From positions 62,001-126,000 of the forward strand of contig CAITSZ010000011.1 in NCBI GenBank assembly GCA_903895195.1: DNA of 64,000 nucleotides, written 5' to 3'. Below the pieces are notes generated by a model that saw nothing but the letters and a program-made list of their open reading frames with translations, was not told where the DNA came from and ran no database searches. How positions within the stretch are numbered: the stretch's first letter is position 1; every line of letters starts with the position of its first letter. This DNA is from an uncultured Chlorobiaceae bacterium (GTDB lineage Bacteria > Bacteroidota > Chlorobiia > Chlorobiales > Chlorobiaceae). Below, one piece after another: positions 1 through 64,000 of this stretch. A program made the translations under genes and the position numbers.

Positions 1-51
1 GTGACCTATATGTAATATGAAGATAACCGTTAATAAAAAAGGAGAAGAGTT

Positions 52-708
52 ATGGCCGCTTTTGATTTTGGTCTTAAAGTCGATCCGCAGCTGTTCGATC
101 AACAGTTCAATGCACCTGTATCCGTTAATTCTCAGGACTATATCAGGCAGGGTTGGGAGATGTTCAAAGAGCACATCGGCGAGTTCGTCGGATTCACTCT
201 CATTGTTTTTGTCGCGTCTGCATTAAGTTCCTCCCTGCATGCTCCGGGCTCCTTTATTTTTTCTGCAATTGCTGCCTCGTTTTATGCCGGATACAGCATT
301 GTCGCCTTCATGACAGTAAAGGGAAAGCCTTTTCAATTCGGAGATTTTTTCAGGGGCTTCAATTATTTTCTTCCTCTGTTTCTTTCCAGTCTTGCTGGTG
401 GCCTGCTGGTAAGCATAGGATTTGTACTCCTTATTGTTCCTGGTGTTTATCTTGCCGTAGGATATATGTTTGCCACCTTTCTTATCATTGATTACCGGAT
501 GGATTTCTGGTCTGCTATGGAGATCAGCCGTAAAATCATTACCAGAAACTGGTTCTCTTTTTTTGGTTTTGCGTTGGTCCTTTGCGCACTTAATTTTTTA
601 GGTCTGCTGCTTCTTGGTGTGGGACTTCTTGTAACCGTGCCTGTTTCGGCTTGTGCAGCGGCCATTGCCTACAAGGAGATTATAGGTCTCTCTTCGACGG
701 ACTGGTAG
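52..708 (+). CDS. Multi-pass inner-membrane protein of unknown function
   Basis: A 218-residue protein whose first 55 residues are soluble. About five or six hydrophobic segments follow (roughly residues 45-85, 100-150 and 165-215), many of them rich in Leu, Val, Gly and Phe. A good Shine-Dalgarno (GGAG, 41-44) precedes the ATG at 52. The pattern resembles the loosely defined DUF975/glycerophosphodiester-phosphodiesterase-type integral membrane proteins, where a soluble N-terminus leads into a compact helical bundle. No catalytic motif is visible and I assign no function. It stands alone: the next gene starts about 370 bases downstream, beyond a hairpin-rich gap. Confidence 0.75.
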   Translation: MAAFDFGLKVDPQLFDQQFNAPVSVNSQDYIRQGWEMFKEHIGEFVGFTLIVFVASALSSSLHAPGSFIFSAIAASFYAGYSIVAFMTVKGKPFQFGDFFRGFNYFLPLFLSSLAGGLLVSIGFVLLIVPGVYLAVGYMFATFLIIDYRMDFWSAMEISRKIITRNWFSFFGFALVLCALNFLGLLLLGVGLLVTVPVSACAAAIAYKEIIGLSSTDW

Positions 709-1077
709 CCATTACAAATATTTTACTTTTGGTAATGAAAAACAGGCTGTTCCTATAACGAAAAAGCGCGTATTCAGAAAAGCCTGCAAGTGCGGACAGA
801 ACTCCGTCAGATTTGACGGTGACGGGAAAAAATACTATCCTTCCTGAGTATTTTTCCCGGCGGTTTCTTGTTGTAGAGTATTTTCGGATTCAAGAGGGAC
901 TTTCTTTTCCCCGAGGAAAAAATCGACTTACCATAAAATGGTGGTTCCAATTCTCTCTGTTGTCATGCAGAGGCAGTACAAAGCTTTTTTTATCGCTAAC
1001 ATTCAGGAGTTTCGGCTTTTGTTTATGCCGGTTTCCCTTGTTTGGGGAAACAGGTTTAATCCCGTGAGAGGTTGCTT
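709..1077. other. Gene-free stretch with several short hairpins
   Basis: No convincing gene is present. Four inverted repeats stand out: CCGTCA/TGACGG (804-809/814-819, loop of 4); CGGGAAAAAATACT/AGTATTTTTCCCG (823-836/847-859, one unpaired A); TTTTCC/GGAAAA (905-910/915-920, loop CCGA); and GTTTCCC/GGGAAAC (1031-1037/1045-1051). None is followed by a clear T-run, so they are not textbook intrinsic terminators. They may form a structured 3' end for the membrane-protein transcript, a leader for the L,D-transpeptidase gene, or a small RNA. A GAGAGG ribosome-binding site at 1066-1071 serves the next gene. Confidence 0.55.
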
Positions 1078-1824
1078 ATGATTCGATTGATTTCCATGCT
1101 TTTTATGATGCTGATGATGGTATTTCCTTCCGAAGGACGCTCGCTCGGTTTTGAAAACAAAGCTTTCCGCACTACTCTTTCGGTACTCTCCCAATCTCCG
1201 GAACTGAAAAATAAAATAGATCCATTGGTGCTCAGCAAGGCACTTTCCGGTTATTATTCCCTTAAAGAACAGGGAAAGGTCAATCGTGATGGTATTCTTA
1301 CCATCATTGATTTTAATCGGGCATCAATTGATGAACGACTTTTTGTCATTGACATAAACCAATGTCGATTGCTTTATTCAGGGCTTGTTGCACATGGAAG
1401 CGGCAGCGGTGAAAATTATGCGGAAAGTTTTTCCAACGCACATGGTTCTCATCGGAGCAGTCTCGGATTTTATACCACCGGTGAGACCTATGACGGAAAA
1501 AACGGCTATTCTCTTAAACTTGCAGGTATGGAAAGGGGGATTAACGACAATGCCGAAGCAAGAAGCATCGTCATTCATGGGGCTGCTTATGTCTCCTATG
1601 ATTATATCAGGCAGCATGGGCGCCTTGGTAGAAGTCAGGGGTGTCCCGCACTCTCTTTTGACACTCTTCAGCAGGTTATTGACCTTATTAAAGGCGGAAG
1701 CTGTCTCTTTATCTATCATGGAGACAGTGACTATGCAATCAAGTCACCACTGCTCAATCCTGATCTTGTCTTTCTGCACTCGTTAAGGCCGAATCGTAGT
1801 ATAAACGCATACCAAAACGTATGA
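1078..1824 (+). CDS. Murein L,D-transpeptidase catalytic domain protein (YkuD_2 type)
   Basis: This is a peptidoglycan L,D-transpeptidase-like enzyme that probably acts in the periplasm. The start is placed at the ATG with GAGAGG six bases upstream; a TTG six bases earlier is in frame but badly placed. The N-terminus (MIRLISMLFMMLMMVF) is a signal peptide. The catalytic region has a conserved His in SIVIHGAAY and the Cys motif HGRLGRSQGCPAL near residue 200, the form typical of the YkuD_2 branch rather than the SHGC form of classical YkuD. The stop overlaps the next start (ATGA), so it is translationally coupled to a second L,D-transpeptidase. The substrate, cross-linking or lipoprotein attachment, cannot be told. 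Confidence 0.85.
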   Translation: MIRLISMLFMMLMMVFPSEGRSLGFENKAFRTTLSVLSQSPELKNKIDPLVLSKALSGYYSLKEQGKVNRDGILTIIDFNRASIDERLFVIDINQCRLLYSGLVAHGSGSGENYAESFSNAHGSHRSSLGFYTTGETYDGKNGYSLKLAGMERGINDNAEARSIVIHGAAYVSYDYIRQHGRLGRSQGCPALSFDTLQQVIDLIKGGSCLFIYHGDSDYAIKSPLLNPDLVFLHSLRPNRSINAYQNV

Positions 1825-3500
1825 TCGGTATTTTTCTTCTCTGGCTTGCTTTCAGTCCGGTTAAGCCTGTTCCGGAAAGACATGCTGTTTCTCCTCAGGT
1901 GCACCTTCAGCACAAGCAAGAGAATTCTCTTGTTCCTCAAAAGAGCCATCCCGGCAATAGTATAGCAGAACATATCCGACGCCATTTTGACCGCCACTCG
2001 CATCAGAAAGGCTCCGGCATTACTGAATCTTTGCCCCTCGGCAGCAATCTGGCCCGCTTCTATTCGACAAGAAGTTTTTATCCAGTATGGACCAAGCCTC
2101 TCTTGGTTTCAGAGCTTATCTCTGCAGTTGAAGGAGCTCTTGACGACGGTCTTGATCCTGCTGATTACCATATGAGTCAAATCAGGGAGTTTCAAAGCAA
2201 CCCTCCGGTTACTCCCGAAATGCAGGCAAGGTATGATCTGCTTCTGACTGATGCTTTTTTTACCCTGGCACATCATCTTCGTTACGGTAAGGTCAATCCG
2301 CGCAGCCTTGACCCGGATTGGAATCTCACTGCCACAGTCAGTCGCAGCGCCCTTGAATACAAACTTCAGAACGCCATTGCAACTGAACGTATAGCATTGG
2401 TATTAAAAGAGCTCCGGCCACAATACTCCAAATATAACCAGCTCAGATCGGCGCTTGCAAAGTTCCGGGCAATTGCCCGCGAAGGCGGCTGGCCGACATT
2501 TTCCCCAGGGCCGAGTCTGAAAGAGGGAGTCAGAGATGAGAGGGTTATTCTGTTGCGTAAACGTCTTGAAGCATCAGGAGATATTGCCGTGTTGAAACCC
2601 GACACATCAAAGGTTTTCAGCAGGGAGCTGGCAGATGCTGTCAAGCACTTCCAGAAACGTAACGGTACTGAGCCCGATGGAGTGGTAGGTCCAGCTACCG
2701 TAAAGAGTATGAATATCCCTGTTGAGAGGCGTATTGACCGGATTCGCATCAATCTCGAACGCAACCGTTGGTTTTTAAGCGATGTCGAGCCAACCTATAT
2801 CATGGTTAATATTCCGGATTTTACCCTTCATTATGTTGAAAACGGCCGTAATCGTTGGCAGACAAGGGTGATTGTCGGCCAACCAACCCGTAAAACACCG
2901 GTCTTTAAAGCCCAAATGCAGTATATTGTTTTAAACCCGCAATGGGTCATTCCTCCAAACATTCTTGAAAAAGATGCCCTTCCCGGTATTCGCAAAAATC
3001 TTTCCTACCTCAGCCACAAAAACCTGAACGTTCTTGACCGGAACGGCACTCTTGTCGATCCTGCCTCCGTTAACTGGACACAATATACAAGTACCAACTT
3101 GCCCTATCGCCTTCAGCAGTCCTCCGGAGATCAGGGGTCACTCGGGAGGATCAAGTTTCTGCTGCCGAACAAGCATATTGTTTATCTCCATGATACGCCA
3201 CAGAAAGAGCTGTTTAAAAAGAGCTCCAGGTCTTTCAGTTCGGGATGTATCAGAGTGGAAAATCCGTTAGAACTTGCCGAACTGGTGCTTCAGGATAGTG
3301 TCAAATGGAGCATGGAGCGAATCAGGCTCGCTGTTGATGCAAAAAAAACCAGGACGGTTTCTTTGCCGAAACAAATTCCGGTTTTTATTCTTTATCTTAC
3401 AGCAGTTGCTGAAGGTGATGATATCCTGTTCCTTGATGATCTTTATGGAAGGGATAGTGACGTGTTAACTGCTCTTAACAAGCCGGTACCAACATTCTAA
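1821..3500 (+). CDS. YcbB/LdtD-like L,D-transpeptidase with peptidoglycan-binding domain
   Basis: A 559-residue enzyme predicted to form 3-3 cross-links in peptidoglycan. A short hydrophobic N-terminus (MIGIFLLWLAF) could export or anchor it. The middle (about residues 60-220) matches the alpha-helical scaffold region of the LdtD family. A PG_binding_1 domain follows (about 235-300, ending in a PDGVVGPATV motif). The YkuD catalytic domain (about 320-500) has the His in YLHDTPQKELF and the Cys motif SSGCIRV. The start ATG overlaps the upstream stop as ATGA. Two different L,D-transpeptidases in one operon suggests a dedicated cell-wall remodelling unit. Confidence 0.88.
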   Translation: MIGIFLLWLAFSPVKPVPERHAVSPQVHLQHKQENSLVPQKSHPGNSIAEHIRRHFDRHSHQKGSGITESLPLGSNLARFYSTRSFYPVWTKPLLVSELISAVEGALDDGLDPADYHMSQIREFQSNPPVTPEMQARYDLLLTDAFFTLAHHLRYGKVNPRSLDPDWNLTATVSRSALEYKLQNAIATERIALVLKELRPQYSKYNQLRSALAKFRAIAREGGWPTFSPGPSLKEGVRDERVILLRKRLEASGDIAVLKPDTSKVFSRELADAVKHFQKRNGTEPDGVVGPATVKSMNIPVERRIDRIRINLERNRWFLSDVEPTYIMVNIPDFTLHYVENGRNRWQTRVIVGQPTRKTPVFKAQMQYIVLNPQWVIPPNILEKDALPGIRKNLSYLSHKNLNVLDRNGTLVDPASVNWTQYTSTNLPYRLQQSSGDQGSLGRIKFLLPNKHIVYLHDTPQKELFKKSSRSFSSGCIRVENPLELAELVLQDSVKWSMERIRLAVDAKKTRTVSLPKQIPVFILYLTAVAEGDDILFLDDLYGRDSDVLTALNKPVPTF

Positions 3501-3511
3501 ACTGAAAGCTG

Positions 3512-3982
3512 ATGTCATTTTCTGTAGTGATCAATATTCAAAGGGAGTTTCAAACTTCCTGCACTCCCGAAAAAGTGTTCGGGCTTCTTGCCGATGTTCC
3601 ACGTTCCGCCTCCCATTTTCCCAAAGTTGACAAGCTTGTTGATTTGGGAGACAACGCCTTTCGCTGGGAGATGGAAAAAATAAGTATAGCCAGCTACACC
3701 CTCCAGCAAACCATATATGCATCCCGCTACACCGCAGATGCTGCAGCCCGAAAGGTTACCTGGACGCCCGTTCAGGGAGTTGGCAATGCTATCGTTGAGG
3801 GCGAGTGGGTCATTACTCCGAAAGAGGGAGGCACAAAAGTGACTCTCAACACGAAAGGCGATCTGACAGTTGATTTTCCTTCGTTTCTGGAGTTTATAAT
3901 CTCTCCGCTTGTTGTCATGGAGTTCACTTCCATGATCGATCGCTATCTGGCGAACCTGAAGGAGACGTTCAGCTCACTCTAA
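3512..3982 (+). CDS. SRPBCC-family lipid/ligand-binding protein
   Basis: A 156-residue protein with the START/Bet v1-like (polyketide cyclase/dehydrase, coenzyme Q-binding COQ10-like) layout. An N-terminal strand is followed by CTPEKVFGLLADV and a helix. Strands alternate through TKVTLNTKGDL, and a long C-terminal helix (about residues 128-155) closes the cavity. No catalytic residue can be read. Its gene starts 11 bases after the L,D-transpeptidase, so it may be co-transcribed. In this fold the ligand is usually hydrophobic, such as a lipid, quinone or tetrapyrrole; which one is not shown. Confidence 0.7.
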   Translation: MSFSVVINIQREFQTSCTPEKVFGLLADVPRSASHFPKVDKLVDLGDNAFRWEMEKISIASYTLQQTIYASRYTADAAARKVTWTPVQGVGNAIVEGEWVITPKEGGTKVTLNTKGDLTVDFPSFLEFIISPLVVMEFTSMIDRYLANLKETFSSL

Positions 3983-4032
3983 ATGCACAAGAAGGGTAAT
4001 TTTATGTATGAAAGTGCCCGGTAACACCAGAA

Positions 4033-4647
4033 ATGTATACCACCCCGCTACATATTATCGCGATCGTAGGAAGTTATCGTAAAGGTGGAATTATAGATTC
4101 AGCGATCGATCAAATCCTTGCATCAGCTCATGAAGCTGGCGCAAAGACCGGCAAGATTTATTTAATCGACAGGCATCTTTCATTCTGTACCAATTGCAGA
4201 AGCTGCACTCAGCATGCAGGCCCTCAATATGGCGCCTGTGTGCTTGATGACGATATGGCCGTTATTCTTCGTGAGCTGGATCGGGCTGATGCTATTATAT
4301 CAGGCTCCCCAATGAATGCAGGGACGGTTACTGCGGTGATGAAAGTGTTTATAGAGCGGCTTGTCTGTACCGCATACTGGCCATGGGGAGCCCCTGCTCC
4401 GAAAAATCGAAATCCTGAAAAGAAGAAACAGGCGGTTCTTGTTGCATCTTCAGCAGCTCCTGCTTTTATGGCAAACGTTACCGGAGATATTACGGCAAGT
4501 CTCAAAACTGCAGCAGGCATGCTTGGAGCCCGGGCAATCGGCACACTTTTTATCGGTTTGGCTGCACAACAGCAACATCAGGAAATCAGCCGACGCACAA
4601 GAAAAAAAGCTCAACTTCTCGGCAAAAAACTTGCTGCCGGCCGGTAA
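4033..4647 (+). CDS. Flavodoxin-fold NAD(P)H-dependent FMN reductase, iron-sulfur-flavoprotein-like
   Basis: A 204-residue member of the NADPH-dependent FMN reductase / iron-sulfur flavoprotein superfamily. The flavin phosphate loop is near residues 12-22 (GSYRKGGIIDSA). A cysteine set follows at C52, C55, C58 and C69. The first three (C-x2-C-x2-C) match the cluster motif of archaeal iron-sulfur flavoproteins, though the fourth Cys is farther away than usual. GSPMNAGTVTAVMKVFIERL is the flavin-ring loop of the family. It probably moves electrons between a nicotinamide or ferredoxin donor and an unknown acceptor. Cluster binding is inference. Confidence 0.75.
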   Translation: MYTTPLHIIAIVGSYRKGGIIDSAIDQILASAHEAGAKTGKIYLIDRHLSFCTNCRSCTQHAGPQYGACVLDDDMAVILRELDRADAIISGSPMNAGTVTAVMKVFIERLVCTAYWPWGAPAPKNRNPEKKKQAVLVASSAAPAFMANVTGDITASLKTAAGMLGARAIGTLFIGLAAQQQHQEISRRTRKKAQLLGKKLAAGR

Positions 4648-4684
4648 TTAAAAAGGAGATTCAACCCTGTTAATCACGGATATT

Positions 4685-4942
4685 ATGAAACTCTTTCTGC
4701 ACAGGACTCAGGATATAAGACCGAACAAAACAACTCTTCCTGAACCACTCAAGCCTGCCGCTCTTCACTCTTCTCCTGCAATTGCTTATGGAGCAATGGC
4801 TCTTGGTGCTCTGGCCATCGGAGCCCTTGCTATCGGGACACTGGCAATTGGAAGACTTGTTCTTGGCAAACTATCTATCGGTCAGGCTCATATCAAAAGG
4901 CTCGAAATAGATGATCTTATTGTGAAAAAACTTGTGAAGTAA
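4685..4942 (+). CDS. Small protein with five-residue hydrophobic repeats
   Basis: An 85-residue protein with no family I can name. From about residue 38 it is built from consecutive pentads of the form (I/L)-G-x-L-(A/V/S): LGALA, IGALA, IGTLA, IGRLV, LGKLS, IGQAH. The pentads then drift into charged ones (IKRLE, IDDLI, VKKLV). The spacing of five and the central Leu recall pentapeptide-repeat proteins, which fold as a right-handed beta-helix, but the helix here would have only about two coils. A glycine-rich membrane hairpin is the alternative. It follows the flavoprotein gene by 37 bases. Confidence 0.6.
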   Translation: MKLFLHRTQDIRPNKTTLPEPLKPAALHSSPAIAYGAMALGALAIGALAIGTLAIGRLVLGKLSIGQAHIKRLEIDDLIVKKLVK

Positions 4943-5077
4943 CACAAGAAGTCTACGAAAAGGATATATGTTGTTATCAGTTATTTAGACTGATCATCCT
5001 GAACCCGAGCTCTCTTTGATGCTGCAAAAAAGGATAAGCTCCCTGCCAACCATAAACGAAAGATCAACTGAGGTCCT

Positions 5078-5641
5078 TTGAAAAAAAAACTGAAATTGGA
5101 CGATATGAATGTCGTCACCGAATCCATTGTGTTTGATGAGTTGTTTCCAATGTATCAGCAAGTGTTAGGTGCTGATTTCGATGCATACAAAAATCATTGT
5201 TTGCGGGTTTTCAATTTTTGTCGCGTACTCGCAGGAAAAGGGGCTGATGCTGATAAAATTGCTATTGCCACGTTCTTTCATGATATCGGCATTTGGACCG
5301 ACAATACGTTTGACTACCTCATCCCGTCTCAGTTGCTCTGCCGAAGATATCTGGAGCAAACAGGCAGAGTCGAATGGTCCGACGAAATAGATGCAATGAT
5401 CAGCGAGCATCATAAGCTTACTCAATATGAGGTAAATCCCTCATGGCTTGTTGAAGCGTTCAGAAAAGCTGATTGGATAGATATGACCGGCGGATTGCTC
5501 AGATGTCGTCTGCCTGATGATTTTATTACAGATGTCATTTATGCATTGCCTAATGCCGGATTCCATAAAAAACTGGTTGCACTTTTTATGGCGCGGCTGA
5601 AAAGCCATCCCTTCAATCCATTACCGATGATGAAGCTGTAG
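5078..5641 (+). CDS. HD-domain metal-dependent phosphohydrolase
   Basis: A 187-residue HD-superfamily protein. The metal ligands are visible as HCLRVFNF (first His), FHDIGIW (the HD pair), and EHHKL further on, spread over about residues 40-115 as expected for a compact single HD domain. Substrates in this superfamily include nucleotides and cyclic nucleotides; none can be inferred here. The start is uncertain: TTG at 5078 has a GAGG four bases away, while an in-frame ATG at 5105 has no clear ribosome-binding site. The gene converges on metH. Confidence 0.72.
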   Translation: MKKKLKLDDMNVVTESIVFDELFPMYQQVLGADFDAYKNHCLRVFNFCRVLAGKGADADKIAIATFFHDIGIWTDNTFDYLIPSQLLCRRYLEQTGRVEWSDEIDAMISEHHKLTQYEVNPSWLVEAFRKADWIDMTGGLLRCRLPDDFITDVIYALPNAGFHKKLVALFMARLKSHPFNPLPMMKL

Positions 5642-5653
5642 TGCCGGAAAATG

Positions 5654-5687
5654 CCACAAGGTTATTATAGCCCTCATAACCTTGTGG
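5654..5687. terminator. Convergent-gene hairpin, possible bidirectional terminator
   Basis: A perfect 12-bp inverted repeat (CCACAAGGTTAT, 5654-5665, with ATAACCTTGTGG, 5676-5687) with a 10-base loop lies between the HD-hydrolase stop and the metH stop. Position and symmetry suggest it serves both genes. There is no strong T-run on either side, so it may act in 3'-end protection rather than as a classical intrinsic terminator. Confidence 0.5.
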
Positions 5688-5704
5688 ATGACAGTCAGCA
5701 CCCT

Positions 5705-8700
5705 TTATTCCAGATCGTAGTTTAATACCGGGGCCAGCCATTTTTCCGCCTCTTTAACCGTCATCCCTTTGCGCAGGGCGTAATCCTCAACCTGATCCCT
5801 GCAGATTTTACCGAGCATAAAGTATTTTGCCGACGGATGAGCGAAGTAAAGGCCGCTGACCGATGACGCAGGGTTCATGGCAAAAGTTTCGGTCAGGGTA
5901 ATACCGGTGTTTGTTTCTGCGTTCAAAAGTGTAAACAGTTCTGCTTTTTCAGTATGGTCGGGGCTGGATGGATAGCCCGAAGCGGGGCGGATGCCCTGAT
6001 AGTTTTCCTTAAGAAGGTCTTCACTCTTGAGATTTTCTTTCGGGGCGTAACCCCAGAGTTCACGCCGTACTTTTTCATGGAGCATTTCGGCAAAAGCCTC
6101 GGCCAGGCGGTCCGTAAGAGCCTGCGTCATGATACGATGGTAGTCGTCCTGATCATCCATGAACTCTTTGAGCAGTTTTTCGATGCCGAGTCCAGCAGTA
6201 ACGGCAAATCCTCCGATGTAGTCATGTAACCCGAGCTCTTTCGATGCAATAAAATCAGCAAGCGCCAGATTTGGTTCACCTGCTTCTTTTTCCTGCTGCT
6301 GACGAAGGGTGTGCAGGGTCATGAGCACGGTTTTACGGCTTTCGTCTGCATAAACCTCAATATCGTCTCCCGTGCCGTTGGCAGGGAAAATACCTGCAAC
6401 TCCTTTCAGGCCGAGCAAGGTTTCTTTTTCGATCCTCTCAAGCAGTATGTTCGCATCATCAAACAGTTTTTTTGCCTCTATGCCGTTATCTGAATGGTCA
6501 AAAATTTCCGGGTAGCGTCCGTGCAGCTCCCATGCCATGAAAAAGGGAGTCCAATCAATATAGGGGCGCAGTGCCCCGACGGTGACATTCTCAAGCAGGG
6601 TGATCCCCGGCTTAAGGGGCTTGTAGACAGTAGTCTCATCCCACTGCAGCGAAGGACGTTTCAAGCGTGCTTCAGTGAGCGTCAGGTACTTTTTTGATGT
6701 TGTGCGCGCGGCATGGCTCTCTCTCAGTCCAGCCTGTTCTTTTTTCAGCTCCGCAATGTAATTCGGGCTGAGCGAAGGATTGAGCAGACTGTTGACCACA
6801 GGAACACTTCTGGAGGCATCAAGCACCTGCACAACCGCTCCTGAATAGACAGGAGCTATTTTTACAGCGGTATGTATTCTTGAAGTCGTTGCTCCTCCGA
6901 TCAGGAGAGGAATTTTCATGCCGAGCCGTTCCATTTCGCTGGCTACATAGACCATTTCGTCAAGCGAAGGCGTAATGAGTCCACTCAGTCCAATCAGGTC
7001 AGCTTTTTCACGAACGGCAGCTTCAAGAATTTTTTCGCAGGGCATCATGACACCGATATCAACGACATCGTAGTTATTGCAGGCAAGTACAACAGCGACA
7101 ATATTTTTGCCGATATCGTGCACGTCACCTTTAACTGTAGCAAGCAGTACTTTTGCTTTAGCACGGGTATCCTTGTTCAGAGCCTTTTCTGCTTCAATGA
7201 AAGGAAGAAGGTGGGCTACGGAACGTTTCATGACACGGGCACTTTTAACAACCTGAGGCAGAAACATTTTGCCTTCGGCAAAGAGGTCTCCGATTGCATT
7301 CATGCCGTTCATCAGCGGCCCTTCAATAACCTGCAGCGGACTCGGGTAGAGCTGACGGGCTTCTTCTGTATCCTCTTCGATGAACTCTACAATGCCTTTG
7401 ATCAATGCGTGGCGAAGCCGTTCCTCAACGGGAGCACTGCGCCATTCGGCCGCTTTAGCCTCGGATTTTTCACCCCCGCCGCTGATTGTTTCAGCAAAGT
7501 TCACCAGGCGTTCGGTAGCGTCAGAACGGCGGTTGAGCAGAACATCCTCAACCCGAACCAGTAATTCCGGCTCTATATCTTCATAAATTGCCAGCTGGCC
7601 GGCATTGACAATGCCCATGTCAAGTCCTGCACGAATGGAATGGTAAAGAAATGCAGCGTGCATGGCCTCCCGAACGGGTTCATTACCGCGGAAAGAGAAG
7701 GATACGTTGCTGATACCGCCGGAAATCTTTGCAAAGGGAAGGTTCTCCTTGATCCAGCGCACTGTCTGAATAAAATCAACAGCGTAGTTGTTATGCTCCT
7801 CGATGCCGGTTGCAACGGTCAGGACGTTTGGATCGAAAATAATATCCTCGGGAGGGAAGCCTGCCTCAAGAGTCAGAATGTCATAAGCGCGTTTGCAGAT
7901 AGCAATGCGGCGTTCATAGCTGTCGGCCTGTCCCTGTTCGTCAAACGCCATGACCACGGTTGAGGCACCGTATTGGAGAATTTTTTGTGCACGCTCCTTG
8001 AAAATCTCCTCACCCTCCTTCAGACTGATGGAGTTGACGATGCTTTTTCCCTGAACGCACTGGAGTCCTTTTTCAATAACCGACCATTTCGAGCTGTCGA
8101 TCATTATCGGTACGCGGGAGATTTCAGGTTCAGATGCGATAAGATTGAGAAACTCCTTCATCACTTGTTCAGAGTCGAGCATCCCCTCATCCAGATTGAT
8201 ATCAATAACCTGTGCGCCGCTTTCAACCTGCTGGCGGGCAATGGAGAGTGCCTCATCGTAGTTGCCCTCTTTGATAAGGCGTGCAAATTTTTTTGATCCG
8301 GTTACATTGGTTCGTTCGCCAATATTGATAAACCCTGTTGTGCTGTTGACCCGGAGCGGTTCAAGTCCGGAGAGCATCAGTTCATGTTGTTTTGCCGGGC
8401 GAAGGCGCGGTTTCAGTGTTCTGACCGCTTCGGCAATAGCCTTGATATGCTGAGGTGTTGTCCCGCAGCACCCTCCGACAATATTGACAAAACCTGAAGT
8501 TGCAAAGTCAGCAATTTGGGCGGCCATATATTCAGGAGAGTCGTCATACTCTCCGAACTCGTTCGGAAGTCCCGCATTGGGATAGACGCTTACAAGGCTT
8601 TCCGCAATCCCGGCAAGTGCCGCGATGAATGGGCGCATCTGTTTCGATCCCAGCGCACAGTTCAGGCCGATAGAGAGCAGATCCGGCATATGGCCGATAG

Positions 8701-9391
8701 ATATCCAGAAAGCCTCAGTTGTCTGGCCCGAGAGGGTCCGGCCGCTTGCATCAACAACGGTTCCTGATACCATCACAGGAATATGCACCCCGGTACGCTT
8801 GAAAAACTCCTCGATGGAAAAAAGTGCAGCTTTGCAGTTGAGGGTATCAAAGACTGTTTCAACAAGCAGAAGATCAACGCCTCCCTCCATCAATCCTTCA
8901 AGCTGCAAGGTGTAGTTATCCACCACTTCCTGGAAGCTGACTGCCCGGAAGCCAGGGTTGTTGACATCGGGGGAGAGTGAGAGGGTCTTGTTGGTCGGGC
9001 CTATCGAACCAGCAACAAAACGCGGTTTATCAGGGGTACGTGCTGTATACTCGTCAGCAGCCTTTCTTGCCAGTCGGCTGGCTTCAACATTCAGTTCTTT
9101 TACGAGGTTGGATGCATTGTAGTCTGCCTGTGAAATCGGGTTGGCATTGAACGTGTTTGTTTCGATAATGTCAGATCCCGCTTCAAGAAAGTCGCAGTGA
9201 AGTGAGTATATGATATCCGGCCGTGTAAGAACAAGGATATCGTTGTTTCCCATGAGCGGATGCGAATGAGTCGCAAACCGGGTGCCCCGGTAATCTTTTT
9301 CCTGTAGTTTATGGCGCTGGATCATGGTGCCCATTGCACCGTCAAGTACAAGGATGCGCTGTTCGAGCAGGCTTAAGAGTGTGTCCTTCAT
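5705..9391 (-). CDS. metH: Cobalamin-dependent methionine synthase
   Basis: Transfers a methyl group from 5-methyltetrahydrofolate to homocysteine through methylcobalamin. It has 1228 residues, essentially the length of the E. coli enzyme, and all four modules. The homocysteine-binding barrel (1 to about 325) has zinc ligands C245, C308 and C309 ([15 protein letters not shown]). The pterin-binding barrel spans about 350-610. The B12-binding module carries the cobalt-ligand motif [11 protein letters not shown] near residue 755. The C-terminal SAM-dependent reactivation domain ends the protein, with [12 protein letters not shown] near 1150. It is the last gene of a minus-strand run with an esterase, mnmA and ETF-QO. 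The 83 bases upstream are too short for a cobalamin riboswitch. Confidence 0.98.
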
Positions 9392-9474
9392 TCTGATATG
9401 CGGGGAGACGGTTTAAAAAAAAAGAATATACGATTAAGTCATTAATTACTTCTTTGCTGCAGACTCCGGCCATA

Positions 9475-10143
9475 CTAATCAGCTTCAGGCATTTTTTCTT
9501 TAAGCCAGGAACTGATCAGCACGATGCCGCTGTCAGAAATCTGATGAGCTATAGGGTATTCGCGATAGGTGAGATCATCAACGTTCTGCTGCAGCCATGC
9601 ATCTGCTGCCCGTCCTTTTGCAATCGGCAGGATATCGTCATGGATTCCATGCATCACAAGAAAGGGCAGCTTTCTCAGTGTCTTCTTTGCTGTTTCAAGC
9701 GGCTGGGATGTCTCAGGAAGCTGTCCGCTCAGCGCAATAACGCCATGCAGCAGTTCCGGGGCATTAAACGCCATCAGATAGCTCATTACCGTCCCCTGAC
9801 TGAACCCCATGAGAAAAACCTTGTTTCCCCGAGGACGGTACTCCCCGATAATCTCATCGGTGAACTTGATTAACAGTTCAAGAGCTGTTTTTGCTGCACT
9901 GTAATCGACGGTGATGCCGCTATGGGTAAAGTCGATGGGGAACCAGCCATACATGCCAAAGTCCATTGTCTGCGGAGCTCTTGCGCTGATATAGCGGAAT
10001 TCCGAGCCCAGTGCCGGTGCTAATTGAATGAGATCCTTTTCGTTGCTTCCATAGCCGTGAAGCATGATCACGATCGGGGCGTTTTCCGGTTTTGCAGGTG
10101 CAAGGTCCAGATAGGTGAGTGAAAGGTTCTTGCGTTGGAACAT
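9475..10143 (-). CDS. Phospholipase/carboxylesterase family alpha/beta hydrolase
   Basis: A 222-residue serine hydrolase of the carboxylesterase / acyl-protein thioesterase-like family (PF02230). The oxyanion region is HGYGSNEKD near residue 30. The nucleophile elbow is GFSQG near 115. The acid and base are expected in HGIHDDILPI (about 170) and near YPIAHQIS (about 205). It has no signal peptide and is probably cytoplasmic. It lies 14 bases after mnmA and upstream of metH on the same strand. The natural ester substrate is not indicated. Confidence 0.85.
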   Translation of the reverse strand: MFQRKNLSLTYLDLAPAKPENAPIVIMLHGYGSNEKDLIQLAPALGSEFRYISARAPQTMDFGMYGWFPIDFTHSGITVDYSAAKTALELLIKFTDEIIGEYRPRGNKVFLMGFSQGTVMSYLMAFNAPELLHGVIALSGQLPETSQPLETAKKTLRKLPFLVMHGIHDDILPIAKGRAADAWLQQNVDDLTYREYPIAHQISDSGIVLISSWLKEKMPEAD

Positions 10144-10157
10144 AGTTCAAAATAGGC

Positions 10158-11243
10158 TTACGGATGGGTTGAGTTGAAAATCCGGGATATGAACCCGCCT
10201 CCGAGGACTTCGCTGTCGCGGTAGAAGACCGCCGCCTGCCCTGTCGATACGGCACTTTTAGGTGACATGAACGATACGCTTGCTTCGCTATTGCCAAGCG
10301 GCTCAATGATGCACGGTGTCTCTTTGTCGCGATACCGGATTTTCCCGCACGCTTCAACCGGTCCGGTCAGGCTCTCCAACCCGATCAGATTTAGTCCTGA
10401 TGCTATAAGTCCTGTGCAGTCCAGAGAAGACTTATTCCCTACATGGATACGGTTAAGCTCAGTGTCGAGTGCTGTGACATAAAGAGGTTCTTTCGCAGCA
10501 ACACCCAGCCCTCGACGCTGACCTATTGTATAGAAGGGATAGCCGCGATGTTTGCCGATAATGCTGCCTTTTTCATCTACAATCTCCCCGCCTGCCATCT
10601 TTTCCGCGAGGCCGGGAATAGCGCCTTCAAGATAGCTGCAGTAATCGTCCTGCGGAACAAAGCATATCTCCTGACTCTCTTTTTTTTCAGCTGCCCTTAC
10701 CCCGAAAGAGTGAGCCAGCTTCCGGACTTCCGGCTTGGTAAGTTTCCCGAGAGGAAAGATGGTTTTCGCAAGATCACTCTGCGAGAGCATCCACAGAAAA
10801 TAGCTCTGGTCTTTTTCCTGATCAGCCCCTTTATAAAGCCGATATCTTCCATTGCTGAAGTCTGTAGCCGCAAAATGGCCGGTGGCGACAAAATCGGCAT
10901 CAAGCAGCTTCAATCCTTCAAAAAGGCCGAACCATTTGATTTTTTTATTGCAGACCATGCATGGGTTTGGTGTTCTGCCTCCAAGATAGTCATCATGAAA
11001 ATAATGGATCACATCATCCCTGAATTTACTGCTGAGGTTCAAAGTCAACACCGGAATCTGAAAATCCGGATGGTCGCTGATGACAAGAGGCGATGGCTTC
11101 AGGGAAGGTTTCTCCTCAAGAGAGTCGAGCACCCTGATGTTTAAACCCGTGACATCATAGCCTTGTTCGACAAGGATACATGCCGAAACGGCTGAATCAA
11201 CTCCCCCCGAAATACCTACAACAACTTTTTTTTTCGCATGCAT
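10158..11243 (-). CDS. mnmA: tRNA-specific 2-thiouridylase
   Basis: Adds sulfur to U34 of the tRNAs for Lys, Glu and Gln. The 361-residue protein starts with the PP-loop ATP-pyrophosphatase motif GISGGVDSAVSA. The two catalytic cysteines of the family are present: NPCMVCNKKIKW near residue 100 and QEICFVPQDD near 195. The C-terminal beta-barrel domain includes GKHRGYPFYTIGQRRGLG and ends near 355. The start is three bases past the stop of the ETF-QO gene, so the two are almost certainly co-transcribed, though no functional link is apparent. Confidence 0.96.
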   Translation of the reverse strand: MHAKKKVVVGISGGVDSAVSACILVEQGYDVTGLNIRVLDSLEEKPSLKPSPLVISDHPDFQIPVLTLNLSSKFRDDVIHYFHDDYLGGRTPNPCMVCNKKIKWFGLFEGLKLLDADFVATGHFAATDFSNGRYRLYKGADQEKDQSYFLWMLSQSDLAKTIFPLGKLTKPEVRKLAHSFGVRAAEKKESQEICFVPQDDYCSYLEGAIPGLAEKMAGGEIVDEKGSIIGKHRGYPFYTIGQRRGLGVAAKEPLYVTALDTELNRIHVGNKSSLDCTGLIASGLNLIGLESLTGPVEACGKIRYRDKETPCIIEPLGNSEASVSFMSPKSAVSTGQAAVFYRDSEVLGGGFISRIFNSTHP

Positions 11244-11246
11244 ACG

Positions 11247-12905
11247 TTAACTGAGTTTATAGCCCGGGCCTCCGCCACCTTCAGGTGGAATCCAGGTAAT
11301 TATTCCATAAGGATCGACTGTTTCGCATGTTTTGCAATGCAGGCAGTTCGACGGGTTAAGTTTAAGTTCAGGTCGTGGGTAATCGATGATTTCATAAACC
11401 TGTGCCGGACAGAAATGACGGCATGGATTGGCAAACTCCAGAGCGCATTTTGTAAGGCATATCTCTTCGATATCTTCCGGCTTTATGAAGAGATGGCAGG
11501 GCTGGTTCTCTTCGTGCATTGTGCCCGACCGGTAGAGGCTCTCTGTTTTGCTGAAAGTGAGCCTGCCGTCCGGAGTGAAGGATTCTATTGCAGGTTTCTT
11601 TGATGTTGCTACGGTTTTCTTTTTGAGTTGCTTTCCCAAACCCTCAGCAATTGATAGCCCGGGAAACTTAAGCTGAAGTCCTGTCTGAAGCAGGCCTGAA
11701 TAGAGCCCGCCATCAAAAGCCTTCCTGTAGTTCCTGGCAGCATGCAGTTCATCGTAAGCCCACGACTCTTTAAACATGTCGCTGTATGACTTCAAGCGAT
11801 CGGAGGAAAAATCATCATGGAGGAGCGATTCAAAAAGGGTTTCAGCAGCAAGGATTCCTGATTTCATCGACAGGTGGATCCCTTTGTGACGCTGCATGTT
11901 TACCAATCCTGCAGATTCACCGGTTACAAGAAAGCCCGATCCGTAAAGCGCGGGCATGGCATCTGCTCCTCCGGACGTAATTGTTCTTGCCCCCGACTCA
12001 ATCATGCTTCCACCTTCAAGTATTTTGGCAAGCAACGGATGCTCTTTAAAGCGCTGAAGGTTACGATGAGGATCGCAAACCGGCGAGTCGGGTTCCAGCG
12101 AAGTGACAAACCCAAGGGAGAGCAGTGTCGGGGAGAAGGCATATAGCCATCCGCCACCATAGGTTTCAGTTGGAAGAGGATAGCCAAACATCTGGTGCAC
12201 CTCTCCAGCGATAACGCGGCCCGGCGGTATTCGCCAGCTCTCTTTTACTCCCGTTTCGTATCGTTGCGGAGCAGTTTCCAAAGCAGTCGGAAAATGTTCA
12301 CAAACTTTCCTGTGGAATGATCCGTCAGAACCTTCCCCTATAACGGCAACTTTTGTTTTAAGCAAAAGACCGGCTTCAAAGTTGGGTTTTTTTTGACCGT
12401 TTCTATCAATGCCTTTATCATCAGTCAGAATACCGGCCACTCTGCCCTTTTCAACATACGGCTGAGCTGCTGCAGTATTGAAGAAGAATTGAATGCCCTC
12501 CTTTTCAGCCTCCTCAGCCATCCATGATCCCAGCCGGCTGAGCGATACAACTATATTTCCCTTATTGCTGAACGGCTCAGGACAAAACAGAAAAGGAAAC
12601 TTTCTTTTCGCCGTCAGATACCATAGATGTTCATTTGAAACCGTGGCCTCCACAGGACAGCCTCGTTCCCGGTAATCAGGAAAAAATTCATCCAGGGCTC
12701 TCGGATCAATCAGTGCACCAGAGAGCAGGTGAGCACCGGCATAGCGCCCCTTGTCGATAACTGCTATTGCCGGATCAATTTTATTTGCCGATAGAGAGTT
12801 ATGTCTTTTCAGCAGACGCTGCAGGTGTATCGCTGACGCAAGGTTTGCAGGGCCCGCACCGATAAAGACGATATCGAATTCAAGTGATTCACGATCCTGC
12901 ACCAT
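11247..12905 (-). CDS. Electron transfer flavoprotein:quinone oxidoreductase (ETF-QO)
   Basis: Passes electrons from reduced ETF to the membrane quinone pool. The 552-residue protein has the FAD dinucleotide motif IGAGPANLASAIHL near residue 12, then a FixC/ETF-QO middle with amphipathic quinone-binding regions. A C-terminal ferredoxin-like domain carries the four Cys of a 4Fe-4S cluster (FCPAQVYE plus NCLHCKTC) and the family ending in GGGGPGYK. No etfA or etfB lies in the window, so its electron donor is not evident here. In this menaquinone-using organism the acceptor is presumably menaquinone or chlorobiumquinone. It is the first gene of the minus-strand run. Confidence 0.9.
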   Translation of the reverse strand: MVQDRESLEFDIVFIGAGPANLASAIHLQRLLKRHNSLSANKIDPAIAVIDKGRYAGAHLLSGALIDPRALDEFFPDYRERGCPVEATVSNEHLWYLTAKRKFPFLFCPEPFSNKGNIVVSLSRLGSWMAEEAEKEGIQFFFNTAAAQPYVEKGRVAGILTDDKGIDRNGQKKPNFEAGLLLKTKVAVIGEGSDGSFHRKVCEHFPTALETAPQRYETGVKESWRIPPGRVIAGEVHQMFGYPLPTETYGGGWLYAFSPTLLSLGFVTSLEPDSPVCDPHRNLQRFKEHPLLAKILEGGSMIESGARTITSGGADAMPALYGSGFLVTGESAGLVNMQRHKGIHLSMKSGILAAETLFESLLHDDFSSDRLKSYSDMFKESWAYDELHAARNYRKAFDGGLYSGLLQTGLQLKFPGLSIAEGLGKQLKKKTVATSKKPAIESFTPDGRLTFSKTESLYRSGTMHEENQPCHLFIKPEDIEEICLTKCALEFANPCRHFCPAQVYEIIDYPRPELKLNPSNCLHCKTCETVDPYGIITWIPPEGGGGPGYKLS

Positions 12906-13191
12906 GTACTCTTAATTTTACACTCTTGCGATAAACCTGCATAAAGAAAAAAAAGAAATATTTTCAGCAACTTTCAATAATTTGGACTTTAAGCTGCACG
13001 TTTCCCGGCAACACATGAACGAATATTATCCCAAGCAGTTTTTCAGTAAGTTCAAGTGTCGGCAGCTCGTAGAATTGATGTCCCGGCACGCCCATGTAGC
13101 AAGATTAATAATTTGTAATGGTTCATGTAAGTATTATAATGTACCAAGTCATGACAGAACTTCAACTGCTATAAATTTCCCTGGTTAGTAC
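12906..13191. promoter_or_regulatory. Divergent intergenic region with candidate parA promoter
   Basis: The gap separates the ETF-QO gene (leftward) from parA (rightward) and must carry both promoters. A perfect TATAAT lies at 13135-13140. Sixteen bases upstream is TTGTAA (13113-13118), a 4/6 match to the -35 consensus, giving a plausible sigma-70 promoter for parA about 45 bases before its start. A 68-codon ORF here has no ribosome-binding site and looks like chance. No copy of the canonical ParB site is visible. Confidence 0.4.
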
Positions 13192-13986
13192 ATGGGCAGA
13201 GTTATTGCGATTGCAAACCAGAAAGGCGGGGTTGGAAAAACAACCACTTCCGTTAATATAGCCGCCTCTATTGCTATTTCTGAGTTTAAGACATTGCTTA
13301 TCGATATCGACCCTCAAGCCAATGCCACCTCCGGCTTTGGCCTTGAAGTAGGCGATGAAATCGATAATACCTTTTATCAGGTGATGGTACAAGGCGGTAA
13401 CATCAAGGATGCTATCAAGTCCTCCAGTATTGAATATCTTGATGTTCTTCCTTCCAATGTCAATCTTGTGGGAATGGAGGTCGAGCTGGTCAATATGAAA
13501 GAACGCGAGTATGTGATGCAGAAAGCGCTCAAGGGAATTCGTGCCCAGTACGATTATATCATTATCGATTGTCCGCCCTCTTTAGGGCTGATCACACTGA
13601 ATTCGCTCACAGCCGCAGATTCCGTGCTTATCCCGGTTCAGGCTGAGTATTATGCGCTGGAGGGCTTGGGCAAGCTGCTCAATACCATCAGCATCGTACG
13701 AAAGCACCTTAATCCGAAACTTGAAATTGAAGGTGTACTGGTTACCATGTACGATTCGAGACTTCGTCTTGCATCACAAGTTGCCGAAGAGGTCAAGAAG
13801 TTTTTCAAAGACAAGGTTTATAAAACCTATATCCGCAGGAATGTTCGCCTTTCTGAAGCGCCAAGTCATGGTAAACCTGCGTTGCTCTACGACGCTCAGA
13901 GTATTGGATCGAAAGACTATCTCGATCTGGCTCAGGAGATTTTTGAAAGAGACGGCAATATTAAAAAATTTAAAGTCCGGCAGTAG
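13192..13986 (+). CDS. parA: ParA/Soj chromosome-partitioning ATPase
   Basis: A 264-residue Walker-type ATPase that, with ParB, segregates the chromosome origin. The deviant Walker A motif KGGVGKTT is at residues 10-17. The Walker A' motif is [12 protein letters not shown], and [12 protein letters not shown] is Walker B. It is the chromosomal length (about 260) and has no N-terminal HTH of plasmid type Ia ParA. parB follows 27 bases later, the usual parAB pair, which often sits near the replication origin. No dnaA or gidAB is in the window. Confidence 0.95.
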
Positions 13987-14013
13987 CATCTGACCGGTTA
14001 GCTGTTGAGGTAT

Positions 14014-14901
14014 ATGACAAAAAAAGCACTGGGAAGAGGGTTAAAGGCACTTATTCCGGACGAAGGGTTTAATTCCGGCTCAAGGGACGAGGAACAGGAG
14101 CTTGCCCAGGAAGGAAGTATTGGCAGTCTGCCAGTCGAAAAGATACGCCCAAATCCGTTTCAGCCCCGTAAAGAATTTGATGAAAGTGCTCTTGAAGAGC
14201 TTAAAAACTCTATCATTGAAAATGGGGTCATCCAACCTGTAACTGTATGCAGGGATGGTGACGGCTATCAGCTCATCAGTGGAGAACGCCGGCTCAGAGC
14301 TGTTCAGCAGGCCGGCTTCAAGTTTATTCCTGCCTATGTTATAGAGGCTCATGATGATTCAAGTAAGCTTGAACTTGCACTTATCGAGAATATTCAACGT
14401 GAGGATCTTAATGCCATAGAAGTTGCTCTGGCATTGAAAAGCCTGACAACCAAGTGCCGACTGACCCAAGACGAGATAGCGCAGAAAGTCGGCAAAAACC
14501 GTTCGACTGTCAGTAACTTTCTCAGACTTCTCAAGCTCCCTTTACAGATTCAGGACAGCATCCGCAACAGGGAAATATCTTCAGGACATGCAAGAGCTTT
14601 GATCAACCTTCCGGGTGAACAGCAGCAGTTGAAGGTCTGGAAACAGATTCTCAGTCGTCAGCTTTCAGTTCGTCAGACCGAAGCGTTGGTTAACCGTATG
14701 TTCAAAGATCAGACAAAACCATCAGTGCCCGACTCATTTGAGCGCTCTTCCCACGTTACCCAGCTCGAGTCTATACTTCGAGATAAACTTGCAACAAAGG
14801 TTCGAATAGTAGAAAAGAAAGGCGGCAAGGGAGAAATTCATATTCAGTATTTTTCGAATGACGATCTTGACAGGCTTCTCGATATTATGAATCAGGGCTG
14901 A
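14014..14901 (+). CDS. parB: ParB/Spo0J chromosome-partitioning protein
   Basis: DNA-binding partner of ParA that loads on parS sites and hydrolyses CTP. From the chosen ATG the protein has about 295 residues and begins MTKKALGRGLKALIPD, the conserved ParB start. A TTG nine bases upstream is the alternative. The CTP-binding box is at SGERRLRAVQQ (about residue 90), with ENIQREDLNAIE following. The HTH motif is in TQDEIAQKVGKNRSTVSNFL (about 150-170), and GHARALINL is near 195. A C-terminal dimerisation domain ends in a basic stretch. No consensus parS was found in this window. Confidence 0.95.
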   Translation: MTKKALGRGLKALIPDEGFNSGSRDEEQELAQEGSIGSLPVEKIRPNPFQPRKEFDESALEELKNSIIENGVIQPVTVCRDGDGYQLISGERRLRAVQQAGFKFIPAYVIEAHDDSSKLELALIENIQREDLNAIEVALALKSLTTKCRLTQDEIAQKVGKNRSTVSNFLRLLKLPLQIQDSIRNREISSGHARALINLPGEQQQLKVWKQILSRQLSVRQTEALVNRMFKDQTKPSVPDSFERSSHVTQLESILRDKLATKVRIVEKKGGKGEIHIQYFSNDDLDRLLDIMNQG

Positions 14902-14946
14902 ACCTGCCACAGTTTCACCCGGAAGCGTTAAGTACAACAATAAATT

Positions 14947-15693
14947 ATGAGGTTTACACTTCTTGGAAATGGCAGAATGGGCAAACAGGTCGCTTCTGTC
15001 ATCAGTCAGTCTGGATGCCACGAAACTGTCGCAGTTCTGGATATAGATACCCCTGTTGTTCCTGAGGTATTTAATGGCAGCGATGCCATTATTGATTTTA
15101 CAGTCAGAGAGGCATTTCTTGCCAATCTGCCGGTCATGCTCTCTTCCGGTGTACCCGTTGTTGTTGGAACAACAGGGTGGGATGATGTCATGGATGATGT
15201 CAAAAAGCAGGTCTCTCTAGTAGGTGCATCACTTCTCTACTCAGCAAATTTTTCGCTTGGAGTCAACATCTTTCTCAGAAGCGTGCGCGAAGCAGCACGG
15301 CTGATTGCTCCTTTTTCCCAGTTTGATATTGCTTTTGCAGAGCAGCATCACACCGCCAAAGCCGATTTCCCGAGTGGAACCGCTCTAAGGGCTGCAGATA
15401 TGATTTTATCGGCAAACAGCCGGAAAAAAACCGTTGTCCGTCAGCTCTCTGATGACCGGAAGATTGCTCCCGATGAACTGCAGGTTGCCGCCCTCAGACT
15501 TGGAGGAGTGTTCGGAAAACACACAGCGTTTATTGATTCTGATGCTGATGAAATTGTTATTTCGCATACAGCGAAAAACCGTTCAGGTTTTGCCTCAGGT
15601 GCCGTTGAAGCTGCAGCCTGGCTTGCCCTTCGCCATAAAACCAAACCTGGATTTTATACCATGGATGATTTTTTAAATGAACTGCTCTCGTGA
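14947..15693 (+). CDS. dapB: 4-hydroxy-tetrahydrodipicolinate reductase
   Basis: Reduces the dihydrodipicolinate-pathway intermediate with NAD(P)H on the way to diaminopimelate and lysine. The 248-residue protein has the N-terminal dinucleotide loop GNGRMGKQV. The catalytic motif is [18 protein letters not shown] near residues 138-155, where the paired His and the Lys of the family are present. A typical enzyme of this group is about 250-270 residues. It sits 45 bases after parB, probably a separate or read-through unit, and immediately upstream of a DUF4199 gene. Confidence 0.94.
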
Positions 15694-15699
15694 AGATAT

Positions 15700-16242
15700 A
15701 TGGCTATTGACAACGTGAAATCCACTCTCCCTTTGAAAGGACAGCTTTATTCCGTTTTGCTTGGTTCTGCTATCATTATTCTGACGACAACCATTCCCTA
15801 CCTTACGCTGCTCAATGTTTTTCTCTTTGCGGGTATATTTCTGGCTGGAGCGGTTGCGCTTCATCAGACAATCATGCGTTTTCAGGTACGCTTGACCTTC
15901 AATCAGGCTTTTGCTTATGGGTGTCTTGCCGGTTTGGTTGGAGGCGTGCTTTCCGAAGGTATAACCTTTGTTCTGATGGAACTCTTCAATTACAGGCCGG
16001 GGACGGAAAGTCTTGCTCTTGTCATTGACTGGGCTCTTGAGATTGCAAAAGGAAGGCCTGAGGTTCAGCAGCAGGTGCAGGCACTAGTAGCTGCTGAGAA
16101 ACTTGCTCTTACGCCTGTAAAGTTAAGCTTCCTTGATATTGTGATGAACATGGTTTTCTCCGGTGCGTTTTATGCTCCGATAACCGGCTTGGGGGGAGCA
16201 TTTGCAGTTCTTCGTCTTAAGCGCAAAGCAGCCAGAGAGTAA
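15700..16242 (+). CDS. DUF4199 membrane protein
   Basis: A 180-residue protein with at least four membrane-spanning stretches: about residues 18-40, 43-60, 70-95 and 145-170. It resembles the DUF4199 family found mainly in Bacteroidetes and Chlorobi, whose function is unknown. A soluble loop between the third and last helices is glutamine- and valine-rich (EVQQQVQALVAAEKLA). The start is only six bases after the dapB stop, so it shares that transcript, and it ends 16 bases before the convergent menC stop. Confidence 0.72.
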   Translation: MAIDNVKSTLPLKGQLYSVLLGSAIIILTTTIPYLTLLNVFLFAGIFLAGAVALHQTIMRFQVRLTFNQAFAYGCLAGLVGGVLSEGITFVLMELFNYRPGTESLALVIDWALEIAKGRPEVQQQVQALVAAEKLALTPVKLSFLDIVMNMVFSGAFYAPITGLGGAFAVLRLKRKAARE

Positions 16243-16258
16243 AAGAATTCTTCTGCAG

Positions 16259-17335
16259 TTACACTGTCCAGAGAGATAGAGGTTTAAGCTCTCTGTGGTT
16301 GACTATCAAGCCTTCACGATAGAGTTTGTAAGCATCAAGCACTCCGTTTTCTGCTCTGAAATGTGTTGCAAGCAAGTCGTCCTTCAGGTAACGGTAGGTA
16401 TCAAGGCCGCATGCTGCGGGTTCAGAAGAGAGTGATGCGGCAATCCACGAATAGAAGCTCAGGCTGATACCACTCTCGAAAGCTGAGCTGAAAACCGTCA
16501 GCAGATTGTGTGCTGCTGCCCACCTGGCCAACTCAAGCGCCACGGATATTCCGCCCAGGCGGTTTGGTTTCAGAATGAGTGCCGAAAGAGCTTTGGCGGG
16601 GATGTGATCAAGCAGTTCCGGCTTTTGCCACAGGGTTTCGTCCAGCGCAGAGCGGATAGCTGTTTTTGCATGAAACTCACCTATATGTTCAGCATGCGTA
16701 AGGGGCTCTTCAATATAGGAAACGATTCCGTCAGGAATCTCTCGGGCCAGGTATAGAGCTTCATCAAAAGAGAATGACTGATTTGCATCCAGTCGCACTT
16801 CAATCGTGTTTCCGAAAATATTATGCAGTGCTTCAATGCTTCGGATGGCGGTGTCACTGTTTCCAGCTGAAATTTTGAGCTTGAATGTGCGGTAGCCGAT
16901 GTTGAAATAGTTCTCTGCCCTTTGAATGACCTGCTTCGTATCGCCGAAGAGCAGTGCATTGACCGGAACATGTTGTGAACGAGGAGCCGCACTCCCGGAA
17001 AAAGAAGGAGCCTTTCCAGTGAGTGCTGCATTAAGGTTGATTATGGCCATTTCCAGTCCTGTGCGTACAGAAGGAAAGAGACCGTCGTGTAGAATACGGT
17101 GATCAACTGTCTCGTGTTTTGCAAGTAACTTCACAAGCTGCTCTTCGGCAGATTCAAGGCTCTCCTTGTGCAGACCCGGCAGAGGAGCAATTTCACCATA
17201 TGCAGTGTGATCCTCCGCCGCAGTTTTCAGAGCAAGTATAATGCCTTCCCTTTGCAGCTGCTGGTGCCCTTGGACAGTTATTGCCTCTGTAAAAGGGATA
17301 GCATACCTGTAGAGAAGTGCATGAGTAGCCGTCAA
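16259..17335 (-). CDS. menC: o-Succinylbenzoate synthase
   Basis: Dehydrates SHCHC to o-succinylbenzoate in menaquinone synthesis. A 358-residue enolase-superfamily enzyme. The motifs are in the expected order: the catalytic KxK as FKLKIS near residue 155, the metal ligands in RLDANQSF (about 187) and YIEEPL (about 213), and a second catalytic Lys in [10 protein letters not shown] (about 265). The start overlaps the menB stop by four bases, so it is the last gene of the men operon. Confidence 0.93.
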
Positions 17336-18153
17336 GGTCTTTTTGGAAATTTACTGAAATCCGGTTTTCGTTTTTCGACAAAAGCATTTTTTCCTTCCTG
17401 AGCCTCTTCACACATGTAATAGAGCATCGTGGCATTTCCTGCAAGTTCCTGCAGTCCGGCCTGCCCGTCACAATCCGCATTCAACGCCGATTTCAGGCAT
17501 CTGATGGCGAGAGATGAGTTGGCAAGTATTTCACGACACCACTGCACGGTCTCCTTCTCAAGCTGCTCAAGCGGTACAACAGTGTTCACCAGCCCCATCG
17601 AAAGGGCTTCGGCCGCATTGTACTGACGGCACAGGTACCATATTTCGCGGGCTTTTTTCTGGCCGACAAGTCGAGCCATATAACTGGCACCCCATCCTCC
17701 ATCAAAAGAACCCACTTTTGGGCCGGTCTGACCGAAAACCGCATTGTCAGCCGCAATCGTAAGATCGCACAGCATATGCAGTACATGGCCTCCACCGATT
17801 GCATAACCAGCAACCATGGCAATGACCGGTTTGGGACAGGTGCGGATATCACGCTGGAAATCAAGGACATTAAGACGGTTGACTCCTTTGTCATCGGCAT
17901 AGCCTGCATAACCGCGAATCTTCTGGTCACCTCCCGAACAGAACGCCTTCTCGCCGGCACCTGTAAGAATGACAACTCCTATTTTCTCATCGTTTCTCGC
18001 TTCGGAAAGCGCAGTAATCATCTCCTCCACAGTCTGGGGGCGAAATGCGTTTCTTACTTCCGGGCGATTAATGGTGATTTTTGCAATCCCTTCGGCTTTA
18101 TGGTAAAGGATATCCGTAAAATCACCTGTTTGTATCCAGTTAACAACGCTCAT
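17332..18153 (-). CDS. menB: 1,4-dihydroxy-2-naphthoyl-CoA synthase
   Basis: A crotonase-fold enzyme that closes the second ring of the naphthoquinone. The 273-residue protein has the [10 protein letters not shown] region near residue 75 and the oxyanion-hole segment [16 protein letters not shown] near 115. The MenB-specific [13 protein letters not shown] follows, with its conserved Asp. KRPDFSKFP-type residues close the C-terminus ([13 protein letters not shown]). It overlaps menC downstream and menH upstream by four bases each, so the three are translationally coupled. Confidence 0.96.
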
Positions 18154-18974
18154 AAGTGCTTTTCTTCTTGCTGGTTGAAAAAAAATCTCAGACGATCCAG
18201 AAACAATTCCTTGTTTTCAAGCTGAAGGGTATGACCGCAAAGAGGAAAAATTTCAAGATCAGAGCCAGGGCATAACTTAACCATTTGATGGCCAATCTCA
18301 ACGTAACGATCATCTTTTTCCCCTGCAAAAAACCTTACCGGCACCCTGTTATCCTGCAGTGCCTCCCATTGCGAACCTTGCCGTCCCGTTCCGAGCACTC
18401 TCAATCCGAGAGCCAGGTTCCGGGGGTCATTGATTTTCCGTTCGCTCTCAACTTCTTTAAATATCGAATGATGTTTAAGTGTTGAAAAAAGCGGCTGATC
18501 ATACCATGCATCTATAAACCCTTCAAAATTCCGTTCAATTTTCCGAACAATCTTTTCATCATGCTCCTGCCGCTCGATCTGTTCTTTTATTGTCCTGAGT
18601 CCTGGCGAAGCAGAGACGATGACAGCTTTGGTAAAAAGCTCCTGGTAACGAAGCAGAAGAGCAAGAGCAAGACGTCCTCCCATCGAATAACCGACAAGAT
18701 AGTTTAGCGGGGAAGGCGACTCCTGCAGCAGTTCAGCAAGAGCGTCAACTGTCTTTTCAAAAAAACCTTCATTGAGAGGAATTTGCTGGAATCCCGCTTT
18801 CCCATGTCCGGGAAGATCCAGCATCATACAGCAGTAGTCCTGAGAGAGCTGCCTCGCCATTGGGAGCCAGTCACTGCCCGATCCCAGAAAGCCGTGGAGA
18901 AAGATGATACGGGGCAGGGAAATATTTCCTATGGTCAGAATATTGAAAGGAACGCCCTGTATGGTTCTCTGCAT
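18150..18974 (-). CDS. menH: MenH-type SHCHC synthase (alpha/beta hydrolase)
   Basis: Eliminates pyruvate from the MenD product SEPHCHC. A 274-residue alpha/beta hydrolase with [10 protein letters not shown] (oxyanion loop, about residue 27), the nucleophile elbow VGYSMGGRL (about 100), a putative acid in [11 protein letters not shown] (about 222) and the base in CGHTLQLEN (about 253). The family assignment rests on these motifs and on its place between menD and menB. The stop overlaps the menB start by four bases. Confidence 0.9.
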
Positions 18975-19008
18975 CGTAATGGCCTCTGTTAAACAAGATT
19001 GCCAGCCT

Positions 19009-20763
19009 TCAATCTACCCCGTAAAGACATTGAACGGCAAAGGCACTGATTCTTGCCTGAAGAGCGCGATGCTGCTTCAGATTATCCTGCCGTGAACCTT
19101 TAATTTCTATAACGGTACTTCGATTACCTGTGGATGTGGCTTTATATATCTCGCTGAATTCACCGTTTGTCTGCGGGCATGCATAGTCAACAGCAAAGGT
19201 TTCTGCTGCAGACCGGATGCTGTAGTTCTGTGGTGTGGCAAAATGAGTTTCAAAGATATCGCTGTATTCTGAAACAGGCAGGAACGAGAAAATCCCTCCG
19301 CCGTTGTTGTTCAGGACGATGATCTGAAGCGGGACAGTCAGGGTGCTGAGCAGTGAAAGTGCATTCAAGTCGTGCAGGAAGGCGATATCCCCGATAATCA
19401 GTGTTGCTGCTTTACGATATCCTTCAGCAAAGCCGGCTGCAGTAGAAAGAATGCCGTCTATGCCGCTTACTCCCCGATTGATGCCGCACCTGATGCCGTT
19501 ATCGTGTCTGTTGACGGCATACGTGTCCATATCCCTGACAGGCATGCTGTTTGAAATGAAAAGCAGGTGCTCTGCATTGATAAGGCTCGATGTCAGCCGT
19601 GCTGCAGAAATTTCAGTAACCGGTTGCAAAGAGAGTGTTTCGGCGTCGATCTCCTCACCTGCCCGCCTGAAAAATTCTTCAGCCCTCTCACTGTGTAGAA
19701 AAGTCGCAGCGCGTGCCCCTTTGAGGCTGGATGCGGTAAGTGCCGGCGAAGCTTCAATGCTAAGGGTTACGTTATGATCGGGAGAGATCCGGTTGGCATG
19801 AGATCGGACAACAATATAGTGTTCGGGATTCCATTCTCTGAGAGCAGAGGCAGGATGTTTTGAGATTATATGACCACCGAAATGGAGAACCAGATCAGGC
19901 CTGAAGTGCCGGGTAAATTCTGACGACTGAAACGCCAGTTGCCATGGTTGTACACCGCTGCTCAGTCGTATCCCCGATGAGAGATCAGCATAAAGAGGTA
20001 CCTGCAGATCCTGGGCTAGTTCCCTGACCGCTTCACCCTCTCCTCTGCTTTGCATGCTTCCTGCAATGATCAGAGGCTGTTCTGCTTTTGAAAGAGCTTT
20101 CCGCACAGCGGCCACTGCATCTGCATCGGGATGTTTTTCCGGAAATGCCGATAGAGCTGAAGGGTTGCCTGTTTTCAGCCATTCCTGCACTGGATCGAGC
20201 CACGGATCCTTCATGTCGGAACGTTCAGGCTCAAGAGGTTCTCTGAAAGGCTGGTTGAGATGCACCGGCCCGGCTTGTGTCCCGACACTTTTAGCAACCG
20301 CGTATGCAATGGTGGAGAGCAGAGCTTTAAGGTGAACCTCTCTTGAAGGCAGAGGAAGCTGCATATTCCATCGGGTATAACTTCCGAACATGCCCTCCTG
20401 CCTTATTGTCTGGTTTGCTCCGCATTCAAGCAGTTCAAAAGGACGATCGGCAGAAAGAATAATCATCGGCTGCAAGTCCATGGACGCCTCAACGACGGCA
20501 GGGAAATAGTTTGCAACAGCAGTTCCTGAAGTACAGATAAGTACTGCCGGCTTGCCTTTTGCCCGGCCATAGCCGAGAGCAAAAAAACCTGCTGATCGTT
20601 CATCAGCAAACATTTTCCAGCGGGCTTTAGGGTTTCTTGCAACAGCAACAGTCAGCGGTGTTGAGCGTGAGCCGGGAGAGATACAGAAAAAGTCGGCACC
20701 CTGCCTGATCAGCTCTTCAATGACGATGCTGCTCCACAGTGAGGTTATTTCGCGATCACTCAT
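19009..20763 (-). CDS. menD: SEPHCHC synthase (thiamine-diphosphate enzyme)
   Basis: Condenses isochorismate with 2-oxoglutarate, releasing CO2. From the ATG at 20763 the protein has about 584 residues, as expected for MenD (550-580). A longer in-frame start at 20820 would add 19 unrelated residues and run deeper into menF, so it was rejected. Motifs: [13 protein letters not shown] (substrate loop near residue 20), [17 protein letters not shown] (about 72) and the ThDP-binding [12 protein letters not shown] followed by [12 protein letters not shown]. The ATG overlaps the menF stop by four bases (ATGA). Confidence 0.95.
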
Positions 20764-22184
20764 ACTTCCTGGCGGGTTATAGCCAGAATATCTCCAATCT
20801 TCTGATCGACCTCTTCCCATTCGGAAAAGGGATTTGAGCCTTTTACAAGGCCGGCGCCAGAGTAGAGGTAGGCAAAACGACCATTGACAAGAGCAGATCG
20901 AATGGCAACCGAAAATTCTGCAGCATCATGGCTTATCCAGCCGACAGGCCCCGCATACCAGCCGCGGCTGAATGGCTCAAGATTCATGATATGTTTCATG
21001 GCCTCTGTTTTGGGCACTCCGCCGACAGCCGGAGTAGGATGAAGAAGTTTCAGGACTGCGCTGTCATTCTTGAATTCTGGTTTCAGTTTGGCCGCACATC
21101 TCGTGTAGAGGTGAGCAAGTCGGTTAAGCTGCAGAACCTGAACCTCTTTTTCCATATCAATATCGCTGCAAATCTTGAGCAGCTCCTGATAGATCATGTC
21201 CTTGACGAATTTATGCTCCCGGATATCTTTTTCTGAATTAAGAAGAGCTTCAGAAGCCTGAATGTCCCCACAGTTGATGGTCTCTTTCGAAAATGTACCG
21301 GCGAGTGCCTCAGTAAGGAGCAGATCGCTGTTTCTTCGGTAAAGCCGTTCAGGGCTGAAGCTGAAAAACGCATGATGTTCCTGGGGTTCAAAGTAGAACC
21401 TGTAGACCGCATTTTGCGGATAGGGATACTGAAGCAGAAAAAGAAGCGGTGAAAAACAGCTGCTGAATTCAAGCACAGTTTGACGGGCAAGCATTATTTT
21501 TTCCATCCCGCCCGAATTAAATGTCTCCAGCGCTTTCTGGCATTGTTCAATCCAGTTTCTTTCATCCGGATTATAGGAGAGATCGAGTAATTCGGGCAGT
21601 TTCAAAGATGAACAATCCGTATCGCTGCTAATGCGGTCAAGCATCTCAGTGATCGCACTGATTTTTGTTTCTGGCTGTTCGCCGCTTTCAATCCAAAGGT
21701 GGCATGACAGAGAATACGTGTTATGTTCAAAGGTCAACTGGATAAGCGGAAGCACAAAGGAAAACGAGGAAAATTTCTCCCAGATCTGGTTTTGATTTTC
21801 CTGGTTATTGAAGTTGAATCCCCCGAAATAGCGAGCACCGGGATGTTTATCCGCAATAGAAATCCCGAATTGCTGAAAACATTTTTCATTATCTCCCGGT
21901 TCATCCAGCTCAATGCTGTCGGCAATACCAATGCCGGCTACAGAAAAATCCTTCTCCCTGTTCATCCAGAAGAGTTTCGGATATACCACCTGACGGCAAA
22001 GCCAGCCGGCCATCTCCAAGGGCTGTACAGGCTGAGAAAACGTTACAAGGAGGTTTTGATCAAGAGCATCAGACAAAGCTCCCGTGTAATCAAAAAGGGC
22101 TAAAGCCTCTTTAAGCCTTGAAACTGCCTTGTGTATGGATAAAGATTCCTCTGAAGCTATAATGATATTCTTGTGCTCAATCAT
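20760..22184 (-). CDS. menF: Isochorismate synthase
   Basis: Converts chorismate to isochorismate, the first committed step to menaquinone. A 474-residue chorismate-binding enzyme; the conserved C-terminal half includes the [11 protein letters not shown] segment near residue 290, [15 protein letters not shown] near 315, and [11 protein letters not shown] near 385 followed by [10 protein letters not shown]. It is the first gene of the men operon, F-D-H-B-C. menA, menE and later steps are not in the window. No obvious promoter was assigned upstream. Confidence 0.94.
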
Positions 22185-22319
22185 ATGCGTTTATCGGCAT
22201 TGAAACTCTCAAACACTTTTCTATTGCAACTTTCTGTAACAAACTGTACAACAATTTTGCAATAATGGTTTCCGGTAGAAAAAAATCTCTGATTTCAGTC
22301 TTTGATTGCAAAAACCGTT

Positions 22320-22331
22320 TCGTGATCACGA
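22320..22331. repeat. 12-bp perfect palindrome
   Basis: TCGTGATCACGA is self-complementary and lies upstream of menF and just past the TPR-lipoprotein stop, both on the minus strand. It could be an operator or simply chance. It does not match the known ParB site, which has the form TGTTTCACGTGAAACA. Confidence 0.3.
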
Positions 22332-22341
22332 CCCGCGTAAA

Positions 22342-22944
22342 TCACCGTATCTGTTCTTTTTTGAAATGTTTTTGCAGAGAGAGAGCAAGATAATTGTTTT
22401 TCTTAAGAAGCCATTCATAAATCACCTGAGCTTCAGCTCTTTGCCCTGTATTCAGATAGCAGATCGCAAGGTTGTAGTGCGCCTCAGTAAATGATTCACT
22501 GTTGTCAATGGACTGGCTGTATGATTTTGCGGCTTTGTCAAACTCCTTAAGCTGCATGTAGGCGTTGCCGATATCATAGAGTGTCAGTGAGTCTTTTGGT
22601 GCGTGCTCAAGGTGTTTTTGAAAATATTTCAGTGACTCGGCATAGTTTTTCTGGTTGAAAGCAATAGCGCCGAGAGCATGATATGCGTCATCAAGTTTGG
22701 GGTTTATGGCAAGCGCATTTTTATATGCCTCCTTAGCCTCGCTGTAGCGTTCGCTGCGCGCATATCCTTGCCCGAGAAGTATGTAGCCCCCTGCATCTTT
22801 CGGATTTTTCCAGACCTGCTGCTGAAGGCTTTTCAGCTCATTCCCTGAACGGTTGCATGAAGCCAGCAACGGCAGAGTGCCAAGTAAAAAGCAGACAAGC
22901 AGTCGTTGGATGCCTGATTTTGAATGTGGTATGTAAAGTGTCAT
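22342..22944 (-). CDS. TPR-repeat lipoprotein
   Basis: A 200-residue protein with a lipoprotein signal: basic start, hydrophobic stretch, then the lipobox LLASC with C30 as the lipidated residue. After it come about four tetratricopeptide repeats (from about residue 48), each with the W/L-G-Y-A-x-A/P pattern (for example YILLGQGYARSERYSEAKEAYKNAL). The repeats make a helical scaffold for protein contacts. It is probably in the periplasm, tethered to a membrane. It is separate from the men operon, whose first gene ends upstream of it by 157 bases. Confidence 0.8.
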   Translation of the reverse strand: MTLYIPHSKSGIQRLLVCFLLGTLPLLASCNRSGNELKSLQQQVWKNPKDAGGYILLGQGYARSERYSEAKEAYKNALAINPKLDDAYHALGAIAFNQKNYAESLKYFQKHLEHAPKDSLTLYDIGNAYMQLKEFDKAAKSYSQSIDNSESFTEAHYNLAICYLNTGQRAEAQVIYEWLLKKNNYLALSLQKHFKKEQIR

Positions 22945-23122
22945 AATGTACCAATATACTCACTCATCCAGTGATCTGCCAATCCTGATTAAGCTCATAC
23001 AGGATTTGCGCAAAAAATTTCCAATTTGCGGGCAGTCTATGTAACTTATTTCATGTGGAAGCAATCTCTATAAATCGTTCAGGTTCCTGAAACCTTATTC
23101 CAAAGCATATTTATCTGATACC

Positions 23123-23329
23123 ATGAAAACAGAGTTACAGGTAGGCGGTATGAACTGTGGCAGTTGTGAACTGCTTGTTACAGAAGCACTTGAAGATCTT
23201 GAAGGCGTCATATCGGTTGATGCGTCTCATCTCAAGGCTGCAGTGACTGTTGATTATGATCCGAACATGGTAGGCTTGACGACAATTGCTGCGGTTATAG
23301 AAGGGCAGGGTTTCAAAGTAACATCCTGA
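23123..23329 (+). CDS. Heavy-metal-associated (HMA) domain protein, copper-chaperone-like
   Basis: A 68-residue single HMA domain. The metal-binding motif is GGMNCGSC near residues 8-15 (usual form GMxCxxC), followed by the expected beta-alpha-beta-beta-alpha-beta pattern ending in IEGQGFKV. Such proteins carry Cu(I) or other soft metals to P-type ATPases. No P-type ATPase or copper regulator is in the window, so its partner is unknown. Confidence 0.85.
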   Translation: MKTELQVGGMNCGSCELLVTEALEDLEGVISVDASHLKAAVTVDYDPNMVGLTTIAAVIEGQGFKVTS

Positions 23330-23377
23330 CGGTATTTTGCATCTATTTCGTAAGAACGCAAATTAAGGACTTGTGTC

Positions 23378-24121
23378 ATGTCAGTTGAAAAAACAGAGCG
23401 TCTTGCTGTACTTATCGATGCCGACAATACTCAGGCCACAATTATAGAAGGTCTTCTGGCGGAGGTCGCAAAGTACGGCACATCAAGCGTTAAAAGGATA
23501 TACGGAGACTGGACATCAACAGCTCTGAGAAGCTGGAAAGAGGTATTGCTGGAGCACTCTATCCAGCCCATACAGCAGTTCGGATATACAAAGGGAAAAA
23601 ACGCTACTGATAGCGCAATGATAATTGACGCTATGGACCTGTTGTATACTGGAAAGTTTCAGGGATTCTGCATAGTCTCCAGTGACAGTGACTTTACGAA
23701 ACTGGCATCGAGAATAAGGGAATCCGGTCTCTTTGTTTATGGCTTCGGTGAGAAAAAAACACCTTCAGCCTTTGTTTCCGCTTGTGACAAATTTATTTAT
23801 ATCGAAGTGTTGCGGGCCAAGATCAATGAAAATGAGTCGATTGCTAAAAAGTCATCTGCAGAGCTCAAGCAGGATACCCGACTCGTGCGTTTATTGAGAA
23901 ATGCCGTTGAGGCCTCATCGGACGAAAGCGGATGGGCTCATCTTGCAACAACAGGCAGCAATATCGCTAAACAATCTCCTGAGTTCGATCCGCGCAATTA
24001 CGGCTTCATCAAGCTTGGAGAACTGCTGGCGGCTACAAAACTATTCGATTTCGATGAGCGGATTACAGGAGAAGGTCAGTCAAAAGCAATCTACGTCCGG
24101 GATAAAAGAAAAAAAGACTGA
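23378..24121 (+). CDS. NYN-domain ribonuclease-like protein with C-terminal OST-HTH domain
   Basis: A 247-residue protein. The N-terminal NYN (LabA/DUF88) domain has the acidic active-site pattern of PIN-like nucleases: LIDADNT near residue 12, YGDWTS near 43, KNATDSAMIIDAMDLL near 85 and VSSDSDFTKLASRI near 110. About residues 160-245 resemble the OST-HTH/LOTUS domain, which binds RNA in eukaryotes. The combination suggests an RNA-processing or RNA-decay enzyme with an RNA-binding module. Targets are unknown. It sits before the shared terminator with tRNA-Asp. Confidence 0.82.
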   Translation: MSVEKTERLAVLIDADNTQATIIEGLLAEVAKYGTSSVKRIYGDWTSTALRSWKEVLLEHSIQPIQQFGYTKGKNATDSAMIIDAMDLLYTGKFQGFCIVSSDSDFTKLASRIRESGLFVYGFGEKKTPSAFVSACDKFIYIEVLRAKINENESIAKKSSAELKQDTRLVRLLRNAVEASSDESGWAHLATTGSNIAKQSPEFDPRNYGFIKLGELLAATKLFDFDERITGEGQSKAIYVRDKRKKD

Positions 24122-24160
24122 CACTCCCTGCTCGCCTTTTGAGGAAATTCTTCACCAAAT

Positions 24161-24200
24161 AAAAAAGCCTTCCTTGTTTATAAACAGGGAAGGCTTTTTT
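24161..24200. terminator. Bidirectional intrinsic terminator
   Basis: A near-perfect 20-bp palindrome: AAAAAAGCCTTCC at 24161-24173 faces GGAAGGCTTTTTT at 24188-24200, with TTTA/TAAA at the centre and a single G-T wobble. It has an A-run on one flank and a T-run on the other, so it can terminate rightward transcription from the NYN gene and leftward transcription from tRNA-Asp. Confidence 0.85.
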
Positions 24201-24202
24201 TG

Positions 24203-24277
24203 CGGAGCTGACGGGGTTCGAACCCGCGACCTCCTGCGTGACAGGCAGGCGCTCTAACCAAACTGAGCTACAGCTCC
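24203..24277 (-). tRNA. tRNA-Asp (anticodon GTC)
   Basis: The reverse complement folds as a complete cloverleaf. The acceptor stem is GGAGCTG/CAGCTCC, the D-arm contains AGCTCAGTTTGGTTAGAGC, the anticodon stem-loop CCTGTCACGCAGG has anticodon GTC, and the T-arm has GGTTCGAACC. The discriminator base is G. The CCA end is not encoded. It lies on the strand opposite the NYN gene and just upstream of the shared terminator. Confidence 0.95.
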
Positions 24278-24662
24278 TTGAAAGAGGAATTAATGTATAG
24301 AGCCGATTCATAATATCCAAAAAGTATTTTCCTTTTTTTTATGTGTATCTTGCCGTCCACAAAGAGAAAGATATTTCAGCAGCTTATTGTTTTTATTGCG
24401 GTTATAGAGTTCGGCCATTCTTTATGGATGCGTTTTTTGCCCTCCCGGCAGTTTTAACAATATTGGCAGGAGAGTCTCTTTTCACTTGAATGAGATCTGC
24501 GCAATAGTTGAAAAATAACGTTTTTTCATTCGTCGTATTTGGCTGGTTTTTTATAACTTTGTGCGCTATGAACGAACACGATTATACTGTCGTGTTTAAA
24601 CAGTGAGAAATGTTGTTTTTTTTAGGCGGTAAATGCTTTAAAACAATCAATACAGCACACTT
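24278..24662. promoter_or_regulatory. Intergenic region with candidate gltA promoter
   Basis: No gene is supported in this stretch, which holds the tRNA-Asp promoter (leftward) and the citrate synthase promoter (rightward). A candidate for gltA is TTGTGC at 24559-24564, an 18-base spacer, and TATACT at 24583-24588 (a 5/6 match to the -10 consensus). The leader would be about 70 bases. A TAACTTTG at 24554-24561 also fits the Bacteroidetes-type -7 element TAnnTTTG, but no properly spaced -33 was found. Confidence 0.35.
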
Positions 24663-26006
24663 ATGCCAGACACAGCCTCAAGAAATTCTCTTACAGTTAT
24701 CGATAACCGTACAGGTCAATCCTACGAGCTTACAATTGAACAGGGTGCTATTCGTTCTGCCGATCTTCGTCAGATCAAGGTGTCACCTGATGATTTCGGC
24801 TTATTGGGTTATGATCCCGGTTATTTAAACACGGCTTCCTGCAAAAGCAGCATCACCTATATTGATGGTGATAAAGGCATTTTACGTTATCGCGGCTATC
24901 CAATCGAACAGCTGGCTGAAAAAAGCACTTTTCTTGAAACTGCATACCTTCTTATCAAAGGAGTGCTTCCCGACAAAGAGCGTCTTGCTGTCTGGACATA
25001 CAACATCCGGCACAATACCCTGACACACGCCAACATGATCAAGTTTATGGATGGATTCCGATATGATGCTCATCCTATGGGTATTCTTGTTGGAACCGTC
25101 GGTGCCTTGTCGACATTTTATGCGGATGCCAAGAATATTAACGATGTAGAGTCACGAAAGTTGCAGGTTCGCCGTCTTATAGGCAAAATACCCACTATTG
25201 CTGCAATGAGTTATCGTCACAGCATGGGTTTTCCCTACGTTCTTCCTGATGATGAATTAAGTTATACCGGCAATTTTCTCTCCATGATGTTCAAGATGAC
25301 CGAGATGCACTACAAGCCGAATCCGATTCTTGAGCACGCACTTGATGTCCTGTTTATTCTTCATGCAGACCATGAGCAGAACTGTTCAACCAGTGCCCTG
25401 CGAGCGGTAGGCAGTTCAGGTGTTGATCCCTACTCCGCTCTCGCTTCAGGTTGCGCAGCGCTCTACGGTCCATTGCACGGCGGAGCAAATGAGGCTGTTA
25501 TTCACATGCTCAAAAAAATTGGCTCTATTGATAAAGTTCCTGAGTTTATTCAATCAGTCAAGGACGGTGAAGGTCGTTTAATGGGGTTTGGCCACAGGGT
25601 TTATAAAAATTATGATCCGAGAGCAAAAATTATCAAGAAAGTTGCCTTCGAAGTTTTTGAAGAAACCGGAAGAAGTCCTCTGCTCGATATAGCGTTGGAG
25701 CTTGAAAGAATAGCACTTGAAGACGATTATTTTGTAAGTCGCAAGCTCTACCCCAATGTTGATTTCTATTCAGGACTTATTTACCAGGCAATGGGTTTTC
25801 CTCTCGATATGTTTCCTGTCCTTTTTGCCATTGGCAGGGTTCCCGGATGGCTTGCACAGTGGACCGAGCAGGTTCAGGATCCGGAGCAGAAAATTGCAAG
25901 ACCACGCCAGATATACCTTGGAGAAGAAGAACGGGCGTATATGCCTATTGAAAAACGTCCAAAAAACAGGATCGATGAGCAGAAAGTCGGTCTTTGCAGA
26001 CTGTAG
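24663..26006 (+). CDS. gltA: Citrate synthase
   Basis: Joins acetyl-CoA and oxaloacetate to citrate. The 447-residue protein is the hexameric type of Gram-negative bacteria. Catalytic residues lie in HADHEQNCSTSALR near residue 235, PLHGGANEAVIHML near 275, and GFGHRVYKNYDPRAKI near 312, with YPNVDFYSGLIY near 365 including the catalytic Asp. Green sulfur bacteria fix CO2 through the reverse TCA cycle, where ATP-citrate lyase splits citrate, so a forward citrate synthase presumably serves glutamate synthesis or dark metabolism. Confidence 0.96.
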   Translation: MPDTASRNSLTVIDNRTGQSYELTIEQGAIRSADLRQIKVSPDDFGLLGYDPGYLNTASCKSSITYIDGDKGILRYRGYPIEQLAEKSTFLETAYLLIKGVLPDKERLAVWTYNIRHNTLTHANMIKFMDGFRYDAHPMGILVGTVGALSTFYADAKNINDVESRKLQVRRLIGKIPTIAAMSYRHSMGFPYVLPDDELSYTGNFLSMMFKMTEMHYKPNPILEHALDVLFILHADHEQNCSTSALRAVGSSGVDPYSALASGCAALYGPLHGGANEAVIHMLKKIGSIDKVPEFIQSVKDGEGRLMGFGHRVYKNYDPRAKIIKKVAFEVFEETGRSPLLDIALELERIALEDDYFVSRKLYPNVDFYSGLIYQAMGFPLDMFPVLFAIGRVPGWLAQWTEQVQDPEQKIARPRQIYLGEEERAYMPIEKRPKNRIDEQKVGLCRL

Positions 26007-26079
26007 GCTTTTTTTGAAGGATTTATCGTGATTGAGTCGATCATCCGGTTGATGTTTTTTTAAATTTTAGAAACAGGTT

Positions 26080-26367
26080 ATGTCGGTTACAACCAAAGAT
26101 GTTGCCTATATCGCTGAATTGGCGAGGCTCAGATTTACTGATGATGAGATGCTCACGATGACAAGTGAACTCAACAATATTCTTCACTACGTTGAAAAGC
26201 TCAACGAGGTTGATACGAGAGGTGTTATACCGCTCAGCAGTATTCATGACCAGATCAACGTGCTTCGCGATGATGTTGAGCTTCCTGCACTTCCGTCACT
26301 CTCTGTACTGCTGAATGCACCTGATAAGCAGGATCGCTTTTTCAAGGTGCCCAAAGTCATCGGGTAG
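26080..26367 (+). CDS. gatC: Asp-tRNA(Asn)/Glu-tRNA(Gln) amidotransferase subunit C
   Basis: Small subunit that stabilises the GatA-GatB complex during transamidation of mischarged tRNA. The 95-residue protein has the family N-terminus (VAYIAELARLRFTDDEM) and the VDTRGVIPLSS and FFKVPKVIG motifs. The length is normal. gatA and gatB are elsewhere. It heads a tight four-gene run with DUF167, dtd and kdsB; the DUF167 gene begins immediately at its stop codon. Confidence 0.93.
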   Translation: MSVTTKDVAYIAELARLRFTDDEMLTMTSELNNILHYVEKLNEVDTRGVIPLSSIHDQINVLRDDVELPALPSLSVLLNAPDKQDRFFKVPKVIG

Positions 26368-26682
26368 TTGTCGCCGGTGGTTGAGCTTCGCGAAAAAGAC
26401 GGAAATGCGGTTTTTGTAGTCAAGGCACAGCCTCGGTCATCAAAAAGCAGGATATGCGGGGCTTATAACGGCGGATTGAAAGTCAACCTAAAAGCTGCTC
26501 CGGTCGACGATGCCGCAAACAGGGAATGCTGTGAACTTTTTGCCAAAGTGTTCCGCATTCCTCCATCCCGCGTTCATATTATATCCGGGAACACTTCGCG
26601 CACAAAAACGGTCATGCTTGAAGGAGTCAGCACAGTTGCAGCAGCACCCGTTCTCGAATCCTATTGTTTGACCGGCCGCTAA
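26368..26682 (+). CDS. DUF167 (YggU-family) protein
   Basis: A 104-residue member of the DUF167/YggU family, with the conserved pattern [13 protein letters not shown]...[26 protein letters not shown] and [13 protein letters not shown]. Biochemical function is unknown. The TTG at 26368 abuts the gatC stop; a GTG at 26377 is the in-frame alternative. A TTG start directly at the preceding stop suggests strong coupling with gatC. Confidence 0.85.
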
Positions 26683-26694
26683 AGCATAGCACTT

Positions 26695-27147
26695 ATGAGA
26701 GTTGTTATCCAGAGAGTATTGTCGGCCAATGTTTCAGCCTCTGACGGCCGGTATGCGGCAATCGGTCCGGGTCTGCTTGTTCTGCTTGGCATTGCCCCTG
26801 ACGATGGCGATATGGATATCAGCTGGATGACCCGCAAAATCACTGCTCTCAGGATTTTTAATGACCCTTCCGGTAAGATGAATCTCTCGCTTCAAGAGAC
26901 ACAGGGAGAGGTCATGGTTGTTTCCCAATTTACCCTCTACGCCGATACTGCCAGGGGCAATAGACCGGGCTTTTCAGGGTCAGCCGGTTTCGATCTTGCC
27001 CGTCCGCTCTATGATGGTTTCGTCCGGAAAATGGAGCAGGAGCTTGAAAAGCCGGTAATGACAGGATGGTACGGAGCTGACATGCAGGTCTCCCTTGTTA
27101 ATGACGGTCCGGTAACATTGATCATTGATAGCCCGAAAAAACCATGA
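26695..27147 (+). CDS. dtd: D-aminoacyl-tRNA deacylase
   Basis: Removes D-amino acids and glycine from mischarged tRNA. The 150-residue protein begins [14 protein letters not shown]. The active-site SQFTLYAD (about residue 78) and the cross-subunit Gly-cisPro NDGPVTLII (about 137) are present. Its stop overlaps the kdsB start (ATGA). Confidence 0.96.
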
Positions 27148-27887
27148 AAGCTGTTATTCTTATACCTGCAAGGCTCGATTCAAGCCGGCTTGAAAAAAAA
27201 ATGCTTGCCGATCTTTGCGGGGAACCGCTGATTGTGCGTACCTGGCGTCAGGCGCTGAAATCCCGTTTTGCAGAAAGAGTTGTTGTTGCGACTGATAGCC
27301 TTGAGATAGCCTCTGTTCTCGAAGAGCGTGGGGCTGAGGTTGTTATGACTTCCCAAGAGGCCAGTTGCGGTACAGAACGTATCGCTGAGGCGGCAAGGAA
27401 GATCGGGGGGGATGTCTTTCTTAATCTGCAGGGAGATGAACCCTTGATCAGTCCAGAAAATATTGACCTTGCTCTTGAACCGTTTTTTTCTCCTGATCCG
27501 CCCGATTGTTCCACGCTTGTTTTTCCTCTCCGGCCCGATGATGCGGCACAAATTGAGGACCCTCATGTTGTGAAAGTCGTGATGGACAGCAATGGGTTTG
27601 CTCTCTATTTTTCACGCTGTCCGATACCATTCCAGCGCTACACGCTCTCAACGACAACCTGTTATCGCCATGTAGGCCTTTATGCGTTCAGTGCCGCGGT
27701 GTTGGAGAAATTTGCAGGACTTCCACCCTCGATGCTCGAACAGGCTGAATCGCTTGAGCAGCTTCGATTGCTTGAAAACGGGTTCCGCATACAGTGTATC
27801 AAAACGCTCATCGATAACCCTGGAGTTAACACTGCTGAAGATCTTGAACTGGTTCGGAAAATAATCAGGGACGCTTCCCCTTGCTGA
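27144..27887 (+). CDS. kdsB: 3-deoxy-manno-octulosonate cytidylyltransferase
   Basis: Activates Kdo to CMP-Kdo for lipopolysaccharide. The 247-residue protein has the nucleotide-binding N-terminus [19 protein letters not shown], then the [12 protein letters not shown] motif with the metal-binding Asp near residue 98, and [11 protein letters not shown]. The Kdo-specific YRHVGLYAF near 172 is clear. It shows that the cell has a Gram-negative outer membrane with Kdo. It overlaps the end of convergent xseA by 23 bases. Confidence 0.96.
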
Positions 27888-29073
27888 TAACTGCTGAGTG
27901 CTCTCCATCATGAAACAGAAGTTCAACTTCATCGAGAGGGTGAAGCTTTCTTGCGCTGGTTATAAATTTCCCGTCTTTTTTAACAAGCACATACCCTCGT
28001 TCAAGTGTTTTTCTGTAATCCAGCAGGGCCAGATGCTGGCAGGATGATGAATAACGCTGTACTTTTTCACTATATCCGTTCTTGATTGTTCTTCCCATCT
28101 GATCGACAAGAGAGTTGAGACGATCATCAAACTGCTGCATCTGCAGAAGAGGCCGGTTGAAAGCATAACTGCTGCAGATTGAGTAGATATGACGATCTGC
28201 GCCCTCAAGTTTTCCAAGCAGCAGGGAGTCCCTTTTTGATTGAAGATTATCGATATGCCGGAGCAACTCCTGAGTGTCCGGAACTGCAAGCTCAGCTGCA
28301 ATAGAGGGCGTACCGGCCCTCAGATCAGCAACCATATCGGCAATGGTCAGGTCGGTTTCATGACCGATGGCACTGATCACCGGCAGTGCCGAATGATAAA
28401 TGGCATTGGCCACAAGTTCCCCGTTGAATGCCTGCAGGTCTTCCAGCGAGCCACCTCCCCTGGCGACAATAATCACCTCGGGCTGGTGACTGATTTTCTT
28501 TGTGTTGTTGAAGTATGCGATACCTGACGCAACAGCTTCAGCAGCGTTGACGCCCTGCACGCTGACAGGATAGAGTAAAACTCTTGCAGCAGGAAATCGT
28601 CGTTGAAGCACATTGCTCATATCCTCGATAACCGCTCCCGTAGGCGAGGTGACAAGCCCGATTGTTTCAGGAATTTCAGGAATAGACCGTTTTCGTTCAG
28701 CACTGAAATAACCGGCCTTTGCAAGTTTCTGAAGAAGCTCGGCATATGCCTGCTGCAGTGCACCCTGTCCTGCTTCAGTCACTGAGGTGCAAATCAGCTG
28801 ATAACGCCCGGAAGGAGGGTAAACCTCAAGACGTCCCTCGGCAACCACATTCATGCCATCCTTGAGCGGTACAGCAAGCCTACTCCCTGTTGTTTTCCAT
28901 ATAACAGCTGCAATCTGCGCCCCCTCGTCTTTCAGGGTCATGTAGCTATGTCCGGAACTGTGCCGTTTAAAATTCGATATCTCACCTTTGATCTTTACCT
29001 GCGGAAAAAGAGTCTCCAGTCCGGTTTTGATCTGCAGTGTCAATTCGCTTACAGAAAGAATTTCAATGTTCAT
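27865..29073 (-). CDS. xseA: Exodeoxyribonuclease VII large subunit
   Basis: Catalytic subunit of the single-strand-specific exonuclease VII. The 402-residue protein has an N-terminal OB-fold ([20 protein letters not shown]). The nuclease core carries [31 protein letters not shown] and the [13 protein letters not shown] motif. xseB is not adjacent. Its 3' end overlaps that of kdsB on the opposite strand. Confidence 0.95.
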
Positions 29074-29314
29074 TCAAGGGAAAAAAAGGATTGGTAACTG
29101 AAAAGAATGGCATATCAAATAAAACAAAACATTTCGCAATTCCCCCCTCTGTTTTTTTTGCAATATCCGGGAATCAGCACTCTCATTCCGATTCCCGATG
29201 GAGAGGGTGTGAAATATATCCAGTCCCTGACTTGTCTTGCGTTTACAGGGGAAGTGTTATATTCGGTGTTATTAACCATTATGCGTATTACGCTCATTGT
29301 ACCAGGGCGATGTT

Positions 29315-30343
29315 ATGATAAACCATGATCTGATAGAAGAGCTTGCGGAACTGCTTCATGTTGAATCCGAAGAGTCCAGGCGTATCCTGAACGCATTTTT
29401 CAGCGCCATGGTTACCGAACTGCTGGCCAAACGAAAGCTTTCAGTCAAAGGGCTTGGCTCATTTTCGGTGTCACATGTCCCTTTACAAAAAAAAAGTAAT
29501 GCATCGGGAACTACCTATACTCCTCCTTTTAATCGGCTGAAGTATGACAGGAAGGTTTCTGGAGCTGATGATACTGCGCGTATCGCTGCGTTGAGGCTTT
29601 TGACGAGTCCCGGTGAAGTCAAACCCATAGCCCGGGCCTTTGCAACGGCCTTCTCCAGAGCGTTCCAGCAGGAAAGAGAGATCAGAATCAAGGGATTAGG
29701 CAGTTTTTCCATAGATAACGGAGCCTACGGCTTTCTTCCTGAGCGATCTTTGGAAGAGCTGTTAAATCGGGAGTATCAAAATCTTGAGGAAGTTGTTCTT
29801 CCGCTTAATGATAAGCACCTTGGGCGAAAAGAGAGTAAAAAGTTTCCCTATGCCATACCCCTCTCAGTGCTTTTAGGCGTCTTGCTTCTGGTCGCTTATT
29901 TCTATTACGGTAACCCAGAAGCTCTAGTTTCGATTCCATCCTCTGTATATCGGGAAAGCAGGCTGAAGCCTGTTGTTCGTCAAGCGGCAGTCATTGTTCA
30001 GAAGTCCCCCGCCGGAACAGTTTATTCAAAAGAATTGTCCGGAAATGGGGTCGCTGATTCTCTGATTCTCGAAAAAGGGGAGTATACCATTGTCCTGGAA
30101 ACGTTTCGTATGGAACAGACAGCCTTGAAAGAAATAGACCGGTTGTGCGCGCAGGAAATAGTTGCCTATGTATGGCCTGGATCGCTCGATGGGGTAAAAT
30201 ATTTCAGGCTCATGACCGGAAGATTTTCAAACCGTGACAAAGCTCGTGACTCTCTCAAAGGCATGTCGAAAAAAATTGCCGGTAGCGCATATATCCAACA
30301 GGTTTTAAAGAAGGGGGTCGTTTATGGAGCAAAAGGCTTGTAA
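29315..30343 (+). CDS. Double HU-like, single-TM, SPOR-domain protein
   Basis: A 342-residue protein from the ATG at 29315; a TTG 18 bases earlier is in frame. Two HU/IHF-like domains, each with the motif (I/V)KGLGSFS, occupy about residues 1-75 and 80-145. They match the HU-CCDC81 type found in Bacteroidetes and Chlorobi. A single membrane helix follows (about residues 185-205), and a C-terminal SPOR domain (about 250-330), which binds denuded glycan strands at division septa. This points to a link between the cytoplasm and septal peptidoglycan, but DNA binding is not shown. Its stop overlaps bchY by 20 bases. Confidence 0.8.
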   Translation: MINHDLIEELAELLHVESEESRRILNAFFSAMVTELLAKRKLSVKGLGSFSVSHVPLQKKSNASGTTYTPPFNRLKYDRKVSGADDTARIAALRLLTSPGEVKPIARAFATAFSRAFQQEREIRIKGLGSFSIDNGAYGFLPERSLEELLNREYQNLEEVVLPLNDKHLGRKESKKFPYAIPLSVLLGVLLLVAYFYYGNPEALVSIPSSVYRESRLKPVVRQAAVIVQKSPAGTVYSKELSGNGVADSLILEKGEYTIVLETFRMEQTALKEIDRLCAQEIVAYVWPGSLDGVKYFRLMTGRFSNRDKARDSLKGMSKKIAGSAYIQQVLKKGVVYGAKGL

Positions 30344-31562
30344 GACGCTGCATCCCCAGTCAATGTGTCCTGCATTTGGCGGACTGAGGGTACTCACGAG
30401 AATTGATGGTGTTCAGGTATGTCTGGTTGCCGATCAGGGTTGCCTTTACGGGCTGACCTTTGTATCCCATTTTTACGCTGCACGCAAATCTATTATATCG
30501 CCTGAATTGATGAATGTCCAGATCTCAGGCGGCACCATGATTGACGATCTTCGGCAAACTATAGAAGGTATTGCCCTGGATCCGGCTGTGAGATTTATAC
30601 CCGTTGTCAGCACTTGTGTCGCAGAAACAGCTGGAATAGCTGAAGAACTTCTGCCACGCAAAGTCGGCAATGCGGAGGTTCTTCTGGTTCGCCTTCCTGC
30701 CTTTCAGATCAGAACGCATCCTGAGGCCAAAGACGTTGCAGTTGCAACGCTGTTAAGGCGGTTCGCACAGTTTGAAGGCCCTAAAAAAGTACAATCGCTG
30801 GTAATACTTGGTGAGATTTTTCCGGTTGATGCCATGACTATCGGAGGGATTCTCCAGAAAATGGGAGTTGATTCAGTGATCGCACTCCCCGGAACCGCAC
30901 TTGAAGATTATATCGAGGCGGGGCAGGTTCAAGCTTGTGCAGTGCTTCATCCTTTTTATGAAAGGACGGTATCCCTTCTTGAAGAAAAGGGGATAAAAAT
31001 TGTGAAGGGCAACCCGATCGGTGCGAATGCAACAGTGCAATGGATACGCCGCATCGGAGAAGCTCTCGCTCTTGATCCAGCTATTGTTCAGACTGTTGCT
31101 GAGGAGGAGGGGCAGAAAGCGAGGGATGTGCTTGCCCAATTCAGGCATCTTAAGGGTAAAGTGATTGTGGCCGGCTACGAAGGTAATGAACTTCCGCTGG
31201 TTCGTCTTCTTCTTGAGGCTGGTCTTGAAGTGCCCTACGTCTCAACATCGATCGCCAGGATGGAACTTGGTGAGGAAGATCACAACGTCTTATCGATGCT
31301 GGGTACTGAAATACGATATCGGAAATATCTTGAAGAGGATATGCAGGCGGTGGTTGAGTATGAACCTGATCTTGTTATTGGTACAACCTCTCTTGACAGT
31401 TTTGCAAAGGAGCGGGGAATCCCGGCAATTTATTATACCAACAATATTTCCGCCCGGCCGCTCTTTTTCGCTGCAGGTGCAGCAACAGTGCTTGGCATGA
31501 TCAGCGGCTTGCTTGCAAAAAAAGAGGTGTTCCAGAACATGAAAAAATACTTCGAAGAATAG
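30324..31562 (+). CDS. bchY: Chlorophyllide a reductase subunit Y
   Basis: Part of the nitrogenase-like BchXYZ complex, which reduces the C7-C8 bond in bacteriochlorophyll a synthesis. The 412-residue protein has the BchY signature start: QSMCPAFGGLRV and GCLYGLTFVSHFYAARKS. Cysteines C15, C40 and C98 have the spacing (25 and 58) seen for cluster ligands in NifD-like NB-proteins, and are probable 4Fe-4S ligands. bchX and bchZ are not in the window. It is the clearest evidence that the organism is phototrophic. Its start overlaps the HU-SPOR gene, so the two are probably co-transcribed. Confidence 0.9.
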   Translation: MEQKACKTLHPQSMCPAFGGLRVLTRIDGVQVCLVADQGCLYGLTFVSHFYAARKSIISPELMNVQISGGTMIDDLRQTIEGIALDPAVRFIPVVSTCVAETAGIAEELLPRKVGNAEVLLVRLPAFQIRTHPEAKDVAVATLLRRFAQFEGPKKVQSLVILGEIFPVDAMTIGGILQKMGVDSVIALPGTALEDYIEAGQVQACAVLHPFYERTVSLLEEKGIKIVKGNPIGANATVQWIRRIGEALALDPAIVQTVAEEEGQKARDVLAQFRHLKGKVIVAGYEGNELPLVRLLLEAGLEVPYVSTSIARMELGEEDHNVLSMLGTEIRYRKYLEEDMQAVVEYEPDLVIGTTSLDSFAKERGIPAIYYTNNISARPLFFAAGAATVLGMISGLLAKKEVFQNMKKYFEE

Positions 31563-31584
31563 TCCTTCATGTCATCTCAAAGCT

Positions 31585-31618
31585 TGCTGAGAGATCTCTC
31601 TTCAGATTTCTCTCAGCA
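31585..31618. terminator. Convergent-gene hairpin, possible terminator
   Basis: A perfect 10-bp inverted repeat (TGCTGAGAGA, 31585-31594, with TCTCTCAGCA, 31609-31618) lies between the bchY and frr stops. A second perfect palindrome, CTCAGTACTGAG, follows at about 31631-31642. Neither has a strong T-run. Confidence 0.45.
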
Positions 31619-31641
31619 CCAATTAAGTGCTCAGTACTGAG

Positions 31642-32202
31642 TTAAACTTCCATGATCTCTTTTTCTTTAAGGACAGTCAGGTCGGTAAGCTGTTTCTCAA
31701 ACTTGTGCAGCAGCTCGTCAGCATCCTTCTTTCCCTTGTTTTTATCATCTTCGCTGATTGCTTTATCTTTCTCGAGCTTTTCAATCTCGTGAATCATATC
31801 GCGGCGAAGATTGCGAAGGGAGATTTTTGAGTCCTCTCCGAATTTCTTTGTGAGTTTGACAAACTCTTTCCGGCGCTCTTCGGTAAGCGGCGGAATACTG
31901 ACTCTGATGTTCTGCCCGTCAGCGGCTGGATTGAGACCGAGATTAGCATCACGGATAGCCTTTTCGGTAGCGGCAACCATTGACTTATCCCAGATCTGCA
32001 CCATAAGGGTGTGAACGTCAAGAACTCCAACGTTACCAACCTGTTTGAGCGGCATCTGCTGGCCGTATGCTTCAACCTTGATCCGGTCAAGCAGGGTCGT
32101 TGTAGCCTTTCCTGTCCTGATCGAGGCGATTTCATGCTGAAACGACTCGATAGTCTTTTTCATTCTAGGCTCAAATTTCTGATAAACATCCCTGACACTC
32201 AT
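31642..32202 (-). CDS. frr: Ribosome recycling factor
   Basis: Separates the post-termination ribosome with EF-G. The 186-residue protein is full length. It has the domain I start (RMKKTIESFQHEIASIRTGKA), RIRV-type LTEERRKEFVKLTKK in the long helix, and ends in a helical region (KEKEIMEV). Here frr is without its common upstream neighbour pyrH. Confidence 0.96.
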   Translation of the reverse strand: MSVRDVYQKFEPRMKKTIESFQHEIASIRTGKATTTLLDRIKVEAYGQQMPLKQVGNVGVLDVHTLMVQIWDKSMVAATEKAIRDANLGLNPAADGQNIRVSIPPLTEERRKEFVKLTKKFGEDSKISLRNLRRDMIHEIEKLEKDKAISEDDKNKGKKDADELLHKFEKQLTDLTVLKEKEIMEV

Positions 32203-32254
32203 AGCTGTTCTGATAGGTTAGTGCTGGTTTGCCAAAAAAGAGGGAGTACTGTCT

Positions 32255-32482
32255 TTATTGAGCGCTCTGCTGTCCAACAGTGGCTTTGGCAAAGCGTTTG
32301 TTGAAGCGTTCGACGCGTCCGGCGGTATCAACAAGGGTCTGTTTTCCGGTATAGAACGGATGGCAGTTGTTGCAGATATCGACCTTGATTGTTGGTCGTG
32401 TTGAACGGGTAACAAAAGAGTTGCCGCAATTGGCGCAGTTGACGGTAACCTCTGTATACTTTGGATGGATATCTTGTTTCAT
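32255..32482 (-). CDS. rpmE: Ribosomal protein L31 (zinc-binding form)
   Basis: A 75-residue L31 starting at the [12 protein letters not shown]; a longer upstream reading is not supported because the added residues are unlike L31. Cysteines in CANC and CNNC fit the zinc-containing (C+) form. A typical C-terminus, [10 protein letters not shown], is present. It is divergent from recG and sits upstream of frr. Confidence 0.93.
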
Positions 32483-32581
32483 GACTTTCGTTGACTTTGT
32501 CGTACAATAAGTGATATGACCGGCAATAAAATTGTAAAGGTGCAAATATACAAGAATTTCAATCCAGTTACAACCATTAAT

Positions 32582-34702
32582 ATGACCGGTTCTACCTCAA
32601 TAATCTACCTGAAGGGAGTAGGGACAAAAAAAGCATCCATTCTTCAACAGGTAGGTGTTGCTACAATCAATGATCTTTTTGATTACTTCCCACGCCGCTA
32701 TCTCGATCGGCGTGCCATGAAAAGTATCAACAAGCTTGTCGATGGCGAAACCGTGACAGTTGTTGGTACAATAATGAAAACCCAGCTTGAGGGGAATACT
32801 CCCGGGAAGGCGCGTTTCAAGGTATGGCTTAGTGATGCTACAGGGGTTCTTGAACTTACCTGGTTCAGGGGTGTGCGATACTTTTCTCGCAACATTGTGG
32901 AGGGTGAAGCTCTTGCTGTCTACGGCAAAGTTCGATATTTCGGTCATCAGGCGCAGATGCAGCATCCCGATTTCGACCGTCTCAGTCTGAACGCTCATGA
33001 TCCGGGCTATGGGGAGTCAAGCGATTTTGATCTCTACCATACCGGCAAGATTATTCCTCTCTATCCGACAAGCGAGGCCATGAAACAGGCAGGCCTGACT
33101 TCCCGGCAGATGCGTAATCTTGTTGTGAGGGCTTTTGACGATATAGTGCCCGGCAAAGAGGAAAACCTCAGTGCATCCATTCTTTCAACCTGCAATCTGC
33201 TGCCGCTTGCCGAGGCATATCGTGAAATTCATTTTCCCTCATCGCATGAAGCGCTTGAAAGGGCTCGTTACCGTATGAAGTTTACGGAACTGTTTTATGC
33301 TCAGCTCCTCTTTGCCCTCCGCCACAATGAGATCCGGCAGATCAAATCTGCCGTCCGGTTCACCCATTCCGGTACGGTCACCGAAAAGCTCTATGCAAGC
33401 CTTCCGTATGAGCTGACCGATGCCCAGAAAAATGCAATCCGTGAAATATACCGCGACCTCAAAAGCGGCACTCCTATGAACCGTCTTCTGCAGGGTGATG
33501 TCGGTTCGGGTAAAACCATAGTTGCCATGTTTGCCATGGCTCTTGCTGCCGACAACGCCCTGCAGTCCGCATTCATGGCCCCTACCGAGATTCTTGCTGT
33601 ACAGCACTACATTGTAATGAAGCGCTTGTTTCAGCCTCTTGGTCTGCAGGTCGGTCTTCTGACCGGAAAACAAGGTAAAAAAGAGCGGCAGGCGGTTCTT
33701 TCAGCTCTCAGCTCAGGTGAGCTCAATATCGCTCTCGGCACCCATGCTATGATTGAAAAAGGTGTCAACTATGCCGGGCTTGGACTGGTGATCATTGATG
33801 AACAGCATCGCTTCGGGGTGTTGCAGCGTAAGGCCCTTCAGGAAAAGGCGACAAATCCTCATGTCCTCCTGATGACAGCCACGCCCATACCGAGAACCCT
33901 TACCATGGGTGTATTTGGTGATCTTGATGTTTCACTCATCCGTCAGATGCCGGCAGGCCGGACTCCGGTGAAAACCTATATCAGGAGTGAAAAAGAGAGT
34001 AACAAAGTCTATGATTTTTTCCGCTCACAGGTGGCTGAAGGAAGACAGGGTTATATTGTGTATCCTCTGGTTGAGGAATCTGAAAAAATGGATATGAAAG
34101 CCGCAGTGGAAAGTTATCAGCAGCTCTCTTCCGAACTTTTTCCTGACCTCCGGCTTGGATTGATTCACGGCCAGATGACACCCGATCAGAAAGAGGATGT
34201 GATGGGCCAGTTCCGAAGAGGAGATCTTAACCTGCTTGTGGGAACGACAGTGATTGAGGTTGGTGTTGATGTCCCGAATGCCACTGTTATGATCATTGAG
34301 CATGCCGAGCGATTTGGCCTTGCTCAGCTTCACCAGCTCAGGGGACGGGTTGGCCGCGGTGAACATCGCTCCACCTGCTTTCTTCTCTATGCCAAGCTTA
34401 CGGACGAAGCCCGCGAACGTTTGGCGGCAATGGAGTCAACGACTGACGGCTTCATCATATCCGAAATGGATGCAAAAATAAGAGGCGTTGGAAATATTCT
34501 GGGAAAAGAGCAGTCCGGAACCCTGAGTGGACTGAGGATTGCCGATTTGAACGTTGATTTTGATATCATGCAGTCTGCCCGATCTGCAGCATTCAAACTT
34601 GTCGCTGAGGATACACTATTGAAGGGGGCAGATCACAGTATGATCCGAAGCTATTATGATCGTTATTACCGTGAACGATCCTCTCTGGGTGATATCGGTT
34701 AG
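32582..34702 (+). CDS. recG: ATP-dependent DNA helicase RecG
   Basis: Remodels stalled forks and branched DNA. The start at the ATG at 32582 gives about 706 residues, near the family norm; an ATG at 32516 is also open but adds unrelated residues. The N-terminal wedge domain (about 1-250) contains [18 protein letters not shown] and an OB-fold. Helicase motifs: Walker [17 protein letters not shown] (motif II, DEQH box), [10 protein letters not shown], and the C-terminal [13 protein letters not shown] (motif VI). No strong ribosome-binding site is visible. Confidence 0.95.
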
Positions 34703-34732
34703 ATTTGTTGAAACATAAGGGAATACAGCAGT

Positions 34733-35698
34733 TTGAAAATGAACATGAAAAGTCAACATGAACCGGTTCCCGGTGGAATTGTCACCGAAGTATCCGGCGC
34801 ATCATATATTGTTATTGCCGACGACGGCACCGAATTTCGCACTCGTACTTTTCCCGGCACAAAAGCCGATAATGGCGATACTTCACTGGTAGTTGTCGGC
34901 GACAGGGTTGAACTCAAATTGATCGAGACAGGAACTGCATTATTTGAAGCAGTTATAACATTTGTGCACCCTCGAAGAAGTGCCCTGACAAGAAAAAGGG
35001 ATGTCCGCCGCAACCGCAGCAAAGAGAAAACCCAGGTCATTGCGGCAAATATCGATCAGCTGGTCGTAGTTGTTTCTGCCTATGAGCCACTGCTCAACAC
35101 CCGCCTTATCGATCGCTACCTGGTCTTTGCCGAATCCGAAAAGCTTGAAACCATTATTGTCGTTAACAAGATGGATCTTGAGGACTCAACGGAAACTCAA
35201 CAGATGATGAAGCCCTACAAGGCTCTTGGCTACACTGTTTTTTATACAAGTGCCGAAAAGAAGCGTGGTATGAAATCTCTGAAAAAAGCTCTTGCCGGCA
35301 AGCTTTCAGCTTTCAGCGGTCACTCAGGTGTTGGAAAGTCAACCCTGATCAACCAGCTTTTCGGCTACGAACGTTTGAAAACCGGCGAAACAAACTGGAA
35401 GACAGGAAAAGGCCTTCACACCACCAGTAACTCTGTTATGCTTCTTCTTCCCGGTGGAGGATACATTATCGACACTCCCGGAATAAGAGAGTTCAACCTT
35501 TCCGACATTACCCGGGAGAACCTGCGTTTTTACTTTAAAGAGTTCCTTGCCTTTATGCCTGAGTGTGCATTCTCCTCATGCAAGCATACAGTAGAGCCTG
35601 AGTGCGCAATTCTTCGTGCCGTTGAGTCCGGCCATATTGATTCTGACCGTTACGAGAGTTACCTTGCAATCTATGAAAGCATTGACCGGGACAGTTGA
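34733..35698 (+). CDS. rsgA: Ribosome small-subunit biogenesis GTPase
   Basis: A circularly permuted GTPase that helps 30S maturation. The 321-residue protein has an N-terminal OB-fold. The G motifs are in permuted order: G4 VVNKMDL near residue 147, G1 GHSGVGKST near 200 and G3 DTPGIREF near 250. A zinc site C-x4-C-x-H-x5-C (CAFSSCKHTVEPEC) closes the C-terminus. AAGGGA ten bases upstream of the TTG at 34733 makes that start more likely than the ATG at 34739. Confidence 0.94.
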   Translation: MKMNMKSQHEPVPGGIVTEVSGASYIVIADDGTEFRTRTFPGTKADNGDTSLVVVGDRVELKLIETGTALFEAVITFVHPRRSALTRKRDVRRNRSKEKTQVIAANIDQLVVVVSAYEPLLNTRLIDRYLVFAESEKLETIIVVNKMDLEDSTETQQMMKPYKALGYTVFYTSAEKKRGMKSLKKALAGKLSAFSGHSGVGKSTLINQLFGYERLKTGETNWKTGKGLHTTSNSVMLLLPGGGYIIDTPGIREFNLSDITRENLRFYFKEFLAFMPECAFSSCKHTVEPECAILRAVESGHIDSDRYESYLAIYESIDRDS

Positions 35699-35746
35699 CA
35701 CTGCTTGATTTTCCCGGTTCCCTTCATCATTGAACCTTGTTTACCA

Positions 35747-37129
35747 ATGATTATTACCGTCAATCCAGCTACGGCGGAACCGATTGCCGAATATCAAACC
35801 ATGACATCCGGCGAAATCCGGGAAGCAATAACCCGTTCTTACTGGGACTATATTTCATGGAAAGAGCTCTCCATCTCTGAGCGTAGTGTGCTCATGAAGC
35901 GCCTTGCAAAGCTTCTTCGTCTGGAAAAAGAGCAGCATGCTGCCCTGATAAGTCGTGAAATGGGTAAGCCCCTTTTACAGGCCGTGGCTGAAGTCGAAAA
36001 ATCCGCATTGGTCTGCGATTATTATGCCGACAATGCGGCCTCTTTTTTAAAGCCCGAAGAGAGCAATCTTGGTGGCGGAGTAAAGGGAGTGGTGAAATTC
36101 GAACCCATCGGGCTTGTTCTCGGTATTATGCCGTGGAATTTTCCCTTCTGGCAGGTCTTCCGTTTTGCCGCACCTGCCATAATGGCAGGCAACGGAATTA
36201 TTCTTAAGCACTCTCCTAACGTTACCGGATCAGCCATAGCTATTGAGCAGCTGTTTCGCGATGCCGGATTTCCTGCTCATCTTTACAGTGCGGTGCATAT
36301 CGCTCTTGACGACGTTGATCGTTTGACAGGCTTCATCATTGAGCATCCAGCCATTCAAGGAGTATCGTTGACGGGCAGTACTGCTGCAGGTCGTGCAGTA
36401 GCTGCAAAATCAGGCAAGGCACTGAAAACAAGCGTCCTTGAACTCGGTGGCAGTGATCCCTACATTGTTGTCGATGATGCTGACATCCCCAAGGCTGTAG
36501 ATATCTGTGCAGCTGCGCGTCTCCTCAATGGCGGACAAAGCTGTATAGCTGCAAAGCGCTTTATTGTGCAAAGCGGCGTGTTTGAGCAGTTTGAGCGCCT
36601 CCTCCTTCAGCGCATGCAATCGGCCGTGATGGGTGATCCTTTCGACCCGGAAATTGAGGTCGGTCCTCTTGCCCGCCACGATCTTCGCGAGCAGCTTCAC
36701 AGTCAAGTTATTCGGAGTGTTGCCGAAGGTGCACGCCTGCTTTGCGGTGGAACCATTCCGGAAGGCAAAGGCTTTTTCTACCCGCCAACAGTGCTCTCCG
36801 GAGTTCACAAATGGATGGAAGTCTATAGCGAGGAAACGTTCGGGCCTGTAGCAACCCTTATTGAGGCGAAGGACGACAGTGAAGCCATTCTTATTGCCAA
36901 CGATACCCCTTACGGCCTTGGATCAGCAGTTTTCTCCGGCAATACCGAAAGGGCGCTTGCCATTGCCGATCAACTTGATGCGGGCTGCTGTTTTATCAAC
37001 AGTATGGTAAAATCCGATCCACGCATGCCTTTCGGTGGAGTGAAACAGTCAGGATATGGTCGCGAACTCTCCAGTTATGGAATGCATGAGTTCGTCAACA
37101 TAAAAAGTTTATGCTACAAGCCCGGGTGA
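35747..37129 (+). CDS. NAD(P)-dependent aldehyde dehydrogenase (succinate-semialdehyde type)
   Basis: A 460-residue aldehyde dehydrogenase from the ATG at 35747; an in-frame TTG at 35705 would add 14 residues. Catalytic Glu is in LELGGSDPYIV (about residue 230) and the nucleophile in NGGQSCIAAKR (about 265). The Rossmann motif is GIMPWNFPFWQ. It is most similar in type to GabD/YneI succinate-semialdehyde dehydrogenases, though substrate is not certain. It follows rsgA by 48 bases. Confidence 0.85.
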   Translation: MIITVNPATAEPIAEYQTMTSGEIREAITRSYWDYISWKELSISERSVLMKRLAKLLRLEKEQHAALISREMGKPLLQAVAEVEKSALVCDYYADNAASFLKPEESNLGGGVKGVVKFEPIGLVLGIMPWNFPFWQVFRFAAPAIMAGNGIILKHSPNVTGSAIAIEQLFRDAGFPAHLYSAVHIALDDVDRLTGFIIEHPAIQGVSLTGSTAAGRAVAAKSGKALKTSVLELGGSDPYIVVDDADIPKAVDICAAARLLNGGQSCIAAKRFIVQSGVFEQFERLLLQRMQSAVMGDPFDPEIEVGPLARHDLREQLHSQVIRSVAEGARLLCGGTIPEGKGFFYPPTVLSGVHKWMEVYSEETFGPVATLIEAKDDSEAILIANDTPYGLGSAVFSGNTERALAIADQLDAGCCFINSMVKSDPRMPFGGVKQSGYGRELSSYGMHEFVNIKSLCYKPG

Positions 37130-37183
37130 CCATATCGGGATTTTGGAATGGTACTGTAACTCATTTTGATGGGATGGTGACCA

Positions 37184-39007
37184 TTAATCGCGCCAGGGTC
37201 CAAGATATTTGGCGAGCATTTTCTCAAGTTCCGATGTATTGATTGGTTTGGAGATATAATCGTCCATTCCTGCACTGATGCATTTTTCCCGGTCGCCCAC
37301 CATTGCATGAGCTGTCATTGCAACAATCGGAACTTCCGGTGTTCCGCAACGTGCAGGGTCATTTCTTATGATCCTGGTTGTTTCGTAGCCATCCATTTCA
37401 GGCATCTGGCAATCCATCAACACCAGATCATATACTTTATTGCGCATAGCCTCAAGCGCATCTTTTCCGTTGAAAACAACATCAGAAGAGAGTCCCATTC
37501 TTTTCAGCATTGACACAGTTACTTTCTGATTGACCGGATTGTCTTCAACGATCAGGATATTGAATATTTTAGGCTCATACTGTTGCTCTCTTATTTGTTT
37601 AATTTTATCAGGGCTTTCCGGCGCACGCTTTTCAAGATTCAAAATATCTTCAAGTGAGTTGAAAAGTTCCATACGTCTGACAGGTTTCTGGAGTAAGGTA
37701 AACTCCCCTGGAATGCAACGTTTTTTTATATCTCCAGAATGGACGGGTGAAGCAAGTAATATGAGTTTAAAGGCATGTTTTGAATAAAGCGCGTTCACAA
37801 ACCGATCCAGTTTATCCCCAGGGTTTTGGCGGTTATGTATATCAAGAATTACAACATCCCAGGCATCAAGTGATTCGCTATAATTCTGCCCCTTGTTCAT
37901 CAAAGAAAGTGCGGTTTCAATACTGGCAGCCTGGGTAGGGCAACACTCCCATGAATCAAGAAGATCACAGAGCATTTTGAGTGCAGTTGGATTGCTGTTG
38001 ACAACCATAACTCTCGGTGCGATTCTTCCCTGTACTGATATCCGAAGCTTTTCAGGCGAGTTCTTCTGTTTTTGAAGCAGAACATCAAAACTGAAAACAG
38101 AGCCCTTGTCTGGCTGGCTTTCAACGGAGATGCTGCCACCCATTTTGTTGACAAGATAGTGCGAAATCGACAACCCAAGACCAGTTCCTCCGTATTTCCT
38201 TGCCGTTGAACCGTCCCCTTGTATAAATGGTTTAAAAATAGAGTTTATAATCTCAGGTTGTATGCCGATACCCGTATCCCGGATGGTACATCTGATCAAC
38301 ACATCTGTTGCTGTTTCCTTTTCCTGCATGACGCTGACGACTATATCGCCATGATGAGTGAATTTTACAGCATTACTGATAAGATTAACAAAAACCTGTC
38401 TGATTCTAACCGGATCACCTATCAATGCAAAAGGAAAATCTCTTCCTGCTACAATCGTTAATTCGAGTCCTTTAACCTGTGCAGCAAAACCAAGCATTCC
38501 GCAAACATTTTCAAGGAGTTCGAGGAGATCAAAATCAACGATATCGAGAGCAAGGCAGTTTGCCTCAATCTTGGAAAAATCAAGAATATCGTTAATGATT
38601 TCCAGCAGGTTCTGGGCGCTGCTGATAATGGTGTCAATATATTTTCGCTGGTCAGGATCAAGCTGTGTATCAATAAGCATTTCTGACATTCCAATAATAC
38701 CGCCCATGGGTGTGCGTATTTCATGGCTCATATTGGCCAGAAACTGGCTTTTTGCTGCATTGGCTTCTCTTGCTTCCCTGACTTTTTCTTCCAGCTTTGA
38801 CTGCGAAGATTCGAGTTCAAAGTTTTTATCTTCGATCTGCCGTTTAACATCCGACAGTTCGATTGATTTTTTGATCAGTTTGATATTTTGTTCAAGGAGA
38901 GCAGCCTGTTTTTGCCGAAGTTCCTGTTCAATAATGCTGCTTTGAACTGAAGCTTTTTCAAGCTCAATTATTCTCTGCTGAAGTTGATTATGATCTTCGT
39001 TTATCAT
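37184..39007 (-). CDS. Soluble hybrid histidine kinase with two receiver domains
   Basis: A 607-residue kinase with no membrane helix and no PAS or other sensory domain. Residues 1-80 are a coiled coil. HisKA carries the phosphorylated His at H95 in NMSHEIRTP. The ATPase domain has NLISNAVKF (N box), DTGIGI (G1) and GGTGLGLSI (G2). Receiver 1 (about 330-455) retains the acceptor D389 but the acidic pair is replaced by VVNSN, so it is probably impaired. Receiver 2 (about 482-600) is canonical with IVEDNPVN and acceptor D532. The coiled coil, and the FIST gene next door, suggest that input comes from a partner. Confidence 0.92.
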
Positions 39008-39052
39008 GACCTGTTTTTGGGGGAAAAAGGTTATGGCAATTATTGGTGCTTT

Positions 39053-40258
39053 TTATTCTTTTCCAAGCACCCAGAGAACAACAGTTTCGTTATGAAATTT
39101 TACCGATGACAGTTCTTTTTTTGTTTTATCAATTGGGCCGATTTCTCCATAAGTATAAAATCCTATCAGCGGGACATCCATACCGATACTCTCACGGACG
39201 GCATCAACCTCCTCCTGGATTCGCCGCCCGAGAACAAGCTTTCTTCCAACACAGCTGAACATAATAATTGCCAGCGGAGTTGCTCCTGCAAGAGAGTTTT
39301 TTGCCTGGTCAGCAGCTTGCCTGGCTCCATTGATGATATCTCCCCTTGAGGCAGTTGTAAGCGTTACTTCACTGCCCTCAGGAATAGCCGCTGCCAGTGA
39401 AATTGTGCCTTTGTCATGATCCACTGATAAACCGCAGCGCAATTGATAAGTGTATTCACTGTTGCTGGATGGATTATTGTCGATAATCCCAAAGGGATAT
39501 TCCAGGCAGACGGCCGGAAGCCGTGCGGCTCTTTCTTTACCCAGAAAATCTTTATAAAGATCAAGAGCATTGGTGTGCTCAAACTCTTTAACAACATTTC
39601 CTTCAGATGATGTGCAGATAAAGCTGTTTCCAATCGATGTAAAACCGCTTCTGACACCTATACCTATTCTGAAACCCTTCTTTTTTATCACCATCAGACC
39701 TGCGATGGCGTCTTTATATACCATCCCGTTATAATACTGAAACGTATTCTCGAACCTTTCGTCATCGCCAAGGTAGCCGCCGGTAATCTCAAAATCTTTA
39801 CCCAGAACAGCCTGCAGTCCTTCAATCACCTTAAGACCATCACCACCCATTCCGTTAGGAAACACCAGAAGAGATGCATCAGGATCAAACGGGGCTTTGC
39901 TGAGAATATCATTCGCCATAGACTCACTGCATGCAGCTTCATTACTGCTCATATTCTGACCTATACCTGTAACAAATTCCAGATCTTCATTACTGAGTGA
40001 CATGACAACTACTGATCCTGTCGAAAAACCGGCCGAAGATATCTCTCCGGCAGTTGTTCCTCCAACCATTGGGATCTCTTTGGCAACTGACGAAATGCCA
40101 GCAAGAAGTTCACAATGATTAAACCGCATCGCACCAAAAACAATCAGTACCTTGGGAGCTCCGTCATGCTTTCCAATAGCATTCTGCGCAGCTTCTTTCC
40201 CTGCAGCAAATGAATCTGCAAGATTACTGAACCCTATTCCGATAGTATTGTTTGACAT
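39053..40258 (-). CDS. FIST-domain sensory protein
   Basis: A 401-residue protein from the ATG at 40258 (ribosome-binding site GGCGGAA about nine bases upstream); a longer TTG-type start is not needed. It carries a FIST N domain (about residues 20-220) and a FIST C domain (about 235-380). The family is thought to bind small ligands, possibly amino acids, in signalling. The gene is adjacent to the hybrid kinase and on the same strand, so it may deliver a signal to it. No DNA-binding or membrane segment is seen. Confidence 0.85.
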   Translation of the reverse strand: MSNNTIGIGFSNLADSFAAGKEAAQNAIGKHDGAPKVLIVFGAMRFNHCELLAGISSVAKEIPMVGGTTAGEISSAGFSTGSVVVMSLSNEDLEFVTGIGQNMSSNEAACSESMANDILSKAPFDPDASLLVFPNGMGGDGLKVIEGLQAVLGKDFEITGGYLGDDERFENTFQYYNGMVYKDAIAGLMVIKKKGFRIGIGVRSGFTSIGNSFICTSSEGNVVKEFEHTNALDLYKDFLGKERAARLPAVCLEYPFGIIDNNPSSNSEYTYQLRCGLSVDHDKGTISLAAAIPEGSEVTLTTASRGDIINGARQAADQAKNSLAGATPLAIIMFSCVGRKLVLGRRIQEEVDAVRESIGMDVPLIGFYTYGEIGPIDKTKKELSSVKFHNETVVLWVLGKE

Positions 40259-40492
40259 AGAAAGCGTTCCGCCAAGTATCAATAGATTAACAGAATATGG
40301 AGATGTGAGTGTAAACTTTCTGTATTCCTTCTGACTTTCTGATAATACGCCCTTTATGGTGCGTAATGTCAAAAGCTACTGGCACACTCCAGCTTGAAAC
40401 ATCAATAATGGGGGGTAACTTCTCTAATATACAATCAATGCTGGCACTCTTCAGTGAAATTTTCGAAAGAAATGCACTCCTGGATATATGCC

Positions 40493-40517
40493 GGAACAGA
40501 GATTTCGACTCTGTTCC
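40493..40517. repeat. Hairpin upstream of the FIST gene
   Basis: GGAACAGAG at 40493-40501 pairs perfectly with CTCTGTTCC at 40509-40517 across a seven-base loop (ATTTCGA). It lies about 240 bases before the FIST start codon. A weak T-run follows on the + strand only, which is the wrong direction for the local genes. Confidence 0.6.
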
Positions 40518-40559
40518 AGATTGATTTTTCAATGTATGCTGAGGGGGTGCGTAATGTGA

Positions 40560-40595
40560 TCAAACTTCTGGTTTCGGGTGAAACCAGAAGTTTGA
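40560..40595. repeat. 16-bp perfect hairpin past the HTH gene
   Basis: CAAACTTCTGGTTTC at 40561-40575 pairs with GAAACCAGAAGTTTG at 40580-40594, with a four-base loop GGGT; a T-A pair extends it to 40560-40595. There is no T-run on the leftward strand, so it is not a textbook terminator. It lies 28 bases past the HTH gene stop. Confidence 0.65.
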
Positions 40596-40622
40596 ATAGT
40601 CACAGTCAGCAGTGCTTATCCA

Positions 40623-41126
40623 TTAAAAGGACATAGATAGCTCAGAAAGGTAGGTCTTGATTGACTGGTGTTTGCCAAGGCCAAGTTTCTTATGCATTCT
40701 GTAACGTATGCTTTCCATACCTCTTGTCGATATACCGACAGAACGGGCAATCTCAATAGTGTCATAATTCAATTTTACAAGCAGGCTTATTCTAAGTTCA
40801 CGCTGGTTGAGGTTGGGGTGCTTTTTCTGAAGTCTTGACAGAAAAATAGAGTCAGTTTCAGTCAGCTCAATGTTGAGTCGCTTTTCGATTGTTTCGGTCT
40901 CAATCAAGCTGAGGCATGAGTCAGTCATAAGTCTCTTGACGCCGGCATCAATTTCCAATGCATATATCTGGTCAAGAAGATTCCGCAAGGCATTGGTTTT
41001 TTCTGCGATTGCAGTAGAAACTCTTGTGAGTTCCATATCCTGAGTTGCAACTCTCGTCTTTAAAGCAGCGATCTCCTTTTCGAAATCAAGAGTTGACTTT
41101 TGGCTCTGTATTGCTTCTGTTTTCAT
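40623..41126 (-). CDS. Coiled-coil protein with LuxR-type HTH
   Basis: A 167-residue protein from the ATG at 41126; an upstream in-frame start at 41174 would add 16 residues. Residues 10-70 are a coiled coil. The C-terminal HTH carries NQRELRISLLVKLNYDTIEIARSVGISTRGMESIRYRMHKKLGL, read here in parts: LNQRELRISLLV, EIARSVGIS and RYRMHKKLGL. This is the LuxR/GerE fold seen at the C-terminus of larger Bacteroidetes regulators. It has no receiver domain, so it may respond through the coiled coil or be a phosphorylation-independent partner of the kinase next to it. Confidence 0.8.
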   Translation of the reverse strand: MKTEAIQSQKSTLDFEKEIAALKTRVATQDMELTRVSTAIAEKTNALRNLLDQIYALEIDAGVKRLMTDSCLSLIETETIEKRLNIELTETDSIFLSRLQKKHPNLNQRELRISLLVKLNYDTIEIARSVGISTRGMESIRYRMHKKLGLGKHQSIKTYLSELSMSF

Positions 41127-41467
41127 TGTGTTATCATGTGGGTTATTCAATGTTCGAAGTAATGTAAACGGCAAGTGAGCTTATATATTCCTCCGCATGC
41201 TTCCAATTATCCGAATAAAAGTAATCATCACTTCCTCGACGTATTCAAGGCTGTAATATCGATTTATTTTCTAAAATACCAATGAAATTCGTTTTTTCTG
41301 CATAAAAACACTCTTTTCATGGTTTAAGTACGTCGAAAAAAGAAATTGCGTTATTCGTTCCTGCTGCCGTATTTTCTTTTCTGGTAAGCTATTACACACT
41401 TTTTGGTGCAAATTCATTTTTCAGCGGGGCTCTGTTATTTTGTTCTTAAAGTCTAAATGAACAGCTT
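41127..41467. promoter_or_regulatory. AT-rich divergent intergenic region
   Basis: This gap separates the HTH gene (leftward) from the phosphatase gene (rightward). I found no gene in it. Widely spaced inverted arms TCGACGTA (41236-41243) and TACGTCGA (41329-41336) could be two halves of a regulator site. No clear -35/-10 pair was assigned. Confidence 0.35.
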
Positions 41468-41971
41468 ATGTCCATCAGTGTTATTTTTATCTGTTATGAA
41501 AATATCTGTCGTTCTCCGATGGCAGAAGGAATATTTTCCTCTCTGCTGGCAAGGCATAATCTTCAGCATATATTTTCGGTCAGTTCCGCAGGTACCGTCA
41601 ACTACCAGCAAGGCTCTGCTCCTGACTATCGGGCAATAGAAGCACTTTCCGCTTTTGGTATTGATATTTCTTCAGTTCGTGCGCGCTGTACAGATGATCT
41701 GGATCTTTATGCCTACGACTGGATATTTGTGATGGATCATGACAATTATGAAGAAATATGCAGCTCGTTCATTTCTGCCGAAAGGCCAAGGGTGCATATG
41801 GTTATGGATTTTGTTGACGGTCGTTCCGGCGAGGAAATCACTGACCCTTATTATGGCACCGCTAAAGAATTTGAAAGGGTAATGAGCGATCTTTTCATTG
41901 CATCTGAACAGATTCTTTCCCGGATTTTTGAAGAATACCCTCTTGTCGAATTAGAGGTCTTCGGGGAATAA
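41468..41971 (+). CDS. Low-molecular-weight protein tyrosine phosphatase-like
   Basis: A 167-residue protein with the LMW phosphatase C-x5-R loop at the N-terminus: C9 and R15 in FICYENICRSPMAEG. The third position of the loop, normally Gly (CxGNxCR), is Glu here. The acid Asp is in DPYYGTAKEFE (about residue 135), and SSAGTVNYQQGSAPD follows the family pattern. It could act on protein or on low-molecular substrates, and 32 bases later comes a lipid-kinase-like gene. Confidence 0.82.
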   Translation: MSISVIFICYENICRSPMAEGIFSSLLARHNLQHIFSVSSAGTVNYQQGSAPDYRAIEALSAFGIDISSVRARCTDDLDLYAYDWIFVMDHDNYEEICSSFISAERPRVHMVMDFVDGRSGEEITDPYYGTAKEFERVMSDLFIASEQILSRIFEEYPLVELEVFGE

Positions 41972-42003
41972 CATAACACTCTTCTTTTTTTCTCTATTCA
42001 CTT

Positions 42004-42930
42004 ATGATAAAGCGCTCCCGCTACCTTTTTATTTTTAATCCTACAGCTAATAAAGGTCGTGCTGCCGGCAGGGTTTCCTGGCTTAATGCACTTCTTGCAG
42101 GGCATAAAGAGTCCTCAATGGTTACCACTACTCATGCAGGACATGCGGAAGATATTGCCCGTTCCTCTATTCCTGAACAGCAATGCCTGATTTCATGTGG
42201 TGGCGACGGGACTCTTCATGAAGTAGTTAATGGTGTGGCGGAAACAGAGATAACGGTTGGGATTCTGCCTATAGGTTCAGCTAATGATTTCATTAAAACG
42301 CTGAATCCTTCCTACACCGCAACTACCGGTATCAGCCATTTTTATAATGCACAGAGTAAAAAAGTTGATCTGGGGAGTGTCTCATTCGGTAAAACTGATC
42401 ACAGGTATTTTATCAACTCCCTTGGTCTTGGTTTCACAGGCAGGGTAGCCAAAGCTGTTAAAGGTGCTCCATGGCTGAAAGGGGAGCTCTCTTACGTGTA
42501 TGCACTTTTAAGTGTGCTTGCCGGGTATGCCTCTGTAGACATGCAGATTAAAATAACACTGGAAGACTCCTTTATGGAGCTTCACGGGCCTGTTTTTGCT
42601 TTTTCCGTGTTAAATGGCAAAATCGAAGGGGGCAAATTCAAGATTTCACCTCATTCAGAACTCTCCGACGGGTTGCTTGATGTGTGTATTCTCAAGGCAG
42701 TCACTAAACTTGAATTTTTCCTCTATGTGCTCAAGTATATTAACGGCACCCATATCACCGATCCAAAGGTGATTTATTGCAAGGCGAAGGCTGTTGAACT
42801 CACAATGCCGACTACAGATGTCATGCATCTGGATGGAGAGGTTTATGATAACATTCAAGGAAAAATCAAAATTTCCGTTGTTCCGGAAGGACTCTCAATG
42901 CTCTATGACCAGCCTCTATCAGAGAGATAA
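42004..42930 (+). CDS. Diacylglycerol kinase catalytic domain protein (YegS/BmrU type)
   Basis: A 308-residue lipid kinase-like protein. The nucleotide-binding motif is CGGDGTLHEVVNG near residue 65, with FNPTANKGRA near 12. PIGSANDFIKTLNP and the C-terminal beta-sandwich with LLDVCILKA and LDGEVYDN are typical. Members phosphorylate diacylglycerol, sphingosine or related lipids; this one cannot be specified. Confidence 0.88.
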   Translation: MIKRSRYLFIFNPTANKGRAAGRVSWLNALLAGHKESSMVTTTHAGHAEDIARSSIPEQQCLISCGGDGTLHEVVNGVAETEITVGILPIGSANDFIKTLNPSYTATTGISHFYNAQSKKVDLGSVSFGKTDHRYFINSLGLGFTGRVAKAVKGAPWLKGELSYVYALLSVLAGYASVDMQIKITLEDSFMELHGPVFAFSVLNGKIEGGKFKISPHSELSDGLLDVCILKAVTKLEFFLYVLKYINGTHITDPKVIYCKAKAVELTMPTTDVMHLDGEVYDNIQGKIKISVVPEGLSMLYDQPLSER

Positions 42931-43152
42931 AGAGCGTTTCAGGGAGATCATAATCTCAGGTAATGACGCTTCGTGTAAGAAGACTGTTAACTTATTCCAG
43001 GGAAAGATTAAAGGGCGCTAGCTAAGCCGACTTTTTTTATATTTATTCTGCAAACCGATGAATAAATGCTCAAAATTTCTCAATTTCAGGGATAGAACAA
43101 AGTAGGATAGTACGCCAATACCTGCGGCTTATAACCAAACTCAAACTGTGTT

Positions 43153-43731
43153 ATGAAAAATTATCTTTCCATTCTTTGTGTCTCTTTTTTTATGGGGATG
43201 CTCGCTCTCTCGGCTCAAGCTGTTGATACTCCATATTACGTAAGCGGCAATATCGGGGCATCTTTGTTCAGTAACATAACACTCAATAATCCGGCCACAC
43301 AAATCCAGCAAGGGACATTTCCGACAAGCGCCAGTTATGCTGTTGAGAGTGCTTTGGGACGAGACTTTGATGGTTTCCGGGTAGAAGTGGAAGCTGGTCT
43401 TCAGCAAAACAAAACCACCCGGATTGGAGCGATTAACGTGGTCTCCGTTCTGTTTAATGGTTACTATGATTTCAGTGATCCGGATGAACTAAGTCCTTAT
43501 GTTACTGCCGGTATTGGATATGCAGGTGTCACTGCTGTCAATTATGTAAGCAGTTCAGTGCTTGGTTATCAGGTCGGTGCCGGTGTTCTCATTCCGATCA
43601 GTGAGATAGCGGCGATTGATCTCCGGTACCGCTATTTTGGAACCGGTACCTGCAATTTTATTGATAACAGTAGCGAGTTCAAATTATCAGGCAGCAGCGT
43701 TCTGGTCGGGTTGAAATTAAAGATGAGATAA
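43153..43731 (+). CDS. Outer-membrane beta-barrel protein (opacity/porin-like)
   Basis: A 192-residue exported protein. Signal peptide: MKNYLSILCVSFFMGMLALSAQA, likely cut before VDTPYY. The mature part is about 170 residues of alternating strands with glycines and aromatic residues (FRVEVEAGLQQN, SPYVTAGIGYAGV, LRYRYFGTG), as in eight-stranded OmpA/Opa-like barrels. The last residue is Arg rather than Phe. The function is unknown. It stands alone. Confidence 0.75.
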   Translation: MKNYLSILCVSFFMGMLALSAQAVDTPYYVSGNIGASLFSNITLNNPATQIQQGTFPTSASYAVESALGRDFDGFRVEVEAGLQQNKTTRIGAINVVSVLFNGYYDFSDPDELSPYVTAGIGYAGVTAVNYVSSSVLGYQVGAGVLIPISEIAAIDLRYRYFGTGTCNFIDNSSEFKLSGSSVLVGLKLKMR

Positions 43732-43806
43732 GAGCAGCACTGCTTCCTGTCGGGTACTGTAATATTCAGCTGCTGGCAATAAAAAGTAACATAGGTCACA
43801 TACTAA

Positions 43807-45057
43807 ATGCAGGTAATTGTTTTTGAAGATATCAGGGTTCTTGAGCTCAAGCCCCTTGTGAACCTTAAGCCGGTGTATGGACTCTATACCGGCTTTCGTT
43901 CACTTCAGGCAAAACTCGAGCACTCGATCAAGGGGCGAGTGAAGCTCACCTGGCATCTGCGTCGCTATCTTGCTCCATATTATGCAGAACAGCATCCGGC
44001 TTTAGTGATCAACAAGGTTGAAGAGGATGAGGTGCTGCTGGTTAACGGCCGACTGGTCTGTAGTGAGGCAGTCATGGCAATGATAACTGAGAGTGCCATT
44101 GAACCCGGTAAAGCGTATTTGCAGGAAGATGATCTTCTTTTTGCCAGGGTTCATCGCCGTTTTATTGAAGATGAACGTGGCTTGATGCCCGATCTGATTG
44201 ATACATCCCGTCTGGCCGCAGAACTTGCGAGTGAATCGGTCACCGGTTTCCGGATCATTCGCCATATCTGGGATGTGATAGCGTTCCATCCTGACGAAAT
44301 GCTGCGTGATGCTGAAACGCTTGAACTTGGCCATATTGCAGGCAACGTCCACCCCTCTGCTGCTCTGGTCAACCCTTCAAACATCTATGTGGCCCCAGGA
44401 GCAGTCGTGCGCGCTGGTGCAGTGCTTGATGCCGATGATGGATTTGTGGCTGTCGGGGAGGGAGCGATTGTTGATCCACTTGCGGTGCTGATGCAGAATG
44501 TCTGTCTGGCTCCCCGTTCCAGGGTTAAAAGTGGTGCTAATCTCTATAGTAATGTATACGTAGGAACGGCCTCTAAAATCGGAGGAGAGGTCGAGGGCTC
44601 AATTATTGAGCCGTTTGCGAACAAGCAGCATGATGGTTTTCTGGGGCACTCCTATATCTCTTCCTGGTGCAATCTCGGCGCAGGGACGAATACGAGCGAT
44701 TTAAAAAATAACTACAGTCCGATAAAGCTTCTTCTCAATGGTAGAGATGAGATGACAGGACTCCAGTTTCTTGGGCTGTTGATGGCTGATCACGGTAAAA
44801 GTTCCATCAACTCCATGTTTAATACTGGAACCGTGGTTGGCACAGCTGCCAATGTGTTCAACGCCGGATTTCCTCCAAAAGAGGTTAGTTCTTTTTCTTG
44901 GGGTGGAAGCGCCGGTTTTGAACCCTATGCTATTGAAAAAGCCGTTGAAACAGCAAAGAAGGTTATGGCGCGCCGCAATATACTGATGAGCAGCGCTTAT
45001 GAGTCCATGTTGCGTTTCGTTGCTGCAGCCCAGAGCAGGGACTCTTTATTTGTATAA
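43807..45057 (+). CDS. GlmU-like sugar nucleotidyltransferase
   Basis: A 416-residue protein. Residues 1-170 resemble the NTP_transf_4 / GlmU N-terminal type of the Bacteroidetes/Chlorobi. The C-terminal half (about 190-380) is a left-handed beta-helix of hexapeptide repeats, with IGGEVEGSIIEPFANKQHD, SWCNLGAGTNTSDLKNNY and the start of a GlmU acetyltransferase-like motif. It may activate or modify a sugar for cell-envelope polymers. Substrate unknown. A glutamine amidotransferase gene follows 19 bases later. Confidence 0.82.
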   Translation: MQVIVFEDIRVLELKPLVNLKPVYGLYTGFRSLQAKLEHSIKGRVKLTWHLRRYLAPYYAEQHPALVINKVEEDEVLLVNGRLVCSEAVMAMITESAIEPGKAYLQEDDLLFARVHRRFIEDERGLMPDLIDTSRLAAELASESVTGFRIIRHIWDVIAFHPDEMLRDAETLELGHIAGNVHPSAALVNPSNIYVAPGAVVRAGAVLDADDGFVAVGEGAIVDPLAVLMQNVCLAPRSRVKSGANLYSNVYVGTASKIGGEVEGSIIEPFANKQHDGFLGHSYISSWCNLGAGTNTSDLKNNYSPIKLLLNGRDEMTGLQFLGLLMADHGKSSINSMFNTGTVVGTAANVFNAGFPPKEVSSFSWGGSAGFEPYAIEKAVETAKKVMARRNILMSSAYESMLRFVAAAQSRDSLFV

Positions 45058-45076
45058 CTTCTAAGTATGAGTATGC

Positions 45077-45640
45077 ATGATTCTTGTCGTCGATAATTAT
45101 GATTCTTTCACCTATAACCTGGTGCAATATATTGGTGAATCCGGGGAAACTGTAGAGGTATATCGCAACGATGAACTTTCTGTTGCTGAAATTATAGAGC
45201 GTAATCCTGAAAAGATTGTTATTTCTCCAGGTCCCGGTACTCCTGATGATGCCGGTGTGTCTGTGCCATTGATTCTTGCTGTATCGGGCAGCATCCCTCT
45301 TTTGGGGGTATGTCTTGGGCATCAGTCTATCGGTGCCGCCCTTGGTGGAAAAGTGGTACGGGCAGCAAATATCATGCATGGCAAAACCTCAATGGTCTAC
45401 CATGACGACAAGGGGATATTCAGCGGTATTGAAAATCCATTTGTAGCTACCAGATATCACTCTCTCATCGTTGAGAGGGAAACACTTCCCGATACCCTCT
45501 CTATTCGTGCATGGACTGAAGACGGGGTGATCATGGGAATGGATTCAGAGAAACTGCTTCTCTACGGTGTTCAGTTTCATCCCGAATCCATCATGACAAG
45601 TGAAGGGAAAAAAATTATCAGGAATTTTCTGGAACTGTAA
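45077..45640 (+). CDS. Anthranilate/aminodeoxychorismate synthase component II
   Basis: A 187-residue class-I glutamine amidotransferase of the TrpG/PabA type. The triad is visible: Cys in [10 protein letters not shown] near residue 79, and His and Glu in [10 protein letters not shown] near 170. It starts with [16 protein letters not shown]. It supplies ammonia to a TrpE- or PabB-type partner, which is not in the window, so trpG and pabA cannot be told apart. Confidence 0.9.
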
Positions 45641-45667
45641 CCGTTGATATTGTGAGGATAAAAGTAA

Positions 45668-46405
45668 ATGGATATTTATCGTCCGGCTTCAGAAAAAGAG
45701 GATCACGGCTTAAGTAAGCCTCTTCTGCCTATTCCCGCTGTCAACCGGGAAAGTGACTTTATGGCTGATGGCTGGCGGGTGTTCAAAATCATGGCAGAAT
45801 TTGTCAGTGGTTTTGAAATGATGTCAGATGCCGGCCCTGCAGTTACCGTGTTCGGTTCAACAAGGGTTCCCGCTGGAAGTCCCGAATATACGCTCGCTGA
45901 AAAGGTAGGCCGTTTACTTGCTGCTGAGGGCTTTTCAGTTATAACTGGAGGCGGTCCAGGAGTTATGGAGGCTGTTAACAAAGGCGCTCAATCCGCTGGC
46001 GGCCCGTCAATCGGGTTTAATATCAAGCTTCCAAACCAGCAGGAACCGAATAAATACATCGATCATAATAAACTGGTGAGTTTTCAGTATTTCTTTGTCC
46101 GCAAGGTGATGTTTTTAAAATATGCCCAGGCATTCATTGCTTTGCCTGGCGGGTTTGGTACTCTTGATGAAATATCGGAAGCCATTACCATTATACAGAC
46201 AGGCAAAAGCGAACGGTTTCCTGTAATCCTGATCGGCAAGAGCTACTGGGAAGGGTTTTATCGCTGGATTCGCGATACCATGTTTGAGGAAAAAGGGTAC
46301 ATCAGCGCTGAAGATCTTGGATTTATTTATCTTGAGGACTCTCCTGAAAAAGCGATTGAGATCATCAAAGGGTTTTATCCTGACGGTTATACCCTGAATT
46401 TTTAA
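45668..46405 (+). CDS. LOG-family (TIGR00730) Rossmann-fold protein
   Basis: A 245-residue protein with the LOG motifs GGGPGVMEAVNKGA (about residue 97) and ALPGGFGTLDEI (about 158, form PGGxGTxxE). Characterised members remove ribose-5-phosphate from nucleotides. The first 40 residues are an extension over the core. The 3' end overlaps a convergent heme-protein gene by 41 bases. Confidence 0.88.
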   Translation: MDIYRPASEKEDHGLSKPLLPIPAVNRESDFMADGWRVFKIMAEFVSGFEMMSDAGPAVTVFGSTRVPAGSPEYTLAEKVGRLLAAEGFSVITGGGPGVMEAVNKGAQSAGGPSIGFNIKLPNQQEPNKYIDHNKLVSFQYFFVRKVMFLKYAQAFIALPGGFGTLDEISEAITIIQTGKSERFPVILIGKSYWEGFYRWIRDTMFEEKGYISAEDLGFIYLEDSPEKAIEIIKGFYPDGYTLNF

Positions 46406-46841
46406 TATGAGGTGATTGTTCATGTGCCGGCTTATTGAGCCACTCCATGATCATTGTTCTCTCCCGCGCGTCTAACTGCTTTTCAGGGTTGCAGATATAA
46501 TAAAACTGCCGGTGACGGGGGCCTTCCGCAATAACTTTTATGATTTCAGCCTGTTTAAGTTTTCTTTTTTCATTGTTCCATATAGAAAAATTCACAACAT
46601 TGCGACCTGTTGAGACTGTTGATGATAACATCCATGATATAGGAGCGATATAAGCAATGCCTCTCCACACGGTTTCATTGGAGTGGCAGTCGTAGCAGGC
46701 TTTTTTTAGAGAGTTCTTGACGGCGTATGGGGTTTGAATGTCAGAAACGACGGGTGGATTGATGCGGTTCAATGGTATAAACTGCATTATCATCAGAGAG
46801 AGAACAGACCAGCTGCCAATGGATTTTAAAGAGAGTGTCAT
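46365..46841 (-). CDS. Haem_bd-type c-heme protein
   Basis: A 158-residue protein. The N-terminus (LKSIGSWSVLSLMIMQFIPL) is a membrane anchor or signal. The c-type heme motif CYDCH (C-x2-C-H) is near residue 49 and is followed by the Haem_bd family pattern with ISWMLSSTV and GRNVVNFSIW. It is a candidate periplasmic electron-transfer or heme-sensing protein. It overlaps the 3' end of the LOG gene and is divergent from a HTH gene. Confidence 0.82.
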   Translation of the reverse strand: MTLSLKSIGSWSVLSLMIMQFIPLNRINPPVVSDIQTPYAVKNSLKKACYDCHSNETVWRGIAYIAPISWMLSSTVSTGRNVVNFSIWNNEKRKLKQAEIIKVIAEGPRHRQFYYICNPEKQLDARERTMIMEWLNKPAHEQSPHIKNSGYNRQDKTL

Positions 46842-46849
46842 TGTTTCGG

Positions 46850-46905
46850 GGAATATTCTGAATATAATTCCTATACTATTCCTTTAATCTCAAGATAGTG
46901 TTATC
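46850..46905. promoter_or_regulatory. Divergent promoter/operator region, heme protein and HTH regulator
   Basis: The 64-base gap holds the promoters of both genes. A perfect 8-bp palindrome GAATATTC (46851-46858) is followed directly by GAATATAATTC, which together form an imperfect inverted repeat. A TATACT (about 46872-46877) could be a -10 element for the rightward gene. Such a layout is common for a regulator that controls its neighbour; this is inference. Confidence 0.35.
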
Positions 46906-47250
46906 GTGATATTTCCCTGTGAAAAAGCCGTATGGTATTATCTTCCCCAAATCAGGGCTGATCTTGCTATCGAGCTTGTGAAGACGGGAATGACCCAGTC
47001 GCAGGCTTCAAAAAAACTTGGTGTTACTCCTGCAGCCGTATCACAGTATATCAACAAAAAAAGAGGGATTCAAACGCCAAAGAGCCGGATTTACCGTCAG
47101 GAGATAAAAGCGGCGGTTAAGAAAATCTGTGATGACGCCTCGCCTGATGACCTTCGCCTTATTGTGTGCAACTGTTGTCATATGATGCAGGAAGATGACA
47201 AAGAAAAGTCTGGTGAAGCTCAGTCCTGCGGTATGCATCCCGCGTCATGA
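46906..47250 (+). CDS. Small HTH regulator with cysteine-rich ends
   Basis: A 114-residue protein with a lambda-repressor-type HTH (about residues 25-60: GMTQSQASKKLGVTPAAVSQYINKK), similar to the COG2522-like archaeal-type regulators. Flanking cysteines are at the N-terminus (CEK) and toward the C-terminus (VCNCCHMM). These are candidate ligands for a metal or Fe-S cluster. The GTG start has only a weak ribosome-binding site. Next to a heme protein, redox or metal sensing is plausible but unshown. Confidence 0.75.
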   Translation: MIFPCEKAVWYYLPQIRADLAIELVKTGMTQSQASKKLGVTPAAVSQYINKKRGIQTPKSRIYRQEIKAAVKKICDDASPDDLRLIVCNCCHMMQEDDKEKSGEAQSCGMHPAS

Positions 47251-47273
47251 GAAGGGTGACCTATCTTTTCCCG

Positions 47274-48989
47274 CTACAATTCGACAATGATATGCGATTC
47301 GGTTGAATGACCGTTCAGCAGGTTTTTCAACGTGTCAATGAGCTCCATTCCGTATTTGTTGAGAAAATAAAAAATATTGATCATCCTTTCCTGAGGCATC
47401 CCTTCAGGAAAAAGTGCGGTTTCCGCTTTAATGATCTGCTCCAGCAGCTCTTCATGTTTCCGCCGGCTTGCTTTCCATGCTTTCTGTTCGATAGCTTCCA
47501 CAATTTTTGTCGATTGCACGCCTGATGCCGCTAAGAGTGGTTCAAGAGTAGGGTCGATTTTCGAAATTGCAGGCCCAAGAGTTGCAAACGATCGAAGGAT
47601 CTCTTCCTTTACCTGCGCGAACAGTGCGTCAAGCTGAGGATTTTCTGAAATACCAACCGCATTTTTCTTCACCAGCTGAAGGTCGCCGAATACTGCATGG
47701 TAAATCTGTTTGCGTGAAAATCCGGGTTTCCCGATTACCTTGAGCAGCCTGTCCATGATTTTGCTGATTTTCGGCTCAACCAGCGAAAAGCTTCCCCGGG
47801 GGATAATAAATGGCATAGAAATGCCGAAATGCTCATAATTTTTCCGGTACTGTGCCAGATAGCTTATTTCACCAGGTCCGGCGATAGATGCAAAAGTCGG
47901 CAGCACGTAATCCTGAACAATTGGCCGGAGAACAACGTTGGGGCTGAACCGTTCAGGGTGATCCTGACAAAGTTCAAGTATCTGGTTTTTTGAAAAGTGC
48001 TGTTTGTCCGGAACAATGGAAAAAGAGTCATCCGAAGTGTGCTCTATTTTTTGACGCTGTCCATGTTGATTTATATAAAAAAGATTGACCGTTCTTGGTT
48101 TTGTCTGTGCAGTATAACCGAGGCTTTCCAGACGGGAACTCTGCGAAATAACATTATATGAGGATGCTGGAGATGATGAGAGTTCCTTTAGAAAAATGCC
48201 GGCGGAAAGTCGTTTGAACTCCGGGTCCTGGCTCGAAAGGAGAATCAGCGGCTGTTCTTTGAACAGCTGCATCATGGTCTTAGCAAAGCTTAATTCAAAG
48301 GTGTTTCCCGGACAATAGTAATCTGTCAGCAGGCTTGCAATACTCTTTTTATGAGTTGAATCCGGCAGAAGCTTTATAAAATCCTCAACGGTACGTCTGA
48401 TCTCTTCACCGAAGCTGGTTGTGGCGACCATCTGGTCAGGAAGACGTTTATGGGTCTCCTCGTTGAAGTGAACAATCTGGTTTTCAGAAAAGATTGCTGT
48501 GTGGGCTGATTCAGCGTAATCATGATCTTCACCTTCAAGCCAGAATATTGGTACAAAATCATATTCCGGAAAAATCGCTTTCTGGCGTTCAGAAAAAATA
48601 ATGGCCGTAAGAGCTTTATAGATCGTGTAGACAGGTCCGGTAAAAAGTCCTAATTGCTGTCCGGTGACCACGGCCATACATCGTGGGGATTGGAGTTTTT
48701 CGATCTCCCGGAGGTGGAGCTCTGTACACCCGTAGCGAGTGTTCTGCCTTGCAAGAATCCGGGTAATGGTTTCCCGGTCAAACCTTCTTGAACCGAGCAT
48801 GCCAAGCTGCCGGTAGTAATCAGCCTCTTTTTGATAATCGAGGTGAAAGCACTCCGCAATCAATTCTGAACGTTCCGGCCCCTCTGAAGTATAGTCCCGA
48901 AACAGCTTCGAAAATCCCTTTTTTGGCGTCAGAATATGTTTGTAATCAAGAAGAAAGGTATTCACTCTATTTATTTTTGCATGTTCCAT
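47274..48989 (-). CDS. bshC: Bacillithiol synthase BshC
   Basis: Adds cysteine to glucosaminyl-malate, the last step of bacillithiol synthesis. The 571-residue protein has the family features [12 protein letters not shown] (about residue 113), [10 protein letters not shown] (about 160), and [13 protein letters not shown] (about 385), plus a long C-terminal coiled coil. bshA and bshB are not in the window. Green sulfur bacteria are reported to make a methylated form, N-methyl-bacillithiol. Its start overlaps the end of surE by 19 bases. Confidence 0.93.
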
Positions 48990-49747
48990 TGTTCAAGCGC
49001 GCCTATAAATCCATGTGCTGTCAGATCGCACGAAAGCGGGGTAATAGCCACATAATTCTGTCGCACGGCAAATTCATCTTTACTGATATCCTCATCGAGC
49101 AGCTTCAGCGTGCCGCTAAGCCAGTAGTAAGGGTTGTTGAACATATCATGTCGTTCAATGGCATCTTCTTCCCAGCGCGACAGTCCCTGTTCAGTAATCA
49201 CAATCCCGCTGATCTCGGATTCCGGCACATTGGGGATATTGACTGAAAGAATGGTATCCGCAGGAAGTCCTTCGATCAGCACTTTTCTTGCGAGTTTTCG
49301 TGCAAATTTTGCGGCATAGGTAAAATCGGCATGTTCATAGGTTGTCAGAGAGAATGCAAGAGAATTGATTCCCTGAATAGATCCCTCAAGAGCTGCAGCA
49401 ACAGTGCCCGAGTATAATGTATTTGTTGCCGTGTTGCTGCCATAGTTGATGCCTGACACAATAAGGTCTGGTTTTGACGGCAGAATATGGCTCAGCGCTA
49501 CCTTGATGCAGTCGACCGGGGTTCCTGAAACGGTATAGCCGAAAAAATGATTGTTTTTCAAAAACTTTTTAATTCTCAGCGGCTCACCCAATGTCATGGC
49601 ATGGCTCATGCCGCTGTGCGGCTCTGCAGGCGCTACAACCGTAACCTGGCCTAATTTCTTCATGGCAGCCGCAAGTGCATGAATCCCTTCGCCTTCGATG
49701 CCGTCATCATTACAGACCAGTATGTGAGGTTTTTTTACGGTATTCAT
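48971..49747 (-). CDS. surE: 5'-nucleotidase SurE
   Basis: A metal-dependent nucleoside-monophosphate phosphatase. From the ATG at 49747 the 258-residue protein starts [21 protein letters not shown], with the DD metal pair; an earlier in-frame start would add 43 residues that do not match Sur[20 protein letters not shown] is the family signature. The stop lies 19 bases inside the bshC start, so translation is coupled. Confidence 0.94.
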
Positions 49748-49826
49748 GAGTATTGCTGTTCCCTGATCATGAGTGTGGTTCGGTTTCAGTGTTGAGGATG
49801 TGCGTGAAAATACAAAAAAGTTATGC

Positions 49827-52568
49827 TCAAAAGTTATGGCCGACGCTGAAATAAAAGATGGTATCAGAAAATCCAAGCGATGAGGTGCTCGGATTTGTTG
49901 CGTTTTTAAGAAACGCGAAAGCTTTTGAAACGGTGAACCTTGCCGGACCGATAGGCGTTTTCCATATCAGACTGGTGCCGGCACCGTGAATAAGCTGGCC
50001 GAAAGAGATTTCATCCCTGTCATCCCAGGCATTCCCGACATTGTAATGGAGTACAATCGATGTCGGAAACAGCAGATCGATCGAAGGCTTGTAGCGAAGA
50101 TGTACTCCAAATGCGGCAATATCGTTGCCTGGAAGGTCGTTTTCTTTAAGCCCGAAGAATTGCTGGCTGTAACTGGAACCTGGTCCTCCAAGGAAAAATT
50201 TTTCTGAGAGTGGCACGCTGACACTGCTGATGCCGAATAGTCCGGAGAGCTGCAGGGTTGTTTTGTTTCCAAGCGCAATATTCTCTTCGTGCCTTCCGGA
50301 CAACTGCCAAAACACATCATGAACCTTGAACGATTCCGAAGAACTTGAATATCTGAAGTTCGTATAGTTGCCGGAAGTCGGAATCAGTGGATCATCTCTC
50401 GAATCAAGAGTAAACTGTGTTCCTATCGTCATCAGGGTGCTATTTGCTGTCGACAGTGGACCTCCATTTACCTGCTCCGGATAGGAGAGAGAGTTCTGGT
50501 AGGTCATGTCCACAATAAGCCGCCCGTTTTTATTGATCCTTGTGCCAAACCCTGAGTTTATTCCATATTTCTGAATTCCATAGGTGCTCGATCCATTGGA
50601 ATGCGAATTGAAGAGCGCTTTGGAAAAGGTTATATCGCGGTTATCAAAGAGATGACTGTCATAAAAGATTCTGGATGACATGGTGAAGTGCGACGATTTT
50701 ATGCGCGGGATGTTAAACTCAACGTTTACCGAGCTGTTTCTTTTTCCTTCTATCACCCATCCACCGATTGAGCTTGTGGTCCCTCCAAAATTTTCGTTTC
50801 TGAAATCAAGAAGAAACTGCGCATTGTTTGTTTCATCATAACGCAATCCAAGCCTGAGTACAGAGGGCGGTTTTTCTTCAAGAGAGAACCTTAGCTGCGT
50901 ATTTTTTGTATCAGTTACTGTTGTAAGCGAAACGCCATTAAATGACCCGGTATCGTAAAGGTTATCGACCGACTCTTCAGCCTTTTTGGAGTTCAACGCC
51001 TCTGTCGTGTCAATTTTTATTTCACGCGTTATGGAGCTGATTCCGGTGATGTTCCTGTTCTGATGAATTTCTATACCATCCGGTTTTCCTGAAGAGACCT
51101 TTACCTGTAGTGTGCCCTCTCTGAATGAGGTGCTTTCTATCGTGACAAGACTGAACCCTTTGCTCCTGTATTTGCTTATCAGAGCCTCTAAAGCCTTTGT
51201 TCCTGATGCGTTGGTATAGAGGAGGCCGGTTACAGGCCTGAAACATGATTCTATTTCTTCCGTGGTAAGCGCATCTGTCGGCCCTCCGGTAAGGCTTATG
51301 CTGTTAATTCTTGGAAGCGGATCCAGGTGAAATGTAACTCTCTTCTTGCGGTTGTCCAGTTCAGCATAGACTCTTGTAAAGAGATCTGTCGCCAGGATGT
51401 TCTGCAGGGCTTTTACCGGCTCGGCAGCATTTCTCACTATTCCCGAAACAATGAGGTAGTGCTCCCTGAATTCAGGACTCTCATGGGAAAACTGGATTGT
51501 TTTTCTATACCGGCCTATAGCGGTGCTGCCGGGACTCTCTTTTACAAGGTTCTGTTTTATGGTTTCCGCAAGAATCTTCCCTTTTGTATAACCCTTCTCA
51601 ATGAGAGCTGTTATATCAGAAAAATCAGTAGCCTTATGGTCACTGAGATCAGGAGTTATGATCATATCTGCTTGAGCAAGCTGGGCAGGATACTGCAGTT
51701 TTGTCAGAATGGTCATGGTCTGATCAGCAGTTTTCCATGGAAGATCAAGTTCTACACCTGTTTTATACATGCTGCCATGGGTATCGACCGCTATTTTATA
51801 GCGTGCGTTGAACGTTTCGAGTTCATCGACAGGTAAGTTCGCAACAAGCCCTCCATCAACAAGCTCATATCCGTCACGTATGACCGGTTCGAAAAGAATC
51901 GGCAAGGTACTGCTTGCCCGTATTGCCTCTGAAAGAGCGCCGGAGCTGAGAGTGATCCGCTTGCCTGACACCAGATCAGTTGTTACCGCTCTGAAATTGA
52001 TTGGAAGAGAGGAAAAATCACCAGTATTTTTATAAATACCGTTCAGAGTTAGTAAATCGAGAGTTTCGGTTATCTTTTGAGCGGAATTAATCGATTTCGG
52101 CATGAGAAGTTTCAGCTTTTCGAATCTGAGTGCGATGGATGCCCGGTCACGGATTCGCTGCTGTTCAAGAAAAATATTTGATCGGGAATAATCATTCGTA
52201 AAAGACGTAATTGACTGCCAGGGAAGGCTGTGGGCAATTTCTTCAAGTTTATCAGGACTGTAACCGCAACTGTAAAGACCTCCGATAATGGCCCCTATGC
52301 TTGTCCCTGCTATAAAATCAACAGGGACTCCCTTTTCATCCAGCGCCTTGAGGACCCCTATCTGTGAAAGACCGTTGGCTCCACCGCCGGACAGGGCAAG
52401 ACCAACAGTCTTTCTTGCCGGCCTCATAAAAGGTCGCAGGGTAAAACGATGCTGTGGAAGTTCAAGGGTGTCGGGATAGATTATTGTTGCGGCATCGGCA
52501 GCTGGAGGTGCAGTCATATCCTGCAGAAAAGCGGCTATAAGTAACGCTATGTAAAAAAGTATTCTAAT
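49827..52568 (-). CDS. Patatin-like phospholipase with POTRA and outer-membrane beta-barrel
   Basis: From the ATT at 52568 this is a 913-residue protein of the PlpD (type Vd) layout. The patatin domain has [13 protein letters not shown] (oxyanion loop), GTSIGA (Ser nucleophile) and [10 protein letters not shown] (DGG Asp). POTRA-like segments follow (about 400-560), then a 16-stranded BamA-like barrel ending in Phe (FYFSVGHNF). The ATT start is chosen because AGGAG (52576-52580) is seven bases upstream and only this start gives a signal peptide ([16 protein letters not shown]). The first ATG at 52517 has no such signal. An in-frame TGA lies upstream, so no ATG, GTG or TTG alternative exists before it. 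Confidence 0.85.
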
Positions 52569-52685
52569 GGTATCGCTCCTGGTTCAAAATCCTGTGACAA
52601 GAAGCCTGTACAGGCTGTTTTTGAGTTCTCATGCGGACTTTATATCTTGAGCTTTAATGTATAACCTTTACTCCTAATTGTGAAA

Positions 52686-53525
52686 ATGGCTTGGTTTAAA
52701 CGGGTAAATCCCTCAATACGTCCGACCGACAAGCGTGATATGCCGGAAGGGTTGTGGTGGAAATGTGATGAGTGCGGAGCGATGATTCATAAAAAACAGC
52801 TTGAAGATAATTTTTTTACCTGTTCGAAGTGCGATCACCATTTCAGAATATCCCCATACAAATATTTTTCCCTTCTCTTTGATGACGGTAAGTATTCCGA
52901 ATTTGATGACCAGTTGCGGGCAGCAGATCCCCTTGGTTTTACTGATACCAAAAAATATCCAGACAGGGTCTACGATACCATCGAAAAAAAAGGTAAAACT
53001 GAAGCCTGCCGCAATGCTCACGGAATCAGCGGCGGAGAGCCCCTTGTAATTTCAGCAATGGATTTTGGCTTTATCGGTGGCTCTATGGGATCGGTCGTAG
53101 GCGAAAAAATTGCGCGCGCTGTCGACAAGTCACTTGAGCTCAATGCTCCTCTTCTGGTAATTTCGCAGTCAGGGGGAGCCCGAATGATGGAAGGCGCTTT
53201 CAGCCTCATGCAGATGGCTAAAACGGCCGCCCGTCTTACCCGTCTCAGTGAAAGAAAACTGCCATACATATCTCTTTTGACCGACCCTACTATGGGAGGC
53301 ATCAGCGCCTCCTTTGCCATGCTTGGCGATCTCAATATCAGCGAACCTAAAGCTCTTATAGGCTTTGCAGGTCCCAGGGTGATCAGAGATACTATCAAAA
53401 GGGATCTGCCCGAAGGATTTCAGCGCGCTGAATTCCTGTTTGATCATGGGTTTCTTGACCGGATCATTCATCGCAGGGATCTGAAAACCGAGCTGGTCAG
53501 TCTCCTCAGTATGCTCAAGATTTAG
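52686..53525 (+). CDS. accD: Acetyl-CoA carboxylase carboxyltransferase subunit beta
   Basis: Part of the malonyl-CoA-forming complex. About 279 residues, with the zinc ribbon [23 protein letters not shown] (four Cys) near residues 28-50. The carboxyltransferase core follows with [14 protein letters not shown] and [16 protein letters not shown]. The ATG at 52686 begins [10 protein letters not shown]; an in-frame GTG is six bases earlier. It shares a TTAG stop with thyX on the other strand. Confidence 0.95.
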
Positions 53526-54172
53526 AGCCAGCCGAGTGCTGCGGCAGTAACGGGGAACTGTGCCATGAATATCTTCTGGATTGCAATGGCAATTTCCCTG
53601 TGTTCCTGTTGTGTGCTTTTGTCGGTTCGAACCTCCAGATAGTGTATCCAGCTTCTTACGGATCCCTTCATATAGAGTTTTGTCCGGGTAGCAAGAGGCA
53701 GGAGCACTCTTGCACACTCTTTGGCGATTCCCTTTTCAAGAGCGCTTTTGTATTCTTCAAGCGCCAGCCCGGCAACACGCTCCTGAGCTTCGTCAAACCA
53801 GTTTTTTGTCGATTCGTCAAGATCGTCCACTGAGTTTTGCCTGTTTTTGCTGTCCTGGCTTCTTGGCTGGTAGCGTTCAATTTCCTGCACTTCCGCGTAA
53901 CGTTGAGAAAACTCCTGGAACTGAAAGCTTCTGTGCCTGAGAATCTGCGGAGAGATAGCTCTTGATGTCACAATTTCAACGCTCATATCCACCATCTCAA
54001 AAACACTCCAGTGTTTATGCTTTATACAATAGGCGAGAAGCTTTTCATAATCAGGAGTTTCCTGGTGAGGGCTCGATACTCTTGCGCAGTAGGCCATAAG
54101 CCCTTCAGGAGAGAGTGGCTGGTTTTCAACCTGGATAAGCGGAGCTGTGACGGCAATGAGACGTACCTGCAT
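53522..54172 (-). CDS. thyX: Flavin-dependent thymidylate synthase
   Basis: Makes dTMP from dUMP with methylenetetrahydrofolate and FADH2. The 216-residue protein has the ThyX signature [15 protein letters not shown] (RHR-x7-S) near residue 79, and [20 protein letters not shown] toward the C-terminus. The stop overlaps the accD stop by four bases. The enzyme replaces ThyA; none is in the window. Confidence 0.95.
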
Positions 54173-54401
54173 GTTCCTCTATATTTTTAATCATTGATTT
54201 TTCAAAGAGTGAAATTTAATTCCATTTTGGTCAAAACCATCCTTTTTTGCTAATTGGAACCTGATTTCTTGATTTGTTGTTATCACTACGTATTTTAACT
54301 ATTTCTATCCGGAACTCGGCAATTCGGTTCTATGAGTAAAGGCAATGCATCTCCGGTCTGATTTTAAGAGAGGTTTTCAAAATTCTAACGAAAGGGCAGT
54401 T

Positions 54402-55079
54402 ATGGCAAATATTAATTTTGGTTTTGAGCATCATGCCAAAAAAATGTATTCGGGAGCTATAGAAGAGAGTATTACAAACACTCTTGTTCCCATGGTTATA
54501 GAAACGTCAGGACGTGGCGAAAGAGCTTTCGATATTTTTTCAAGGCTGTTGCGCGAACGTATTATTTTTCTTGGCAGCGGTATTGACGAGCATGTCGCAG
54601 GGCTGATTATGGCCCAGCTTATTTTTCTCGAATCAGAGGATCCTGAGCGTGATATCTATATCTACGTGAACTCCCCTGGCGGAAGTGTCTCGGCAGGACT
54701 TGGGATTTACGATACCATTCAGTATATCCGTCCTGATGTTTCCACAGTCTGTGTAGGCATGGCGGCAAGCATGGGCGCATTTCTTCTTGCAAGTGGAGCA
54801 AAGGGCAAAAGAGCCTCGCTGCCTCACTCCAGGATTATGATTCACCAGCCCTCCGGCGGTGCACATGGACAGGAAACTGATATCATTATTCAGGCGCGTG
54901 AAATCGAAAAGATCAGGCACCTGCTTGATGAACTCCTTGCACGTCATACCGGTAAGGACGTAACGCAGATCAGGGAGGATTCAGAAAGGGATCGCTGGAT
55001 GAATGCACAGGAAGCGCTCGATTATGGTCTTATTGACTCCATCTTCGAGAAACGCCCAATGCCTGAAAAGAAAGCTTAA
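54402..55079 (+). CDS. clpP: ATP-dependent Clp protease proteolytic subunit
   Basis: The serine peptidase of the Clp machine. From the ATG at 54402 it has 225 residues; a longer start at 54345 is not needed because AAAGGG lies near the later ATG. The catalytic Ser is in [14 protein letters not shown], the His in [10 protein letters not shown] and the Asp near [12 protein letters not shown]. It precedes valS by 57 bases. clpX is not adjacent. Confidence 0.96.
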
Positions 55080-55136
55080 TCAGGTCAATCCGTTTATTCA
55101 CATTTTCACTTATCAGCAGTAACCGATTTTTTTATC

Positions 55137-57848
55137 ATGAGCGATCCAACGGCGTCATTCAATCTGGAAAAAACCTATAACCATCACGATGTAGAAGACC
55201 GTTGGAGAAGTTCGCACTGGGAGGCGATAGGCAGTTTCCATGCCGAAAGCTCCAGTGTTCTGGAGAGCGGCAAAACTCCATATACCGTTCTGATGCCTCC
55301 TCCCAATGTTACCGGAAGTCTTACGCTCGGTCATGTTCTGAATCACACGCTGCAGGATATTTTTATTCGTTACAATCGAATGACGGGTCATGAGTCCTTG
55401 TGGCTTCCAGGGACCGATCATGCCGGTATAGCGACCCAGACTGTGGTTGAAAGAAAACTTAAAAAAGAGGGGATAACCCGCCACGATCTCGGTCGAAAAG
55501 AGTTTCTCAGCCATGTCTGGCAGTGGAGGGACGAGTACGGCGGTCTCATACTCAAGCAGCTTCGTCGCCTCGGCATTTCATGCGACTGGCGGCGTAACCT
55601 CTTCACAATGGATGAGGGGGCTTCACAAGCTGTTGTCAATGCATTTATTACCCTCTATCGTGACGGATTGATCTACCGTGGTACCCGCATCATTAACTGG
55701 TGCCCGGTTTCACAGACGGCACTTTCCGACGAAGAGGTTATCATGAAGCCTCGTCGCGATAATCTTGTCTATGTACAGTACGCTCTTGCCCGCCATCCCG
55801 GACGATTCATCACCATTGCTACCGTCAGGCCCGAAACCATTCTCGGCGATGTGGCCATTGCTGTCAATCCCCGTGATCCCCGTTACCTTGATCTGGTCGG
55901 AGAACTTGCCATAGTGCCGGTCGCTGGAAGGCATATCCCTATCATCGCTGACGATTATGTCGATATTGACTTCGGTACCGGTGCATTGAAAATTACCCCG
56001 GCACACGATGCAAATGATTATGAAGTCGGCAAGCGCCACAATCTTCAGGCAATATCGGTTGTCGGCAAAGACGGCAGAATGACCGATGAGTACGGCTATG
56101 CCGGTATGGACCGGTTTGATGCTCGTACAAAAATTCTCACGGATCTCGAAGAGCTGGGCAACCTTGTCCGGGTCGAAGAGTATGAACACAATGTAGGGTA
56201 TTCCGAAAGGGCGGATGTCGTTGTTGAGCCATACCTTTCCGAGCAGTGGTTTGTAAAAATGTCGCCTCTGGCTGAGCGGGCGCTCGAAGTTGTCAATGAA
56301 GGCGAAATCCGCTTTCATCCCCCGCACTGGATCAACACCTACCGCCATTGGATGGGAAATATAAAGGACTGGTGCATTTCGCGTCAACTCTGGTGGGGGC
56401 ACCGTATTCCTGCCTGGTACGACACCGAGGGCAAGGTCTGGGTTGCAGCCTCTTACGAAGAGGCCTGTCATCTTGCCGGTACCGACAAGCTTGTGCAGGA
56501 CGATGATGTGCTCGATACATGGTTCTCTTCCTGGCTATGGCCGCTTACAACGCTTGGATGGACTGATACCAAAAGTGACAATGACGACTTGAGATCGTTT
56601 TATCCGACCGATACGCTGGTAACCGGACCGGACATCATTTTCTTCTGGGTGGCCAGAATGATTATGGCAGGGCTCTATTTCAAAGGAGAGGTGCCGTTCC
56701 GTGATGTTTATTTCACCAGCATTATCCGTGACATGAAAGGGCGGAAACTTTCGAAGTCCCTCGGCAATTCCCCCGATCCTATCAAGGTCATGGACACCTA
56801 TGGCACCGATGCCCTTCGATTTACCATCATTTATATTGCTCCTCTGGGACAGGATGTGCTGTTCGGGGAGGAAAAATGTGAACTCGGCCGGAATTTCGCC
56901 ACCAAAATATGGAATGCCTCACGTCTGGTCTTTATGCAGCGCGAGAAGTATTTCGCCAATCACGAAGAGTTCGCAGCAGTTTTTAAGGATTTCGATCCTC
57001 GTTCAGGTGGTTTTGATCTGGCCGGGCAGTGGCTTCTTGCGGGGTATCACGATATGCTCGACCGCTATCATACCGCTTTCACTCAGTTCAGGGTTAACGA
57101 TATTGTCCGTTTGCTCTACGACTTCTTCTGGGGTGATTACTGTGGCTGGTACCTTGAAGCGCTCAAAGTTCACCTTTCCGGAGATCTGACGCGCGAGGAA
57201 GCCCAAAAAGCTGTTTGCCTTTCTGTTCATGTTCTTGAGGGATTCCTCAAGGCATTGCATCCCGTCATGCCTTTTATCACCGACGAGATTTGGCATCAGA
57301 TTCTTCAGCGCTCTTCAGTTGAGAGTATAGCTCTTTCATCTATGCCCCTTTCCGATCCGGAGTTCCGCACTATGGATGTTCAAGGGTTCACCCTGATTCA
57401 GAAACTGATTACCGAAATTCGCAGTCTTCGCTCATTGTTCGGTGTCCCGCACAACAGCGAAGCTGAAATTCTACTCTGGCCTTCCAGCGATGTCGATCGC
57501 CGGATATTTGAATCCAATTTTGCGCTTGTAGCCGTGCTTGGCCAATGTATACCAAAGTTGATGACAGACGAAGAGAAGCCGCGCCATGCTGCCGGGTCTG
57601 TCGTTGAGGGTAATGAACTATTTGTAATGCTTGAGGGGTTAATATCGTTTGAAAAGGAGCGAGAACGACTCCAGAAAGAGATTAATAATATCTCTTCATA
57701 TGTCAGTTCGGTACGCAAAAAGCTTTCAAACTCAGGTTTTGTTGACAATGCTCCAGCTGAAGTAATTGATAAAGAGCGTGAAAAACTCAAGGAAGCTGAG
57801 GATAATCTTGCAAAACTAAACATCAATTTAACTGTACTCAAAGATTGA
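55137..57848 (+). CDS. valS: Valyl-tRNA synthetase
   Basis: Class I synthetase of 903 residues, the usual length. It has the HIGH-type motif [19 protein letters not shown] near residue 58, the editing domain in the middle ([28 protein letters not shown]), the KMSKS motif as [14 protein letters not shown] near 535, and a C-terminal coiled coil (about 835-900). Long antisense ORFs here are shadows. Confidence 0.97.
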
Positions 57849-58017
57849 ACATTGTTGTTTTTATATGATAATTTTATATATCTCTATGTTGAGAGAGAAT
57901 AAAAGCATCGTTTTTTTAGATTTAATCACCCTGAAATGATATTTTGTGGTTTTTTCAGTATCAAGTCAGCCACAGGACAGGTTTAAATCGCTGAAGTTCG
58001 CAAGGGAGAAGACATAC

Positions 58018-58917
58018 ATGAGGCAGCTTAAAATAAGCAAACAGATAACAAATCGCGAGAGCCTTTCTCTCGATCGTTACCTTCAGGAAATAGGAAAATA
58101 TGATTTATTGACGGCCGAAGATGAGGTCAAATTGACCAAGGCAATCAAAGAGGGTTTTGATATGCCGGTCGATACGACCGAATACAAAAGGGCTAAGCGC
58201 GCGCTTGATAAATTGATTAAAGGCAATTTACGATTTGTAGTTTCTGTCGCAAAACAGTATCAGAACCAGGGGTTAACCCTTGGCGATCTGATCAATGAAG
58301 GCAATCTCGGTCTTATCAAGGCAGCAAAGCGTTTTGATGAAACCCGTGGATTCAAGTTCATATCCTATGCGGTATGGTGGATTCGTCAGTCGATTCTCCA
58401 GGCACTGGCCGAACAGTCGAGAATTGTAAGGCTTCCCCTGAACAGGGTCGGTACTCTCAATAAGATCAGCAAGGCATACAGCCAGCTTGAGCAGGAATTT
58501 GAACGTGATCCCAATACCAGGGAACTTGCAACCCTTCTCGAGATGGATTCCCAGGATGTAGCCGATACGCTTAAAATTGCCGGAAGGCATGTTTCGGTTG
58601 ATGCACCGTTTGCTCAGGGCGACGATAACCGTCTGCTCGATGTTCTGCAGAATGACGGTCATCTCCCTGATTATGGTCTTAACCGTGACTCTTTAACGCT
58701 TGAAGTTGAGCGCTCTCTCTCTGTTCTTGCCCCGAGAGAGGCCGACGTTATAAAGTCCTACTTCGGAATCGGTATGGACAACCCTCTGACTCTTGAGGAG
58801 ATTGGAGAGAAATTCAAGCTTACCCGTGAGCGAGTCCGTCAGATCAAGGAAAAAGCAATACGCCGCTTAAGGCAGTCGGCATACAGCAAAATTCTCAAGG
58901 AGTACATCGGAAGCTGA
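58018..58917 (+). CDS. rpoD: Primary sigma factor (RpoD/SigA type)
   Basis: Directs core RNA polymerase to housekeeping promoters. The start MRQLKISKQ (ribosome-binding site AAGGGAGAA) gives 299 residues, the short type of Bacteroidetes/Chlorobi. Regions 1.2 to 4 are visible: [53 protein letters not shown] (2.4), and the 4.2 [23 protein letters not shown]. It ends with a good terminator. Confidence 0.95.
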
Positions 58918-58959
58918 TAGATTCAGTCACTATATCCGTTTCTTTGTTTTCAAGAGTAG

Positions 58960-58996
58960 GGATTCCAGGCAGCATAGAACTGACTGGAATCCTTTT
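58960..58996 (+). terminator. Intrinsic terminator after the sigma factor gene
   Basis: GGATTCCAG (58960-58968) pairs with CTGGAATCC (58984-58992), followed by TTTTCTGTTT. The position, 40 bases past the stop, fits the sigma factor gene. The inverted repeat may also work for the convergent SAM-dependent gene. Confidence 0.65.
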
Positions 58997-59013
58997 CTGT
59001 TTGCATGGCTGCC

Positions 59014-59823
59014 TTACAAGGATTTTCTTGAGAGTTTCACCGGATATCCCTCTTTCAGCCCCAGCCTCTCTGCCGCGCTGCCGTTTCTGACAGCGATCTC
59101 TATCATGCCGCTGCTTCCCGTATAGGCAAGCAGTTGTTGATCAGGCACATTACTATAGGTGGTGACAAGCGGAATGTTGCTGCACGCTCCCGCCCTTACC
59201 ATCCACTGCTTTCCTGTATCAATGAGTGTTGAGTCCAGAGATGTGATCAGATTGCCGAAATGATCGGTATAGATGACGCTACCATCCCATGACTCTCCGT
59301 TATCACAGCTGTTGCACTCCGGCATTTGAATTGTCATGCACTCTTTCAGCTCAATGGCGTTGCCAAGTTCCTGAACTGAGCCACCGGTCGCCAGATGCGC
59401 CGCGACGGGCGAAAAAACATCACGGCCATGAAAGGTTGAACTTTGAAGAGGAAGCATGTATTGCTGCTCTGTGATGGCTACGCAGCGCGTTATCTTCCGG
59501 GTTTGAAAAATAGCAGTGAGCAGACCGTTATCCGGCGCAAGGAAGGTCTGTGTGTCGGTTTCAACAGCGATTGCCCGGCGAGATGATCCTACTCCCGGAT
59601 CGACAACAGAGAGAATAATTGATTGTTCCGGAAAAAAAGGAACCGACTTGCCCAGAAAGAAAGCGCCCTGGACAATGTTTTGCGGTGAGATTGAGTGCGT
59701 AAGATCAATAATCTGAACTGAAGGGACTCGTGAAAGAATGACTCCTTTCATCTGGCCGACATAGGTGTCATTCAGACCGAAATCCGTCATCATAACAATA
59801 CATCGCGGTGTCTCTCTATGCAT
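59014..59823 (-). CDS. SAM hydroxide adenosyltransferase (DUF62)
   Basis: A 269-residue protein of the S-adenosyl-L-methionine hydrolase / fluorinase-like family. Motifs include MTDFGLNDTYVGQMKGVI (N-terminal Asp), DLTHSISPQNIVQGAF, VDPGVGSSRRAI and FAPDNG-type LAPDNGLLT. Its members split SAM to adenosine and methionine. The role in the cell is unclear. It is eight bases past a LptF/G-type permease. Confidence 0.88.
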   Translation of the reverse strand: MHRETPRCIVMMTDFGLNDTYVGQMKGVILSRVPSVQIIDLTHSISPQNIVQGAFFLGKSVPFFPEQSIILSVVDPGVGSSRRAIAVETDTQTFLAPDNGLLTAIFQTRKITRCVAITEQQYMLPLQSSTFHGRDVFSPVAAHLATGGSVQELGNAIELKECMTIQMPECNSCDNGESWDGSVIYTDHFGNLITSLDSTLIDTGKQWMVRAGACSNIPLVTTYSNVPDQQLLAYTGSSGMIEIAVRNGSAAERLGLKEGYPVKLSRKSL

Positions 59824-59831
59824 CTGCTTTT

Positions 59832-60908
59832 TTAATCTATTGCGGTTTTATAGATTATATACCCGATACCGAGAAAGAGAATATTCGGCATCCATGCAGC
59901 CAGCATCGGGTTTAAAATTCCCTGATATCCTGCAATCGCAATTGTTTTCTGCAGTCCGAGAAAGAGAAACCCTATGAACAGTGTGACGCTGATTTCAGAC
60001 GCAAGCCCACCGCGCTTCTTTTTTGCCGACAAGGGCACACCAATCAGGATGATAATGATAGAGGCAAATGGCAGGGCGATCTTTGAATGCAGCTTGACCA
60101 TGGATCGTTCAAGCCCTGAAAATCCTGCTTTTTCTTTCTCTGCAAGATAGAGGTAATGCCGGACGATGTTCATTTCATCCGGTTCCAGATTAAGTTCTTC
60201 AAGTGAGTGCGGTGTCATGCTGAGCTTTATTCGCTGCTGGGGCAGTGTTTTCAGCTGGTCGTTATTTCCGGTAAACAGGCGGGTTGAAGCATTCCGCATG
60301 ATCCACTCTCCGATTCTGGAGTCATAGCGCATGGAATCAGCATCTGTGCGCATTCTGAGTTGAGAGCCGTTGAATTCCTCTACGGAAACTTCACTTGCGT
60401 TTGAGCTCGCAACATCAAAGTCTTTTATCGACACAATACGGTTGCCCGATTCAAGAATATGCAGATTCTCTCTTTTCTGAGGGTGCTCTGAATTATTCTG
60501 TAAATGCTGCTCAATGATAGAGATTCCTTTAAATGTTTCAGGCGCCAACCAGCAGGCATTGATAAGATTTATGCAGCAGATAATAACCCCGCCCGCCAGA
60601 AAAGGCATCAGCAACTGGCGCATACTGACCCCTGCAGATCGAATGGCAGGAAGTTCGCTTGAAGCTGAGAGTTTTCCTGCCACAAGTATGGACGAGAGCA
60701 GTACACCAACGGGAGATGTTATCAGCAGGGTAGAAGGTACCGAAAGAAGGTAATATCGGGCAATCTCCAGAAAGCTGAGGTGCCTGTCCATGAAATCATC
60801 AAGTTTCTCGACCATATTGATCAGAACGAACAGGAACACAAAAGCTACGCATGTAAAGAGAAATGTCTTTGCAAACTGCCTGAATATGTAACGATTGAGA
60901 ATCTTCAT
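59832..60908 (-). CDS. LptF/LptG-family lipopolysaccharide export permease
   Basis: A 358-residue YjgP/YjgQ-type permease. About six membrane segments: three near the N-terminus (residues 10-35, 50-75, 95-120) and three at the C-terminus (270-350), with a large periplasmic domain between. The start MKILNRYIFRQFAKTF is typical. It moves lipopolysaccharide from the inner membrane with LptBC. F and G cannot be distinguished. Confidence 0.9.
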   Translation of the reverse strand: MKILNRYIFRQFAKTFLFTCVAFVFLFVLINMVEKLDDFMDRHLSFLEIARYYLLSVPSTLLITSPVGVLLSSILVAGKLSASSELPAIRSAGVSMRQLLMPFLAGGVIICCINLINACWLAPETFKGISIIEQHLQNNSEHPQKRENLHILESGNRIVSIKDFDVASSNASEVSVEEFNGSQLRMRTDADSMRYDSRIGEWIMRNASTRLFTGNNDQLKTLPQQRIKLSMTPHSLEELNLEPDEMNIVRHYLYLAEKEKAGFSGLERSMVKLHSKIALPFASIIIILIGVPLSAKKKRGGLASEISVTLFIGFLFLGLQKTIAIAGYQGILNPMLAAWMPNILFLGIGYIIYKTAID

Positions 60909-60971
60909 TCCATTCTATCAATAATACCCCTCATTCATGCAAACCTCAGGCAGTTTTCGAGCCGGCCGTTT

Positions 60972-63827
60972 TTAATAACCGAAAATTTCGTTCAGCGACA
61001 GCTCTTTTATTGTTCCGTATTTTCGCAGCGTCTCCATGTCAAGATTTTCTCTTTTCCCAAGCACCAGCATGACATGCTTTTTGTTCTTGAAATGCGCCTT
61101 GTGGAATTTTTCAATATCCTCGAGACTCATGGTTGCAACATCACGATAAATATCTTTTCTGATATCATAGTCATGTCCCAGCCTTACAGCCTCTTCATAA
61201 TTGAACAGAACCTCGGTTCTGGTCAGTCGTTCCGTGGATATCTTCTGCAGAATACCGGTTTGTGCCGAATCGAACAATTCAGGCGATTTCGGCAGTTCAT
61301 TCATCAGTGTGTTGATGCCATCGAGCGCTTCGGGCAGCTTGTCTGCCTGGGTGCCGATATAACTGACAATATAGTTGTGCTCTTTCTGCTGTTTTGGCGA
61401 TTTAAAGACTGAAAATACAGAATAAGCCAGAGCTTTTGCTTCGCGGAGTTCCTGAAAAACGACTGACGACATTCCACCGCCGTAATACTCGTTGAAGAGG
61501 GTTACCAGAGGCACCATTGCAGGATCGTATCGTTCATCCTTTGTCAACAGCATAACTTCAGCCTGGGTCATGTCGTAATCAGCCACATAGACAAGATTAT
61601 CGAGCTGCTCAAGATCCTTGTAAGGGTCGGATGTGGGAACGCTCTTGAATGATTCAGGGTAGTGCCTGACCGAGCGCAGTTCAGTCAATACTGTACTGGA
61701 GGCGTCCGGCCCGTAGTAGAGTACACGGTGGCGGTAGTGCAGCAGATTTTGAATCTCTTCCAGCAGCTCCCCGGAGCTTATTTTTTCGAGCTCCTCATTG
61801 CTCAGGACGTTGGTGAAGGGGGAGACGGGGCCATACTTCGCGTAATTGGCCATCGCTTCAAAGAGTATCTTCTTTTTCGAAAGTTTGTCATCCTCCCGCT
61901 CTTTCACTATTCCCGCTTTCAGCTTTTCAAGCGTCGTCTCATCAGGCTCGGTGTCAACAAGAAGATTTTCAAGCAGTCGAATTGCGGCTGAAGAGTTTTT
62001 CTGAAGTCCTGAGAGCTTGAGGTAGACGTAATTATCGGAGGTAAAAGCCGAAAAGCTTGCTCCGATTTTATAAAGTTCTCCGTTGAACTCTGCCGGTTTG
62101 AGGGCTGAGGTGCCGAGATAGGAGAGATAGTCAAGTGCAAGCTCAATGTTTTTGCTGTTATTTTTCCCGATATCAAACACATAGTAAAGAGAGAAAAGCT
62201 CGTTTTCCCGGTTTTGCAGGTAATGCAGTTTGATGCTCGAATTGACATCAAAAAACTCGATATCTTTTGTATAGTCAAGAAAGCATGGCTCGGTTTTTTC
62301 TGATTTCTGAGCCAGAAGTTTTTCCGCAAATGGTGATGCGGTATTGCGGTTCACCGTGAGAGGAGTGATCAGTGGTTTCTGAATCTTGGCTTCACTCTCC
62401 GTTACGCCGTGCGCTTTATAAACGCTGACATAATTTGAGCCGTAGTGCTTCCGGCCAAACGCTACCAGCCCCTCTTTTGTGATATTCTGCAGACGTTCAA
62501 ACTGACTGACATGTTCCTGCCAGGCCATACCCCATATAAATGAATCAACATAGGCTTCTACACGCCCCTTGTTGTTTTCATAGAGTTTAAGCTGCTCAAT
62601 TTTCAGATCATTGATTGCCGCTTCGAGCAGCCAGTCATGAAATTTACCCTCTTTGAGAAGCTCAAGCTGGTTGAGCAGCAGCTCTTTCACCTCTTCAAGA
62701 GTTTGTCCCTCTCTTGGCTTTCCGCTCAGCATATGCGCGGAGTAATCTTTCATCATCACCAGCATCGAGCCGCCATCAAGGACTTTCTGCTGCTGGTTGA
62801 GGTTAAGATCAATAAGTCCGGCTGTCTGGTTATATAAAATTTTGTCAACAAGGGTAAGGTAATCAGCATCCGGGCTGTTGATTCCATTGAACCGGAACCC
62901 TATAACAACCTCTTCTGATTCCGGGCCTGTAACCGTGATGATGGATGGCTCCGTTATTTCCTCCTCCACAGCAGGCGTATAGAGAGGAATCTCCTTTGGC
63001 CGCAGTACCGAAAACTTCTCGTCGATAAGTTTTATCGTTGCATCAGGATCGAAATCTCCTGCAATGCAGAGCGCCATGTTGTTCGGCACATAGTAGGTGT
63101 GGTAGTAGTTTAGAACATTTTTGATTGAAGGATTTTTCAAATGTTCTGCTTTGCCTATCGTGGTCTGGGTGCCGTAGGTGTTTTTTTTAAAAAGGTCAGC
63201 AAACATACTCTCCCATATTTTCCTGCCGTCACTGTCCATAGTCATGTTTTTCTCTTCATACACGGTCTCAAGTTCGGTATGAAAAAGTCTCATGACCGGA
63301 TTACGGAACCGCTCCGCTTCAATGGTAAGCCACTGGCCCAGTTTGTTCGACGGAATATCGTTGAGATAGACGGTCTGTTCAACCCAGGTGTAGGCATTGG
63401 TGCCATGAGCCCCGATGGAGTTCAGAAGTTTGTCATACTCGTTTGGTACGGTATAGCTGGCGGCAATATTTGAAATGCTGTCAATATCCTTGTATATCGC
63501 AGCTCTTTTATCCGCGTCAGCGGTTGAACGGTATTGTTCATAGAGTTCCGAAATCTTTTCAAGCTCGGTATGCTCTTTTGCATAGTCAAGAGCACCGATT
63601 GAATCCGTTCCTTTGAAGAGCATATGCTCAAGGTAATGAGCAAGGCCCGTTGTCTCTGCCGGATCATTTTTACTGCCTGCCCTTACGGCGATTGATGTAT
63701 ATATTCTTGGCTCATCGCGGAGTGTACTCATGAAAACGGTCAGCCCGTTATCGAGTGTATAGATTCTTGTATTGAGAGGATCTCCCGAAACCGTCTTGTA
63801 TGGATAGTTCTTAACGTCGTTGAACAT
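60972..63827 (-). CDS. M16-family zinc metallopeptidase
   Basis: A 951-residue two-domain peptidase of the pitrilysin/insulinase family. The zinc motif is inverted, HYLEH in [15 protein letters not shown] (about residue 68), with the second-shell Glu in ETVYEEKNM. The C-terminal half is the second, non-catalytic M16 repeat. The ATG at 63827 has only a weak ribosome-binding site. The open frame upstream holds a lipobox-like LISC, so a lipoprotein form is possible. Sixty-three bases before the LptF/G gene. Confidence 0.88.
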
Positions 63828-64000
63828 GGGCCTGCATGATATTAAATGTAAAAAGGGTATCCCGATCGAAAACAAAGGGATACGGTGGTTTCTGAACCTC
63901 TGAAATTGCCCCGTTGTAAAAAAAAATATAATAATCGGATATAAAGCGCATAATTGCAACCTTCATCACTGACCTTTTTGCATTAATATACAGTCTGGAA
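63828..64000. other. Region upstream of the M16 gene
   Basis: This end segment carries the promoter side of the M16 gene. The M16 reading frame stays open to a TTG at 63959 and could encode a longer N-terminus. Nothing else is supported. Confidence 0.4.

Follow-up and report, generated by a model that had tools for sequence, protein, structure and literature searches.

A probable ATT start codon, left where a 10-nt deletion removed an ancestral TTG, in a PlpD-like gene of Chlorobiaceae

The window, a 64,000-nt stretch of the draft genome of an uncultured Chlorobiaceae bacterium, contains a gene for a PlpD-like protein on the minus strand. surE lies downstream of it, and accD lies upstream and is divergent. 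From an ATT codon, the frame is open throughout to its end at 49827. The features of the locus are the following.

49827..52568, minus strand: plpD-like gene with patatin domain, POTRA and Omp85 barrel (Pfam PF01734, PF07244, PF01103)
52515..52517, minus strand: internal in-frame ATG, an alternative start without signal peptide (sequence reading)
52518..52565, minus strand: n- and h-region of the putative signal peptide, up to the internal ATG (hydropathy; few nonsynonymous changes)
52565..52566, minus strand: site of a 10-nt deletion; GTTGAACGTA sits between these bases in the relatives G066 and G069 (alignments)
52566..52568, minus strand: ATT, proposed start codon (sequence reading; the same in three other genome bins, G005, G083 and G032)
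52576..52580, minus strand: Shine-Dalgarno (SD) sequence AGGAG (sequence reading; identical in all four ATT genomes and in G066)
52564..52587, minus strand: possible 7-codon leader ORF, TTG AAC CAG GAG CGA TAC CAT TAG, which contains the SD; its stop codon shares one base, its first, with the end of ATT

The product is predicted to be a PlpD-like phospholipase located in the outer membrane. Its match in the PDB is PlpD of Pseudomonas aeruginosa (5fqu, E 3.8e-52). The patatin domain (PF01734) carries the GxSxG and DGG motifs of the Ser-Asp dyad, and G88 T89 S90 G92 and D238 G239 G240 are invariant in the alignment. In the protein read from the ATG, Pfam scores one POTRA (PF07244) and an Omp85 domain (PF01103). 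A structure model places sixteen strands in the barrel region from residue 569 on, with low confidence (mean pLDDT 51). The protein is matched in 61 of the 61 genomes searched, and within the window's genus almost every member has it at full length; the named contigs of the closest relatives belong to Chlorobium or Chlorobiaceae. One full-length copy and a short patatin of another kind are present in the window's genome. Since a second full-length copy was not found in this genome, back-up by another copy of the gene was rejected.

On the minus strand, AGGAG is followed by the 7-nt spacer CGATACC and then by ATT. The codons after ATT read AGA ATA CTT TTT TAC ATA GCG TTA CTT ATA GCC GCT TTT CTG CAG GAT ATG. 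The initial annotation proposed that ATT opens a frame resembling a signal peptide, and its coordinates and codons are correct on re-reading. Its description of the surroundings is also confirmed: an in-frame TGA lies upstream (52586-52584), the window has no in-frame ATG, GTG or TTG between this TGA and the ATG at 52517-52515, and an AGGA (52522-52519) stands just 1 base ahead of that ATG. ATT is thus at a proper distance from the SD, and no canonical start is available in the window for the full protein. ATG 52517, the first canonical in-frame start, comes after the hydrophobic segment. Hydropathy over 11 residues is 2.89 in the form started at ATT versus 0.96 in the form started at ATG, and the hydrophobic core and AxA-type site of a signal sequence occur in the longer form only. 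This agrees with the earlier claim of a clear signal peptide after ATT and none from the ATG. By hydropathy and AxA site, the N-terminal signal peptide of a PlpD-like protein is therefore present only with a start at ATT.

Comparison with relatives points to TTG as the ancestral start. The upstream region was aligned for 50 distinct sequences, 47 of which are without the deletion. TTG occupies the homologous site in 44-45 of these 47 other Chlorobium sequences. The same AGGAG almost always precedes it, and 44 of the 47 combine TTG with AGGAG or a close variant; in one further sequence, L055, the site reads TTG CAC ATG. Two sequences, L020 and L023, have ATG at the start site. In both, ATG replaces TTG and AGGAG is also lost, so SD strength may possibly have been exchanged for start-codon strength. 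With these two exceptions, orthologues carry TTG at this place rather than the ATG that would speak against the proposed start. In the closest TTG-started relatives, G066 (Chlorobium sp. L227-2013-22) and G069, the sequence is ...CCATTGTTGAACGTAAGAATACTT, compared with ...CCATTAGAATACTT in the window. The window lacks exactly ten bases, GTTGAACGTA, and the start codons TTG TTG are gone with them. At the joint, the flanking bases form an in-frame ATT that is separated from the unchanged AGGAG by 7 nt. An identical deletion is found in G005, G083 and G032. In G032, two of the seven spacer bases differ from those of the window while AGGAG and ATT are unchanged. The start position is therefore conserved, with ATT in four genomes of three lineages aligned with TTG elsewhere. 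As ATT occupies the TTG start site of the relatives and recurs in three other bins, its placement is judged from these alignments to be beyond chance.

The four lineages concerned (the window, G032, G005/G083 and G066) form a near-star. A single clade of ATT genomes is not rejected by the plpD tree (p-AU 0.22), which is unresolved, but it is rejected by the concatenated flanking genes (p-AU 0.0008). The ATT genomes are therefore not treated as a clean clade, and the departure of the trait from the flanking-gene tree implies recombination or lineage sorting. Within a few bases of the start, two derived substitutions, at 52543 and 52536, are common to the ATT genomes in addition to the deletion. 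For this reason a single deletion event, followed by lineage sorting or recombination, appears most likely. With such a history, the deletion may be younger than the divergence of the gene suggests.

The gene is under ordinary purifying selection, the same as in its TTG-started relatives. dN/dS is 0.13-0.18 among the ATT genomes (896 codons) and 0.17-0.19 between them and TTG-started G066, with dS of 0.28-0.47 between lineages. No internal in-frame stop occurs in any ATT genome, and the gene is intact in all of them. In the 16 codons from ATT to the internal ATG, the window and G005 show 0 nonsynonymous changes versus about 12 expected if the segment were free to vary (P 6e-7). The corresponding numbers are 3 versus about 13 for the window and G032 (P 2e-4), and 3 versus about 9 for G005 and G032 (P 9e-3). 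This test is imperfect because the untranslated leader is likewise conserved among the ATT genomes (3-4 differences in 105), and constraint on DNA or RNA, or a recently shared haplotype, may contribute to the low divergence of the segment.

Initiation at AUU, at a reduced rate, is probably the best explanation of how the plpD-like gene is expressed, because no other start includes the signal sequence. In the proposed mechanism, a 10-nt deletion would have stripped the TTG codons from a gene that ancestrally started with TTG, and its joint would set ATT in frame 7 nt past an unchanged AGGAG. Ribosomes would then initiate at ATT with fMet-tRNA at lower efficiency, giving a lower yield. The protein started in this way would retain its signal peptide and reach the outer membrane. 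Given its ancestral TTG, the gene has had a weak start for a long time. The deletion thus does not look like an evolved switch but like a change that a gene with a weak start could tolerate, and a further drop in expression seems to have been accepted. Comparison with relatives favors ATT as the start, which is the part of the initial annotation that stands; the infC-like purpose that it assigned to this codon is without support.

Published work bears on this reading in both directions. E. coli infC starts at ATT (PMC5472188). In S. aureus, where non-canonical starts including the AUU of cvfC1 were tested, the yield was about 10% of that of AUG (PMC13009471). Listeria rsbW mutants with an AUU start still make the protein (PMC13068326). 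Among AUG, AUA and AUU, however, AUU was the weakest in Listeria, with no fluorescence signal and the lowest Western band (PMC13068326). The SD here is only AGGAG, versus the extended SD at the AUU site of S. aureus cvfC1, which is a point against the AUU start. Evolutionary changes of this type are very rare: a survey of 36 genome triplets found that 0 of 2,468 ancestral UUG starts had changed to AUU (PMC5622118).

Translation could instead begin at ATG 52517 and give a protein without signal peptide, with the gene being lost or its product cytoplasmic. ATG 52517 is a canonical start, has an AGGA close by and is found in all ATT genomes. However, an AGGA at 1 nt is too close, the codons upstream of this ATG remain conserved, the POTRA and Omp85 barrel require export, and normal purifying selection acts on the entire gene, which shows no decay. 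The ATG is also present in TTG-started G066 and absent in G068; since G066 has it too, it is not a change that compensates for the lost TTG. We consider this reading unlikely. A similarly low probability is given to a selected, clade-specific AUU start, in which the weak start of this outer-membrane enzyme is purposely maintained in the genus and recombination carried the ATT haplotype between lineages because still lower expression is favored. TTG is conserved in nearly all species, though a single base change would yield ATG.

The leader ORF offers a still less probable route. It would be translated from TTG 52587, and ribosomes would re-initiate at ATT after the TAG at 52566-52564, so that ATT works solely via coupling. 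The leader stop overlaps the end of ATT by one base, and in 23 of the 50 distinct sequences a similar leader terminates across the start. Relatives often have ATG AAC CAG GAG ... TGA across the TTG start. However, such a leader is absent in 19 of the 50 relatives, and in 8 the upstream start shares the reading frame of the gene. The leader also lacks a conserved SD for its own start, which is TTG in the ATT genomes. From these alignments, the leader ORF does not appear firmly conserved. No known RNA element was found in the leader in Rfam. A perfect hairpin, AGCCTGTACAGGCT (52603-52616), lies between accD and plpD, within the leader on the plpD side; on the plus strand GTTTTTGAGT follows it, and the arrangement is terminator-like.

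The initial annotation proposed that ATT limits a lipase toxic to the cell itself and that initiation-factor levels control it as in infC. In such a device, the level of IF3 would set the expression of a harmful enzyme, as with infC or sigR of Streptomyces. IF3 does repress non-canonical starts generally (PMC5472188), and the weak TTG is a conserved feature of the genus. However, the change is a deletion of a weak TTG in one small radiation, of which G066 keeps TTG. The infC start in this genus is ATG, and the IF3 proteins of G005, G083 and G032 resemble those of TTG-started relatives except for a variable C-terminal tail. No sign of toxicity is seen, and the role proposed for PlpD-like proteins is in outer-membrane lipid homeostasis, not in self-toxicity (PMC11116518). 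Neither claim finds support here, and an IF3-responsive device is very improbable. The assembly of the window's genome yielded no infC because contig C29 (1-289, L108) ends inside thrS. Loss of IF3 as the reason why ATT is tolerated was therefore rejected, IF3 being conserved in the other ATT genomes. A sequencing or assembly error at 52566-52568 is conceivable in a draft assembly of 49 contigs, but it is refuted, because three other bins share the deletion, each with its own neighboring substitutions.

Few natural AUU starts are well documented, and AUU is not among the codons sought by gene finders; in a plpD-like gene of this kind, annotation would therefore miss the signal peptide. In E. 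coli infC and pcnB and in S. aureus cvfC1, AUU likewise stands behind an SD at normal spacing, and low yield is likewise expected. The present case differs from them in that a deletion exchanged TTG for AUU in one small group, that IF3 autoregulation finds no support and that the product is an outer-membrane enzyme. sigR of Streptomyces has a GTC start that is repressed by IF3 and is regulatory (PMC5472188). There too, a non-canonical start is expected to reduce expression. In contrast to sigR, in which regulation through GTC has been demonstrated, the ATT start is confined to a few species. Both the ancestral state and the precise event are known, as are a close relative that keeps TTG and several ATT genomes, so the locus offers a clean natural experiment on the degree of start-codon weakness tolerable in a conserved gene. 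It is also a rare natural case, found in a few related green sulfur bacteria and accessible to laboratory tests, of a conserved protein that apparently can be started from a very weak ATT alone. The protein resembles type Vd patatin-Omp85 proteins such as PlpD of Pseudomonas and FplA of Fusobacterium, with which it shares a putative signal peptide, the GxSxG and DGG motifs of the patatin domain, POTRA and the Omp85 barrel. Unlike in these proteins, the stretch between patatin and barrel (50790-51620, minus strand) is long and may contain more than one POTRA.
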